From Paratinospora sagittata (lineage: Eukaryota; Streptophyta; Magnoliopsida; Ranunculales; Menispermaceae), in the NCBI GenBank assembly GCA_035771175.1, contig CM069603.1, forward strand, positions 28,488,308 through 28,552,307: a stretch of DNA of 64,000 nucleotides, read 5' to 3'. The position numbers and the translations under genes are program-made. Positions 1-64,000 of the stretch are shown piece by piece. The notes under the pieces are model-generated. The model had not been told where the DNA came from. It worked only from the letters and a program-made list of their open reading frames with translations, and did no database searches. Each line of letters begins with the position of its first letter. Within the stretch, counting starts at the first letter, position 1.

Positions 1-240
1 TCTCCTCAATCTACCATTGGATGGATATTAGATTTGGGTATGGAGTTTACAACTGATATTTATGCATTCTGGTCGGTGGAGATCGTGATTAGAGGTTTCT
101 TCTAAGAGATCTAATCTCTCAAACAAAGCTGGTCGGAAAGTCTGGATTTCTCGCGCCGTTTCGCTCAAACTAATAGATCCCCTCAATCTACCGTTGGATG
201 GATATCATATTTGGGTATGTAGTTTAAAACTGATATTTCT
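1..240. repeat. Degenerate direct repeat inside LTR A
   Basis: The 'cctcaatctaccattggatgg' region near position 4 recurs near position 181 with a few changes, each followed by a similar 'atttgggtatg.agttta.aactgatattt' tail. The offset is about 177 bp. A third, weaker relative lies near 4730 in the right-hand LTR. Confidence 0.6.
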
Positions 241-1340
241 ACATTCCGAACGATGGAGATGTTTATGGGTTAAGTATGTTGTGTGATATAGTCATCTGAG
301 TTCGAGTATTTACAGCAGGAAAGGAGAAATTGTCTGATTAGAGACTTGTTCATCAAAGATACCTATCTTTTCGGTCCACTGTTGGATTGGGTTGATATTT
401 GGACAGAAGGTTTGTTTCTTCACACACTTCAATCTGTACAGTTGATTTTGTGATTACATATTTCTGTTGGTAGATTGATACATCTGAACAGAATATTAAA
501 TGAAGAATTATTAGGGTTGCTTGTATTAGACCTAAATTTAGAATATGAACTTAGACCTTTCCAAATAGCTTGCATGTCAACTATGTTGACCTAGTTGCCA
601 TTGTTGATGAACCCATGATGCAAAATCAGTGATATACATGGCTGAACATGGTGACTTAGTGTAAATCGGCAATATGGCCTAAGTATGGAAAATTTCATAT
701 TTTAGGGCTTTTGATGCTTTTGGCCTAGAATCATTGAATTGATGCAACTTATGTTTAATTAAGCATGATTAGGGTTGATTATGCTATTGATTTGGTGGTT
801 GTGACCATATCATGGGTTAGGCCTACTTGTAATCAAGTGACCCAATTTGGGCATGTTTATGCCTAAGGAATTGAAAATCAGTATTTTTGATTAATATAAT
901 AGTTTATGAATGAGAACTATGCATTAGAGGCCTAAGTCATGTGATTTGAGTTGAATGATGGGATTAGATGGGATTTAGGCCTATTGTCTATATGTGGGCT
1001 GATTTAGGGTTGACGTGTAATGTCTATGTGATTGAGCATAGAAATTGATGTGTGGTAGGATATTGATGAATGTTTCAGGATCTTGATTGGGTTGATTCGG
1101 TTTGGTGGTCGTGTATGGTTAAATACTCTCGCGAGGCTTGGTTGTGAGTAGACTTCATTTATGATTATATCTTTTATGTCATCATATCACTTATATATAT
1201 TGTATGTTGAAAGCATGAATGTGTTCTAATGTTTTGAATGATGCATTGATTTGAGAAAACCTTATGACTTTGGTTGGACTCATCTATCTGGCTAATAGGG
1301 GGACTTAACCTTGTCATAGGAGGGTTTTAAAAAGGAAATA

Positions 1341-1452
1341 TTTGGGGATGAGAACGGTACGGTGAAATAGACGTGCAGTAGTAACCCCAAATAAACATGA
1401 TTGGGGTCAACGGTACGGTGAAATAGACGTGCACTAGTAACCCCAATGCACG
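1341..1452. repeat. 56-bp tandem repeat, two copies, in LTR A
   Basis: The block containing AACGGTACGGTGAAATAGAC starts at 1353 and again at 1409 and is almost identical in both copies, including the flanking 'agtaacccca'. It lies between the promoter-like part and the LTR end. Confidence 0.75.
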
Positions 1453-2163
1453 TGGAATGTGGATCCAAATTGGTAAGCTTTTACTTGCATCGAACTTATT
1501 ATAAATGCTTGATATCTATATGATTATGAGCTTTTAATCATGCTACACATTGACATGCATACATGATATTTATTGATGAGTATTGATAGCATATTTGAAT
1601 TCTATTCACTGGGCACCGTTGGCTCACCCTCATTTTCCTCTTTCAGGTCCTTCTGTCTCGAATAAGGGCAAAGAAGTAGTAATATCTTGAGGGCCTTGCC
1701 TGCGAGATAATCCAAGGCCTCGATGTGAGTTGAGAGGCATTTTGATTGAACTGTGTTTTAAATTATGAAGTATTATTTTTTGGATTATGTAATTATAACA
1801 CTTACCACATTGTAGTATGGGTGAGTTGGGACTTGTTAGATAGACCATGTGGGCATATGAAGATTTTTATTTGTAACCACAATTTTTGACTTTATGTGTA
1901 TGTCGATTTTAATGGACTGTAGGGATTATGATTTTATTTATGGTTCATTTTTATGGATTATCTCTTGTCTTGGATGATTAATACGGTTGGTAGTTTTGTT
2001 TAGTACCTTTTGATATTATGTCGTTGTTTGAGATAAGGCTTGTAGGGTCTCAACCACCTCACGGGAGTTGAGGAGTGGTCGGAGATGCCTACGCCGGGCG
2101 TCCCGCCGCATTTCGCACTCCATTCCCTGCGGGGTTGGTGGTCCGGGGTGCGGGGTCGTCACA

Positions 2164-4552
2164 AACTGATTGGGGCCAAGTTCTTTTCGAAGATTGACTT
2201 GAGGTCTGGGTACCATCAGTTGAGGATGTGTCGAAGACTGCTTTTTGGACGAGGTATGGACATTACAAGTTTCTGGTGATGCCCTTCGGGTTGACTAATG
2301 CACCGGCTATGTTCATGGATCTGACGCAGAAAGTGTTCAGGCCGTACCTTGACCAATTCATTATAGTCTTCATCGATGATATCCTAGTCTATTCTAAGAC
2401 AAGAAAGGATCATGAGCGTCATCTTAGAGTTACCTTGCAGACATTGTTGGAGCATAGGCTGTATGCCAAGCTGAGCAAGTGTGATTTCTGGATGACTGAG
2501 GTGAAATTCTTGGGTCATGTGGTTAGTGCAGAGGGTATTTCTGTTGATTCTGCTAAGGTTGAGGCAATCATTGATTGGCCAAGACCTACCACAGTGACCA
2601 AGATTCGTAGCTTTCTGGGTTTGGCTGGCTATTACAGGAAGTTCGTGAAAGACTTTTCCACGATATCCGCACCGATGACTAAGCTGACTCAAAAGAACGT
2701 GGCCTTCACGTGGTCAGATGCCTGTGAGAGAGCTTTCAGTGAGTTGAAAAAGAGGTTAACTACAACTCCAGTGTTGATTCTTCCAGAGCCTGGGAAAGAG
2801 TTGGTGATTTATACTGATGCATCACTATTAGGTCTGGGATGTGTATTGACGCAGGAGGGTCGAGTGGTTGCATATGCATCTAGACAGCTTAAAGTGCATG
2901 AGCACAACTACCCTGTGCTTGATTTGGAGCTGGCCGCTATTGTATTTGCACTGAAGCTATGGAGGCACTACTTTTATGGTGAGAGGTTCACTTTGTTTTC
3001 TGAGCACAAGAGTTTGGAGTACCTCTTTGATCAGAAGGAGCTGAATATGCGGCAGAGGAGATGGCTCGAGTTACTAAAGGATTATGATTTCTCTTTGGAA
3101 TATCATCCTGGCAAAGCCAATGTTGTGGCTGATGCTTTGAGCCGTAGGCGAGCAGGGACTCAGGTGGTTGCTTTTCAGATAGCCCAGCAATGGCATTTAC
3201 TTGAGAGAGTGACTATGATGAGTATACTCTCGAACGCACCACTTACTGAGATATGTGCTCAGATGCACGTGCAGCTTGCGGATGCCCATATTCTGCGGGT
3301 TAGATATTTACAGGAACATTGTCCAGATTATGACGTGTACCGTGGATACGCAGACAGTGTTGACCAGGCCGATTGGCAAATTGGTCCAGATGATGTCTTG
3401 CGGTATAGAGGGAGACTATGGATCCCATATGATGCTGAGTTGCGTGCTGAGAGACTTCGAGAGGCTCACAGGTCTCAGTATACTGTTCATCCAGGGGCTA
3501 CCAAGATGTACCATGATATGAAGAGATTTGTTTGGAGGCACGGGATGAAGAAGAGTATTGCTGAGTATGTGCAAAGATGTGAGGCGTGCCAGCAGGTTAA
3601 GGCTGAACACCGGAAACCTGGAGGTCAGATGCAACCATTGCCCATACCCGAGTGGAAATGGGAACACATCACGATGGATTTCGTCATGGGATTGCCGAGG
3701 TCTCAGGGCAGATTTGATGCCATTTGGGTTGTGGTTGATAGATTGACCAAGAGTGCGCACTTCCTTCCTATGAGTGCCAGGAACTCTGTGGATAGACTGA
3801 GCAGATTGTATGTGAGAAAGATTGTGAGATTGCATGGAGTGCCCTTGTCTATCGTGTCGGATCGAGATCCACGATTTACATCAAGGTTTTGGCAGGCCTT
3901 GCAGACTCGATTTAGGACCCGCCTCCGACTCAGTACAACATTTCATCCTCAGACGGACGGTCAGTCCGAGAGAGTGATTTAGATGCTGGAAGATATGCTA
4001 AGGTCTTGCATTTTAGAGTTCGATGGTGGTTGGGGTGAGCATTTGCCCTTATGTGAATTTGCTTACAACAACAATTATCAGGCTAGCATTGGTATGGCAC
4101 CGTATGAGGCTTTATATGGAAGACCCTGTAGATCTCCAGCTTGTTGGTACGAGGTGGGTGATACGCAGTTATGGGGCCCTGATGCAATTGTTAAGCAGAC
4201 TGAGAAAATCAAGCTGATTCGGCAGAGGCTGAAGTCTTCTCAGGACAGGCAAAAAAGTTATTATGATAACCGGCATCGGCCGTTAGAGTTTGCAGTAGGA
4301 GGTCTAGTTTTGCTTAAGGTCTCGCCACTCAAAGGTCATATGAGGTTCAGTGTCAGTGGAAAACTTGCCCCTAGGTTTATTGGGCCATTCTGGATTGTTG
4401 AGAGGATTGGACCAGTAGCGTACAGGTTGGCTCTACCTTCTCAGCTCGGAGACCCGTTCGACGTCAAAACATGTCGAGAACAGTGTTTTGGATCCAGTGG
4501 AGCTCTCTCCATGGAGGAAGAGATTTCTGTCACAAATTACATCAATGGTTGA
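2164..4552 (+). pseudogene. Gypsy pol remnant A: RT (partial), RNase H, integrase, integrase C-terminus
   Basis: The frame reads from the RT palm through RNase H and integrase. Visible landmarks are [15 protein letters not shown] at the left edge, [10 protein letters not shown], the intact catalytic FIDD (around 2370), [12 protein letters not shown], RNase H IYTDAS, a zinc-binding HHCC at about 3490-3600 and an integrase DDE set ([22 protein letters not shown]). This is a chromovirus (Tekay/Del-like) pol. Damage: protease, gag, primer site and the RT N-terminus are missing because LTR sequence joins RT directly near 2163; a small deletion follows SGYHQLR at about 2225; a TAG at 3980-3982 replaces a Gln codon just after the integrase Glu; the chromodomain end is scrambled after about 4455. 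RNase H FSDHKS reads FSEHKS. It cannot be autonomous. Confidence 0.9.
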
Positions 4553-7082
4553 TCTCCTAGATTCGTGGTCTGATTGAGGTGAAATTTTTTCAGCTCATTT
4601 TTATATGATAGATCTTCATCATGAACGGTGAAGATCTTCATTGGGGTTACCTACTATGAGTTATAAGACTCCAAACACTATTTCACGGATTTTTGGATTT
4701 TCTTATGCAGTTTTGATCAAACAGTTATATCTCTCAATCCCACCGTTGGATTGAGTTGCACGTTTACCAGAATGTTGGTAACTGACTCATGCAATCTTTG
4801 AAGGGTTAAGATGTTAAATTGGGGGGTATTTGGCCAAAAATGGACTATCTAAGTGCAAGTATTGTAACAGGAAAACTGATTTTTTGATAGTTTTTGGGAA
4901 CTTTTAGTTGTGGGCCCAAGCTTGTCTATTTAAGCAACCAAAACGTAATTTTATGCTCATTTGCTCATTTCTTAGCCAGAAAAGAGAGAAAGGAGCTGGA
5001 GAGGAGAAAAGGAGAGGAAAATTAGGGTTTGGTGGTTTCTTGCTCAAGAACACCTAAGGTTTGCATTTTTCCTCCATTTCTTCCTTGAATCTCTCTATTA
5101 GTTGCATGATAGCTTTATTTTCAGCATGAGGGTTTCATTTTGATGCATGCATTGTGATGAACCTTGGATGGGTGGAAGACCAAAGTTGGAGTTGAGTCTT
5201 GCATGTCACATATGTGTGATTAGAGAGTGTTAGGAGTACACTAATGGTGAAACCCCCAATTTCTAGCAAGAAATTGGAAGGGTTAGTTCAAATGACCTAT
5301 ACTTAGTTTATGACCTTAGACTTTTTCAAAATCTTTGCATGTCAACTATGTTGACCTAGTGACCATTGTGGATGACTCCATGTTGCAAGATCAGTAAAAT
5401 TCATGGCTGAACATGGTGGCCTAGTGTAAAATTGGCAATATGACCTATGTATGAAAATTTTCAGATTTGGGGCTTTTGATGCTCTTGATATAAAATCTGG
5501 AAAATTATGCAATGTAGGTCTAATTGAACATGATTAGGGTTGTTTGATGATTGAATTCAGTGGGTTCTCATAATGGACACCCTAAGGTTGACTAATTTTG
5601 ATCTAGGCTAAGTATTTGGCATTTTTCATGTACTTTGGCAATTTTGCATGTAATTTGGGGATTTTGCCCAAATTGGGACTTTTCACCCAAAGCAAGTCAA
5701 TTTATGAAATTGACTTGGGATTGTTTAATTGGACCCAAATTGAGTAGAATCATGGGTTTAAAATATTAGAACCTATGTTAAATTGATATGACTTAGTTCA
5801 TTTTGACCTTATGTTTTATATTGGCCTAATTGAGGGTTTTGACCAAGACTTAGTCAATTGATGAAATTGACATGATGTATAGTCTAATTGACCCTAATTA
5901 TAATTGAATTTCAAGTTGGGCAATATGGAAATTGGCTCAAGGGGGTAATTAATTTAGAATCTAATTGACTTTATATTGGGTTTGAACATGGGATTTTGAC
6001 ACACTTTATGACTGATTTTCAGTTGTGTGAACCATGTTATTCCAGGTCTTGTGATTGATCTTGAACCGGTTTAGTCAATTGGAGAGTTTTGGCGATTGGA
6101 TTGGCTAGACTTAGCCAATCAAGTGTGAGTGTTCTTTTACTTTTGAATTATTTATACGTGGCATTGTAGTATAGAAATGTTTTAAATGCTTATTTATGAT
6201 GGTATGCATGTTTTAATATTCCATGAAATACATTTGAGCATAATTCATTGGTATGACAATTTGGGTTGTGGCTCCTAGTTGAAATTTCCTCTTTTTGGGA
6301 ATTCTCATAAGTCTAGCGGCGATCCCAATTGTGTACCTGGCAGAGGGTTTTATGGCTTATGTATGGGTAGGTTAGTTTAGGCTAATCTTACGTGCTGCAC
6401 AACCCCAGAAATCCTATTAGGATACGAGTATTGAGTGTGTGTTCAGGTACTGTGTGTAGCGCAACAGCCTTGACCCCCCGTACTCAGGATGTGTTAGGAT
6501 TGCATGAGCATGACCACAAATGTTATGCATTGTCTTATGTATGACTTGATCCATTATGTTAGCATGTATGTAATCTATTTCATCATCATGATATTTCAAC
6601 TGTTTTATGATCTTACCATGTTTTATAAATGCACGTATATGCCACTTGTAAATAACATTCACTGAGCTGGCTGTAGCTCACACCTCACCATCTTCTTTCA
6701 GGATCTGATAGAAAAGGAAAAGGGAAGGCTTGACTGCGGAGCGTCCCTTGTTTTTGTTTCATGCAGGTGTTGTACATTTAGTTTTGTATTTTGATAATTG
6801 TGTACATGATAACACCTAGTAATTGTATATTTAACACATAGTTGGGATATGTTGGGTTTTGTATCATTTTGAAGACTCTGAAATCTTATATTTGTAAAAA
6901 TTTGGAGAAGTAATATTTTATTTCATTATGATCATGTTAGTTGGTTGTTAAGGATGTACTTTTATTTCTTTTTGGGGATTCGTATATTTATTCTAGAGCT
7001 GACGGGACGTCGGGTGTACCGACGGAGGGTATACTCGAAGGTTCCCGTGCCGGTCTTGACGTCACGTAGAGTAGGTCGTGAC
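4553..7082 (+). mobile_element. Gypsy LTR (right LTR of element A)
   Basis: No coding potential. The stretch has promoter-like 'tctatttaag' near 4926, a purine-rich leader (4975-5030), AT-rich middle, a 'cactgagctggctgtagctcac' motif near 6660 and the family terminus GTCGTGACA at 7082. The exact LTR start was not found: no clear polypurine tract or TGTAACACCCC start is visible between 4450 and 4900, so the pol/LTR junction is probably a deletion. At 7083 the sequence changes to minus-strand element D. Confidence 0.65.
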
Positions 7083-7758
7083 AAGTAGTTAACCTTTTCT
7101 TTAACACAGTGAAAACATCCTCACATGTTGGAGTTCACACATATGGCACATTTTTTTGAGTTGGTCTAGTGAGTGGAGTAGCCAATCGAGAAAAACCCTC
7201 CACAAATTTTCTATAATACCCAGCTAGACCCAGAAAACTGCGAATCTCAGTCACTGTGGTTGGTCTTGGCCAATTTATAATTGTCTCGACCTTAGTAGAA
7301 TCAACAGAAACACCTTCTCCACTAACCACATGACCTAAAAATTTCACCTCATTTATTCAAAACTCACATTTACTGAACTTGGCATATAATCAATGCTCTC
7401 TCGGTGTTTGCAATGTGATACGAAGATGCTGCTTATGCTCCTCGTGAGTCTTGGAATAAATGAGAATTTCATCTATGAAAACAATAATAAACTGGTCCAG
7501 ATATATCTTAAATACCCTTTGCGTAAAGTCCATAAACACGGTTGGTGCATTAGTCAGACCAAAGGGCATCACAAGAAATTCATAATGACCATATCCTGTT
7601 CTAAAAGCAGTTTTTGGTATATCATCTTCCCGAATTATCAATTGATGGTATTCAGATTGCAAATCAATCTTAGAAAAGAATTTGGCATCATTCAACTGAT
7701 CAAACAAGTCATCAATAAGTAGTAGAGGATACTTGTTTTTAACTGTCACTCTGTTCAA
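7083..7758 (-). pseudogene. Gypsy element D: reverse transcriptase fragment
   Basis: Minus-strand RT of the same chromovirus type as A and C. From 7758 leftwards one reads [33 protein letters not shown], then FIDEIL at the active site, followed after stops by [15 protein letters not shown] and [12 protein letters not shown]. The second catalytic Asp of FIDD is Glu here (codon at 7468-7470), which should abolish polymerisation. Frames break at about 7390 and 7135. The RNase H and integrase parts are absent because the element is cut at 7082/7083 by element A; they may lie left of the window. Confidence 0.88.
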
Positions 7759-8215
7759 CTAACAACAGTCTATACATAACCTCAAACTTCCATCTTTCTT
7801 CTTCACAAACAACACAGAAGCTCCTCAGGGTGACATACTCGAGGTAATAAACCCTTTAGTCATCAATTCATTTAACTGCACATTGAGTTCTCGCAACTCT
7901 TTTGGTGCCATTCTATAGGGTGGAATAGAAATAGGCTTTGTACCCGGCATTAGCTCTATAATAAAATCAATCTCCCATGTCGGTGGTAATCTTGGCAAAT
8001 CATCTGGAAAAATATCCAGGTACTCACAAACTACAGGAGTGCTTGTATCCCGTGTCGGTAGTACTCAAAATGCCTGTATCATTTTCTCTTACTAGCTTAA
8101 TACTAGGCAACATCCATATTTCTTCATCAGTAGCCTTCCTACCTCCAGTGGGAGGCTTTAAAGATGTCATACCACTATAGACAAATGAGGGTTGTCCTGG
8201 TATCTGAAAGACTAC
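7759..8215 (-). pseudogene. Gypsy element D: protease-RT linker, broken
   Basis: Between the protease and RT pieces the minus strand still aligns in patches to element C (20400-20830), for example the region encoding the '[18 protein letters not shown]' neighbourhood near 7780-7840. Several stops interrupt it. It adds no separate gene. Confidence 0.6.
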
Positions 8216-8722
8216 TCATTTAGAAAAGCAGTCAACATGGGTACGATAGGAAGCCAACCAATCCATACCCAATATAGCATCAAACTTCAGGAATTCTAAC
8301 ACCCTAAAGTTCACAATCATTTCATGACCCTCATATTTCACCACAAAATTTTTACATAACATATTTGGGTAGATTCTATCTCTTGCTGCAGTACTCAAAA
8401 TCATGGGTATACTAGTTCTAGCAGGAGATAAATGTAATCGATCTACCATATGTCCAACAATAAATGACAAGGTGGATCCGACATCAATCAATACAAACGT
8501 CATAGTATCACAAATACAAATCATACCTTCCACCAAATTCTTATTTGCCTCAGGATCTGGCTCTGTAACAACTCTGACCTGCTCTCTAGTAAGTGTGGCA
8601 ATAGTAATACTGGTAGATGGGCATGTTGGAGTCCTCAGAGCTAGCTGGAAAGGACACTGATATACCTTATGTCCCTTGTTTCTACATCTAAAACAAGTGA
8701 TAGGCGGGCGAGGTATAGAGGA
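8216..8722 (-). pseudogene. Gypsy element D: gag zinc knuckle and aspartic protease
   Basis: The minus strand encodes a CCHC knuckle, CFRCRNKGHKVYQC (CX2CX4HX4C), followed by a retropepsin-like domain with LIDVGSTLSF, a middle 'IYPNM...KYEGHEMIV' and ILGMDWLASY. In active relatives the catalytic motif is D-S/T-G; here it reads D-V-G. The frame starts inside the copia solo LTR E; the true transposon sequence begins at the TSD edge (8722) and continues on the other side of E at 11044. A stop ends it at 8216. Confidence 0.87.
8718..8722. repeat. Target-site duplication GAGGA of solo LTR E (partner 11039-11043)
   Basis: The five bases are identical on both sides of E, and joining them restores the gypsy gag-protease order seen in element C. 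Confidence 0.85.
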
Positions 8723-8950
8723 TTTTGGCCCAGTATTATAGTCCAAGAGGGGGGGTGAATTGGACTTGGCAAATTTTCGCGTTACTTTTCTAATATTTTA
8801 ATTAAACAAGTAATGTGAGCAGTCAGTAACAATCCAAATAACAAGTGCAGGAAAATAAATGAACACAAATGGTTTAGAGTGGTTCGATTCCCCTTAAATC
8901 TACATCCACTACCCAATCACACCGATCAGGATTTCTCAATCCACTATTGG

Positions 8951-9170
8951 CTAATCACTTATGGGCGGATTAGAAGTCATTTACACTAACCAACACCAGG
9001 GCCTGGTTAACAACCACTACAACGCTAACCTACACAAGGGCTTGGTTAGAAAGTCACAATCTAGCCTACACTAGGGCTTGGCTAGTAAGCCACAACTTGC
9101 AACCAACTTACGGGCGTGGTTACTTGCCGTACAAATAAGGTAATATCCCGGTTGACTTAACCAAGTCAAC
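8951..9170. repeat. Tandem covarying stem-loops (array A) in LTR E
   Basis: At a period of about 36 bp the arms are CTAATC/GATTAG (8951/8968), TAACC/GGTTA (8987/9005), CTAACC/GGTTAG (9025/9044), CTAGCC/GGCTAG (9061/9080) and a weak AACC/GGTT (9101/9118). The loops stay alike, each holding GGGC preceded by 'aca..a' or 'cttat'. The last hairpin is GTTGACTT-aacc-AAGTCAAC (9151-9170). Changes occur on both arms together. Confidence 0.85.
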
Positions 9171-10060
9171 AATGCATCAAGATTACAAAGATATAGAGAA
9201 GTGTATGACAACACTCTCAACAATTTAAGCTTACAATCTTGAATGAGACAACAATCACTATTCCAACCACTATGATTCTAAATGATGCAAAGTGTTGAAA
9301 TATGTTTTTGTCAAATGCATTCGATTCAAATATATGTGATGTAAAACAGTGAATCGAATATGCACAACTATCAAGATATTGATTCTAAATAACAATAAGT
9401 TTAAAGCTCAATAATCAATATAACATGATGATCAAAACTTGATGATTCTAAATATATATGTGATGAAGATCAAGAATCAAATAACTCAAGTATGATAAAA
9501 AACTTTGATTCAATATAATATGATATTAGCACGTGAATCGAAATCTCAAACTATTCATGAAACCACTAAACAATGAAATATGTTATGAAGATCAAGATAG
9601 GGTTTCACAAAAACAATCAATACAAAATCAGTTTTAAAGATTATAATCTAAGTACAAAAATTGATTTGCATAAACCAAAATCACAAGAATCTAGTTGTAG
9701 AAATGTATACCCCACTCGGGAAGGTTGAAGCACCAAGATTCTTCTTGTGTGAAGTTGGATGCGAGAAATCATGATCAAGACTCAAATAGAAGATGTAGAA
9801 ACACTTGAATCGTCTTGAACACTTGCACAAGAGAAACTCTCCAAGTTTCTCAAGGTTTTGAAAGATGTGGAGAACTATTCGGAAGATTGGATCAAATGAT
9901 CAAATGTTGTTGAACTTTTGCTTTCAAAGAAGGATTAAATGACTCAAGAACTTGTTGTTGGCTTGTAAAAAGACTTAGACGAAAAATACACAAGTTCTCT
10001 GGATTTTGCAAAAGTTGCTCTTCAAATGTGATATTTATAGATAAACACTATACCAAGGCA

Positions 10061-10416
10061 CAGGAATGCGTTCCTTAACATAGGAGTGCGTTTCTGGTCT
10101 GAAATTTGAAAATTTTTAGATTTTCCTTCCAATTAAGGAGCGCATTCCTTACTTAAGGAGCGTTTTCCTCAATATGTCCGTTGGGCATAGGAACGGGTTC
10201 CTTCAATAAGAACCACTGACTCTTAAATTTTTTCTATTTTACCCTTGGCAACAAGAACACGTTCCTCCTTTAAAGAGTGCGTTCCATTTTCCTGATCAAA
10301 AAAATTCTGAGTCTCGGGAAAAGCCACAGGAATGCGTTCCTCTTACAAGGAACATGTTCCTTAAACCCTAATAAAAAAAATACTAAGTCTCGGGAAAAAG
10401 CTCAGGAGCGCGTTCC
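10061..10416. repeat. Array of ten GCG-centred palindromes (array B) in LTR E
   Basis: About ten imperfect copies of the palindrome AGGA(A/G)(C/T)GCGTTCCT lie in 360 bp: for example AGGAATGCGTTCCT (10061), AAGGAGCGCATTCCTT (10135), AAGAACACGTTCCT (10252), AAGGAACATGTTCCTT (10347) and AGGAGCGCGTTCCTT (10403). Several are perfect dyads although their cores differ. The spacers show no common sequence. Confidence 0.85.
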
Positions 10417-11043
10417 TTCATTGACAAGTGCAAAAGACTTGATTTTTTATCATTTTAGGTTTAGGACATTGTCAAAAACATAGACTAATATTTTAAAAAC
10501 ATTTTAAATTTTTTTGGCACGATTAAGGTACAATTAACATAGTTAAAACATGAGTAGTTTAATCGATTAAACCAATGATAAAAGCAATAAATACAAAACA
10601 TGTGAAACAATAAAACCATGCAAAGTTGACAAGTTGACTGCATGTTAAACATTGATCAATATATGTATGATAAACAATTGTGACTAAGTGATAACATAAT
10701 TATCAAACTAATATGAATGCATGCATGATTAATCATATAATAATGTATATGAATGAGTGTATTAAACTATATGAATGATTTTTAAAAAGATGCAAATCAT
10801 GTGTGGTTGGAACAAGTAAAAGTCACTTTACAACACTAAGATTCTAGTAAAGAAATACAACCATAAAGCTCTTGAATCTTCGTGAAGTATTGTTCCTTCC
10901 ACATGCTTTGACATTACAGTTGAACCCATTAGAGATATCTAGTTAGCACTGAAACAACTACGTCAAAGAGATTAGATAACACATGTATGTTGTTTGCAAT
11001 CATCGAAACAAAAATGGCTGAGAGTAGTTACATCAACAGAGGA

Positions 11044-12162
11044 AGTTGTTTATGACTTGGTGTCCGGCATGGGAGGCCAACCACTCCCACTACCTGCTTC
11101 TTTATACGGCCATGGTGTTCTAACAGTTGATCCTTGTGTAGGTGGCCTCATCGCAGGTTGTAATCAGAGGCCTGCCGATGGTCGAGGTGGTGCCGATGTT
11201 ACTGGTGTTGGAGCTGGAGGAATAACACAAGTCTCCATAACAACAGGCATCTCAGCTAACTTTGCCTTGTTCTATTCACCCCACCATTTTCTGCCCCATC
11301 TGCTCTTCTTCTTACCCTGAAAGGGTATCTGTTGCTCTACTACTATCTGTACCATCTGAGCTGGAGGTACTAGTTGCCGAGGTTTATCAGCTGCCTCAAT
11401 TGCCTCATAATTCAGTGCATGTCTCACTGCCTGATCATAAGTTTGTACACTAGCAAGAGTCAAGACTTTCTTGATCGGATCATCAAAACCATCCCTGATC
11501 CTTTTCATTCTCATTGTACTTATTTGTACCATATCTAGGGCAAACAATGCCAGTCTATTGAACTCGTATTCGTATTCCCTAACTGACCTGCCCCCTTGTT
11601 TCATTTCTATGAACTGTTGATGTCTTTTGTCAACCTCTGGCTGGGGGTAGTAGGTTTTGTAAAACACCTCTTTGAACTTATTTCAGGTGTCAACAACCCC
11701 CTAAGCTCGACCAATAGTTTGCCACCATCTCTCAGCCTTACTAGAAAACTTGAATCTAGCAAGTTTGACTTTGTCTTTGTCCAACACATGCATATCTTCA
11801 AAAATGGTTTCAATTCGTAGAAGCCAATCCTCAACAATTTCAAGGACCAAACTGCCATCAAAGTTAGGCGGTTCAGGCCTCCTAAAAGCCCTCATCACAT
11901 CCACATATCTTCGGGCCTCCTTTGGGTCCTCCTATGCCTTTGGTTCAATAACCGGTCTCTCAACAGACGCACCGACACTACTGGCACCAATATCAGGTAC
12001 TAAAGGAATTGTAGGTTTGTGCAAACTCTCTTGCATTCTTGTTATCATCCTCATCATTTCAGCATTTTGTTGTTGTTGAGCAGCAACCAATTCTTCCAGT
12101 TTCTTTATCCTCACTTCTTGAGGATCCATGATTGGGCTGACGCTTCCCTTCAAATATGTCAT
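11044..12162 (-). pseudogene. Gypsy element D: gag
   Basis: The minus strand encodes a Ty3/gypsy Gag. The N-terminus carries MDPQEVRIKKLEELVAAQQQ (12129 leftwards), a short coiled-coil-like start matched by element C at 18790. The capsid part follows with PPNFDGSLVLEIVEDWL, KLARFKFSSKAERWW and, after a stop, the segment with EMKQGGRSVREYEYEFNRL and RIRDGFDDPIKKVL, then a basic GKKKSRWGRKWW stretch. It is broken into at least three frames (breaks near 11935, 11700 and 11660). It continues across solo LTR E into the zinc knuckle at 8722. Confidence 0.87.
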
Positions 12163-12299
12163 TCACAGAGAGAGAAGATTACTAGTTAGACAATCCAATC
12201 ATTCATTTATAAAGTAGTTTAACTACCCATACATATACCCATACAACCAATCATAATATCATAAGGTTTTTATTTCTTTTTAAAGATTTTAAACCTAAC

Positions 12300-12312
12300 G
12301 CTCTAATAATAA
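12300..12312 (-). other. Degenerate primer-binding site of element D
   Basis: Just inside the LTR end the minus strand reads TTATTATTAGAGC, a damaged match to TGGTATCAGAGC, the initiator-tRNA-Met complement seen intact in element G. Three to four bases separate it from the LTR end. Confidence 0.6.
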
Positions 12313-12315
12313 ACT

Positions 12316-14021
12316 TGTCACGACGCTCCCTTCGTAAGATGACGTCATGACCAGCACAAAGTATTATACACCGTACACACTAGTGTATAATACACTGTTA
12401 GCCTTCAAAAATACCATTTTCAAAAAAAAAATCGTCAGCATGTCCCCATAAAATGGACATCTCACACATAAACCTGATAAAGCTGATCACATCAAATTAA
12501 TTTACAGTTGATAACATCATTCCATTCTCATATAAACATTTCACATTGTAAACATCCATCATGTAACATATTCCATATGTAAAATTTTCTCAAAACACAA
12601 CACCATCATCAATATCATCACTCATCTCATCTAGTGATAATATATAAACATATAAGATGATAATTATACATAGTTCAAAGTAAACAAGTCCCCAACATTC
12701 CCTCTAATCATACATCTCATAAAAGCAAGGTTTGGAGAGCTTTACTCTTCTCTTGCCTTTTTCTTTCCTTTTACGTCTCTACCTAAAATATTGGAGGGAA
12801 ATGGGTAAACTACAACATGCTCAGTGAATATTTTCTGTTATGACATTTATATGCATTTAAGTAAACATGAATTTAAAGCATTAAAATTCGTATCAAAACA
12901 CATATGATTCAAGTAACATATACATGCTCACAATATACATTGAGGATTTCATGCAATATTTTCAACAAAACATGTTGAGTTTTCAACAAAATCCCAATCT
13001 CCCACCTTCCAAGTAATAGAGCGGGTCTAACCCTTTGTATGGCCTATACAAGATAGCCACATCCTCTAATTACTCAATACAAAGTCATTTCAAGGATTTA
13101 TAATCCTAGGTAGGATAGTCTTATGCACAATGAGGTTGCATATAACACTCACCAAGGGCTAATTCACAAAGAAATGAACTCATGTTTGACTCACCTCTAC
13201 AAGTCTAACATGCTCCAATGCTAAAACATTTCATGAGTTTCAATAACATACAATGACCAATTCCATACGTACATGCTTACATTCAATTCATTTTCTATCT
13301 ACAATGTCATATAAGGAAACCAAAACAAAAGAAATACTAACCATCAGTTTCTCACTAACACTAAGTCAAATGCACATTTCCAACACAAGTGTTCATTGTT
13401 GAACCTTTTTCCAAATCACCAATGCCCAATTTCAAATTTCAAATTCTGCAATTATACAATTCAATGTATTCTTAATCATAAATCATATTTAAACTATCCA
13501 ATTCCACCATTAATGGAGCTCTAAACCCTCAGCTGCTTCACAGTTGGGGGTGGAACAATCCACCATAGAAACACTTCAATTTTACAAGATTTCAAACTCA
13601 AATCACTTACATAACATCAAGGAACCACTTAGAATTTAATTGCACATCAAATCATCACCCTTCTAGGATTAGACCAATTTTTCCAATTATCCAAACCAAC
13701 CATCAAAATCCTACAAAATTCATGTATGTTGAACAACTCAACGAGAAGAACTCAAATCTATAATTTTTAGCTCAAAATGACAATTTCTTACCTTAGATTT
13801 GATCTTCCCTAACTCTTCCTTCTTCTTCCTTTTCGTTCCTCTCTATCCTTTCTAGCTCTTTCTAGCTCAAATGAGCTAAAAATTTCGTGAAAATCCACTT
13901 AAAAACATGCACACCGCCTCACCTTCAATTTTTAAAACCTTCGTCAGACTGTTTGAAATGTGCTTCTCTTTGCCCAGAAAATAGAATTTCTACCCAGAAC
14001 TCGTGAAGTGCGCGCTTCTCC
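12316..14021 (-). mobile_element. Gypsy element D 5' LTR, downstream portion
   Basis: The LTR end TGTCACGACG (plus strand, 12316) and the following 'gatgacgtcatgacc' mark the chromovirus LTR terminus on the minus strand. The LTR is cut at 14021 by element C and resumes at 29949. Joined, the two parts make roughly 2.0 kb. A GCGCGCTTCTCC motif sits at the cut. No genes are seen inside. Confidence 0.82.
14017..14021. repeat. Target-site duplication TCTCC of element C (partner 29944-29948)
   Basis: TCTCC lies immediately before the left LTR of C and immediately after its right LTR. Removing C rejoins a continuous minus-strand LTR of element D. Confidence 0.85.
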
Positions 14022-14159
14022 TGTATTGACTCAAACATTGGTCAAACGTAAACGTTGACTTATACATAATGTACGACGTATTTATAAGCATATACACATG
14101 AGTATTGGCTTTAGAATAGTGTAAATACAAGTATGGTAGGGTCCTTGGTACACTATGAT

Positions 14160-16825
14160 TGTCACGACGCCCCTGACGTAGGATGACGTCATGACTGGCA
14201 CAGTGTACTATACACTATACATACCCATATACAGTATACAATACACTGTCAGCCTCAAAGGACATTCACAACACTTCCCACAATTTTTAGAAATTCTGAC
14301 AGCATCTCCCCATAAAATGGACATTTCACATTTTTCCCTGATATACCACAAATCAAATCCAATATATATATATAGATAATCGTCTCATTCATTCCATTCA
14401 TTCCACAAATTAAATTCTCACATGATAGATATGTACGATCATGCCATTCCATCATCACAAGCATTGTATAACTAAAGTATTTAACTATAATCCACATTAC
14501 CACACAACCCATCTAGGTGATATTATATATATAGTATGTGATAATTATACATATCAAAATAAAAAAATATAACTCATTTCCTCCAAGCATACATACATAT
14601 ACCAGATGAATGCAATCACGTGATTATTACTCGCTGATTTTTCCTTTTCCCTTCAACTCGGTTCCTGCAATATTGGAGGAAATGGAGTGAGCAATCAACA
14701 AGCTCAGTGAATATATCTCTTGGTATGACAATCATATGCATTTAGGGAAACATGACATTTAAAATCATTTAAAACAATTATTAAACACATGCATCATTCA
14801 ACAAATATATCATACATGTCAACAACATAGATTTCATGATTTTTCAAGAAAATAATGCATCATTTTTAACTAAAACCACAATCTCCCTCCTTCTCGTAAT
14901 AGAGCGGGTATGAACTCCTTATTATGCACCGATAAAAAGCCTACGCTCGGACCTCACATTACTCAATTCATTGTCATTTCAAGGATCTAAAATTCTTGTT
15001 AGGACAGGCCTACTGACGATGAGGTTACGCATAACACTCATCCGGGTATAATTCCTAACGAAATGACAACATATGTGATCTGCCTTCGCACGTCTCGCAT
15101 ACTCCAAATGCCAAAATAATTTTGAATGATCAGTAAAATACAATGCATTTACGTATATAACATGTTTACAGTTAAACATTTCATATAAATAAAATGTCAT
15201 ACAAGAACCAAAATCAAGAAAACATACTCACAGTGGTTAAACAACCGGTCTAAGTCAATGTGCCACTAATGTCCAACAAAAATGATCATCACCAATTACA
15301 AATGCATCATCAAATTTTCAGCACCAATGGTCTCTCAAGATAAGTCACCAATGCATCAAACTCCCAATTTCAAACACTGGACATATAAAATTCAAGTCAT
15401 ATTTAATCATTAAAATCAACTAAACACCATTCAAACTCACTTAAACACCATTACAATAGCTCCACATTCCCAAAGGGAATTATTGCACTCTTTATTCATA
15501 TCTATTTCCCCCGTAAATACGTAGTTTCCATTTACATATTTAATTTTTCACTGACTTTAGGACTCATAAGCAGTTGAAACTGCTATCATATCGTTTCTGT
15601 GGTCAATCTAGATATTTCCACAAGAAAGAACAGTGAAAATAAATTTCCAATTCATATTTCCACTAGTTCTCAGTTTTATTTTTCTACTGGAACATATATC
15701 AATTTTATTAAAAATATAGTACATTCCTAAAATTATTCTGTCCACATCGACACGTGTAAAATCAGTCATACTACCATTCTACTACCTTCAATAGGTATTT
15801 TACTAAGGTTTTACACGTTCGCGAATGTCACGAAAATAAATTTTACTCACTAAAACCATATATTTAGTTACTAAAAATATCAAATCATATCCAAAAATCA
15901 CAATCTTAGTATCGAAACATCCGAAATTCAGTTCTCTAGGATTCTATGATCTCAAACCGAAGTTTCATTAGATTCCAATTCTATTTTATTCACTGGATAT
16001 AATCATAGTACTATTCACAATACTGTTCACGTCTCTATTCATTGGAAACATGTAAAGTTTTACTAAGATTGTCAAACGGTCTCCAAAAATCATGAAATTA
16101 GCATCGATGTATTCACAACAGTTCATTCTACCATTCTATAGCCTTAAACTGGAGTTTCATCGGGTTTTAATATGATTCAAAAGGTCTCCAATATAAACTC
16201 TGACTTCCAACAGCCATAAAAATTCCAAATAAACAAATAAATGAAATCTAACCACATATTCGGGGCTTCTATAGTCTAGGGAGTGTTTTTCCACCTTTTG
16301 AACAATTTTTCATTCAAGTTGCATAAAAACCCCGATTTCGAAAATACCGTAAAACGACTCCCATAGCTAAAATTACTCCGCTAGAATCGTCATACACTAG
16401 TTAAAGATCAATTTCAAGACAAAAAATAGCAAAAATAGCTTACCAGTACATCAAATTTGGCAGCGAATCCGTCGTTTCCCCTTCGTTCTTTCCTTTCTCT
16501 TTCTCTTTCTCTTCTTTCTTTCTTTTCGTCCTCAGCACCTTCTTTTAATTTTATTTTATTTTTTTTCAATACGAGTATTGTTCCGTGAACAGTAATTTAT
16601 TTTTTTATTTTAATTTTTTTCTTCTTCTTCACTTAATTCACACGAGGAATACACGTATTACAAATCGATTTTTATTTAAAATCACATTCTAGACTCACTT
16701 TTGACATTTTCAAGTTCATTTGTCACATGTACACATGACTTTAAAGGTACTTATACGTGTATTATACTCTTCAGTGTACGTATAAGTCAACCAAATATAT
16801 TGATTAAAAGCACGGGGGTGTTACA
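14160..16825 (-). mobile_element. Gypsy solo LTR F, 2,666 bp
   Basis: On the minus strand it begins TGTAACACCCCC (16825 leftwards) and ends GTCGTGACA (14160), the canonical termini of this gypsy group; its end region is close to that of LTR D. It splits the left LTR of C at a site intact in the right LTR (23350). Flanks are ATGAT (14155-14159) and AGGAT (16826-16830), a 5-bp duplication with one mismatch. It has no coding capacity and no other LTR, so it is a solo LTR. Pyrimidine-rich stretch at 16487-16535. Confidence 0.83.
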
Positions 16826-16888
16826 AGGATGCTAGTGGAATCATAAAATAACCCATAGTTAGTGAAATTTCAATTCTGGGTTGCAAGA

Positions 16889-17025
16889 AGCGCGCTTTTG
16901 TGGTGAAGCCCGAGAGTACTATTTTCAAAACTTTCAGAGAAGCGCGCTCCTCATAGTGAACAGGAAACAAAATAACTTCTAGGCAGCTCAGGAGCGCGCT
17001 CTTGGGCAGGAGAAGCGCGCTCCTC
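16889..17025. repeat. GCGCGC palindromes in gypsy LTR C (left copy)
   Basis: Four copies of a GAAGCGCGCT(C/T)-type core, including AGGAGCGCGCTCTT, lie in about 135 bp. The right LTR copy (23415-23565) holds the perfect 14-base palindrome AGGAGCGCGCTCCT. The surrounding LTR is AT-rich. Confidence 0.75.
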
Positions 17026-18605
17026 GTGGCCTGACAAATTTTTTTAAGTGGTCGATGAGGCGATCTACAAGTTTTAAAACAAATTTCTCGTCATTTTGCA
17101 ACCATTTTGTTGCTGAGAAGAGAGAGAAACGAGGGAATAGGAAGAGTTGAACCAGGGTTTGCCAATCCAACGTGAGTTTTGATCCGTTTTCAATGAAAGT
17201 TGCGTAATTTTGTTCCTTGCGAAAAGTTATGCCACATGTCATTTTTGTACAGTTTCAAAGGTTGAATTTGTGGATTTGGAAAACGTGATTGGAGCTTGGA
17301 AGTGTGGATTTTCGTGGGCAATTGATAGGTAAATGATTTGTGGTTAAAATAGATGTTATTGCCTTTGATTTGGTGTAAAAAAAATGGATTTTAATGGAAA
17401 TAAACCCCAGCTCTGCAGCTGCAAGCAGTTGAGGGTTTGGGAAGTTTTTCTTGGTATTTTTTGGGTAATCGATGTGTGTTTGAGCTGGAAATAACTTAGG
17501 GAATAATCAATTGTTGTTTTTATGTAATTTACAGCAAGAATTGTGGATTTAATTGGTGATTTGAACGAGTTGTATGTGAGTAACTAGTGTGTCGAGCAAT
17601 AGGCGTTGCGTTGTTAGTGAGTATTTCGTGACTTTGATCTTTTGTGTGTGGCACTATATGATAAAAATTGTGTTACAAATCATGAATATGTATATGTATT
17701 TGCATTGTTTTGAATTCATGAAAATATTTGACTTTGAAGGATGTTGTGGACTTGCTAGAGCAAGTTAAAATATAAGATCATTTCCAAAAGACAATCCCGC
17801 ATGAGGATTGAATAATCTCATGAACCCAGTGATAATTTTTTAATGGATTTGGGACTAAGTCCTATTTGAAATGATCTATTGCAGAAAATTGGGTAATAAA
17901 AGGTTCGTTGTGTAGACTCCTTATAAATGCATAATAATGGGTGAATACCCGCTTTATCACTAATAGGAGGGAGATGGTATAATCTTATTATAATCCTGCA
18001 TGTTTTTGGAATTATATTTATGCCCATGTCTGTATTGTGAAATGTTTCATAAGTGTTTTGAACGATATTTGAATGTACTGATTCATGTGTTTCCTTAAAT
18101 GCATATATGATGTCATAGTCATGAATATTCACTGAGCTGTGGTTATTCACCCTACTCTCAAACAATTCAGGTTCAGACCCCAAGGGCAAAGGGAATGCGC
18201 TTGAAGGATAAAAAATCCTTTTACTTTTGTTATGTATGTAAATGTTTGAGAATATTAGAATGTTTAAGTATTATTTTGGATAATAGTTATGTAAATAATA
18301 CTATCTATAGTAATTGTATCACATAGATGGGTATGGATAATTTTACATGGAAGTGTATATGCGGAAATGTGAGGTTTAAATGATGAATGGAAATGAATGA
18401 TCATATATATGTTGTAATGAGGTTGTTCGTGAAAATTAGGTTGTGATATGACCAATAAACAAAGGAGACTCTGCTGAAATTTCGAGAAAAATTTGAATGT
18501 GAATTAGGATAAGGCTGATATAGTATTATATATGTTGTTACATGACATATATGGTATTCTGTGTCGGTCGTGACGTCACTTATATGGAGTGGGTTGTGAA
18601 AATGT

Positions 18606-18617
18606 TGGTATTAGAGC
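18606..18617 (+). other. Primer-binding site of element C
   Basis: TGGTATTAGAGC follows the left LTR of C after four bases and matches the initiator tRNA-Met 3' end with one mismatch. It confirms the plus orientation of C. Confidence 0.8.
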
Positions 18618-18789
18618 AAACTAAGGTTAGGATTAAAAGCCTTGAAAAATAAAAGCCTTATTACACTATGTTTGTACGTATGGGTATATTTTATGGGTAG
18701 CTAGATAATGAGTAAATCTCCTGATCATTTGATTTATGTTCTCAGGTATCTGTAATTTTCAGATTTGAAAGGGAACAGTCAATTTGATC

Positions 18790-20000
18790 ATGGATCCAAC
18801 TAATCGACAAAGGATTAGAAAACCAGAAGAAACATTAGCCGCCCAACAACGGCAAAACGCTATGATTATTGAGATGATGTTAAAGATGCAGGAAGACAGG
18901 CAGAGGCCTGCAACATCAGTGGTTCCCGACGCTAGAGCCAGTAGTGTAGGTGCACCTGCACCTATAACTGAGCATGTAGCTGAAGTTCAAATAATCGATC
19001 TGGAAGTTGAGAAGAATAAAGAAAAAAAAAGATATGAAGAAGTAATTAAAACTTTTAAGAGGCGAGATCCATCACCTTTTCCTGGTAGTTTGACACTAAA
19101 AGTGGCTGAGAATTGGCTTCTGAAGATGGAGATCATCTTTGATGACATGCAGGTCTCAGATAGTGATAAAGTGAGACTTGCAAAATTTAAGTTATCTGAT
19201 GAAGCTGTGAGATCGTGGCAGACTATAGAGAGAACCCAGGGTGTTGTTGACGCCTGGACAAAGTTTAAAACAATATTTAGAGAAGCCTATGCCCCAAAGG
19301 CTGAGTGTGAAAAAAGAAGGGTGGAATTTATGTCATTGAAATAGGAAAATATGATTGTGAGACAATACGAGCATGAGTTCAATCGATTGTCAGTGTTCGC
19401 ACCAGAGTTGGTACAAACTGACAAGCTGAGGATAAAATAGCTCAAAGATGGATTTAGAGATCCTATCTGTTAGGGCTTGGCAGTATCTGGAGTACAGACG
19501 TACGAATAGGCAGGGCGACAGGCTTTAGATTTCAAGACTACAGAGGCAGCCGTAGCTAGGCCAGTTGTTTAGACAGCCTCGCCGGTACATCCTACACAAT
19601 CAGTAATTCCATAATTGTATCTACCATTCACAGGGAAGAAGAAAGGTAGATGGGGTAGGAAACAATGGACAGATGCCAAAAAAGCCAAAGGGACTAAAAC
19701 AACCAGTAGAGGCGACCCATTTGTGACTCCTATGGCACCATTCCTACCATTTGCAGCTTTACCACTACCGTCGGTAGGCAGAGGCACACCGGCAGTAGGG
19801 AGAACTCCGAGTCAGGGTTCTTCTGTGAAATCATCATGGCCTTAGCAGAAAGGGTCAGGACGGAGTTGGTTTTCAGTTTCGGGCACAGAGTCCCAGACCG
19901 TATCTTCCACTCCACGACCACCTCCGATATGTTACAGGGCATTAAGGGCCACATGGTCAATCAATGTCCTTTTCAGCAGGTTCTGAAGATCCCGGCTATT
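18790..20000 (+). pseudogene. Gypsy element C: gag
   Basis: The frame opens at 18790 with MDPTNRQRIRKPEETLAAQQ, homologous to the start of gag in element D. It passes a capsid region (PSPFPGSLTLKVAENWLLKM, KVRLAKFKLSDEAVRSW) to a TAG at 19342-19344 where D has Gln. Beyond it, in shifting frames, come VRQYEHEFNRLS, a basic GKKKGRWGRKQW segment and a degraded zinc knuckle region (about 19930-19980). Many stops (for example near 19437, 19475, 19507, 19570) show the gene is dead. Confidence 0.87.
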
Positions 20001-20607
20001 CCAACTACTACTACACCTTCTAGCATACGAGAGCAGACGAGGGTTGTGACAGAACCAGATCTGGATGCCAACAAAACCTTGATTGAAGGTATGATCAATA
20101 TATGTGATGTGATGATGTATATATTGATTAATGTTGGATCTACTGTCTTTTATTGCTGGTCACATGGTAGATAGATTACATTTAACTCCTGTTAAGGCTA
20201 GCACACTGTTAATTTTAAGTACAACAGTAAGGGAGAAAATCTATCCAAACATGGTTTGTCAGAACTGTGTTGTCAGATATGAGGAACACGAAATGACAGT
20301 TGACCTTAGGGAGTTAGAATTTATGGAATTTGATGTCATCCTGGGTATAGATTGGCTAGCAGCTTATCATGCCCTAGTGGATTGCTTTTCTAAAAAAGTG
20401 GTATTTCAGATACCTGGTCAGCCATTATTCACATACCAAGGTATGGTTACCTCTAAACCTCCTCCTAGAGGTAGAATTGTGACCAACGAGGAGATGAAAA
20501 TATTGGCTGGTTTAAAGCCTCAGGGAGATAAGGAACAGGGTATACAGTTGTCTAAAATTCCTGTGGTGTGTGATTACCCAGATGTGTTTCCTGATGATTT
20601 ACTATAA
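20001..20607 (+). pseudogene. Gypsy element C: aspartic protease
   Basis: The stretch reads through LINVGST (about 20125), a frame change near 20140, then HMVDRLHLTPVKAST, VRYEEHEMTVDLRELEF and VILGIDWLAAYHALVD, and on to the linker with KIPVVCDYPDVFPDDLL before a TAA at 20605-20607. The catalytic Asp of the retropepsin motif D-S-G has become Asn (NVG). Synteny with D (8216-8722) makes the assignment firm. Confidence 0.83.
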
Positions 20608-21640
20608 TTGTCACCTAAACGGGAAATAAACTTTATATAGAACTGATGCCCAGTACAAAACCTATCTCCATTCCTCTATATAGATTAGCACCTAAAGAGT
20701 TACAAGAGCTCAAAGTACAACTTGATGAGTTGATGAAAAAAGGGTTAGTTCCCCCAGCATGTCACCTTGGGGTGCACCTGTACTATTTATGAAGAAAAAG
20801 GACGAAAGTCTACGTCTGTGTATAGACTATCGTCAATTAAACAAGGTGATAATGAAAAATAAGTATCCTCTCCCACAGATCGATGATCTGTTTGATCAAC
20901 TGCATGGGGCCAAATACTTTTCAAAGATCAATCTGCGATCTGGATACCATCAGTTGAGAATTCGAGAAGAAGATATACCGAAGACAACTTTCAGAACAAG
21001 ATATGGACAATTTGAATTCTTGGTAATGCCCTTCGAATTAACCAATGCACCTGCCATGTTTATGGACCTGATGCAAAAGGTATTTAAACCATATCTTGAC
21101 CAGTTCATCATTGTGTTCATTGATTATATTCTCATTTACTCCAAGACTTGAGAGAAGCATGAGCAACACCTCCATATTACTCTACAAACACTGAGAGAGC
21201 ATAGGCTATATACAAAGAAAGTTGATTACTGCACCAATATTGATACTTCCAGAGCCTGATAGAGAGCTGGTGATTTATACAGATGCTTCGTATTTAGGTT
21301 TAGGTTGTGTATTGATGCAGGAGGGTAGAGTAGTAGCTTATGAATCTAGACAGTTAAAGGTGCATGAGAAAAATTACCCTGTACATGACTTAGAGTTGGC
21401 TGCAGTTGTCTTTGTTTTGAAATTGTGAAGGCATTACCTGTATGGAGAAAAGTTCACACTGTATTCAGACCATAAGAGTCTGAAATATTTATTTGATCAG
21501 AAAGAACTAAGTATGAGACAGAGAAGATGGCTTGAATTCATGAAGGATTATGATTTCACATTGGAGTATCATCCTGGGAAAGCCAATGTAGTTGCAGATG
21601 CATTAAGTAGAAAAAGGATAGAAACTAGTGTAGTGGCTTA
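20608..21640 (+). pseudogene. Gypsy element C: reverse transcriptase and RNase H
   Basis: RT is readable as [45 protein letters not shown] and FIDYIL. The second catalytic Asp of FIDD is Tyr (21125-21127). Compared with A, about 280 bp of the thumb and connection are deleted near 21216, joining LYTK to [12 protein letters not shown]. RNase H follows: [12 protein letters not shown], a TGA for Trp at 21426-21428, [16 protein letters not shown] and [15 protein letters not shown]. Confidence 0.88.
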
Positions 21641-23130
21641 TTAGATGGCCCATGAGCGGCATTTGTTAGAGAGAGTTATAACGATGAGTATACTCTCTAT
21701 AGCCCCACATGTTGATATATGTGCCCAGATGCATGTGCAGCTTGCCGACACTCATATTCAGAGGGTTAAGGATCTGCAATAACATGATCCTGACTAAAAT
21801 ATGTACAACTCTTAGGCTGATAAACCTGAACGGGTATATTGGCATAAAGGTTTGGATGGTGTCTTGCGTTTTCAGGGGAGATTATGGGTTTCTATGGATC
21901 GTGGTCTGAGAACAAAGGTACTTCAGACGGCACACAGATCTTAATATATTATCCGCCTAGGGTCAACCAAAACGTATCATGATATGAAAAGAACAGTTTG
22001 GTGGCATGGGATGAAAAAGGATATAGCTGACTATGTTCAGAAATGTAGGGTGTGTTAGCAAGTTAAAGTTGATCATCAGAGACCTGAAAGACAGATGCAA
22101 CCATTGTCCAGATTTTATTATGGGTTTGCCCAGATCTCAGGGTAGATATGACGCCATCTAGGTGATAGTTGATAAACTGATGAAGTCTGCTCATTTTCTT
22201 CCAACGAACACCAGAAACATTGCGGACAGACTGAGTAGATTATATATACGAGAGATTGTGAGATTGCACGGGGTTTTGGTATCCATTGTGTCTGATAGAG
22301 ATCCGAGATTTACATCCAGGTTTTGGCATTCAGTGCAGACTAGATTTGGGACCCATCTCCGTCTCAATAAGACATTTCACCCACATACTGACGGTCAAAT
22401 TGAGAAAGTGATAAAGATGTTTGAGGATATGCTCAGATCTTATATTCTAGAGTTTGGTGGGAGCTGGAGTGAATACCTTCATCTGTGTAAATTAGCATAC
22501 AATAATAGCGATCAGGCTAGTATCAGCATGACACCCTTTGAGGTCTTGTATGGCCGACCTTGTAGATCTCTGGCTTGCTGGTATGAGGTTGGAGAATCGC
22601 AGTTATTGGGGCCAACTGTCATTATAAATCACACAGAGAAGATTAAACAAATCAGACGAAATTTGAAAAGTACCCAAAATCGTTATAAAAGCTATTATGA
22701 TAACCGGCATAGGCCTTTAGAGTTTGCAACGGGAGACCAGGTATTGTTGAGGTTTCCCCAATGAAGGGCCAAGTGAGGTTTGGGGTCAGAGGAAAACCTA
22801 CTCTGCAATTTGTTGGACCATTAAAGATGCTTGAGAGAATAGGCCCATTAGCTTATAGGCTTGCTCTACCATCATAGTTGACTGGTGTCCATAATGTGTT
22901 TCATGTTTCTATGCCGAGAAAATACCATACGAACCCGACTCAGTATCCAGACTTGACTCATATTTTAGACTTGAGTCAGTTACAAGTTATGGAGGACACT
23001 ACATTTCCTAAAGAGCCAATACAAATTATGGCCAGAAGAGTTCGAAAACTCAGGAATAAGCAGATTCCTCTGGTCAAAGTCAAGTGGAGATTTCATGATA
23101 ATGAAGAGCAAACATGAAAACGAGAAGATG
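21641..23130 (+). pseudogene. Gypsy element C: integrase and chromodomain-like end
   Basis: Integrase: zinc-binding remnant near 21950-22060, [11 protein letters not shown] in a shifted frame after a short deletion near 22110, then a clean stretch from 22162 with [28 protein letters not shown] and the 'YGRPCRS' tail. The end (22878-23117) reads GVHNVFHVSMPRKY and ends in a chromovirus-type IPLVKVKWRFHD before TGA for Trp at 23115. Further stops at 21642, 22056, 22159 and 22875 are each one transition from the residue in element A. Confidence 0.87.
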
Positions 23131-23204
23131 AGATACGAGAGCTGTTTCCAGACTTATTTACCAATACTTAAGGTATGTTCTTTGATTTTAAATTTCAAGG
23201 ACAA

Positions 23205-23225
23205 AATTCTTTAAGTTGGGGAGAA
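23205..23225 (+). other. Polypurine tract of element C
   Basis: The purine-rich run AAGTTGGGGAGAA sits directly before the right LTR start TGGTAACACCCC. The same 'aaattctttaag.tgggg' arrangement precedes LTR I at 31254. Confidence 0.75.
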
Positions 23226-24209
23226 TGGTAACACCCCGTACATTGGTCAAACGTAAATGTTGACTTATACATATTGTATGACCTATTTATATGCGTATAC
23301 ATATGCATATAGGCCTTAGAATAGTGTAAATACAAGTATGGTAGGGTCCTTGGTACACTAGGATGCTAGTGGAATCATATAATAACCCATACTTAGTGAA
23401 ATTTCAATTCTGGGTTGTCGGAAGCGCGCTTTTGTGGTGAAGCCCGAGAATACTATTTTCAAAATTTTCAGAGAAGCATGTTCGTCATGGAGAACAAGAA
23501 ACAAAATAACTTCTTGACAGCTCAGGAGCGCGCTCCTGGGTAGGAGAAGCGCGCTCCTCGCGGCCTGACAAATTTTTTTTAAGTGGTCGGTGAGGTGGTC
23601 TACAAGTTCTAAAACAAATTTCTCGTCATTTTTCAACCATTTTGTTGCTGAGAAGAAAGAGAAACGAAGGAATAGGAAGAACTGAACTAGGGTTTGCCAA
23701 TCCAAGGTGAGTTTTGATCCATTTTCAATGAAAGTTGCGTTGTTTTGTTCCTTGCGAGAAGTTATGCAACATGTTATTTTTGTACAGTTTCAAAGGTTGA
23801 ATTTGTGGATGTGGAAAACGTGATTGGAGCTTGGAAGTGTGGATTTTCATGGGTAATTGATAGGTAAATAATTTGTGGTTAGAATAGATGTTATTGCCTT
23901 CGATTTGGTGTAAAAAGAATGGATTTTCATAGAAAGAAACCCCATATCTTCAGCTGCAAGCAACTGAGGGTTTGAGAAGTTTTTCTTGGTATTTTTGGGT
24001 AATAGATGTATGTTTGAGTTGGAAATAACTAAGAGAATAATCAATTGTTGTTTTTATGCAATTTACAACAAGAATTGTGGATTTAATTGGTAATTTGAAC
24101 GAGTTGTATGTGAGCAGCTAGTGCGTCGAGCAATTGGCGTTGCGTTGTCTATGAGTATTTCGTGACTTTGATCTTTTGTGTATGGCATTATATGATAGAA
24201 ATTGTGTTA

Positions 24210-24214
24210 CAAAT
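24210..24214. repeat. Target-site duplication CAAAT of copia G (partner 29363-29367)
   Basis: CAAAT flanks the element on both sides; the left LTR of C shows the empty site GTTACAAATCATG once. Confidence 0.92.
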
Positions 24215-24523
24215 TGTAGAATTATAGAGAGATCTATGTTTGAGGATCTGTTAGCAATATTAGGGGCTAATATCGAGGAGATCTACAGCTAACAGATCAG
24301 TTTTTTCTTATTCCATGAATTTAGGAGATTTGGTAGTCTGTTACCAAATCTGTAGATATAAGTTTCCTGTTTTATAGCTTTCAATTTTAGGTAGTTCTGA
24401 TTTCCTTTCTAGATTAGCTGTAAATATCCCTAAAATAGATGAGGATTATCATCTATATAAAGAGGGGCCTGTAACCTTCTTTTGGTGATAGTGGAAAATT
24501 ACTCTTTCCTTCCACAAACAAGA
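24215..24523 (+). mobile_element. Copia element G, 5' LTR, 309 bp
   Basis: Begins TGTAGAATTA and ends ACAAACAAGA. It differs from the 3' LTR at 7 of 309 positions by direct comparison (about 2.3%), which implies a fairly recent insertion. The LTR ends in GA in both copies instead of the usual CA. A TATA box (TATATAAAG, 24454-24462) is followed by a GC-rich start-site region. The short LTR and the gag type suggest the Ale lineage. Confidence 0.93.
24454..24462 (+). promoter_or_regulatory. TATA box in the 5' LTR of copia G
   Basis: TATATAAAG lies about 60 bp before the LTR end; the 3' LTR has the same box at 29293. It would place transcription start near 24485-24490. Confidence 0.65.
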
Positions 24524-24535
24524 TGGTATCAGAGC
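24524..24535 (+). other. Primer-binding site of copia G
   Basis: TGGTATCAGAGC follows the LTR with no gap, a perfect initiator-tRNA-Met complement of the kind used by most plant copia elements. Confidence 0.88.
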
Positions 24536-24560
24536 AATCTCTGAACCCTAATTCCCTCAT

Positions 24561-27500
24561 ATGACCAAATACGGGAAACATGATTCAAGAGCTACCGTTT
24601 CCCAAATCTCCTCCAATCAGGAAGCCATGGCTTCCAACAATGACAGTAACCTCATGCCCATTACAGGACACAAACTGAATGGGAACAACTATCTCCAATG
24701 GTCCCATTCCGTAATGATTTTCATATGCGAAAAGGGCAAAGATGATTATCTCACCGGAGATGCTACCAAACCAAACAAGACGGATGAAAAGTTCAAAGTC
24801 TGGAATGCTGAGAATAATATGGTCATGTCATGGCTCATTAATTCCATGACAAATGACATTGGAGAAAACTTTCTTCTCTATGGAACAACAAAGGAGATTT
24901 GGGATGCTGCCAAGGAAATATATTCTAACAATGAGAATACATCGGAATTATTCGAGGTGGAAAGTGTTCTTCATGAGTTCCGCCAAGGAGAATTAACTGT
25001 GACTCAATACTTCAACACTCTCAATCGGTATTGGCAGCAGCTAGACTTATTAGAGGAGCACAATTGGAGCTGTTCGAATGATGGAATCAAGTATAGACAA
25101 ATAATTGAACGGAAAAGAATATACAAATTTTTGATTGGATTAAATAAGAACCTTGATGAAGTACGAGGAAAAATTTTAGGATCCAAACCACTACCAAATA
25201 TCCGAGAAGTTTTTTCAGAAGTTCGGAGAGAGGAAAGTTGAAAGAAGATCATGTTGGGATCTCAAGATTCTGTGACAAATCCTGAGAGTTCAGCACTCGT
25301 GGTGAGAGGAAATCCATCCAACAACAACGATCACAGACCAAAGAAAGGGCGACCATGGTGTGATCATTGTCGACGTCATGGTCACACCAAGGACAACTGC
25401 TGGAAGATTCACAGCAAACCAGCAGACTGGAGACCTTCCCGGTTTGCCAATGACAAAAAAGGACGAGGCAACCTTGCTTCCATGAATGAACAACCTCCAC
25501 CCGAACCAACTCCCTTCAGCAAGGAACAAATAGAGATCTTGCAGAAAATGTTCAACCAATCCTTGCCTGCACCAGCTCCCACTGTGGTTGGTACCGGATC
25601 CCTAGCACAAAAAGGTCATTTTTTAAGTGCTCTAAATGCTAACAAGGAGAGGCTCAGTCCATGGATTATAGACTCAGGAGCTTCTGATCATATGACTGGA
25701 GATGAGAAGCTGTTTTCAACTTACACCCCATGCTATAAAAATTTAAATGTGCGAATAGCTGATGGGTCACTCTCAAAGGTGGCTGGTACAGGCTCGGTTC
25801 AAATTTCAGAGAGCATCACTCTTGATTCTGTTCTACTTGTACCAAAATTAAATTGCAATTTACTGTCCATTAGTAAACTCACTCGGGATCTCAACTGTGT
25901 TACTAAATTTGGCTCAAATCTGTGTGAATTTCAGGTCTTGGACTTGGGGAAGACGATTGGCAGTGCTAAGATGTGTTCGGGGCTCTATCTTCTAGAGGTT
26001 AATGATTCTCCTCAAGGAGCAATTCATCAATCAGATTGTTCAGTGTCTAGAAGTCTTGTTTCTTTGTCTGTGAGTCAGTATAATAATGATAGTGCAATTA
26101 TGTTATGGCACTATAGGTTAGGTCATCCAAATTTCTTGTATCTTGAGAAGTTGTTTCCTTCATTATTCCATAATAAAAACCCAAATAAATTTCAATGTGA
26201 GATCTGTCAATTCTCTAAACGTATTCGCAATTCTTATCCTAACAGACCCTACAAAGCATCTCAACCTTCTTCCATGATTCATAGTGATATATGGGGTCCT
26301 TCTAGGATAAAAAAATGTTACTGGTTCTCGCTGGTTCATTTCATTTATTGATGATCACACTAGACTCACATGGGTATTCCTCATGAAAGAAAAATCCGAG
26401 GCAAACCAGATATTCAAAACCTTCAATACTATGATCCAAACACAATTCCAAGCAAAAATTCAAATTCTGAAAACTGACAATGCCAAAGAGTATTTCAATT
26501 CCAGCCTTAATGATTATCTCATGAGTCATGGTATTGTTCACCAAAGTTCATGTGTTAACATTCCTCAGCAAAATGGTATTGCCGAAAGAAAAACCCAGCA
26601 TCTTCTTGATGTGGCTCGGTCTCTTATGTTCTCTACCCATGTACCAAAATATTTCTGGGGTGAAGCGATCCTTACTGCTACATACCTCATAAATAGGATG
26701 CCATCTCGGATTCTTAACTTCCAGACTCCCTGTCAAATCCTCCTTCAGTCCTTTCCCACTACTCGTCTCATCTTCCCCATCCCATTCAAAGTTTTCGGGT
26801 GTTCAACTTTTGTCCATGTCCATCAACAACACCAGGACAAACTTGATCCTAGAGCTCATAAATGTATTTTCCTTGGGTACTCTCCAACTCAAAAAGGATA
26901 TAAATGCTACTCACCGGTCACTAAACAATTCTATCACTCCATGAATGTCACCTTCTTTTAGCAACAACCTTATTTCCCCAAATCTGATATTCAGGGGGAG
27001 ACTAATTTTATCCTAAAATATCAGCTTTGGGATATTGAAGAATCACCTCATGTCTCCCCTAATTCTGACCAAACCTGCCCATCACTAAATCATGAATCAC
27101 TTCCTCCTCAAAACCTCTCCCTTGAGTCTTCTTACTTCCTAGAACCTCCTACTCAAGATCAAGCCAACAATCCACCTCAAAATCTGGACACACCTCAAAA
27201 TCTGGACACTATTCAATCACTAAAGAGTGATGAATTGATTACCTACTCAAGGAGGAGAAAGAACCAAAAGGAGATGGAACAACAAGCATCTCTTGAGCAA
27301 ACCCAAGAGTCTGACTCAAGTTCTAGACCAAGTGAAGATCCACCAGGTAACACTAATCCTGAAACTAATGATGACAGTGGCCTTCCTATTGCTGTGAGAA
27401 AAGGGGTAAGATCATGCACAAAACATGTGATATACACATTTGTGTCATATGAAGGATTGTCACCAAAGTTCAAAGCTTTTGTTGCCAACCTCGACAACAT

Positions 27501-29046
27501 CCAAGTTCTTAATAATATACAAGAAGCTCTCGGCTCACCAGAATGGAAATCAGCAGTGTATGAAGAAATTCATGCACTAGAGAAAAATGGAACTTGGGAA
27601 ATCTCTGACTTACCAACCAAGAAACGCCCAGTAGGCTGCAAATGGATCTTCATAGTAAAATATAATGAAGATGGGAGTGTTAATCGGTTCAAGGCACGGC
27701 TGGTTGCAAAGGGATTCACCCAATCATATGGAATCGATTATGAGGAGACATTTGCTCCTATAGCCAAGTTAAACACAGTTTGGGTTTTATTATCTTTGGT
27801 TGCAAACCTTGACTGGCCTCTCCACCAACTAGATGTCAAGAATGCCTTTCTAAATGGGGACCTAACTGAAGAAGTGTACATGGAAATTCCCCCCGGATTC
27901 GAGACACAAACTACATGCAACAAGGTTTGTAAACTTAGGAGATCTCTATATGGGCTCAAGCAATCTCCAAGAGCTTGGTTTGAAAGATTCACAAAGGTAG
28001 TGAAGAAGCATGGCTACTCTCAATGTCAGACGGACCATACACTATTTGTTAAACACTCTTCTGCAGGAAAACTTGTTGTCCTCATAATGTATGTGGATGA
28101 CATAATCCTAACAGGAGACTATGAAGAGGAAATCTGCACCATCAAAAGTTTACTAGCTGCAAAATTTGAAATCAAGGACCTTGGGAATCTTAAATATTTC
28201 CTAGGTATGAAGATTGCAAGGTCAAGAAAGGGAATCTCTGTCTCACAGAGAAAATATGTCCTAGATTTCTTAAAAGAGACTGGAATGCTCGGGTGTAAGC
28301 CGGCAGATACTCCTATGGATCCAACTATTAAACTAGGAGCTAAGGAAAATTGTGCACCCGTGAACAAAGGAAGATACCAAAGATTAGTAGGTAAACTAAT
28401 ATACCTATCTCACACACGACCAGACATTGGATTTGCTGTTAGCATGGTAAGTCAGTTCATGAACAATCCAAATGAAGAACACATGGAAGTTGTGTATAGA
28501 ATCCTGAGATATCTGAAACTAACACCAGGTAGAGGATTATTTTTTGAGAAGAACCAAAGAAGAGATATTGAAGTGTTCAGCGATGCAGATTGGGCAGGAT
28601 CAGTACAAGACCGAAGATCAACTTCAAGATATTGCACTTTTGTGTGGGAAAATCTGGTCACTTGGAGAAGTAAGAAGCAGTTAGTGGTGTCAAGAAGCAG
28701 TGCAGAAGCTGAATTCTGGGCAATGGCACACGGTATTTGTGAGGGAATTTGGTTAAAAAGGGTGTTAAAGGAATTAAAAATTTCAGATGAAGAACCTATG
28801 AAAATGTTTTGGGATAATCAATCAGCAATCAGCATTGCCAAAAATCCAGTTCATCATGATAGAACAAAACATGTGGAAATTGATCGACATTTTATAAAGG
28901 AGAAGATAGAGGAAGGAATAATCAAGATGTTGTACGTGCCTACATGTCTTCAGACAGCAGACATCCTTACCAAGGCTTTACCGAGAAAAGTGTTTGATGA
29001 TTTGAGTTCCAAGCTAGGGTTAATTAATATTTACCGCCCAACTTAA
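24561..29046 (+). pseudogene. Copia G gag-pol polyprotein, three lesions
   Basis: One frame originally encoded Gag (NGNNYLQWSHSV; CCHC knuckle CDHCRRHGHTKDNC at 25354-25395), protease (WIIDSGASDHMTG, catalytic DSG intact), integrase (HHCC around 26109-26212; DNAKEYF; core Glu in NGIAERKTQ), RT (LVAKGFTQ, LDVKNAFLNG, catalytic YVDD near 28090) and RNase H (FSDADWAGS, VSRSSAEAEFWA) ending at TAA 29044-29046. Breaks: TGA at 25239-25241 after gag; a one-base frame change at the seven-A run 26309-26315 inside integrase; TAG at 26959-26961 after integrase. All catalytic residues I checked are present. The order protease-integrase-RT-RNase H is diagnostic of copia. It is unlikely to be autonomous now. 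Confidence 0.93.
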
Positions 29047-29053
29047 GGGGGAG
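29043..29053 (+). other. Polypurine tract of copia G
   Basis: AAGGGGGAG immediately precedes the 3' LTR start at 29054 and follows the pol stop codon. Confidence 0.88.
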
Positions 29054-29362
29054 TGTAGAATTATAGAGATATTTATGTTTGAGGATCTATTAGCAATATT
29101 AGGGGCTAATATCGAGGAGATCTACAGCTAACAGATCAGTTTTTTCTTATGCCATGAATTTAGGAGATTTGGTAGTCTGTTACCAAATCTGTAGATATAA
29201 GTTTCCTGTTTTATAGCTTTCGGTTTTAGGTAGTTCTGATTTCCTTTCTAGATTAGCTGTAAATATCCCTAAAATAGATGAGCATTATCATCTATATAAA
29301 GAGGGGCCTGTAACCTTCTTTTGGTGATAGTGGAAAATTACTCTTTCCTTCCACAAACAAGA
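29054..29362 (+). mobile_element. Copia element G, 3' LTR, 309 bp
   Basis: Same length as the 5' LTR with seven substitutions and no indels. The substitutions cluster in the first 35 bases (three) and are otherwise scattered. Confidence 0.93.
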
Positions 29363-29740
29363 CAAATCATGAATATGTATATGTATTTGCATTGTTTTGA
29401 ATTCATGAAAATATTTGACTTTGAAGCATGTTGTGGACTTGCTAGAGCAAGTTAAAACATGAGATTATTTCCAAAAGACAGTCCCGCATGAGGATTGAAT
29501 AATCTCATGAACCGAATGTTAGTTTCTGAATGAAATTGGGATTAAGTCCTAATTTGAAATGATCTATTGTAGAAAATTGGGTAATAAGAGGTATGTTGCG
29601 TAGACTCTTTATAAATGCATAATAAGGGGTGAATACCATCTATAGTAATTGTATCACATAAATGGGTATGGATAGTTTTACATGGAAGTGTATATGTGGA
29701 AATGTGAGGTTTAAATGATGAATAAAAATGAATGATCATA

Positions 29741-29760
29741 TATATATATATATATATATT
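29741..29760. repeat. (AT)n microsatellite in LTR C (right)
   Basis: About ten AT units; the left LTR (18400-18412) has only about four, so the run expanded after insertion of C. Confidence 0.8.
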
Positions 29761-29948
29761 GTAATGCGGTTGTTTGTGAAAATTAGGTTGTGATATGACC
29801 AATAAACAAAGGAGACTCTATTGAAATTTTAAGAAAAATTTGAATGTAAATTTAGATAAGGTTGACAGAGTATACGTTGTTACATGACGTATATGGTATT
29901 TTGTGCCCGTCTTGTCGTCACTCATACAGAGTGGGTTGCGACATCTCC

Positions 29949-30266
29949 TCTTGGGTGCGCGCTTCTCTGATATTTTCCAGAGACACTGCTTTCGAGTTTT
30001 CACTACTGAAGCGCGCTTCTCCCCCAGGAGAGCCCGATTCTCGCCATTCCAGGTTTCTAAAATTTTTCTAAATGTCATTCTACCTATGTCAACTATGTTC
30101 TTAAGGTACCGATGACTTATAATACACACAATTATAGTATTTTAAGTCCAATACACACAAGAACACTAGTTTAAGACCAAATTCATACGTATACACATAT
30201 AAATACGATTGACAATACGTATAAATCAACGATTATCTTTTACTCAAATGTATGGGGTGTTTCACA
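29949..30266 (-). mobile_element. Gypsy element D 5' LTR, start portion
   Basis: Continues the minus-strand LTR interrupted at 14021. It holds two GCGCGCTTCTC-type motifs (29956, 30012) and reaches the LTR start, TGTGAAACACCCC on the minus strand, at 30266. Adjacent sequence to the right is copia LTR H, so D appears to have inserted into H. Confidence 0.78.
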
Positions 30267-31200
30267 TTTCATTTGAATTTGAAATAAGTTTTGAACATTG
30301 TGTCAAAACGACTTGATTCTTTCATAGAAATTGTAAGTTTAGTTTTTGTGAAAATGTTTTGGTTCGATTTAGTTATCATGAGAATGGAAATGATAAGAAA
30401 TCCATTGTTCAAGCAACTAAATTATCAGTAGTCAGGTGACAGTTACTTTTCAGTTTTCTAACAGAGTTCTATCAGCTTCCTGAAGTAAATTGTTCTAAAA
30501 ATACAATTTTTACTGACTTATTTAGGGAGGGTGCTAATACCATGTTAGTGTTCTGATGAGTGAAATTCTCAGAAACCCCAAAACTCAGGGAGGGCGCTAA
30601 TACCACATTAGTGTCCTGATGGCAGTTGTCGATTTTTCCAAGTCGATTTGATGAGGTAGTTAATACTCGATCAACGTCCTGCTTTGAATGACAAGCATTC
30701 AAACCCAGAAACAATCAGCGCCCTGATGGTCCATCAACGTCCTAGAGTGTTGGCTCGATATTAAGTGACTAGCCACTGCATTAGCACCCTGATGGCCCAT
30801 CAGAGTCTTAACAGACACTGAAAAATATTTTTTCTAAAAATTTGATTTTCCAATACTCGATTAAATCAAATCAACACTTGAGCTTTTTAGTTCAAATCAA
30901 ACATTTAGAAATCATGCAAATGGTTCAAAGATCAATAAAAAAAAAACCTTTGACTTAAATCAATTGAAATCATTTTCTTCAAAAACCAAGGGCCTGAAAG
31001 AAAACTTATATATATATGTATATATTTGCAGAAAAAGGTTTCGAGTAAAGTTCTACAACCTTTTTGATCTTGATCTTAATAACTTGACTTGTCATAGATT
31101 CATCTGATTGAATCTTGATTTTCTTCCAAACTGATTTGTTGAAACACTTCAACAAAAACATTAGACCACAAGATTGAGTGATTTTGGAATCATCAAAACA
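30267..31200 (-). mobile_element. Copia (SIRE-like) LTR fragment H, 5' half only
   Basis: The minus strand aligns in patches with the first part of LTR K: TTTTGATGAT near the start, 'ggt.taatg' after it, the GCG-type dyad array, and a terminal segment near 30270-30390 that matches 33590-33690 ('accaaaat..t....aaaa', 'gtcgtt.tg', 'atttgaatttcaaatg'). The LTR start is near 31200 (TGTTTTGATGATT on the minus strand). The half with array A and the LTR end is missing; it should lie left of the window if D inserted here. Confidence 0.65.
30528..30822. repeat. GCG-type dyad array (array B) in LTR fragment H
   Basis: Five units: GGGTGCTAAT/TAGTGTTCT (30531), GGGCGCTAAT/ATTAGTGTCC (30593), a GTTAAT/AACGTCCTG relative near 30660, ATCAGCGCCCTGAT/ATCAACGTCC (30714) and ATTAGCACCCTGAT/ATCAGAGTCT (30780). 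They are the reverse-strand counterparts of the units in LTR K. Confidence 0.75.
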
Positions 31201-31254
31201 TTCTTTCATGGGGTTCCTTTTGAGATAACAAAAAATTCTTTAAGGTGGGGTGAT
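31201..31254 (+). other. Gypsy element I: 3' internal remnant and polypurine tract
   Basis: Fifty-odd bases containing 'aaattctttaaggtggggtgat' resemble the polypurine region before the right LTR of C (23205-23225). They show that the following LTR is a 3' LTR and not a solo LTR. Confidence 0.6.
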
Positions 31255-31446
31255 TGTAACAATCCTCATTTTCATGAAATCGGATACCCAAATCAGTGTA
31301 AGATTGTGACCTTAGTGTGAGTCATTGGATGGTGTTTTGTATGTGTGAATAGGTGTCATAGGTGTGTATAAGATGCGTGGTTAGTGTGGAAATGATTGGG
31401 AGACCAATTAGGAGAAGAAATGAGTGAAAAATAGTAAATAGGGCCT

Positions 31447-31610
31447 AAGAGCTCGCTCCCAAGAGGGCGGAACGCGCTCCTCTGTGACAAAAATCAATTT
31501 GGATTTCTAGGCAGGGGAAAAGCGCTCTCCTTGCTTAAAACAAAGAGTAGAAAGTTTCAGGAAAAGAGAGGAACGCGCTCCTAACCTGGAGAAGCGCGCT
31601 CCTCACAATA
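31447..31610. repeat. GCGCGCTCC palindromes in gypsy LTR I
   Basis: Copies include GGAACGCGCTCCTC (31472), AAAAGCGCTCTCCT (31518), GGAACGCGCTCCTA (31569) and GAAGCGCGCTCCTC (31591). Similar to those in LTRs C and D. Confidence 0.75.
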
Positions 31611-32751
31611 AATTTAAGTTTTTTTAAAACAGGACGGTGAGGTAGTGTGCATGAAATAAAGACCGAAAACACATTTCACTTGCTCATTTTAGCAAGAACT
31701 AAAGGAAAGGAAAGGGGAAAAAAGGGAAACGTAGTTTTGAAGTGAAATCTTCGTCAAATCAATGTCGAGGTAAGTGTTTTCTTCAATTTAAAGCAGCCTT
31801 TCCTCCAGTGTAATTTTCAAAGCAGATGATGTTTTGGGTCATTTCCAACTTAGGGTTTCGGTGTTCTTGGTTGGAAATCGATTGAAAATGGTAGAATTAG
31901 TATTTCCTAGCCCAAATTACATAGAAATCATGTTTATTTAGGGTTTACACATCAAATTGAAGGTTGCATAGGTGAGAAACCCAATTTGATGGGTTGAACT
32001 AGCTGGAAAATGGTAGAATTGGGGTTGAGAACATGTGGAATTTAGATTGAATGTTAATTTTTACTATTTCTTAATGTTATGTGAATTGAAATTGGATTAG
32101 AAATGGAGTTAGTGGATTTCCAATGGTGGAAATAGTAAAAATGCTAAGAATTGTTAACCTATATGGTTCATCCTTAGCACATCCCTAAAGTATACTTGAT
32201 GAAGTATATTTTGATGATCACAAACAAAGTATTTTTTGGTGCTAATGAATGTTTTTCAAGAACTTATCTCTGCACCAAAGGAAAAGCAAAAAGCCAAAGA
32301 ACGACTAAATCAAGGAGCTCAAAGCTTACATCTAACGATCAAGCTCGCTTCAACTAATGGACTTCAACGATCACATCATGATTTCAAGATCACTTCTCTC
32401 GGACGTTTCGATCAAGCTTCAAGACTACATCTCTCGATCAACGTTCAAGTCATTCAACTCCGAATTACTCTTATTGAAGATCTCATAATGAAGAGTTGGA
32501 TTTAACGGTTATGAGAAAAGAGAAACACACAAAGTACTTAAGGTATATTTTTCTCTAATCGTTATTGCTCAAAATGTTTTTCAAAACCATGCATATATCA
32601 TTTTCATATGTTTTCTAAATCTGCATGTTTTGATGTCTTAACTATATTTCAAGAAATTTAATACTATATATGTAATCTGAAATATACCAAGTTTTTATTT
32701 GCATTTATCGAATATTTTATCGCCAGTCAAAATTGTTTTCAAAGAGTCTTT

Positions 32752-33450
32752 CAGGACGCTAAGCAGCGCTCTCCTGAACTTGTTAAGTCAAGACGCTGAT
32801 AGGTCATTAGGTCGCTGATAACGCTCAAGGTTGAAATGAACTGATTAATTAGGACGCTTACTTGTATAGTAGCGGTCTTATATATTAGTCAACCTCTGAA
32901 GTTGTCAGGAAGCTGACTCGGCATCAGCTCACTGAAAGATCTTTTAAAAGTTCTTCAAAGAATGTTTCTCTGAGGACGCTGATGGTTATAAGTTGATTAA
33001 ACTATCATGACGCTTTCTGGATAGGAGCGCCCTCACCTTTGGAAATCAACTAAATAACTTTCAAGATGATGATTGTCCTTCAGCGTGTTTTTAAATGTCT
33101 TAACTTGTAGGATGCTTACATAGTAGTAACGCCCTCATGTTATATTTTTATCTAGTAGGACGCTTACGTAATGTAGCGCCCTCATGTTTTGTTTTATGTT
33201 TTAAAAACATGACGTTTACTCGGATAGTAGTGCCTTCATGCACTTAATAATTTTAAAACATAGTTGGACTAGCGCCCTCAAGGTTTAAGTCGTCTAAAGT
33301 CATAAGTAAGTCAGGAAGCTTACGAGTTAGTAGTGCCCTCACTTAAGTGTTCAGCAAGATGTTTATACGTAGTAAGCGCCCTCAAGGAACAAAACAACAA
33401 AGTTGATATTATGCGTTAGGACACTTATTACGGAATCAGGATGCTAATTC
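32752..33450. repeat. GCG-type dyad array (array B) in LTR K
   Basis: About ten units of the form AGGACGCTTAC - 5 to 8 bases - GTAGCGCCCTC recur every 50-100 bp: for example AGGACGCT/AGCGCTCTCCT (32754), AGGACGCTTAC/GTAGCGGTCT (32851), AGGAAGCTGA/TCAGCTCACT (32908), AGGATGCTTAC/GTAACGCCCTC (33109), AGGACGCTTAC/GTAGCGCCCTC (33157) and AGGAAGCTTAC/GTAGTGCCCTC (33313). The arms are imperfect complements and vary between units. Confidence 0.8.
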
Positions 33451-34432
33451 AACTACCGTCACTGTTCGAATGAGTACACTACGTCAATTTACTTTTTCAG
33501 AACAGACACTTGCACAGAGTCCTTTTTAGACTTATCAGAGACCCTTTCTGATACATGAAAGAAGTTCTTCTAAAGCTTTCCTCTTTCATGAAATTTGAAA
33601 AGAACCAAAATGTTAGTGAAAATTGCAGTTGCTATTTTCATATAACATTCTAGTCGTTGTGTGAAAACGTTCACATTATTTGAATTTCAAATGTCTAACG
33701 GCTGTCCCACTAAGTCTATAAATACCAACACTTAGGACCAAACAACTTGTCAATCACTTTGTGTTGTGCCAATACTTTTGAAAGTTAGTCTGAGTCGAAA
33801 TGAATTTCATTTTCTAATATTTCAAAGTATTTTCACTGATACCTATACAATTTTCATATTGAGTTTCAAATATATTTCTATCTTTGAAAATTTGCTTTTA
33901 TATTGGTATCAACTCAAATTCTCAGCATTGATTCACATTTGGTATCATTATTGCTGATGATATAATTTGAGAAATAGTTCAAGATATACAGTTGTACTTG
34001 ATTTCATATTTTAAGTACTGTATGGAACTATATCAGTAGTAGCGTTAAACTACTGATCATTGAACCAGACGTTTTCATACTTATACTTTATATCTATTTT
34101 GAAATTGTCTGTGTTTTTGATTTACACCAGTCTTTAGCTTTATACGTCAATGTCTTATTGGTATTATATTGTCTTCGAAGAAGCTCTGATTTTCATATCA
34201 TATCATTCATGCTTTTCGAAACTGCACTTGAGCAATACCGAACATTGAAAGGTAAAGGACTGAAGGTGTATTTCAACTTAGCATTACCTACTTTTCATAT
34301 TTTTGTAATGCTACGTACTGTGCTTAATGTAAAGTGTTTTACTGCGTTAGAACCACCCAACATCTAAGTGTTATAATGCTGGTGTATTTCTGGATTGAAA
34401 CAACCAGGACAAGTGAAGGTAGTTTACTTGAT

Positions 34433-34998
34433 GATTTCAGGATTGAAATCAGGTAGGTTATCTCTTAGCCTTTAAAAGAGAAAACTGGTTCATCCTCATC
34501 TAGTCAAAGGGTAGGTGTGTCCTTAACCTTAACAATGATAGGTTATCTCTCAACCTTTAAAAGAGAAACTAGTTCGTCCTCATCCCGTAAAAGGATAGGT
34601 GCGTCCTCAACCAGTAAGAGGATATGTTATCTCTTAACCTATAACAGAGAAACAATTGTTCCTTATCCCGCAAAAGGATCATGGTTCTTCCTTAACCAAT
34701 AAAAGGAACATGGGTTTCTCCTCATCCTGGAAAAAGGAAATATGGTTCTTCCTTAGCCAGTAAAAGGAACATGGGTTTCTCCTCATCCAGGAAAAAGGAA
34801 ATTTGGTTCTTCCTTAGCCAGTAAAAGGAACATGGGTTTTCTCCTAATATCAAAAAGAAGAAAATGGTTCATCCTTAGCCCATAAAAGGATAGGTTTGCC
34901 TTTAACCTGTAAAAGGGCAGTTGTAACGATTTGGTTCTCACCCGTAAGAGAATCAGTTAGTGGATTGAGTAAATCCTAATCAGGAGATTAGGTAGTGG
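34433..34998. repeat. Tandem covarying stem-loops (array A) in LTR K
   Basis: Roughly 17 hairpins at about 30-bp spacing. Arms differ but pair: TCTCTT/AAGAGA (34461), TCCT/AGGA (34577), TCCTC/GAGGA (34604), TCTCT/AGAGA (34630), TTCCTT/AAGGAA (34687, 34748, 34809), TCCTT/AAGGA (34872), CCTTT/AAAGG (34899), TTCTC/GAGAA (34935), CCTAAT/ATTAGG (34976). The loop is near-constant, 'a(a/g)cc..taa'. The first hairpin is GATTTCA-ggat-TGAAATC (34433-34450). Three consecutive 61-bp double units (34682-34860) look like a recent tandem expansion. Confidence 0.87.
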
Positions 34999-36406
34999 AC
35001 GTAGGCTTGGCCGAACCACTATAAATATGTGTGTCAAACGTTTGCATTTTAGTCTGTGTTCTAATTTGCATCATGTTCCAATTAACTTATTTAAATCACT
35101 TAAGTTATTGGAAGACCTTTCTAAAATTAACCATTGCACCCAATTCACCCCCCTCGTGGGTGGACCAACAAGAATTGCATGAGAACGGAAAAAGAATATT
35201 GGGTATTTGTATTGATGTAAAGATAATAATGTGTGTAGGTTCTAATATGGGTGGTGGAGTGATTTGATAGTGTGGGAACTAACTTCTGGAGATTGTTGTG
35301 AGTAGAATTTTGGTTATATTGTTATTTATGTCATCCTATTATATTTGAATGCATGTTCATGTATGCTTATGAAAATGACATCGTGTAATTTAAAAAGGGA
35401 AAAACGCTTTAATAAATGTGAGTTGATACTAAACATGAATTACAAGAGAGTTTTATAAATCTTCAGTTGGTCATATGGAGGGGGTATTGTTTATTATTTG
35501 GCGGAGTCACATGATCAATATTGAGTTTATTCTCTGAAAGGTGCGGAGATAGACTTTTAACAATGTCATGGAAGCTCACGTTGGGGTATTAGGTGGACTC
35601 CATATTTATGACTATTGATGGTAGTTATTCCTGTCAATAATATTGAATGTGACACAAGGTTGAGGTTGAAAGGTGTTTCCATGGGTTATATGCTTAATGT
35701 AAACTTTGGGACACTTGTCACATCACTGGAATAAAGGTGAATAAGGCGTTATTTTAAGTTGCATCAATTATATGATAACTTGAATTTGCTATATATATTG
35801 TCATGCATTGTTTTATTTCATATCAAGGAGCATACATGCACACATGGGATGTTAGGTGTATAAATGATGATATAACTAGATTCTATCCATTGGGCACCGT
35901 TACCCCTTTCACATTTTTCAGGTCTTTCAGGAGTGGACAAAGGCAAGGGTGTAGCCAATTAGTAGGAACTGAAGCCTTGCCAAAAAATTCTATTTTAATA
36001 TAAGTGACTGATACAAGATGTATATATTTATTTTGCTACTTTGAATTATGTAAATATATATATCACCCTACACTTGTAATAGAAATAGATGCATGATTTT
36101 TTATGGAGTTCATGTTGGATAGAGATATTATCTAACATGGATGGTTATGACAGGTGTTTATTATTTTGTGGTGTAATGAAATTATGATGGAATATGGATG
36201 ATGGTTGATTTTGATTGTGATATTGGTGGATAATTGTATGGTTTACAAGGTTGAGGATGTGATAGATGGTCCATTTATAGGGGAGACTCTGTCCGAATTT
36301 GGTTGAGGCTTAACAGGGATCTAACGGTCTTATGATGGATAGGATGGTTAGATTTCTATGCCGGTCAGAACGCTCTTGGTGGGGTATGGGACGAGGGGTC
36401 CTGACA

Positions 36407-36640
36407 GCATACATAATCACATTTCCCTAATCAACTTGGGGAAACAAGTTAGTGCAAGGAAAAATAAAATAAGGTTTTACATTTTTTGAAGTGATTTGGT
36501 CTGAGTTGGGTTAGTCAAGTTCCGGTGGTGTGAACTTGCGACCCAACCCAAATGACCTAGCCAATCCAACCCAACTCAATAAGTTTAGTTTGATTTGGTT
36601 AGGTTGTTCGGGTTGATGTACACCCCTATGACCATGTTTA
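36407..36640 (-). mobile_element. Possible hAT-like transposon end
   Basis: The run from 36540 to 36635 is rich in 'aacccaa' and 'gggttgg' units and ends in GATGTACACCCCTA, whose complement TAGGGGTGTAC is like hAT termini in plants and like 61136. No matching second end was located and no transposase is present. Confidence 0.35.
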
Positions 36641-36812
36641 AAAAGGCGGTAGAACCAACAATTGCGGTGAAAAGAACCAAATGTGGGTAAAAACCTGTTT
36701 GGCATCTTTCGCGTTTGCAGCAGCAAACACAATTAGATGCATTTTGAAAAAGCACCCCGAGTGCTTGGGGGTCCTTTTGTGTTTTGATTTCATGTTTACA
36801 ACATGTGATATT

Positions 36813-37022
36813 GCCCCTGTTTGGAAGCGCGTAGCGTTTTTACCCAAAAGTGTGTTTTATCAAATGCAATCGTCAAATCCAAAAGCAGGGGGAGGCAACT
36901 TCTAAAAAATACTCAAAAATGGCATTTGAAACACAAACACATACGTGCCAAACGTGCCCGAAATCACGTTTATGAAATCTATCTGCCGCAACGTGGTTTC
37001 TCCGCGCTCCCAAACAAGGCCC
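36813..37022. mobile_element. MITE-like element, about 210 bp
   Basis: Ends are GCCCCTGTTTGGAAGCGCG (36813) and the complement of a right end reading GGGCCTTGTTTGGGAGCGCG (37022), forming terminal inverted repeats of about 20 bp with few mismatches. 'CTGTTTGG' ends are common in plant MITEs. No coding capacity; target duplication unclear. Confidence 0.5.
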
Positions 37023-37430
37023 TTACACCTTTATTAACTTTATAAAATACCAAAATTAGCCCCATTATTCTAATCTTTGTATTTCATTTTAAAAATTCTA
37101 ATTAACCTCTCATTTCCTATTGTAAGGTAGAACCTTATCCTTAAAGTACTACAATATTAATCAAGTACAGTGCACTTGTTTATCTATGTGTAATTTTTTT
37201 TATTTTTTTCTCTACTTACATTTTTGTTATAATTAAATTAATTAGACCAAAGTATTAATAAATTAGATGTAGGTATATTTACTTTAAATAATAAAAGGTT
37301 AAATTGGTCATAATATATTAACAACAATTTTACAAATATTTTAAATGTTCTTTTGGTAGAGCTTTGTGGAGAAGTTCTTTTTTAAGAAAAGTATTTTCTC
37401 TAGAAAGAAAAATTGTTTTTGAAAAAACTC
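37023..37430. repeat. Dispersed repeat related to 42300-42800
   Basis: The AT-rich run shares ordered blocks with 42330-42790: 'attctaattaacctctcattt' against 'atcctagttaatccttcattt', and 'agaccaaa..att.ataaattagatgtaggta' against a close copy near 42682. Both lie beside CTGTTTGG-type ends, so they probably belong to one DNA-transposon family. Confidence 0.5.
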
Positions 37431-38180
37431 TCTTCTTCTTCGACTGTTAATACGCGAGGGTAGCCCAACCCCATCATTGCGGAGGGAATGTTAGATTTGG
37501 GCTTAGTGTCGCAGGCATATTTATAAGATATAAATGTTACCCATGCGACACCTTAAATACACATATTCTCAGTTAGTCATTCACACGTATACTCATGTTA
37601 CAGCAGAATACTCGTATATCTAGCTCGTGCGTAGCGCCGGATAATCACTCGGACGGATTACTCGAATACCTTCGATAGCAATTCTTGCACAGTGCTACCC
37701 AAGACCATGCAATACCGGTAAGTTTTATAGATAACTCACTCATGATTATCCCCATAAGCACACTCTAGCACGTAGACTAAAGATAGTTCAATGCATTCAA
37801 CTCGATAGAGAGTGACATAACAGTGTTAGATACCCAGCCCTGTATACCGATGAACCCCGTACTGCTAGCCCGATAACAGTATCCCATAACCTACCCGAAT
37901 GCTATAAAAATTATCATTACCTCCTTTAGGATGATGGTAGTCGGTCCTTGGGTTGCGCCAAAGGAATGTCCTATTCATAGCCAAGTATTGGCAATGAGAG
38001 AGAGTTAGATAACTCCTCCTCAATGAGATATTAAACTTTTGGCTTATTTTTAAAAGAAAATATGAGGCCAATCATAAGCTATATTTACGAAATTGCCATA
38101 TCTAATTAAGACAAAACTTCACGACCTCTTAACACAAGTGACATTTACCGTGACACTACCGATTTGTGACACGAGCTTCT
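37431..38180. other. No gene recognised
   Basis: I see no long frame and no clear transposon termini. Parts of it (37500-37900) have the even composition of an old LTR, but I could not place it in a family. Confidence 0.4.
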
Positions 38181-38281
38181 AACCTCCGTTTTCGAAAAAT
38201 TGAATCCGAAGGCCGATTCTAAGAAGTGCAGGAGTGGCTCGGTCGTTGCAAATAGCGGGAGGGAAGAAGGCTCTTAGAAAG

Positions 38282-41200
38282 ATGGGAGCGGAAGAGAAGA
38301 GAGAGCAGGAAGTTGGGGAGGAAGCAAGGTCCAGATTAGGGTCCCAAACCATTACACAAGCCCAGTTTCTCTCATGGAAGCGCCACAAGGTCTAGCGCTT
38401 TCTACCATTTCATCTTTTTAAGGGTTTCTATCTTATCCGATTTTGTTGCAGAGATCTTGATCTTGTTCATTAATTTTTATTTATTTATTTATTTTATTTT
38501 TTTCTGGTCCTAGTTATGTTGTAGTTTTCGAATAAATCTCGGAACTTCATCATGCGTTTATTATTCAAGATTATTTATTGAGATTTGGAAGCCCAATTTG
38601 TTTGTTGCCTTGTTGGAAAATATGAGAAATCGAATTTTAATTTTTGGGGGGTTTATTCTTATGATGCAAATACAAATACTTTCCATTGCTTTATTCAATT
38701 GTCCGAAATAAGAAGAGATTGAGAGCATTATATTGATATAGTTATATGTGGCAATTGTTTTTATTTGCTCTAAGCATGGAAACAATCAAGAAAAGCAATT
38801 TTATGGAGTTAGGGTGAAAAAAATTGAGGTTGTTCTAAGAATGATAAAAAAGTGATGCCTACTGTTGGGAAGAAGGGTGCATCCGAACTAATCCAATACG
38901 GTCAAGAATAAACACTTGCAAGCAACCAATTAATGAACCACACCATCAAGAGTTCAAGACCACTGATTTTATGTGGTTCGACCGTGTCTACAACCATAGA
39001 TGATGAGATGAATGTATTATATTGAAGAGATTAAGATGCAAAAAGGCAATTCTTAGTCGCTCTCCTCTTACCATACACTTAAATCATTGATTATCTCCCC
39101 AACCCGCACGTGGTTTGACTGTGTCTACATCTATAGATGGAGAGATCAATGCACATATTGAAGAGATCAAGATGCAAAAAGGCAATTCTTGGGCGCTCTC
39201 CTCTTACAACCCTCACACTTCATCTATCGCCTCAATTACCAATAATCATACACTTTCACTAGAAAAGCGACAAGTCAACATATCTTTTTGACTTGGAGAA
39301 GTTGGTAATTTATATGATGTGGTTATTCAACTTAGCGAAAATGATAAATCTATTGTACTATATTTATCCCGTCAACATCTTTTCAATACTATGCTTAAGG
39401 AGGGGGGGGGGGCTTTCAACAGGTGAAGAGCTTTATTCATTGTAAGAAGATAGATAGTGAAGGTAAAAGGGTCAACCAATCTGATGAATCATAAGCCCTT
39501 GTTACTCAAGGGACGAAAAAGTATGATAGAAAGTAATAGGGGGAAGATCATAGACTAGGTGAAGCTTGAAGAACTTCAAAGATATTCATAGAATGTGAAT
39601 ACTTCATTGGGGGAGTCTCCCGCTCGAGCCACCAAAGGCTTAAGGAATTAGTCGAGAGAAGCCTGGATACACTTGGTTCTCAAAAAAAAAGGACAAAAAA
39701 AGAATGTGAATACCACTAGTAGGGACAAAAAGACACATGCCTAGATATTTATCCAAGAAGAAGGAGAATGAGACGATCATTACTTTAGTAGAAGAACCAA
39801 TGTTGTGGTAGTATCTCAAAACAAGTGTGATTATCATTATGATGAGATAATATTACTTATTGATTGAGGAAGAGATGCAACTAAATGATTTCTTGATTCT
39901 TCGTGTCTGTTCGACATGTGTCTACATAGAGATTAGTTTACGTTCTACAAGCTTGTGGATGTTAAATTCTTTATGGGAGACAATTGCTCATGTGCAGTTG
40001 AATGGATGAGAGTTGTTAAAATCAAGCTGGGAGTTGTTAAAATCAAGCCTAAGTTTTCAAACAAATATCATCGATGCCAAGGCCTCCTTTCTCCTTAAGC
40101 CTACTAACTACTTTCAATTGCAACTAAATGCCCATGCCTCTCATCATTCTTGCCTTTTCATAGAAAATCTCTTGTCATAGCCTCAATAATTTTAGTTTAC
40201 CATATAGGAATATGGATGATGACAAAAAATTCTTCAAAATTGTTGTTAGAATCAATTGGATGAGGGTTAACTTTCCTTTTGGATTTGAAGCCTCTCTTCC
40301 TCCCATCTAGTCTCTTAGGGACCTTTCTAATGATAGGGTCTTTAATCCTATTTTTTGAGGTGGATTATCCTTTAAAGGCATTGTTGTCAAGGCCACGCCT
40401 AGGCAACGACTAGTCCATTGCCTAGGCTATTTGCAACTAAATCACCTAGGCCATGCTTAAGGCAGACAATGGGGCTGATTGAAATTTTTTTAAAAGTTTA
40501 AGGGGGTCAATGTAAATGTATAAAGCATAAGGTTTTTTTTTCTTCACATCATTATATATGTGAGTGTATTGGAAATATATTTATTTTTCTATTATGTGGT
40601 GTATATGAAGTGAAAGGAATAATAGAATTTTTAGGGATAGATTTACTAGTAATAGCAGGTTATGGGAGCAAAGTCTGTTTTGTTTTGCTAATTGGGTTAG
40701 TTCCTGCAAGCTTTCATTGGGGTACAGTTTTGGGGATTGGTTGCTCAGTTGGAACAACATCCTTGAAACATTGTAGTTCTCTTATGGGACATCACGTCCC
40801 TTTTGTTTTTTCTTTTTCTTTGTTCTATTAATATTAAGTATGTTTCTTGTCAAATATATATATATATATATGTGAGTGTATAGCTTAAACATTGTCATAA
40901 TTTTTTTTTAATGCTAGTGTTATACTTTATTTCCATCATGCAAGTTCTCTTTTTTTTTTTGTGTAAATATATAAAGCATATGGTTCTTTTTTCTTCACAC
41001 CATTATATATCTAATTGTATAGCTTAAACATTGTTGTAATTTTTTTAATGCTAGTGTTATACTTTATTTCCATCATGCTAGTTATCACTTTTCTTGTTTT
41101 TCTTATTTTTTTTTATTTTGATTTTGATTTTACTTTTGTTACACTACTGCAAATATTTTCCTCTTGTCATATGTTTTACGTCACATTGTTATACTTACAT

Positions 41201-44200
41201 TATATGTCAATTATTCCTATTTTTTAATATGTTTATTAATTTGTGAACACAAAATTGAAAAGCATAAAATATAGTTATCTTCTTATACACAAGATTTGAC
41301 TTCTCTGTGTATGTAATTATATATACATGGTTTTCATGTCTAAAGTTAATTAATTATTTACCTAGGAAGCTATAAATAAGCGTTATTTCCAGTGCCCAAG
41401 CCTTGCCTAAGTGACAATTACGCATTGCCTTGTCGAGATATGGCCAATCACCTAGACATCGCTGTGGTGCCTTGACAACACTGCCTAAAGGAAGACTCAA
41501 ATAGTTCATGGACCAAGCCTCCAACATACTTGCCCTAGTGTTGAGATCATGCTACTTCATATTAATCCTTGATGGAAATTTTTTCTCCTGGTTAATTTTA
41601 AAGCTTGACACAAACTAGAAGTAATTCACGACCCTAATGGCGGAAATAACTTTTGCAATGATCCCTCCACGAAAAGAAGCCTGTCCCTGCAAAATTGAAG
41701 GTGGGAAATATCAACTCGATCTGTACCAACGACAAATCCATTAAAGCCTCTCATGTCCTTCTCCTTGCCATCATTCTTCTTAGTACATCCACAACTAGAG
41801 TAAACAAAAGAGGTGAGGGGATCTCCTTATTGGAGTTCCCTCATGGCCTTAAACTTTTATCTAGGTAGCCAATTTCCCCATGATTGAATAAGAGACTAAG
41901 GTCAAACATCCACCAATCCATAGTTTCCATTTATTCCCAAAGGCCTTCCTATCCATCACATAACCAAGAAAATCCAAATCTACAGGATCATATGCCTTAA
42001 TGAAGTCAATTTTAAGGGTAACTCCTTTCTTCTTTCTACGTTCATACTCCATTGTTTCATTTGCAACCAACACCAAATCCTTTACCTATCTACTATGGAT
42101 AAAAAACCCTTAATTACTTATGAAGGCCCTGTTTGGTAGAGTGACTAAAACTGCATTTCGCTTAAAAGTTGGTCGAACACAATTTTTTCACCTGTTTTGG
42201 TAATTTGTCATTGGGGATTAAAATGCGTTTTTACAACGTTTTGGTAAAGTTGGAGCTAGGGTGCTTTGCGATTGGGAATCTGCATTTTGAAAGCATTGAG
42301 AAAGAGGTTGCCCATTTTGTCCTCTTTTATTTTTAAAATATCAAGAATAACCTTATTATTTTATGTCAGAAATCCTAGTTAATCCTTCATTTCTTTCTCC
42401 ATTCTACCATCTTCTAGAGCTTCAACAAAATTTCTGCCATTTTCTAGTGCTGCAAGAGTGCAAGGTTAATTTGTGCATATACACTACCCATGCCATCTTT
42501 ATTTGTTTAGTGGGGCTTAAACAAAAGTTAGTTTTTATTCTTTGAATTTGTATTTATTTCCAAATGAAATAGTAAAGTTTTGTTATTAATGTAACTTTAT
42601 TTTTGTTAAATTAAATACTTAATATATTTAAAAGTTAATGTTTAGGTGCCATTGTCAAATATATTATATCCTTGCTATAATTGGACCAAAATAAATATGA
42701 ATTAGATGTAAGTATCTTTATTTTTAATTGTTGGGGGGTAAAATTGCCGTCTTTAATTAAAAATAATCTACCAAACACTTTTAACATATAAAAAAGAAGT
42801 TTTGATTTTTTTTTCCAAATAGATTCCAAATAGCTTGTTCATAAGCACTTCTGGAAAAAACACTTTTACAAAAGTTACAATCTTTTTTTATTTAAAAGAA
42901 ACTATAATGTATTATATATATATTGAAGATAAAGCTGTATGAACTGTACAAAGAGAAAGAAAATAAAATGATTGACACAAAACCCTATGGTGAAACAATG
43001 TTGCCCCACCCTCTGCGCCAGGCCCCTAGAGAATGACCCAAGGATAATGAACTATTAGCTATAGCTACCCAAAAGCTTTACCAAATAGGCCCAAAGACTA
43101 GTAACAAGCTTATTTGTTTGAACTTTGAAGTTTGTAATCTTCTTAGATCTAATGCCTTTGGGAATTAGGGATAGTTACATTAATAGCATTAATCACGTCA
43201 TTTTTGTTAAATTTAGCAAAAAACCTTCATCAAATCCTCCTTCACAATCTCCAAACAATTCTGAAAAAAAATCCATGGTGAAGCCATTGGGGCCTTGGAC
43301 CCCTCCCATTCAAAAGCAGCCATTCACATCTTTTCCTTATCAAATGGTTTTCCTAGCCTCTTGTTCTCCATTGAGCTTAAAGAGTTCCATCAAGCCCACT
43401 GATACCAGATCACTCCCCATAGGAAGAGTAGAAGTTTTGGAAGAACCCATTACCTTATCAATGATCTTATCCATGTTCTCACTTCTCAGCAAAGACCCCA
43501 TGCAGCTTTTCAATTTTGGCCATCATGCATTTGCATCTCCTTGAACTTAGTGAAGTATGGAAGAACATTGAATTACCATCCAACTTCTTTTAACCAATTG
43601 GTTTTGAGTTTCTCATTAGACATTCCTCACACATAAGCAGCTCATTTTTCCCTCTACTTGTCTTTCTATGAGTTGCAACCTCTTTGGGTCTTCACCTTCC
43701 TTCCGCTTTTGCATGGTGCATCTCCTAAATTTATTCATTAGAGTCCTCTTTTTTCCTCTAGATCACCATACACCATATTGTTCTGCCGCCTCAGTATGTC
43801 CCTGATGCCCTTAAATTTCCTCACTAGGCACTAACATATAATCGTTCCCTCCTACTCCAATATAATTGGGATCGGCTCACTACCCTCTAATTGATTTCAT
43901 GAAAGTACGCTTTTGGATCCAAACATTTTCAAAGTGAAATGGGAAAGGCTCTCCTCTTTGTTATAGGCGAGTTAATGATCATTAGGCAATGATGTCAATT
44001 CCTAGAACCCATGTTTTACTTGACATTTGGGAACTTTGCCTCTTTCTCCATGATGAACAAGATATCAAGTGTACAACACACCAACATATCTCGCATACTG
44101 AACTGTGTAAATTTGGCATCAGATAGCACAAAATCTCTTAAACCTAACCCTTGGACTAACATGTTGAAAGCACATATGCTATGGCCATCGTGGGACTATT

Positions 44201-47180
44201 AGATCTTGCCATTGCATATTTGATTATGTTGAAGTCACCACCTAAATGCCACTTCGATCCTTATATGACACTCAAGCCTGCGATCTCATCTCAAAAGTTG
44301 CTCATCTTGCTAGAGCTGCACATACCATAAACCCACCAGTTGTTGTCCCCTTCTTCCTCTTCAATCTGCAGTGAGACTGTGAAATTACCCACTAAACTGG
44401 TCTGAACCTAAAGTCTTCGAACTTCCCATATCATAGAGATGCTCCCAAACCTACCACATCTTGGCAAAACAGCCCATTCCTCGAACCTTTTAACCCCCAA
44501 ATATTTCTGATCACCATTCTATTGATTTCCTCTTGCTTCATCTCTTGCAAAACTACCAAATCTAGATTCTCCCTGATCAAAACTTCCCAATAGTTCCATT
44601 GATGAAGTCCCCTCTCTTCTCCAATGCCTTGCTCCATGCACTCTTCAGAATGTTGAGGATAGGATATGCTGGATTGGGGAATCAAATGGGGTTTTTTCAT
44701 TGAAGTCCTTCAAATACTTATCCTCCCCTGCTAACTCTTCTCCTTTCCAACAGTCAGTTTATTTGGAGTGCCCCTATCCCCTCCAAAGTCAAAATTTTAG
44801 GCTGGCTTGTTGCACATAAGAGACTTAACTGTGCAAATGTCTTACAAAGAAAGTTTCCTAGTATGATGATTTCCCCATCTTGGTGCTGCCTTTGCAGGAA
44901 TAACGAGGAAACAATTGAGCATGTTTTTGGGGACTGTGATATGGTGAAGGATCTATGGAACTGCTGGTGCAGAAAATCACAGCTGCTGACTCCACCTGAT
45001 GATGACTCCTTTTGTAGTTTTCCGAATGTTCAGATGAACAGTAGACTTTAGTTATATTGGGTCTGTATATATTTTGCTAATATGTGGTGTATTTGGGCGG
45101 AGAGGAACAATAGAATTTTTAATGACTGTAGGAGTAGCAGTTCTAGGCTTTGGGAGCAGGCTCTTTTTTTGTTTGCTATGTGGGTGAGCTCCTCTAAACT
45201 CTCTTTTGGGTATAGCTTCGGGGAGTGGATGTTCAATTGGAACACTATCCTCGATGCAATGTAGCTCCTTTGGGGCAACTCGTCCCTTTGGTATTCTTTT
45301 CCTTTTTATCCTTTAATATATATACTTATGTTTCTTGTCAAAAAAAATAAAAACTTCCTTAATGGCTGACTTTTTGGCTAAAGGCCCTCAAACTTACATA
45401 TTCCTTGTCAAAATTTTCATCTAATCTCTCTTATTTCTCATCTCTTTGAGCCTCTTTTCTAGTTGATGCCTAAATGCAAGCTATTCTTCACCTTCTCTGT
45501 ACTCGTCTTCATTGATTCTTTGTTCATCCTATCTTCCTTACCGAAATGAAGTAATGCCATCTTGAGGGCGCTTAAAAAAAATTCTGATGTGTCCATATAC
45601 TTCTCCTCATCGACATAAGTATTCAACCTAGAATTATAATGAAACATATTTGGATTTGTTTTGTGTACAAGAAGTATCTTTTTTTTTTTTTTCTTCCCTT
45701 GAGACTAGCATTGGTTGCTGAAAATTGAAAACCTAAAACTGGGTACTACTATATGCAATTATATAAACTTTCCATATGTTAAATTTGTATTTAATTTATA
45801 TTGCCTGCCTATTCATGGTGAATTACTTGAGCATTACCTTAATGCTTGACTACGCCAAGATTTGAAGAGACGGATCTAGGTACCAATAGGACTCATGTTG
45901 CTGACTGTAATCGGTATCAACAGGGCTCAATATGAAAAGAGTTATATGATGAATTTACAGATTTACCTTTTTCTTAATTGTCTTGGAGGAACAATAATGA
46001 TGAGGTAAGTAAAGTATGCCATAACTCATCCCCGCTCCTGAACCAAGCTAGAAAAAGAAAAAGAAAAAAAAATAGAGTGAAAAAAGAACAACGAAAGAAA
46101 GAAAAATAAGCAAAATAATGTCTTCTGATTTTCACTGAGACAGACTATAAAACCTTGTCCTTGTAATTTTATGCTTAGGGTTGTTCTTTAATTCTTTTTT
46201 TTTTTTTTTCTGCATATGATATAGATCTTGGATTTGAACTAAATCATTCCACACTTTCTAATTCTTGACATTGGAAGGCAATTTACCTTCATGCTTTATG
46301 GTCAATTCATATTAGTTGAGTCTTCTGAGAAAATATTCTGCTATTTTGACTTTGTTATGCATTATTCACATTGAACAAATTTAATGTGAATATAGGTGAG
46401 AAGTTAGCCATCTTTGCTATGTATTTCCTTGGGGTGGAAGGCACTAGACTTCTACTCCGGCTCTGGGTGCCATCTGGGCTCCTTTTGCTACATGACTGCT
46501 GCACCACTGGAATAGATACAAAGATGTAACCTTGGGAAAATGAAGTACTTAATATCTGTGATATGGTTTTAAATTTTCAATTTCCTGAAGGTTTAATCTG
46601 GACAGGCACAACATTATACCTAATTTCTTGTCTGCTCATATGTGAATTTATCATTCAACCTCACTGTTTCTCTTATTCTGGTTAACGGCTGGCACCTAGG
46701 CGCCAACACTGGTTTGGCTTCCTTTCTTCACCATCACCCAGCGCCCTGGCCTCCATGCACTGGATATCACCACCTTGATTTTCTTCTCTCCAGAGCCTAG
46801 GCTTTCATTCTCCAAGCCTAGGCCTCCACGTACTGTTTTTCACCACCTCTATTAAACTTGATTCCCATCGCATATTTGCTTGCAATCCTACAAAATAAAG
46901 CAACTAATGAGTAAATGAGTCATAAAATAATCCTAACATGCACAAATATCACTAATAAACCTATGAAATAACTAGTTAGAAAACAACTTATCAATGGCTA
47001 TTGGTCTTGCTTGTGTTGGAATGATTTGTCTATTTGCTTCTGCAGGATGCAGATACATCTGCTAGAAAGGCAGAAGCAACATGGAAACGTCAAGAAGATG
47101 TGATCGCAGGAATAGTTCCAAAGAATGGCAGGGAACTTTTCTTGCATGAACCTTGGGTGTTTGATAATACTCGTTATTAA
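38282..47180 (+). CDS. Small DFRP-C/LEREPO4-like protein, two exons with a transposon-filled intron
   Basis: Exon 1 is 38282-38389 (36 codons, MGAEEKREQEVGEEARSRLG onwards, ending FLSWKRHK); an in-frame TGA lies upstream of the ATG. The donor is CACAAG|gtctag. Exon 2 is 47046-47180 (44 codons and TAA), preceded by the acceptor ttctgcag; it reads DADTSARKAEATWKRQEDVI and ends NGRELFLHEPWVFDNTRY. Both junctions are phase 0 and the join makes a continuous hydrophilic 80-residue protein. The pattern 'F..WK..K' followed some 30 residues later by 'GRELF' resembles the C-terminal region of ZC3H15/DFRP1-type proteins, which bind DRG GTPases in translation; here there is no CCCH finger. The 8,656-bp intron (38390-47045) holds LINE, SINE and inverted-repeat elements. 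The splice model is inferred from sequence alone; it could be a decayed gene copy, and an extra exon is possible. Confidence 0.6.
38973..39233. repeat. 137-bp tandem repeat, two copies
   Basis: The block starting GTGGTTCGACCGTGTCTACA (38973) recurs at 39110 with about 10% change, including 'aagatgcaaaaaggcaattctt' and 'cgctctcctctta'. It lies within the intron. Confidence 0.75.
39402..39412. repeat. G11 homopolymer
   Basis: Eleven consecutive G in an AT-rich intron. Length may vary or be a sequencing uncertainty. Confidence 0.8.
39603..39700 (+). mobile_element. 5'-truncated SINE, 98 bp, with target-site duplication
   Basis: The insert contains GCTCGAGCC (like a Pol III B box), 'ggaattagtcgag' typical of Au-like plant SINE bodies, and ends in an A-rich tail (A9, then GGAC and A6). 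It is flanked by a perfect 13-bp repeat AGAATGTGAATAC (39590-39602 and 39701-39713). The A box half is absent, so it is a truncated copy. Confidence 0.8.
40590..40860 (+). pseudogene. LINE 3' end fragment inside the DNA element
   Basis: The stretch follows the 3' end at 45082-45340 block by block: 'atgtggtgta', 'ggaa.aatagaattttta', 'gg.tatgggagca', 'gggga.tgg.tg.tcagttggaac', 'ttctttttc' and the terminal 'tgtttcttgtcaaa'. It is more decayed than that copy and ends in TA repeats in place of an A tail. Confidence 0.7.
40878..41084. repeat. Direct repeat of about 67 bp
   Basis: TGTATAGCTTAAACATTGT with the following 'aatgctagtgttatactttatttccatcatgc' occurs at 40878 and 41018, nearly identical. 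A third partial relative of the preceding 'ataaagcata.ggtt' segment is at 40517. Confidence 0.8.
42127..43092. mobile_element. DNA-transposon-like element with CTGTTTGGTA ends, about 970 bp
   Basis: Left end GGCCCTGTTTGGTAGAG and right end (complement) GGGCCTATTTGGTAAAGC bound the insert. It separates two adjacent parts of the antisense LINE RT. Internally 42310-42790 is related to 37023-37370. No transposase seen; the target duplication is not clear. Confidence 0.5.
44640..45352 (+). pseudogene. LINE 3' end (plus strand): zf-RVT domain and tail
   Basis: Encodes the typical C-terminus of plant L1 ORF2: SAPIPSKVKILGWLVAHKRL in one frame, the zinc-binding SWCCLCRNNEETIEHVFGDC (44878 onwards), then after a TAG (45049-45051) MWCIWAERNNRIFNDCR. 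It ends with a UTR closing in 'tttcttgtcaaaaaaaataaaa' (45331-45352). It is 5'-truncated, as is usual for LINE copies, and abuts the endonuclease end of the minus-strand LINE. Confidence 0.82.
45353..47045. other. Rest of the large intron; no further gene recognised
   Basis: 45360-45650 may hold a small decayed LINE ORF1-like piece on the minus strand (a KEDRMNKESMKTSTEKVKNS segment), but I cannot confirm it. The remainder is AT-rich with poly(T) and poly(A) runs and a GC-richer 46680-46850 stretch of unknown origin. The intron ends with a pyrimidine-rich acceptor. Confidence 0.45.
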
Positions 47181-48318
47181 GGTGGGTGATATATACTTAG
47201 ATATCATTTTTATTTCTTTCATTTTCAACTATATGACAGTCAGTTGTGATGTGCTGAGCAGAATGTCCATATCTTATAGTATCAGGAAAATGATAGTGTG
47301 TAATGACAATGAGGTGATCTGTTGGAAGACATTGTTCTGAATATTTTGTTTGATGCTAAATATAAAATATACAAATTTTTGGATAAATTCATTCAATTAG
47401 AATCAAGTTATTACAAGCTTGGTTAGTAACTTAGCAAAAGGTTACCATAAATTCTGAATACCTTGAAATGTCCTTGATTACTTGTGCTACTTGTCTTTTT
47501 GTCGATAGAATGCATATTTAGTTGTGCATTGTAGCAAAGATTGTACTTACAAATTACTAGAAACCATTTTCATTAGTGCCAAAATTCTATAATGAATCCC
47601 TGGGTTTTTTTTCCTTGGTGGTAGAAACTATTGGAGAGTGAGAAGAGACCATACTCTTTGTCTTGATAGCTACACCCATTGAACGATCAAACACTAGTGA
47701 GGGGTGGTCACAAAAGAAAAGAGGTACTATGATTACCTTAACTGATTTTGCAATTTGTTATGTTTTCCTGCTTGATCCCCTAAAATACAAAAGGCAATTG
47801 ACATTTTGTATTTTTAGGCCTTTCAATCTCATAGCAAGTGTTTATTGGATCGATTGCAAGATACTTGCCCAAAGACTAAGGTGAGTAGCTGTAAAGATCA
47901 CTCTGACCAAGGATCCTTGTTTACTTATAGATTGAAACTTCAACAGGCTTGTTTAGTGTTCTAGTGGATTGAGTCAAGAGTTAAAGCAACCTAAAGATGA
48001 AGGCCTTTAGTTAGAGAAATTTTTTTGAAATGAGGTTTTTTAAATCACAAGGGGGAAAATGCCAAGACAGTCAGGCCAGGCATGACTCAATGGTGCGTTC
48101 TTTGAGAATCAAAGTTGTAACTGTTAAAATGATAATCTCTATTGAAGGCTCTGTTTTATGAAGGATGGTATTTACCGAGGAGTTGTGGTTGGTTTCTTTT
48201 CCCTTCCCCTGTTCCCACTCTGCCTCTTTGTCACCTTAATTGATCATACTTCAATGCTAGTTTTTCTACAACACAAGCAAGAAATCTCTGTTTTTCTATC
48301 ACAAATCAGCAAACCATT
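47181..48318. other. No gene recognised (3' flank of the 47046-47180 exon)
   Basis: AT-rich, short frames only. The 3' UTR and polyadenylation site of the preceding gene should lie in the first few hundred bases; no single signal stands out. Confidence 0.4.
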
Positions 48319-48660
48319 GTTTTTTTTTTTTTTTTTTTTTGTGGAGAAGATACAATTTATTCCTTAAATCTAATCCTCCCATGGAAATCTGGCCCCTTCG
48401 AAACTGACTATGCCACACCAATGACCTCGACCTGACCACCCGACACCGCACGCACTAGGCGACCCATAGGCTCGAACCTGCACCCACCAACCCGTACCTG
48501 GGACTCTACAGCGAACCCGCTGCCACGTTAGAAAGTATTCTTTTGTTTGCCCGTGAGACGTTTGAAAATCTGGCAAAACTAGGACTCGAGCTTGCACTGT
48601 GTCATCATGCCTCAAAGCCTCGAACCATCAGCCCGATGCACCATTGGCAAATCAACAAAC
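48319..48660 (-). mobile_element. SINE-like or other poly(A) retroposon, minus strand
   Basis: A T-rich run of about 22 (48320-48341, a poly(A) tail on the minus strand) follows minus-strand GGAATAAATTG and a GC-rich body of 320 bp that stands out from AT-rich flanks. The far end holds GGTTCGAGGC (48620-48629) and GCTCGAGTCC (about 48587-48596), both like Pol III B boxes, with TGGTGCATCGGG upstream as a poor A box. The family is not recognised and no target duplication was confirmed. Confidence 0.45.
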
Positions 48661-49548
48661 TTCATTTATTATCCATGGGAGAATGATCAAAGAATGATGA
48701 GTTTATGCAGCCATTGCAAACCCAAAGAACCAACTTACAATGCATTGTTGTATCAATAACTTGGAGATTTAATATCAATTATTAATTGAAAAATGCCAGC
48801 CAAACACATAATTAAACCAGTAGAAAATCAGATAAACATCAAGTGTACAGATTTTTATGTAGTTCAATAATGTGCCAGTGTCGAACAAATTTTTATCTAG
48901 TTCGATAATGTGCCAATTGCCAACCATAGGATCTATTTTTTTTATTTTTTTTTGTTTCCCACAAGGTATCCTGACACCTTCGAGTACAAGACTAGTTCTT
49001 GTTTGAGACGGGAGTGGAATGATAGATCTTTTTCAAAAAGAGTGTCTTCAATAATCAAATCCTAAAACTTTTATACAAAAATGATCTTGAGATTCAGCCC
49101 GCTTCCGCTCAGCCAATCACCCTTGCTCAACCATGGAAATAATCTTAATAATCTTTCAAATAAGGTAACTTCATTAATGACCGATTTTAACGTTTGAAAC
49201 TAGATAAAATTTGTATTGTTATTTAGTACTAAATATTCTTTGTATTGCAATCACTTCTATCTGTTTTTATTTACTGGTTTTGATTTGTTTTTGGTGGGTA
49301 TATAATAGAAATTATAGAATTAAAAACAATAGGAGCCACATCCGACATAAAACATTAATTAATTCTATCATAACGGGAATTGACTAATCTGCAACCAAAT
49401 TTAGCGGCTCAATAAAGATGTAAGCTCGTCAATCCACATTCCACGCCCTAGCATTACCCTTTTGTATTGTTGGAGCCTGGAATTTTATTACAAAAGATAA
49501 TTGTTTTTTAAAATATCAAAAAACAATCCGCAAGTTTTGCTTTACCCT
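48661..49548. other. No gene recognised
   Basis: AT-rich intergenic sequence. The phrase 'atgtagttc.ataatgtgcca' recurs near 48855 and 48893, a local direct repeat of under 50 bp. Confidence 0.4.
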
Positions 49549-49752
49549 ATATATATATATATAAATTATATTGCGAAGTTTGAAATAATTTCCTACAAGT
49601 TCTTTCTCAAGAAATGACTTTGATTGGGTATAGCTAATTGCATCTTTTGTATATATATATATATAAATTATATTGCGAAGTTTGAAATAATTTCCTACAA
49701 GTTCTTTCTCAAGAAATGACTTTGATTGGGTATAGCTAATTGCATCTTTTGT
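49549..49752. repeat. Exact 102-bp tandem duplication
   Basis: The unit from the AT run through ATTGCATCTTTTGTA is present twice in immediate succession (offset 102; compare 49561 and 49663) with no difference that I can find outside the AT run. Such identity points to a very recent event. Confidence 0.92.
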
Positions 49753-50095
49753 ATGAAGTTGCTCATATCATCAATTTGATGCTGAAATTACTTCACTAGT
49801 GTCTAGTATTAGCAACTTAAAACTATACATATCAGAATTTAATACTGTGTTTAGTTCGCGATTCAAAAACAAGAATACAATTTAAAAAGAGAAAACTATT
49901 TTCTGAAAACAATCTGTATTTTCTTAACAAAAAATAAAAAACTAATTTTAAAATTTTTTGAACCAAATAAGTTTTTGATATTTTTAGATTTCTTGATAAA
50001 AAAAATTATATTCAAATTACGAATATAATTTTTTTGAATATAATTTTTTTCACACATTCATAGGGTTTTCTTCAATCTTAACAATTATATTTTTT

Positions 50096-50097
<2 letters not shown>

Positions 50098-50129
<32 letters not shown>
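50098..50129. repeat. (TC)n microsatellite, about 16 units
   Basis: Uninterrupted CT dinucleotides, fifty bases upstream of the tRNA-like locus. Confidence 0.92.
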
Positions 50130-50133
<4 letters not shown>

Positions 50134-50180
50134 GTTTAATTTTTTCTTATTAATTACCTGAAAATCAGGAATAACAGGCA

Positions 50181-50253
50181 GCGCCTGTAGCTCAGTGGAT
50201 AGAGCGTTTGTTTCCTAAGCGGAAAGTCGTAGGTGCGACCCCTACGTGGCGCG
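50181..50253 (+). tRNA. tRNA-Arg(CCU), probably degenerate
   Basis: The 73 bases fold as a tRNA: acceptor GCGCC.../...GGCGC, D arm GCTC/GAGC, anticodon loop TTCCTAA (anticodon CCU), T arm GTAGG/CCTAC. The A-box region TAGCTCAGTGG is intact. The T loop reads TGCGACC where TTCGACC is expected, changing the B box; the anticodon stem has three G-T pairs and the inner acceptor pairs mismatch. No T4 terminator follows closely. It may be a pseudogene or weakly expressed. Plant tRNA-Arg(CCU) genes are similar over the rest of the length. Confidence 0.8.
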
Positions 50254-50632
50254 TTAGTTTAGTTTAGTTGTATTCAATACCACTTCATATCTTCAATTTG
50301 TTTCTTCCTTTTCTATAACACAAAAAAAAAAAAAAGCCCAAATTTTATACACTAAAATCCAGCTCAAATCACAGAAATGCAATTGATCATATTAGTCTGG
50401 CTATGTTGATTCGGTTAAAAAAATATATAAATAAAAAATAGAAGCAGTAAAATTAACCACAAATAAGGCAGTTATTTCTGAACAGAAAGCATAAATAAAT
50501 AAAATTAAAATTGTTGGAATAAAAGTGAGAAAGTGACTTGTTTCAATCCAGTAATCCCAATAGCAGGCAGAGATGAGGCATCCAATGCAAAATCAAAATA
50601 ATCGCCCATGTGGATGTGGGCACTGGTCAGAG
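50254..50632. other. Intergenic; probable 3' flank of the HMA gene
   Basis: AT-rich, with several TTTATT motifs (AATAAA on the minus strand) that could serve the minus-strand gene ending at 50633. No frame of interest. Confidence 0.4.
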
Positions 50633-52518
50633 TCACGAACAAGGCCAAAACTCTGCTTTCTTCACCTTGGATATGCTCTCCAGAACACCTACTGGTGACA
50701 CGTGTCCCGTCACTGTTACTCTCTTCGTCTCCAAATCTATACTGAACGACGTCACTCCTACTCATCCATGCATCAGTGAAAAAATAACTCAGTACATATA
50801 TAAAGTCTTCATTTAATGAATTTAATTAAGGTGGAGAAAGGTAAAAATATGGGACTCTGTACATATATAGTGACAGCTTTTTATTTACTAAAAGCTATCT
50901 CAACTCAATTTAGAGCAATGAAGTAATATAGTAAAGAGCAAAGGGTAGATAATAGTGACTGACTGATGCTACCCTAAAACCAACTAAAATAGCACCAAGT
51001 GATATATCTTGATTTTACATTATTTTGATATTTCTTAAACCATAGTATATATATATATACTTTGTAATTCAAGAAAGATTATTTTATGATATACAATAAT
51101 TGATGTGATTGAGAAGGTGTTTTAAACTAGGTAGGTCGCTTAATCATATTAATGTCCTTTTATTTTATTTTATTTTATTATGTTGGTACAGTTCATCATT
51201 TTTCTATGATACTTAGTGCTGACACTAGTACTTAAGGAGGCGAAGTGCAAGTTCAAAGAGCAATGGGGGCTGGTTCATGAGCAGGTGTAGCAGCAGACGT
51301 AGTGGGTGCCCACTACTGATTTTTCAGTACTTTGTACTAAGAATATAGGCAGTGAAGTCAGATAGTTTGTAAAAACTGAATTAATTACCTTCCATCTTTG
51401 ATAAATGTTTCTTCACTTTTCCAGCACATCCTTGACAATGCAGAGAAACTCTCAAAACCACCACCTGCCCCCAAACGGTACTATTTAGAGAAAGAAAATT
51501 CTAAAAAAGAAAAAAAAAAAGAAAAAGAAAAAAGAGAATGGTAATTTTAAGAAGGCTCAGTTAAAATTTATAACAAAGTTTCTATTAAACGCAAAGGTTA
51601 TTGGATGATACCAATCAGCATTCACATTTAGATAAAAGTATATTTAAATGCATTTAAAAAAAAAAAATCTTAAAGCCCATCAGTACCCCTAACTATAGAT
51701 TTCTTTAATTTTTAACCAGCAATAGGAAAAAAGAAGTTAGCAACCTATATAACTCAGCATGAACAATAAAGTTCAAAAAGATCAAAATGCCATGCTGATT
51801 TCACTTTAAACCCAACAGTATGTACGTAAGCTAGCCTTTTCTAGTGAGAAAAATGGGACGTTTTGAAGAAATTAACACAATTTTATATATATATATCTAA
51901 TTCATCCAATCTCATCACTTAATTTAGTTATGATCTCAATAATATCTCTAATATGCTGAACCCAGTAGCACTATATAGTTAAATCAGCGTGTCATGTTTT
52001 GCATGAATCCGGGTACATGATTCACTTTGAACAAAATTAATCTCATCTCATTCCCTATAATTTTGTAACCTTCATGGCTATTGCATTGCATCAAACCACA
52101 AGATCAAAGAAAAATAAAGACAACAGAGATCTACCTGGAATGTGATATCGGATGTAGTTAGAGAGGGTGGTGGTGGTACGATATGAGTGTTGGAGACGAT
52201 TCGTTGAGACCTCTCCCGTTCACGATCTTGATTCAACACTGATGAGAGAGTAGTAGCAGTACTACGACTAGTAGTAGTAGCAACAGTAGTATTCCTGTTA
52301 ATATTTCTTAAAGAGAGGCTCCGGGGCTCAGCAGCAAGTCTAGAGTACTTGGTGGTGTTCATCAACATAGAGTGATCTACCATAGTTCTTCTGCTATTGT
52401 ACTGTCTTCTTGGCACAATCACTGAACGAGGATCACCGGTACTCATGCACACTGCAGTTGAAGCTGGTGTCTGGCACATGAATCCGCGACGCATGTTCTT
52501 CTTACCACCCTTCATCAT
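50633..52518 (-). CDS. HMA-domain metal-binding protein (NaKR/HIPP-like), three exons
   Basis: Exons on the minus strand are 52518-52135, 51464-51389 and 50757-50633, giving 194 residues. Introns begin GT and end AG: CAG|gtagat to ggcag|GTG, and GAAG|gtaatt to gagtag|GAG. The N-terminus (MMKGGKKNMRRGFMCQTPAS) and its Ser/Thr/Arg-rich region, ending in a PPPP stretch, precede the HMA fold: VVVLRVSLHCQGCAGKVKKH with the metal-binding CxxC, then KMEGVTSFSIDLETKRVTVT and GVLESISKVKKAEFW. The order and the PASTAVC motif fit the NaKR/SPP group of plant HMA proteins, linked to phloem and ion homeostasis in Arabidopsis. There is no C-terminal CaaX prenylation box of the HIPP type. Exon 1 offers two adjacent ATGs; the first is used here. 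The CDS looks intact. Confidence 0.87.
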
Positions 52519-52800
52519 CAATATCACACCACCTACCTAATCTGCTATTCTGCTTGATCTCTCTTCTTGTGTGCTAGCTAGCTGCTTCAATGTCAATGTT
52601 TTATGTGTGTGCGTTGGGAGCTCAGATAGAACTGAGAATATGAGAGAAGGAAGAGAAGCGAGAGAGTTTTTTGAGGTTATTGGGAGAGAACAGAACTGAA
52701 AACTGCTGAATTATGCTTTCTTTATGAGGTGTCTAGCTAACAACTTGTTGATGTAGAACAGAGTGCTGTGATGGGCCAAGTCTTTCTTCCTTTGGAATAG
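52519..52800 (-). promoter_or_regulatory. 5' UTR and promoter region of the HMA gene
   Basis: On the minus strand a CATAAAGAAAG box (about 52715-52725) lies 200 bp before the ATG and is followed by a purine/pyrimidine-rich leader with GCTAGCTAGC near 52575. TATA assignment is tentative. Confidence 0.4.
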
Positions 52801-53398
52801 CTACATCAGTTTGTGATATAATTGACCAATTATATTTCTACATGCAATATTTTTCTTCTTTAAGTTCCAAACTTAATTTCTACCGTATTGAATGATATGT
52901 TGATTTTCAAGAAAGAAACAGAAAAAGAAAGAAGAGCATCATAGATAGATAGGGACCACAAGGCACAAACACTTCATAGGATAGGGTCCCACTCTGTTAT
53001 ATGGGTCCATCTACAAAGATAATGATAATTGTTTAGATATGGATAAAAGTAATGTTACATTGACATTTATGGTATATATCACAAGTGTACCCCTTATTTT
53101 CATACATCATTAGATTATCTCAAATCATGTGTTGGTATATTATTCAAGATAATTTAATAATGCATTAATTAATAATGATGTATACTTTAAATATATAAAA
53201 TGAATGTTACTTCAGTATTTTCCTATAGATATAGATAAATGGTGATATATATACAGGTGTGTGTTTATATGTATGTATCCCATTTGAAGTTGGTAATAGT
53301 TCTTCTTACGTGTGATGCTTTCATTTTAAGTGATGAAAAAATATTGATAAAACTTGTAAAACAAGGACCAAAAAAGTGAAAGTAATGGTCAAAAGGGG

Positions 53399-53433
<35 letters not shown>

Positions 53434-56400
53434 GCGAAGAGAAGGAGATGAGAAGGGATTACGGAAGCTAAAAAATCAGTTGGTGGCAGAGGAAACTGGG
53501 AAAAAAAGAAGGGAATTGGAAGGAGTAAGATTCTCTCCACCTAGGAGGGCTGTAGTAGTTCTGTACCAACTGACATAGTCTCTTAAATAAAAATATTTTG
53601 TTTAACACATATTTTTGATATACATATTTAATATTATTTTTAAAAATTGTCAAATAACCTTAAATAATATATTGATTATATAATTTAAAATAATCTAACA
53701 AATTTCAAAACAATGTCATAAATCTGTGTTTTGGAAGTATGTTATCGTCTAAGCATTCTCGTGACTCTCCGTCGTATCCCTCGGGAACCTGCTCCGCTTC
53801 CCGAGCTTCTTTTACATCTCTTCCCGTTCCACCACAATGCATTAACTTCCATCTATTTCTAGGGGCATTTCCGTCATTTAACTGTTATACTCTTGGACAA
53901 CGACTCTGGACCATTCACGTGATACATACCAGTCTTCCGTCTTCCGGGGCTTGAATTTGATCCTTGCTAACAATCTAGATTTTTTCTTTTCTTTTTCCCC
54001 GAAAAGAAAAAGAAAAAGAAAAAGGGTAGAGAATAACTACCTTACCATGCAATTAATATTGCTCCATGTTGATAGAAGAAAATAAGTTAATAGTAAGAAT
54101 AATAAGATAATGTATTATTGAGAAAATAGCAAAGTAATCTATGAAATTATGATATAAGCCTATATGTTATTAAATAATTTAACCAACTCAGTAATTTTTC
54201 AGTGAATATAATTTATTCATTGGTTACTTTCTCAAGTTAATTACAGTCTTTAGAGAGAGATGCCTAATTTTTTTTTTTTTTTTTGGTACTAAGCACTCAT
54301 TGACTTTATATATATATTATTTATAAAGTTATTATTTTTTATTGAGGTTGTAATGCTTCTATCATAATCCAAATAATACACTTTTTTTATTTATTAGAAA
54401 TTCTGATTTTTAACCCTTATTATAAATAATTAAGGAGTATTTTTAGAATAATTAATCTAATTAATCTATTTTTATAATTTTTATTTTTTTTATGTTTATT
54501 TTAACCGATACATACAAACTTATGAAACTTAATCTTTTATACACCTTTTAAATTAAATTAAAATAAATATAAATTATAAAATATAATTATAAAGTATAAT
54601 TATCAATCACGTGTAATACACGCACGCTCACTAATAGATCTATTTTTAACGAAGAGCAAATAATGTTGTTATTATCATTTGTTTATTTGCATGTTCATTA
54701 ATTAATGTAATTCTTCTTTTTTTTATGTTAAGAAAGAAGAGGATATTATTACAAGTAATTTTTTATATCTTATGTGGAAGAATTTTTTTAAAAATATATT
54801 TTTTGAAAATGCTTATGGAAAAAATGTTTTTTTAAAAAATTAGTCCTTACTAATTTTTTTCAGAAGCACAAAACTTTTTTTTTTTCACCTACTTAAAAGT
54901 AGACGTTAAATACCTTTAAAAATGTTAATACTAAAGGAGCTCTTTTAAAAAAAATTCTCTCAATAGGAGCCTAACTGCAATAGCCATGATACGGTCTACA
55001 AAGCCTGACATATTCCAACGCTCATCCCAACACATTAAAAGTTTCCACCATCCATGCGGCCCATCCCATCTCTTCTATTCTCTTCTCTTCTCAGACCACC
55101 CGTACAGACACGTTCCTCTGTTCCAAATTGAAGTTACGTGTTACCACCTTCCGATTTGAAGCTGCAGCAGCTAAGCGCAGACTTCCTATTAATTCTCTAC
55201 AACTTCAACTAATCATCGACGAATAAACTATGGTCCAATCGTCAGATCCAGGCAAGGGTATGCATGTGCACGTACGCCAGTCCCCAGAGGCATATTGGAT
55301 CAGCAGCAAGTCGCTGTGTGGGCCTGCCTGTTGCAGCAATTGATGGTGATAAGAACGTATGAGTGGGAACGTATGGTGGTAAGAGCATTTAAGTGCCTCG
55401 CCATCGCTGTTTGTATGAGCATTGCATGCTCTCAATGCAAACCAACCGACGTCTGTCCTCAAATGAGTAAATTTGCATTCATTCTGGTGGGAAGATGCTG
55501 CTTTCCTTGTTCATTTTTTGCTCCACTCTTTCTCTCTCTTTCCCCCACTATAATACCATGGCTTTGCCCAAGTCTAGTACGGAGACTTTTTTTTAATAAA
55601 AAAACTGTTAAATTAATGTCCATTTTGTACATTAAAAATATATATCATTAATGCATCATCGAATTGTCTTTAATTATGTACTAACACATGATTCAAAACT
55701 TTTAATGTATAAAATGAGTATTACCGTAACATTACTCATTTTATAATTTAATGATACATCGGTCAAAGAGAGTTAAAACCCAATAGAAGAGTACTAGGTA
55801 GAAAGCAAGTGGAACCAACCTAAAGGAGTTTGGAACAAGAGCACTCAAAGAACCATGAGGAGCCAACGGCATGCATAGTTCTACTCCAACCAAATGTCTC
55901 AGGAAAAATTCACATGAGCCCATGCCTCCGAGGAGGTGTCGGTTGCTTTCAGCTGATAGAGCTAGCAGTCCATTGCCTTGTGGTATCAGTTACACCCACT
56001 CATTTATCTTATTTAATCTACTTCTCATATAAAAATTATGATACTAAATCAAATTTTCTGGTATAAAAAATGCAAAAATTATAAAAAAGACATTTATATT
56101 TTCTTATTCGGTATTGTTTAACCCACTCCAACACTATAAAAATTATTGATTTTGACTTGACAATTGTGATTATATAAATACTTCTTTTAAAATATTTATA
56201 TTTTCTTAACTAAATCACTTGTTTGGAGGAAAAAGATTATATAAAACACAAGAAGAGAGGTTTAGAGAAATGACGATGAAAAAAAGGGGAAAAGGAGAAG
56301 GGGTTTTAGAGTGGGAGAAAAGAAAAAGAAAGAAGAAAATAGTTGAAAGGGTACTTTGGTACGATTGAAGGGTGTAAATAAATAAATAATTTTTTTTATT

Positions 56401-56619
56401 GAATGTAGCAAAATGTTGGGTTAGCTAAGAAAAAAAAAATAGTGAATACATATAACGAGAAACATGAAAAAAAGAAAAATACCACTTGTTTGCCCAAGAG
56501 TGTAACACGTGCCGAACTCTTCCTAGCCCCATTTGCTTGGAGTGAACAATCAAGGAAATAGTTTTTCATCTAACCTCCAAACCCCATCAATTGGCTATAC
56601 CATTCGCCATCAACCATGT
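52801..56619. other. AT-rich intergenic region, no gene recognised
   Basis: Long A or T runs (53401-53417, 54269-54285), poly-purine stretches (53418-53450, 56275-56345) and short frames only. Two less AT-rich patches (53740-53960 and 55020-55560) have frames of 70-118 codons without recognisable domains or splice context. They could be promoter or UTR sequence of genes outside what I can model. Confidence 0.45.
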
Positions 56620-57360
56620 TTGCACTGTTGAGATTTTAGTTCGAACTCAAATAAAAAGTGTCTAATTTGAATACATGTCAAATAAGAAGTGTCCAAATTG
56701 ATTAGGAGTTTAATTAGAAAGTGTTTTAGTTTGAGTAAGTTTTCAATTTTGGGTTTCTAATTATGGTAGATATTTAATTTTGTTTAGGTTGTGTTTATTA
56801 TACCCAAGAAAGGAACAACAAGAAAAATAAATCAAACCAATTAGACAATAATATACATGCCTCGATCAAAGCTAACCCCCTGGGTCGTAAAACCAAAAAT
56901 TGACAAAAGAAGTCCTAGGTCAAGACCAACCACGACCATGAACTGAGGAAGAACACCCATCGGCCATGGTCGAGGGCACCTCCCTTAGCCATGATCGAAG
57001 GGACCTCCCTCAACCAATGGCCGTGGGCCTCCTTGGCCATTGGTCGAGGGCATCCCCCTTGGCCATTGAACGAGGACATCCCCCCCTCTCAGCCGGTTTA
57101 GGCCAAACAAATTCCTCTCTTCAACCACGACCAAGGGGTCTATCTGATCAAAGGCTACAATCCTGAGAGCTGTGACTGAGAGAATCTCCTCCTACAACCA
57201 AAGGGTCCAAGTTGTACAACCCATAAATGGGGCTTCCCAATTCTCGTCCAACGCACTCCCAGAACATATCCCAATGTACAAGATTGCCAATCGAATCCTA
57301 ATAAGGGTGATGCTAACTCAAAATTCTTCCACATAATTCTTAGTAGCAAAAAATTAAAAT
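56620..57360. repeat. LTR-like region with 25-bp tandem repeats
   Basis: 56636 onwards reads TGTTGAGATTTTAG, a possible LTR start. At 56958-57088 five imperfect units of about 25 bp, each with 'TTGGCCATTGGTCGAGGGCA' or a variant plus a C-rich end, follow one another. GC content rises sharply. No coding domain; termini not resolved. Confidence 0.45.
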
Positions 57361-60045
57361 GTTACATTTCAAAAGTGGAAAGCGAGGATGGTTATTTGAT
57401 CGAAGATGAAATTGGAATCGCAAAGGCCTTTGTTCACTATTTCTCACAAAACTTCTTGCATCAAAATATCTCTTCGGTGTTTATTGATGGAATTGAAAGT
57501 GGATGATAGGGAGTGGTTGGAAAAACCCTTTGAGGAGGAGGAGGTTAAAAATGTTGTTTTCAGTTGTAATAGTAACAAGGCGCTTGGACCCAATGGTTTT
57601 TCACTGGCTTTCTATCAAAAGTCTGGGGACATCCTCAAATATTTTGTGATGCAAGTAATGAATGAGTTTTATCGGAATGGGGTGAAACTTACATTTGTTT
57701 TATCCAAAAGAAAAGGGATTCATGGCATCCAAGTGATTATGGGCCTATAAGCTTAGTCACGAGTCTCTACAAAATCTTATCTAAAGTCATCTCTTTGAGA
57801 CTTTGTGCTATCCTCCATAAAACTGTGGAAGAAACTCAATTTTCCTTTGTTCACGATCTCAAATCTTGCATGCTATTTTGGTGGCTAATGAAGTGGTGAA
57901 GGAGTATAGAACACGAAGACTCCAAGGGGTGATGTTTAAAGCAGACTTTGCCAAAGCTTATGACTTCGTTGATTGGAAATTTCTAGACCTTGTAATGGAA
58001 AAGAAAGGGTTTGGGGATAGATAGCGAAGGTGGATTGGTGGGTGTCTAAAATCAGTCAACTATTCCATTATTGTGAATGGAAAACCTACTGGCAAATTTA
58101 ATTTCAAAAGGGGTTTATGTCAGGGCGATCCCATTTTTCCTTTTCTCTTCAACTTGGCGGCAGATGTGTTAGGGCGTATGATGATAAAAACGTGTCGATC
58201 TTCAAACATACACAACTTTTTTGTGGGAAAAACTGAAGTTACAGTCTCTCATCTTCAGTTTGTCGACGATAACCTCTTTTTCCTCTAGGGCGATGAAGAC
58301 AATGTAAAGAATGCGATTAGGGTGCTTCAGTGCTTTGGTGAGATCTCAAGCCTCAAAGTTAATATGTCGAAAAGCCAGCTGGTAGGAATTAATGTTGACA
58401 ATACAATGCTTGTTCAATTGGCATCGCTTATTGGGCGTTCTATTGGGTCATGGCTTATGAAATACTTGGGTATGCCTCTAGGAAGCAATCCCATGGGAAA
58501 GGACTTTTGGGAACCTTTTATCTCCAAAATTTCTCGAAGATTGGATGGATGGAAAAGAGGTTTCCTTTCGAGAGGTGGAAGACCATCTCTCATCAATTTG
58601 TTGTTGGAAGCTATCCCCATTTATTACATGTCTCTTTTTCGTATTCTTGATGGTGTTACTAAGTTAATTGAGAAGAAATTGAAAGCATTTTTGTGGAAAG
58701 GGGTTGATAAGAGCTAGAGTTCTCATTTGATCAATTGGAAGATGGTGCAAAAATCAACGGATAAGGGGGGCAGGTATTGAAAATATCTTGTTAAGGAATA
58801 AGGCTATTTATGCAAAGTGGTTTTAAAAGTTTCATCGAAAGTCTCAATCATTCTAGACACGGGTCATTACTAGTAGATATGACATTATTGAGTTCTGTAG
58901 GAGAATTGTTCCCACTGTCAGATCCACATTTTGAAGCCCATGGAAATTTGTGGTCTCCTTACTCCCTATTACATATGCCTTACCTCATTCCGAAAGTAGC
59001 AGACATGTGGTCCTTTCATTTTTGGGAAGATTGTTGGTTAGGCAACAATTCCCTTGCTGATCTGTTGATCTTTATCTTAGATTGTATCGTGCTTCGATAT
59101 GCCCGCACTATCCCATTGCTTACTTTATTGACAATTCTAGACACACAGACTCCTTGCATTGGAATCTTCATCTTCCTTCTTCTCTAACTGTGGGTCAGCA
59201 AGTTGAACTATCTTCCTTGCTTTCATTATTGAGTTCGACTCAACTTTCTTTAGGTCATAATAAATTTGCTTGGGACCTCAACTCTTCCAGTATCTTCACT
59301 TGTCAATCTTTTTTCCAATTTTTTTTTATTGATGATTCATTATATCCCCCACTCTCTCTCACCTTTTTGATTTGGAAGGCTCGCGTCCCATCCAATGTAA
59401 AAGTGTTTTGGTGGATCTTGCTTCACAACAAGCTTAATTTGGGAGATGTTCTTCAAAAAAATTCCCTCACATTGCACTTTTACCTCAATGTTGTCCTATG
59501 CGCTTTCAATCTGATGATTGTGCTTAATATTTGATTTTTAAATGCCCTTTCTTTTCCTTCCTATGAAGGGAATGGAAAGTAAGACTTGGTGATATATTCT
59601 TGCCTTTGCCTTCATTCGAGGAAAGCATCAAGCTGGAGAACACTCGTGGACTGCGCAACAATGGAGTGAACGTGATGAGAACAACAACATTAGCTACATT
59701 GCAAATGGTTTGGAGAGAGCACAATCAACAAATTTTTTTATGGGAACGTTAGGAATTGTGATAATCTTTGGAGCGATCTAATTATCATGGCTAGTTCTTG
59801 GATTGCCGCTTTTAAGCTTAATGGAGATTTTTCTCTCAATGATTTGGTTAGAAATTTGGGAGGGTGCCTCTATTGATTTTTGTCATGTTTGCTTTGTTGT
59901 AAGTTAGCTTCGTTTGTACGCCTTATTTGTGTTTTTAGGCTAGTTTTGAGTACCCCTGGTACTCCATGTTGTATGTTGCAAACTCTCTTTTATTATGAAT
60001 ATATTTTGTGTTTGTTTCCTTTCAAAAACAAAAAAAAAGATGAAA
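57361..60045 (+). pseudogene. L1-type LINE ORF2 remnant: RT and zf-RVT
   Basis: RT starts with FEEEEVKNVVFSCNSNKALG and PNGFSLAFYQKSGDI (57520-57640), continues out of frame with SLYKILSKVISLRL and FKADFAKAYDFVDWKFLDLV (about 57930-58000), then GLCQGDPIFPFLFNLAADVL, the active site FVDDNLFF (about 58257-58284), LMKYLGMPLGSNPMGKDFWE and KISRRLDGWKRGFLSRGGRP. The zf-RVT part reads LIWKARVPSNVKVFWWILLH (59370). The unit ends in an A-rich tail near 60028-60055. At least six stops or frame changes. Endonuclease and ORF1 are missing: a typical 5' truncation, or interruption by the LTR-like region at 56620. Confidence 0.87.
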
Positions 60046-60079
60046 AGAAATGTAAAATCTTAATCACTTTAAGATAATA

Positions 60080-61135
60080 CTGTGAGCTATGGCTACTACA
60101 CTTATGTGTTGATTGAGAAATAACCAATTATTTTGATCACTTGATCTCATCAGCAATACAAAATGCTAAATCGCATTTGTGACAATGTCACATTGGAGCA
60201 ATTTAAGTGACACATGACTTGCAAACTGGACATAATGTTTTTCTCCTCAACCATGGATCAATGCATTGTCATTGCACAATAAAAGAATAAGCTCCTGATT
60301 GATAATATTCTTATTCTTACAAGTAAAAAAGAAAAGAACTACTAGAATTTGCAAAGATGACAATTGGATTTAACAACTTCATGAGATTTGTGCACGCATG
60401 GGAGATGGCGAATGGTATTGTCGCCAATTGTTGGGGTTAGCATAGCATGCTCCACACCCTAGCTTGTAATGAAACCACCTATTATGGATTCCTCTCTAGG
60501 ATGAACATAAGGTTAGATGATGTGGATTCATTATTTTCTGATAAACTCACCTACTGCTCATTCGGTTCTCAGACAACTCTTGGTCGAGCTTGCACTTGCT
60601 GGCCCAACCCTTTTTAAAATTCCCATAAAGTATGGCCAAAATATTGGATTATTTACAAAGTCTAATCATCATGTTTAGTCATTGAGGCATGATGTTTCTC
60701 TCCTTTTGTAGAACAAAAGAAATGTAAGTGCATCAGCAGCTTGACAAAACTACACCTTACAAATCTTATGAAGATTTCGAATGGTTTTGAAAAATGTTCT
60801 AAAAACTGTATTTTATACTTCCATTTTTCTAAAAAACTATCAAGAAAGTATTTGACTAATGTAAAGTGAGAAATAGTTTTTCCAAAACTTTCAAGTTCCA
60901 TTCCGATTTTTGGTTTCTTCTCTTCCTTCGCATTCCTATGCACTACGACGACAAGAACATAATCGCAAACGACCTGCTCTCAATCTCATTATGTGTAGTT
61001 AAGCACATTTTACCCTTACGAAACTACATGGAACTGGAATATGGAATTCGAAGTAAGGCACAGTCTCAACCAATTACAACTTACGTGCAGCGTGCTCAAT
61101 CTATAGATTGTTCTTGAGCCCAAGTCACTATAGAT
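60080..61135. other. No gene recognised
   Basis: AT-rich intergenic sequence with short frames only. A palindrome CAATCTATAGATTG lies at 61097-61110, just before the hAT-like end. Confidence 0.4.
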
Positions 61136-61633
61136 TAGGGGCGAGCATGTCACCCGCAAACCCGACCCAACCCGACCGACCCACACAAAAAAAGATGGTC
61201 AGGTTGGGTTTGCTTAAGTAAATTGGGTGAATCGGGTCTGGTAATTGGAGACTCGAAATTGTCGGGTAGGGTTCGGGTTTAGGGTAAACCCGATCCGCTT
61301 CTACTCGACCCGACCCGACCCGATACCTAACTAAACCTAAAAACCCAAGTTTTCCTCTATTCTTTTTTCACACCCCTCCCCCTCTTCTCCACTTTTCGTT
61401 TTGTTTCAGCGCCCCCAAGACATCTTCTCATCTCTTCATCTATTCCCCTTATAGACAAAAAAAAACCCTAGTTTCTCACGTCCTTCCCCCTTATCTTCGT
61501 CTCTACTCAGTCGTGTTCCCCCTCTTTTCGTCTCTACTCTCTTGTGCTCATCCTCACTTTGTATTCTCCATTTCTCCTTTTTCGTCTCTACTCTCTCGCA
61601 GGTCGCCCTCTTTGTCTTTCTTCATTTATTCTT
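61136..61633 (+). mobile_element. hAT-like transposon end fragment
   Basis: Begins TAGGGGCGAGCA, a plant hAT-type terminus, followed by many 'aacccgacc' units and complements (61160-61320), typical of hAT subterminal repeats. 61340-61630 is a pyrimidine-rich leader-like stretch with four 'tcgtctctactc' copies. The element is cut by copia J at 61634; no transposase. Confidence 0.55.
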
Positions 61634-61860
61634 TGTTGGCCCAGATATGTCCAAAAGGGGGGTGAATTAGACACTTAGCAGATTTTAACCTTTCTTAGTA
61701 ATGTGCAGAATATTGAAAGCAGATTAAACAAAGTATAGCAAATAAATATAATAAATGTAAAAGAGACAATGCAATTAGGATTTATAATGGTTCGGCCTCG
61801 CTTACATCCACTACCTAACTCCCTAAGTTAGGATTTGTTCAAACTCCACTATGGATCTTA
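61634..61860 (-). mobile_element. Copia J: truncated second LTR (3' end only)
   Basis: About 225 bp nearly identical to 62582-62810, including GGCCCAGATATGTCC, the GGGGGGTGAATT block and the CCTAACT/AGTTAGG hairpin (61814). It is the downstream end of the 3' LTR. The rest of the 3' LTR and all of pol are deleted; the junction is a T-rich run at 61861-61877. Confidence 0.85.
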
Positions 61861-62529
61861 TCTTTTTTTTTTTTTCATTTCATGAACCATTAATGAACCG
61901 CATAGTTCATGAAAAGTGTATTCAGCCAGATTTTTGGCTTCTTCAATGGCCGTGGCCTTGGGTTCCCATGCTCTGGGTAGGCGTCTTAGAAACTTTCTAA
62001 TAGTTTCTTCTTGGTCATAGATTTTTCCTAGGTTCTTCATCTTATTGATGTTTGTTGCAAATCGAGCAATATCCTCAACTATCGAGTCAGTTTCCTTCAT
62101 CTTGTAGATCTTATATTTTTCAACTAGCAATTGGAGCTTTTCCCTTTTAACTTGCAAAGTTCCTTCGTGGGTGACCTCTAACTTGTTCCAGATTTCCTTA
62201 GCGGTTTCACACACACTAACTCTATTGAACTCTTTGACGGATAAACTACAAAACAAAATGTTTACAGCTTGGTTATTTAATAACTCTCTTTTCTTTTCCT
62301 TGGTACTCCAGTCGTCTAGCTCCTTCGGGACAGTAACACCGTCTACAATTTTAGTAGGTGTTGGACAACCGTTTGTCACAACATCCCATATCTCTAAATC
62401 TTGGGCTTTTGGGTAGTACCTAATCTTAGTTTTTCCAGTGTAAATAGTTTTCTCCCTTGAACAGTGGTGGTCAGTTGGTGGAGTTTCCTTCACCTTAAAG
62501 GTAAGTACTTCTTCATTTTGTCCTGCCAT
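61858..62529 (-). pseudogene. Copia J: gag, truncated
   Basis: The ATG at 62529 opens 223 codons, MAGQNEEVLTFKVKETPPTD onwards. A retrotransposon Gag (UBN2-type) fold is recognisable: DLEIWDVVTNG, NILFCSLSVKEFNRVS, AKEIWNKLEVTHEGTLQVK, RFATNINKMKNLGK and LRRLPRAWEPKATAIEEAKN, ending MVHEMKKKKR at the deletion. No zinc knuckle. The type fits the SIRE lineage of copia. It is uninterrupted, suggesting the deletion and not point mutation inactivated it. Confidence 0.85.
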
Positions 62530-62568
62530 ACTCAATCAAAGATGGTTAGATACTTTGACGGTTAACCT

Positions 62569-62580
62569 GTTCTGATACCA
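62569..62580 (-). other. Primer-binding site of copia J
   Basis: Minus-strand TGGTATCAGAAC, one base from the initiator-tRNA-Met complement, directly after the LTR end CCAACCA and 40 bases before the gag ATG. Confidence 0.85.
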
Positions 62581-62764
62581 ATGGTTGGCCCAGATATGTC
62601 CAAGAGGGGGGTGAATTGGACATTTAGTAGATTTTAACCTTTCTTAATAATGTGCAGAATATTAAAGCAGATTAAACAAAGTACAACAAATAAATACAAT
62701 AAATGTAAAAGAGATCACAATGCAATCAGGATTTATAGTAGTTTGACCTCGCCTACGTCCACTA

Positions 62765-62954
62765 CCTAACCTCCTCAGTTAGGATTTGTTCAAACCCCAC
62801 TATGGATCTTCTTACCGGGTATAGATCACGCGTGTGATAACTACCATTTTTCAACATACGGGTGTGAGATGACCGTTTCTCAACTTACGGGTGTGAGAAG
62901 ACCGTTACAACTTTGAACAACACTTGCTCTAGCACAGTGACTAACCAGTCACTG
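62765..62954. repeat. Covarying stem-loops (array A) in LTR J
   Basis: CCTAAC-ctcctca-GTTAGG (62765-62783), an ATCA/TGAT dyad (62825), a weak unit with loop ACATACGGGTG (62850-62870), TTCTCA-acttacgggtg-TGAGAA (62877-62899) and CAGTGACT-aacc-AGTCACTG (62935-62954). The loop ACTTACGGG is also found in LTR E at 9107. Confidence 0.82.
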
Positions 62955-63639
62955 CAAACTGAATACAAGAAGAGATATGATTCCCTTTACTCAGAATCAA
63001 AGAGATATTTACAAAACTTTGAATTGAACCTTCTGTTACCATAAATTCAACAAGATATGTATGATGAAGTTAAGCTAGAAACTGGTTCAAAGAGCTTTTG
63101 TCTTCTTCAATGGATTTTGAAAATGATAAAGATGAAGATCAGTAAATCCAGAAGACTTGATGTTTTTCTTTCAAAATGATCGTATGTTGAAGCACAAAAA
63201 AAAGAAGACTAACTTTCAAAAGTTTTTCGCACAAGTGAAACCTGTTAATACATTTTTGAATGAATATCAGTTTTTGTATGATCCGTTGTGTTTCTGTTCT
63301 AAGGCAGCACATATATATATATAGAAATAACAGAGGTGCAATGGACTTGGAGAATTTTGGCGCTCTAGGTTATTTCAATTACAACATCTACATTCTTTCC
63401 CAAAATGGATCGATTCAGCTCTGTGCATATTTCGGCGATAACACCTGAATCATCTGATCATTTACGAAAAAAGAATGTTTTGATAAAATATAAGATTGTT
63501 CAAAAAGTTCTTAAAAAGTTGTTGTATGATTCAGAAAAGTTTTTGTATGGTTATGAAAAAGTAGGTTGTAATAGTGTCAGTGTCACAATAGTAACATTGT
63601 TGAATTAGAGTCTTGACGCATAATATCAACTTTGTCGTT

Positions 63640-63985
63640 TTGTTCCTTAAGGGCTCTCATGGATCATAAGCGTCTTGCTGAACATTGAAGTGAGGGCACT
63701 ACTAAATCGTAAGCGTCCTGACTTTGATGATTAAACTACTTAAATCATGAGGGCGCTACTCGACAGTTAGCGTCCTGTAATTTTGAAATAATATTAAGTG
63801 CGTTGAATGATAGTAAGCGTCCTGACAGTTATTAAGTTGATTCTAAGGATGAGGGCTCTCCTACACAATTAGTGTCCTGACAATTTTTCAACTTATATCT
63901 ATCAGTATCCTTAAAGATAGAAATCATTTAGAACTTAGAGACTTTTCAGTGAGCTGATGCTAGATCAGCGTCCTGACACCTTCAC
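63640..63985. repeat. GCG-type dyad array (array B) in LTR J
   Basis: Six units of the form GAGGGC.CTACT - spacer - AGTAAGCGTCCTGAC, the reverse complement of the K units: near 63650, 63692, 63749, 63805, 63851 and 63955. The one at 63749 (GAGGGCGCTACT/AGTTAGCGTCCT) is nearly symmetrical. Confidence 0.8.
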
Positions 63986-64000
63986 AGGTTGACTAAAGTG

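What the first reader, a model, noticed from the sequence alone, without database searches (positions are those of the whole stretch)
34433..34998. Tandem hairpins with compensatory stem changes in a copia LTR
About 17 consecutive units of LTR K each form a short hairpin. The stems differ (TCTCT/AGAGA, TCCTT/AAGGA, TCCTC/GAGGA, CCTTT/AAAGG, TTCTC/GAGAA, CCTAAT/ATTAGG) but both arms change together, while the loop keeps an 'a(a/g)cc..taa' consensus. Random decay of a tandem repeat would break pairing. Either structure is selected in the LTR RNA (packaging, dimerisation, translation or stability), or the array is produced by a mechanism that copies one arm onto the other. Known: plant copia LTRs carry cis elements near the LTR end. 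Not known to me: any description of covarying arrays there.
Basis: partly seen in the sequence, partly recalled or inferred. Interest (0 to 1): 0.88.

Follow-up and report, generated by a model that had tools for sequence, protein, structure and literature searches.

The report
Covarying hairpin array in Sirevirus LTR
A plant retrotransposon remnant carries, just in front of its predicted promoter box, 17 short hairpin-like repeats whose two arms tend to change together while the loop stays much the same; the pairing is likely kept because the strand folds, but what the folding would do is untested.

Summary
A solo Ty1/copia LTR (32152-35170) has a 17-unit array at 34455-34953 with 6-bp arms around an A(A/G/T)CC..TAA-like loop. 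Own arms form 85 of 102 Watson-Crick cells against 54 +- 8.5 under a tree-based null (0 of 2000); on an unfitted alignment 83.3% of cells pair against 71.9% in shuffles (0 of 500). Shared ancestry alone does not give this. LTR B and, more weakly, LTR A in the same window have hairpins with unrelated arms and CCC-type loops. Of three single-copy helices shared by the LTRs, two have compensatory arm changes. Palindrome arrays upstream of the TATA box are described for Sireviruses (PMC2829016), mostly as near-identical CGG-CCG boxes in CpG islands; core and CpG island are absent here. Hence a new variant of a known kind. That RNA is the folded strand is not shown: G.U and A.C mismatches are about equal in the array (6 v 8), folding energy is ordinary on + (z -1.24) and modestly low on - (z -2.42). 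A spacer-loop pseudoknot has no covariation support. No relatives outside the window were reached.

The parts
32152..35170 (+). Solo LTR K (3019 bp), TG...CA, flanked by the 5-bp duplication AGAAT (32147-32151 and 35171-35175)
   Evidence: ends, duplication; sequence; no primer binding site follows the 3' end; solo LTR is inferred from that
34455..34953 (+). Proximal array, 17 units. Hairpin spans: U1 34461-34481, U2 34492-34512, U3 34519-34539, U4 34546-34566, U5 34576-34596, U6 34603-34623, U7 34630-34650, U8 34659-34679, U9 34688-34708, U10 34718-34739, U11 34749-34769, U12 34779-34800, U13 34810-34830, U14 34840-34861, U15 34871-34891, U16 34898-34918, U17 34934-34953
   Evidence: higher-order periods of 84 and 61 bp
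34975..34992 (+). TATA-proximal hairpin H18, CCTAATC agga GATTAGG
   Evidence: counterparts in three other LTR rows, with compensatory differences
34993..35021 (+). Inverted repeat across the conserved TATA block: TAGTGG / CCACTA with inner GGC / GCC (35004-35012)
   Evidence: the outer 5' arm is the same in all four rows, so the outer helix shows no compensatory change
35019..35026 (+). TATA motif CTATAAAT of the inferred promoter
   Evidence: promoter role taken from PMC2829016, not tested here
35137..35162 (+). Hairpin with the poly-C 'integrase signal' in its loop, CACCCA attcacccccctcg TGGGTG
32753..33450 (+). Distal array in the same LTR: ten AGGACGCT-like left arms, about half of them with a clear A(G/A)(C/T)GCC(C/T)TC right arm; CpG near expectation (25 v 26.5)
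   Evidence: (pattern matches, CpG)
62765..62899 (-). LTR A (5' LTR of a copia element): hairpins TTCTCA cacccgtaagt TGAGAA (62899), ATCTCA cacccgtatgt TGAAAA with 4 of 6 pairs (62870), TTATCAC acgc GTGATCTA (62840), H18 counterpart (62783)
8912..9123 (-). LTR B: five hairpins with CCC-type loops and different arms (9123, 9085, 9049, 9011, 8973) and H18 counterpart (8930-8912)
8723..11038 (-). LTR B, solo-like, duplication TCCTC (11043-11039 and 8722-8718), inside another retroelement
   Evidence: its end reads AA, not CA; beside it an ORF with Pfam PF08284 retroviral aspartyl protease

Best explanation
A Sirevirus-type LTR carries, upstream of its TATA motif, a 17-unit tandem array of short inverted repeats whose arms tend to change together while the loop is mostly kept, and the units likely work as hairpins in the U3 part at the 3' end of the element's RNA, where the repeated loop would be the binding site of a protein such as Gag. 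Shown: the array, pairing and covariation beyond ancestry, a kept loop core in K, hairpins of like design with other arms in LTR B and, more weakly, LTR A, and the place upstream of the TATA block. Inferred: that complementarity matters because one strand folds on itself (arm letters differ too much for one sequence-specific DNA-binding protein), that the strand is RNA, that U3 is transcribed from the 3' LTR, and that Gag or a host protein reads the loop many times over. The copy here is a solo LTR that is probably decaying, so the pairs seen would be the record of earlier selection blurred by later one-sided transitions. A side effect expected from the maize work is that such a region also feeds small-RNA production and silencing.
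For: Hand alignment of 17 units: 85 of 102 cells Watson-Crick, against 63.2 +- 4.1 in block swaps (0 of 10000), 53.9 +- 8.5 (tree from all columns) and 57.3 +- 6.8 (tree from columns outside the arms), 0 of 2000 each; compensatory co-changes 4 v 0.77 (fraction 0.0035) and 9 v 1.75 (0 of 2000). Unfitted MAFFT alignment: 0 of 500 shuffles for cells paired and covariation score, slides far lower; RNAalifold on it returns five of the six pairs unprompted. Eight divergent units that I picked: 41 of 48, reached by 4 of 40320 permutations, the true order included. Own arms 5.0 pairs, arms of neighbouring units 3.3 to 3.6, all other pairs 3.6. Four LTR B hairpins and one of LTR A (five of the eight listed): 30 of 30 and no other of the 120 orders as high. 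Single-copy helices in four LTR rows: 84 Watson-Crick, 6 G.U, 1 A.C, 1 other of 92 cells; H18 and the poly-C helix have compensatory differences, one poly-C pair being T-A, A-T or C-G. Sirevirus Gag is reported to have a CCHC RNA-binding knuckle (PMC2829016 passage).
Against: In the array G.U (6) does not outnumber C.A (8). Folding z-scores: K -1.24 (+) and -2.42 (-); B -0.07 (sense) and -1.27 (antisense); A +0.75 and -0.42. Five of the 17 K units folded alone give -3.9 to -9.3 kcal/mol, and the LTR B unit folded alone prefers other pairings than its own arms; the best fold of LTR B as a whole also replaces most unit hairpins. Pairings between neighbouring units compete. Two count measures are not raised, and plain co-changes are not raised on the first tree (4 v 3.0, fraction 0.35). 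The 6:1 G.U excess in the single-copy helices is not significant (0.125) and partly reflects two LTRs of one element; the outer TATA helix has no compensatory change. A covariance model of the K units does not find LTR A or B, so kinship of the units is by design and place only. No transcription or Gag binding was tested.
Confidence: 0.4

Rival explanations
1. DNA-level cis-regulatory palindromes: the array is a promoter-proximal version of the Sirevirus repeated motif, acting as an enhancer or as cruciform-forming DNA; RNA is not involved.
For: Place upstream of the TATA box and dyad symmetry as in the described motif (PMC2829016). No strand preference of mismatches in the array (6 G.U v 8 C.A).
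Against: Arm letters vary within one LTR, which does not suit one sequence-specific factor; no CGG-CCG core, and CpG is depleted (6 against 20.6 expected).
Confidence: 0.27
2. Arm copying: reverse transcriptase or repair switches template within the imperfect palindrome and rewrites one arm from the other (quasi-palindrome correction, recalled), so pairing is a mutational product without selection.
For: Arms covary while mismatches of both kinds are about equal. U14 differs from U10/U12 by several letters in its 3' arm yet pairs 8 of 9 with its own 5' arm.
Against: Some differences are single pairs, not tracts (U15 against U9: outer A-T against T-A; U6: inner C-G where its relatives have T-A; rows); the loop core is kept; H18 and the poly-C helix covary across LTRs at fixed places.
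Confidence: 0.2
3. Tandem H-type pseudoknots: the spacer before each 5' arm (RGGTT) also pairs with the loop (AACCY), giving interleaved helices.
For: 75.6% of 78 cells paired against 50% or less when slid; five pairs, G.U counted, in U1, U4, U9, U11, U12, U13 and U16 (rows) and in one LTR B unit (GGCTT/AAGCC).
Against: No covariation support: 67 and 81 of 500 shuffles as high, tree nulls 0.066 to 0.21 with no co-change on any branch, block swap 0.15 and 0.065.
Confidence: 0.08
4. Artefact: shared ancestry of tandem units with pyrimidine/purine-rich arms gives apparent pairing.
For: Units derive from 84- and 61-bp higher-order duplications; cross-unit pairing is already 3.6 of 6; two count measures are not raised.
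Against: Tree-based nulls 0 of 2000 for Watson-Crick cells; divergent representatives 4 of 40320; hairpins in other LTRs.
Confidence: 0.05

Closest known systems
Sirevirus repeated motif (RM) boxes, Bousios et al. 2010, PMC2829016 (outline, abstract, sections 9, 12, 13, 19 and passages seen)
   Same: Many palindromic copies clustered in the LTR a short way upstream of a conserved TATA box; same context of poly-C signal and, in LTR A, ATTGG before a TATCAGA primer site.
   Different: By its Table 3 each element has one palindrome (identity 66.5 to 100%), with a CGG-CCG core in 12 of 13 and, by the consensus strings, few or no bases between the arms; most form CpG islands. Here arms differ between units, the loop between the arms (8 to 10 nt) is the kept part, there is no CGG-CCG core, and CpG is depleted.
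Palindrome-rich region of maize Sirevirus LTRs, Bousios et al. 2016 (Genome Res; not held; seen only through passages of PMC10760457 and PMC5311732, abstract recalled)
   Same: Palindromes with predicted hairpins in the regulatory part of the LTR, of high sequence variability.
   Different: The consensus cited for maize is one palindrome, CACCGGACNNNGTCCGGTG; arm covariation with a kept loop is not mentioned in the passages seen.
Tobacco Tnt1 U3 tandem repeats (mentioned in a passage of PMC3601003; Tto1 recalled)
   Same: Tandem repeats in U3 with a regulatory role.
   Different: Few, sequence-specific repeats; no covarying arms known to me.
Poly-C 'integrase signal' of Sireviruses, PMC2829016 section 13
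   Different: Here it lies in the loop of a hairpin whose arms differ between LTRs but pair; the sections and passages seen do not describe that.

Membership tests
Sirevirus LTR | Conserved TATA box region (cTATAA/TAT/AAg) | tested here: met
   CTATAAAT in K and LTR A, TTATAAAT in A3; degenerate CTCTAAAC in LTR B
Sirevirus LTR | Poly-C-rich signal near the LTR 3' end | tested here: met
   TTCACCCCCC(C) in K, A5, A3, B; in K the C-run ends 17 bp before the LTR end
Sirevirus LTR | LTR end CA / ATTGG / primer site TATCAGAGC | tested here: inconclusive
   LTR A reads CC / ATTGG / TATCAGAAC: spacer exact, one mismatch in the primer site, LTR end CC; K is a solo LTR and has no junction
Sirevirus LTR | copia-type Gag in the element | tested here: met
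   LTR A element: Pfam PF14223, E 9.7e-29. Not testable for K; K resembles LTR A at 81.6% over 163 bp and 70.8% over 312 bp
Sirevirus RM array | At least eight palindromic copies upstream of the TATA box | tested here: met
   17 units
Sirevirus RM array | CGG-CCG core in the arms (12 of 13 described elements) | tested here: not met
   no unit of the proximal array has it (arm lists)
Sirevirus RM array | Near-identical copies, commonly over 85% (range 66.5-100) | tested here: inconclusive
   mean column identity 62% over whole units, lower than any described value but a different measure
Sirevirus RM array | Array forms a CpG island (some described elements lack one) | tested here: not met
   CpG 6 against 20.6 expected
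Tandem H-type pseudoknots | Second helix crossing the first, with covariation | tested here: not met
   pairing frequent, covariation not above controls
Structured RNA under selection | Sense strand folds better than shuffles, and G.U is favoured over A.C | tested here: not met
   z -1.24, 11 of 100 shuffles as good; antisense z -2.42, 2 of 100; 6 G.U v 8 C.A

The most novel reading that the evidence does not exclude
Sirevirus LTRs are built from a string of stem-loops of one design, loop kept and stem free to change as long as it pairs: the promoter-proximal array, the hairpin before the TATA block, and the poly-C 'integrase signal', with a further inverted repeat spanning the TATA block itself. 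The array would be a multivalent set of loop-reading sites at the RNA 3' end for Gag packaging or host control, possibly as tandem pseudoknots, and the poly-C signal would act as a structure rather than as a sequence.
Probability: 0.25. Interest if true: 0.75.

Novelty: new variant of a known kind. Interest (0 to 1): 0.52.

Why it matters
Palindromes in Sirevirus LTRs have been read as protein-binding boxes or as small-RNA sources. If arms covary within single LTRs, pairing itself is the kept property, which moves the question from which factor binds to which strand folds. Sireviruses are a large part of some crop genomes (21% of maize B73, as cited in a passage of PMC10760457), so many copies exist on which the test can be made. 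Covarying arms around the poly-C signal would also give a long-noted LTR motif a structural meaning.

Tried and rejected
Pseudoknot reading (spacer GGTT with loop AACC): attractive by eye, kept only as a rival because covariation tests failed. Among hairpins elsewhere in the window 4.4% of 429 (+) and 3.0% of 434 (-) have a spacer-loop match of score 4.5 or more.

RNA stability as proof: z-scores not exceptional on the sense strands. Strand test by G.U against A.C: no preference in the array; 6 v 1 in single-copy helices, not significant. Leaving out the innermost pair of the array would raise the G.U share, but that choice is post hoc and I do not use it.

Covariance model of the K units: 23 matches up to E 10; 14 are array units, the 9 others lie elsewhere with E 0.09 or worse, none in LTR A or B; U3, U6 and U15 are not listed.

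Relatives outside the window: none in viral contigs by pattern or by Gag and RT protein, none in genome contigs by pattern, none in phages. None of these is a plant collection, so this says nothing about plants. The Gag search returned 7 proteins, 4 of Hibiscus cannabinus, 1 of Nicotiana tabacum, 2 unnamed; it gives no DNA. The same request to the genome search did not complete 11 times.

Print: searches showed no title or abstract start that describes covarying arms in LTR hairpins. Lists were capped (59: 15 of 145 shown; 84: 8 of 2,806), only an open-licence library was searched, and four papers were seen in part. So absence from print is not established.

Full report
What is there. The finding lies in a 3019-bp LTR (32152-35170) that begins TG, ends CA and is flanked by AGAAT on both sides. 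No primer binding site follows, so I take it as a solo LTR. The array runs from 34455 to 34953 and has 17 units spaced 27 to 37 bp apart (positions), organised in higher-order repeats of 84 and 61 bp. Each unit reads spacer (mostly RGGTT or TGGTT), 5' arm (six letters, mostly pyrimidines), loop (A(A/G/T)CCnnTAA-like) and 3' arm (six, mostly purines). An 18th hairpin (34975-34992) with an unrelated loop follows and abuts the TATA block.

Is pairing more than chance or ancestry? The stretch 34455-34998 holds 12 hairpins (stem 5 or more, loop 8-13) against 3.19 +- 1.54 in 400 dinucleotide shuffles and lies in the densest stretch of the window on both strands. This count is mixed: in the like scan, 7 of 12 are unit hairpins, 1 is the 18th, 4 are other pairings between neighbours. 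On a MAFFT alignment of 16 units that was not fitted to structure (U11 and U13 are identical and entered once), 83.3% of 96 cells pair against 71.9 +- 2.6% when 3' letters are dealt out anew (0 of 500), and at most 60.4% when the partner is slid; cells changed on both sides are 17 against 8.0 (0 of 500); but pairs with a change on both sides (4 v 3.6, 292 of 500) and further pair types (10 v 9.1, 194 of 500) are not raised. RNAalifold returns five of the six pairs from that alignment, with a weak energy of -1.6, of which -0.65 is covariation.

Because tandem units are related, I built trees of the 17 units from a hand alignment and re-placed each column's parsimony changes at random on the branches. 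Watson-Crick cells were 85 of 102 against 53.9 +- 8.5 (tree from all columns, largest 78) and 57.3 +- 6.8 (tree from columns outside the arms, largest 76), 0 of 2000 each. With G.U counted, 91 was reached in 0 and in 0.05% of simulations. Compensatory co-changes were 4 v 0.77 (0.0035) and 9 v 1.75 (0 of 2000). Plain co-changes were not raised on the first tree (4 v 3.0, 0.35) but were on the second (11 v 5.0, 0 of 2000). The trees rest on at most 29 columns and are poorly resolved, and the arm registers of U10, U12, U14 and U17 were set by me. Eight divergent units picked by me gave 41 of 48 pairs, reached by 4 of 40320 permutations, the true order included. Own arms pair at 5.0 of 6, arms of neighbours at 3.3 and 3.6, all others at 3.6, so pyrimidine/purine make-up explains part of the pairing, not its specificity.

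Is it confined to this LTR? Not by design. Two other LTRs of the same general type lie on the minus strand. LTR A is the 5' LTR of a copia element (Gag Pfam PF14223) with ATTGG/TATCAGAAC after its end; a piece at 61635-61859, 89.9% alike, is taken as its 3' LTR (row A3). LTR B (8723-11038) is solo-like with duplication TCCTC. LTR A has 3 hairpins of the scanned kind (0.69 expected, p 0.01), one of them the H18 counterpart; LTR B has 5 (0.99 expected, 0 of 400), all five with a CCC-type loop (0.15 expected) by a pattern chosen after seeing the loops. Their arms are unrelated to those of K: CTAGCC/GGCTAG, CTAACC/GGTTAG, TAACCA/TGGTTA, CTAATC/GATTAG, AACCA/TGGTT in B, TTCTCA/TGAGAA in A. A second LTR A unit pairs only 4 of 6. 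A covariance model of the K units finds neither LTR, so descent from one unit is not shown.

Single-copy helices. H18 before the TATA block pairs in all four rows (CCTAATC/GATTAGG; CCTAAC/GTTAGG; CCTAACT/AGTTAGG; CCTGATC/GATTGGG), with compensatory T-A against C-G differences. Arms around the poly-C signal pair in all four rows (CACCCA/TGGGTG; ATGTCCAA/TTGGACAT; TGTCTAA/TTGGACA; AGTCCAA/TTGGACT), with three pairs that differ on both sides between K and the others (for one of them row A3 has a G.U). The helix across the TATA block (TAGTGG with CCACTA, CTACTA, CCATTA or CCACTC) has an invariant 5' arm and so no compensatory change; two 3' changes give G.U and one breaks the end pair. Its inner helix is GGC/GCC in K and GATT/AATC in B. 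Of 92 cells, 84 are Watson-Crick, 6 G.U, 1 A.C, 1 other. Six pairs or more around a 12-14-nt loop has a chance of about 0.005 at a given spot. I chose these registers after seeing the sequence, and two rows belong to one element.

Which strand folds? In the array the non-Watson-Crick cells are 6 G.U, 8 C.A and 3 other, which one-sided transitions in a decaying copy could give on either strand. Folding z-scores are -1.24 (K sense), -2.42 (K antisense), -0.07 and -1.27 (B sense and antisense), +0.75 and -0.42 (A sense and antisense). So folding of the sense RNA is an inference from the design, not a result.

A second complementarity. The spacer RGGTT can pair with the loop AACCY; with the arm helix that would make an H-type pseudoknot. 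Pairing is frequent (75.6% of 78 cells), but covariation is not above shuffles (67 and 81 of 500) nor clearly above the tree nulls (0.066 to 0.21). It stays a lead.

What is known. Sireviruses are reported to carry palindromic repeated motifs in the LTR upstream of the TATA box, a conserved TATA region, a poly-C signal and the ATTGG/TATCAGAGC junction (PMC2829016: outline with abstract, sections 9, 12, 13 and 19, and passages). For maize, passages of PMC10760457 and PMC5311732 say that small RNAs map in excess to palindrome clusters with strong predicted structure; the 2016 paper itself is not held and its abstract is recalled. Passages of PMC3601003 describe Sire LTR models with a TATA motif and a short R and name no hairpin array. 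The array here shares place, copy number and symmetry with the repeated motif but lacks its CGG-CCG core and CpG island; its unit identity of 62% is below the described range but measured otherwise. The distal array of K (32753-33450) and the GGAACGCGTTCC-like palindromes of LTR B (10416-10074) resemble the described motif more closely in style, so these LTRs seem to have both kinds.

Verdict. A firm case of arm covariation in an LTR hairpin array, a new variant of a known kind. The likely mechanism, folded hairpins read by their loop at the RNA 3' end, has a confidence of 0.4; DNA-level palindromes and arm copying remain serious rivals. The decisive step, a family-wide alignment from plant genomes, could not be run here.

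Noticed in passing
32753-33450 (+) and 63600-64000 (-): A second, distal array of AGGACGCT...AGCGCCCTC-like inverted repeats in LTR K and, by similarity and by eye, LTR A; a frequent A.C mismatch on the + strand would be a G.U on the other strand.
   Followed up: partly
10416-10074 (-): LTR B has GGAACGCGTTCC-like palindromes upstream (9 of 11 pattern matches by my reading), close in style to the described Sirevirus repeated motif.
   Followed up: partly
35137-35162 (+), 62623-62596 (-), 61673-61648 (-), 8766-8740 (-): The poly-C signal sits in the loop of a hairpin whose arms differ between LTRs but keep pairing.
   Followed up: yes
34455-34998: CpG is strongly depleted in the proximal array (6 v 20.6 expected) but not in the distal array (25 v 26.5).
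   Followed up: no
17024 (-) and 23558 (-): An 11-bp perfect inverted repeat AGGAGCGCGCT / AGCGCGCTCCT in two copies of another repeat of the window.
   Followed up: no
24215-29362 (+): A copia element with 97.7% identical flanking repeats (24215-24523 and 29054-29362) and long ORFs between them (RVT_2), about 2.8 kb before LTR K.
   Followed up: no
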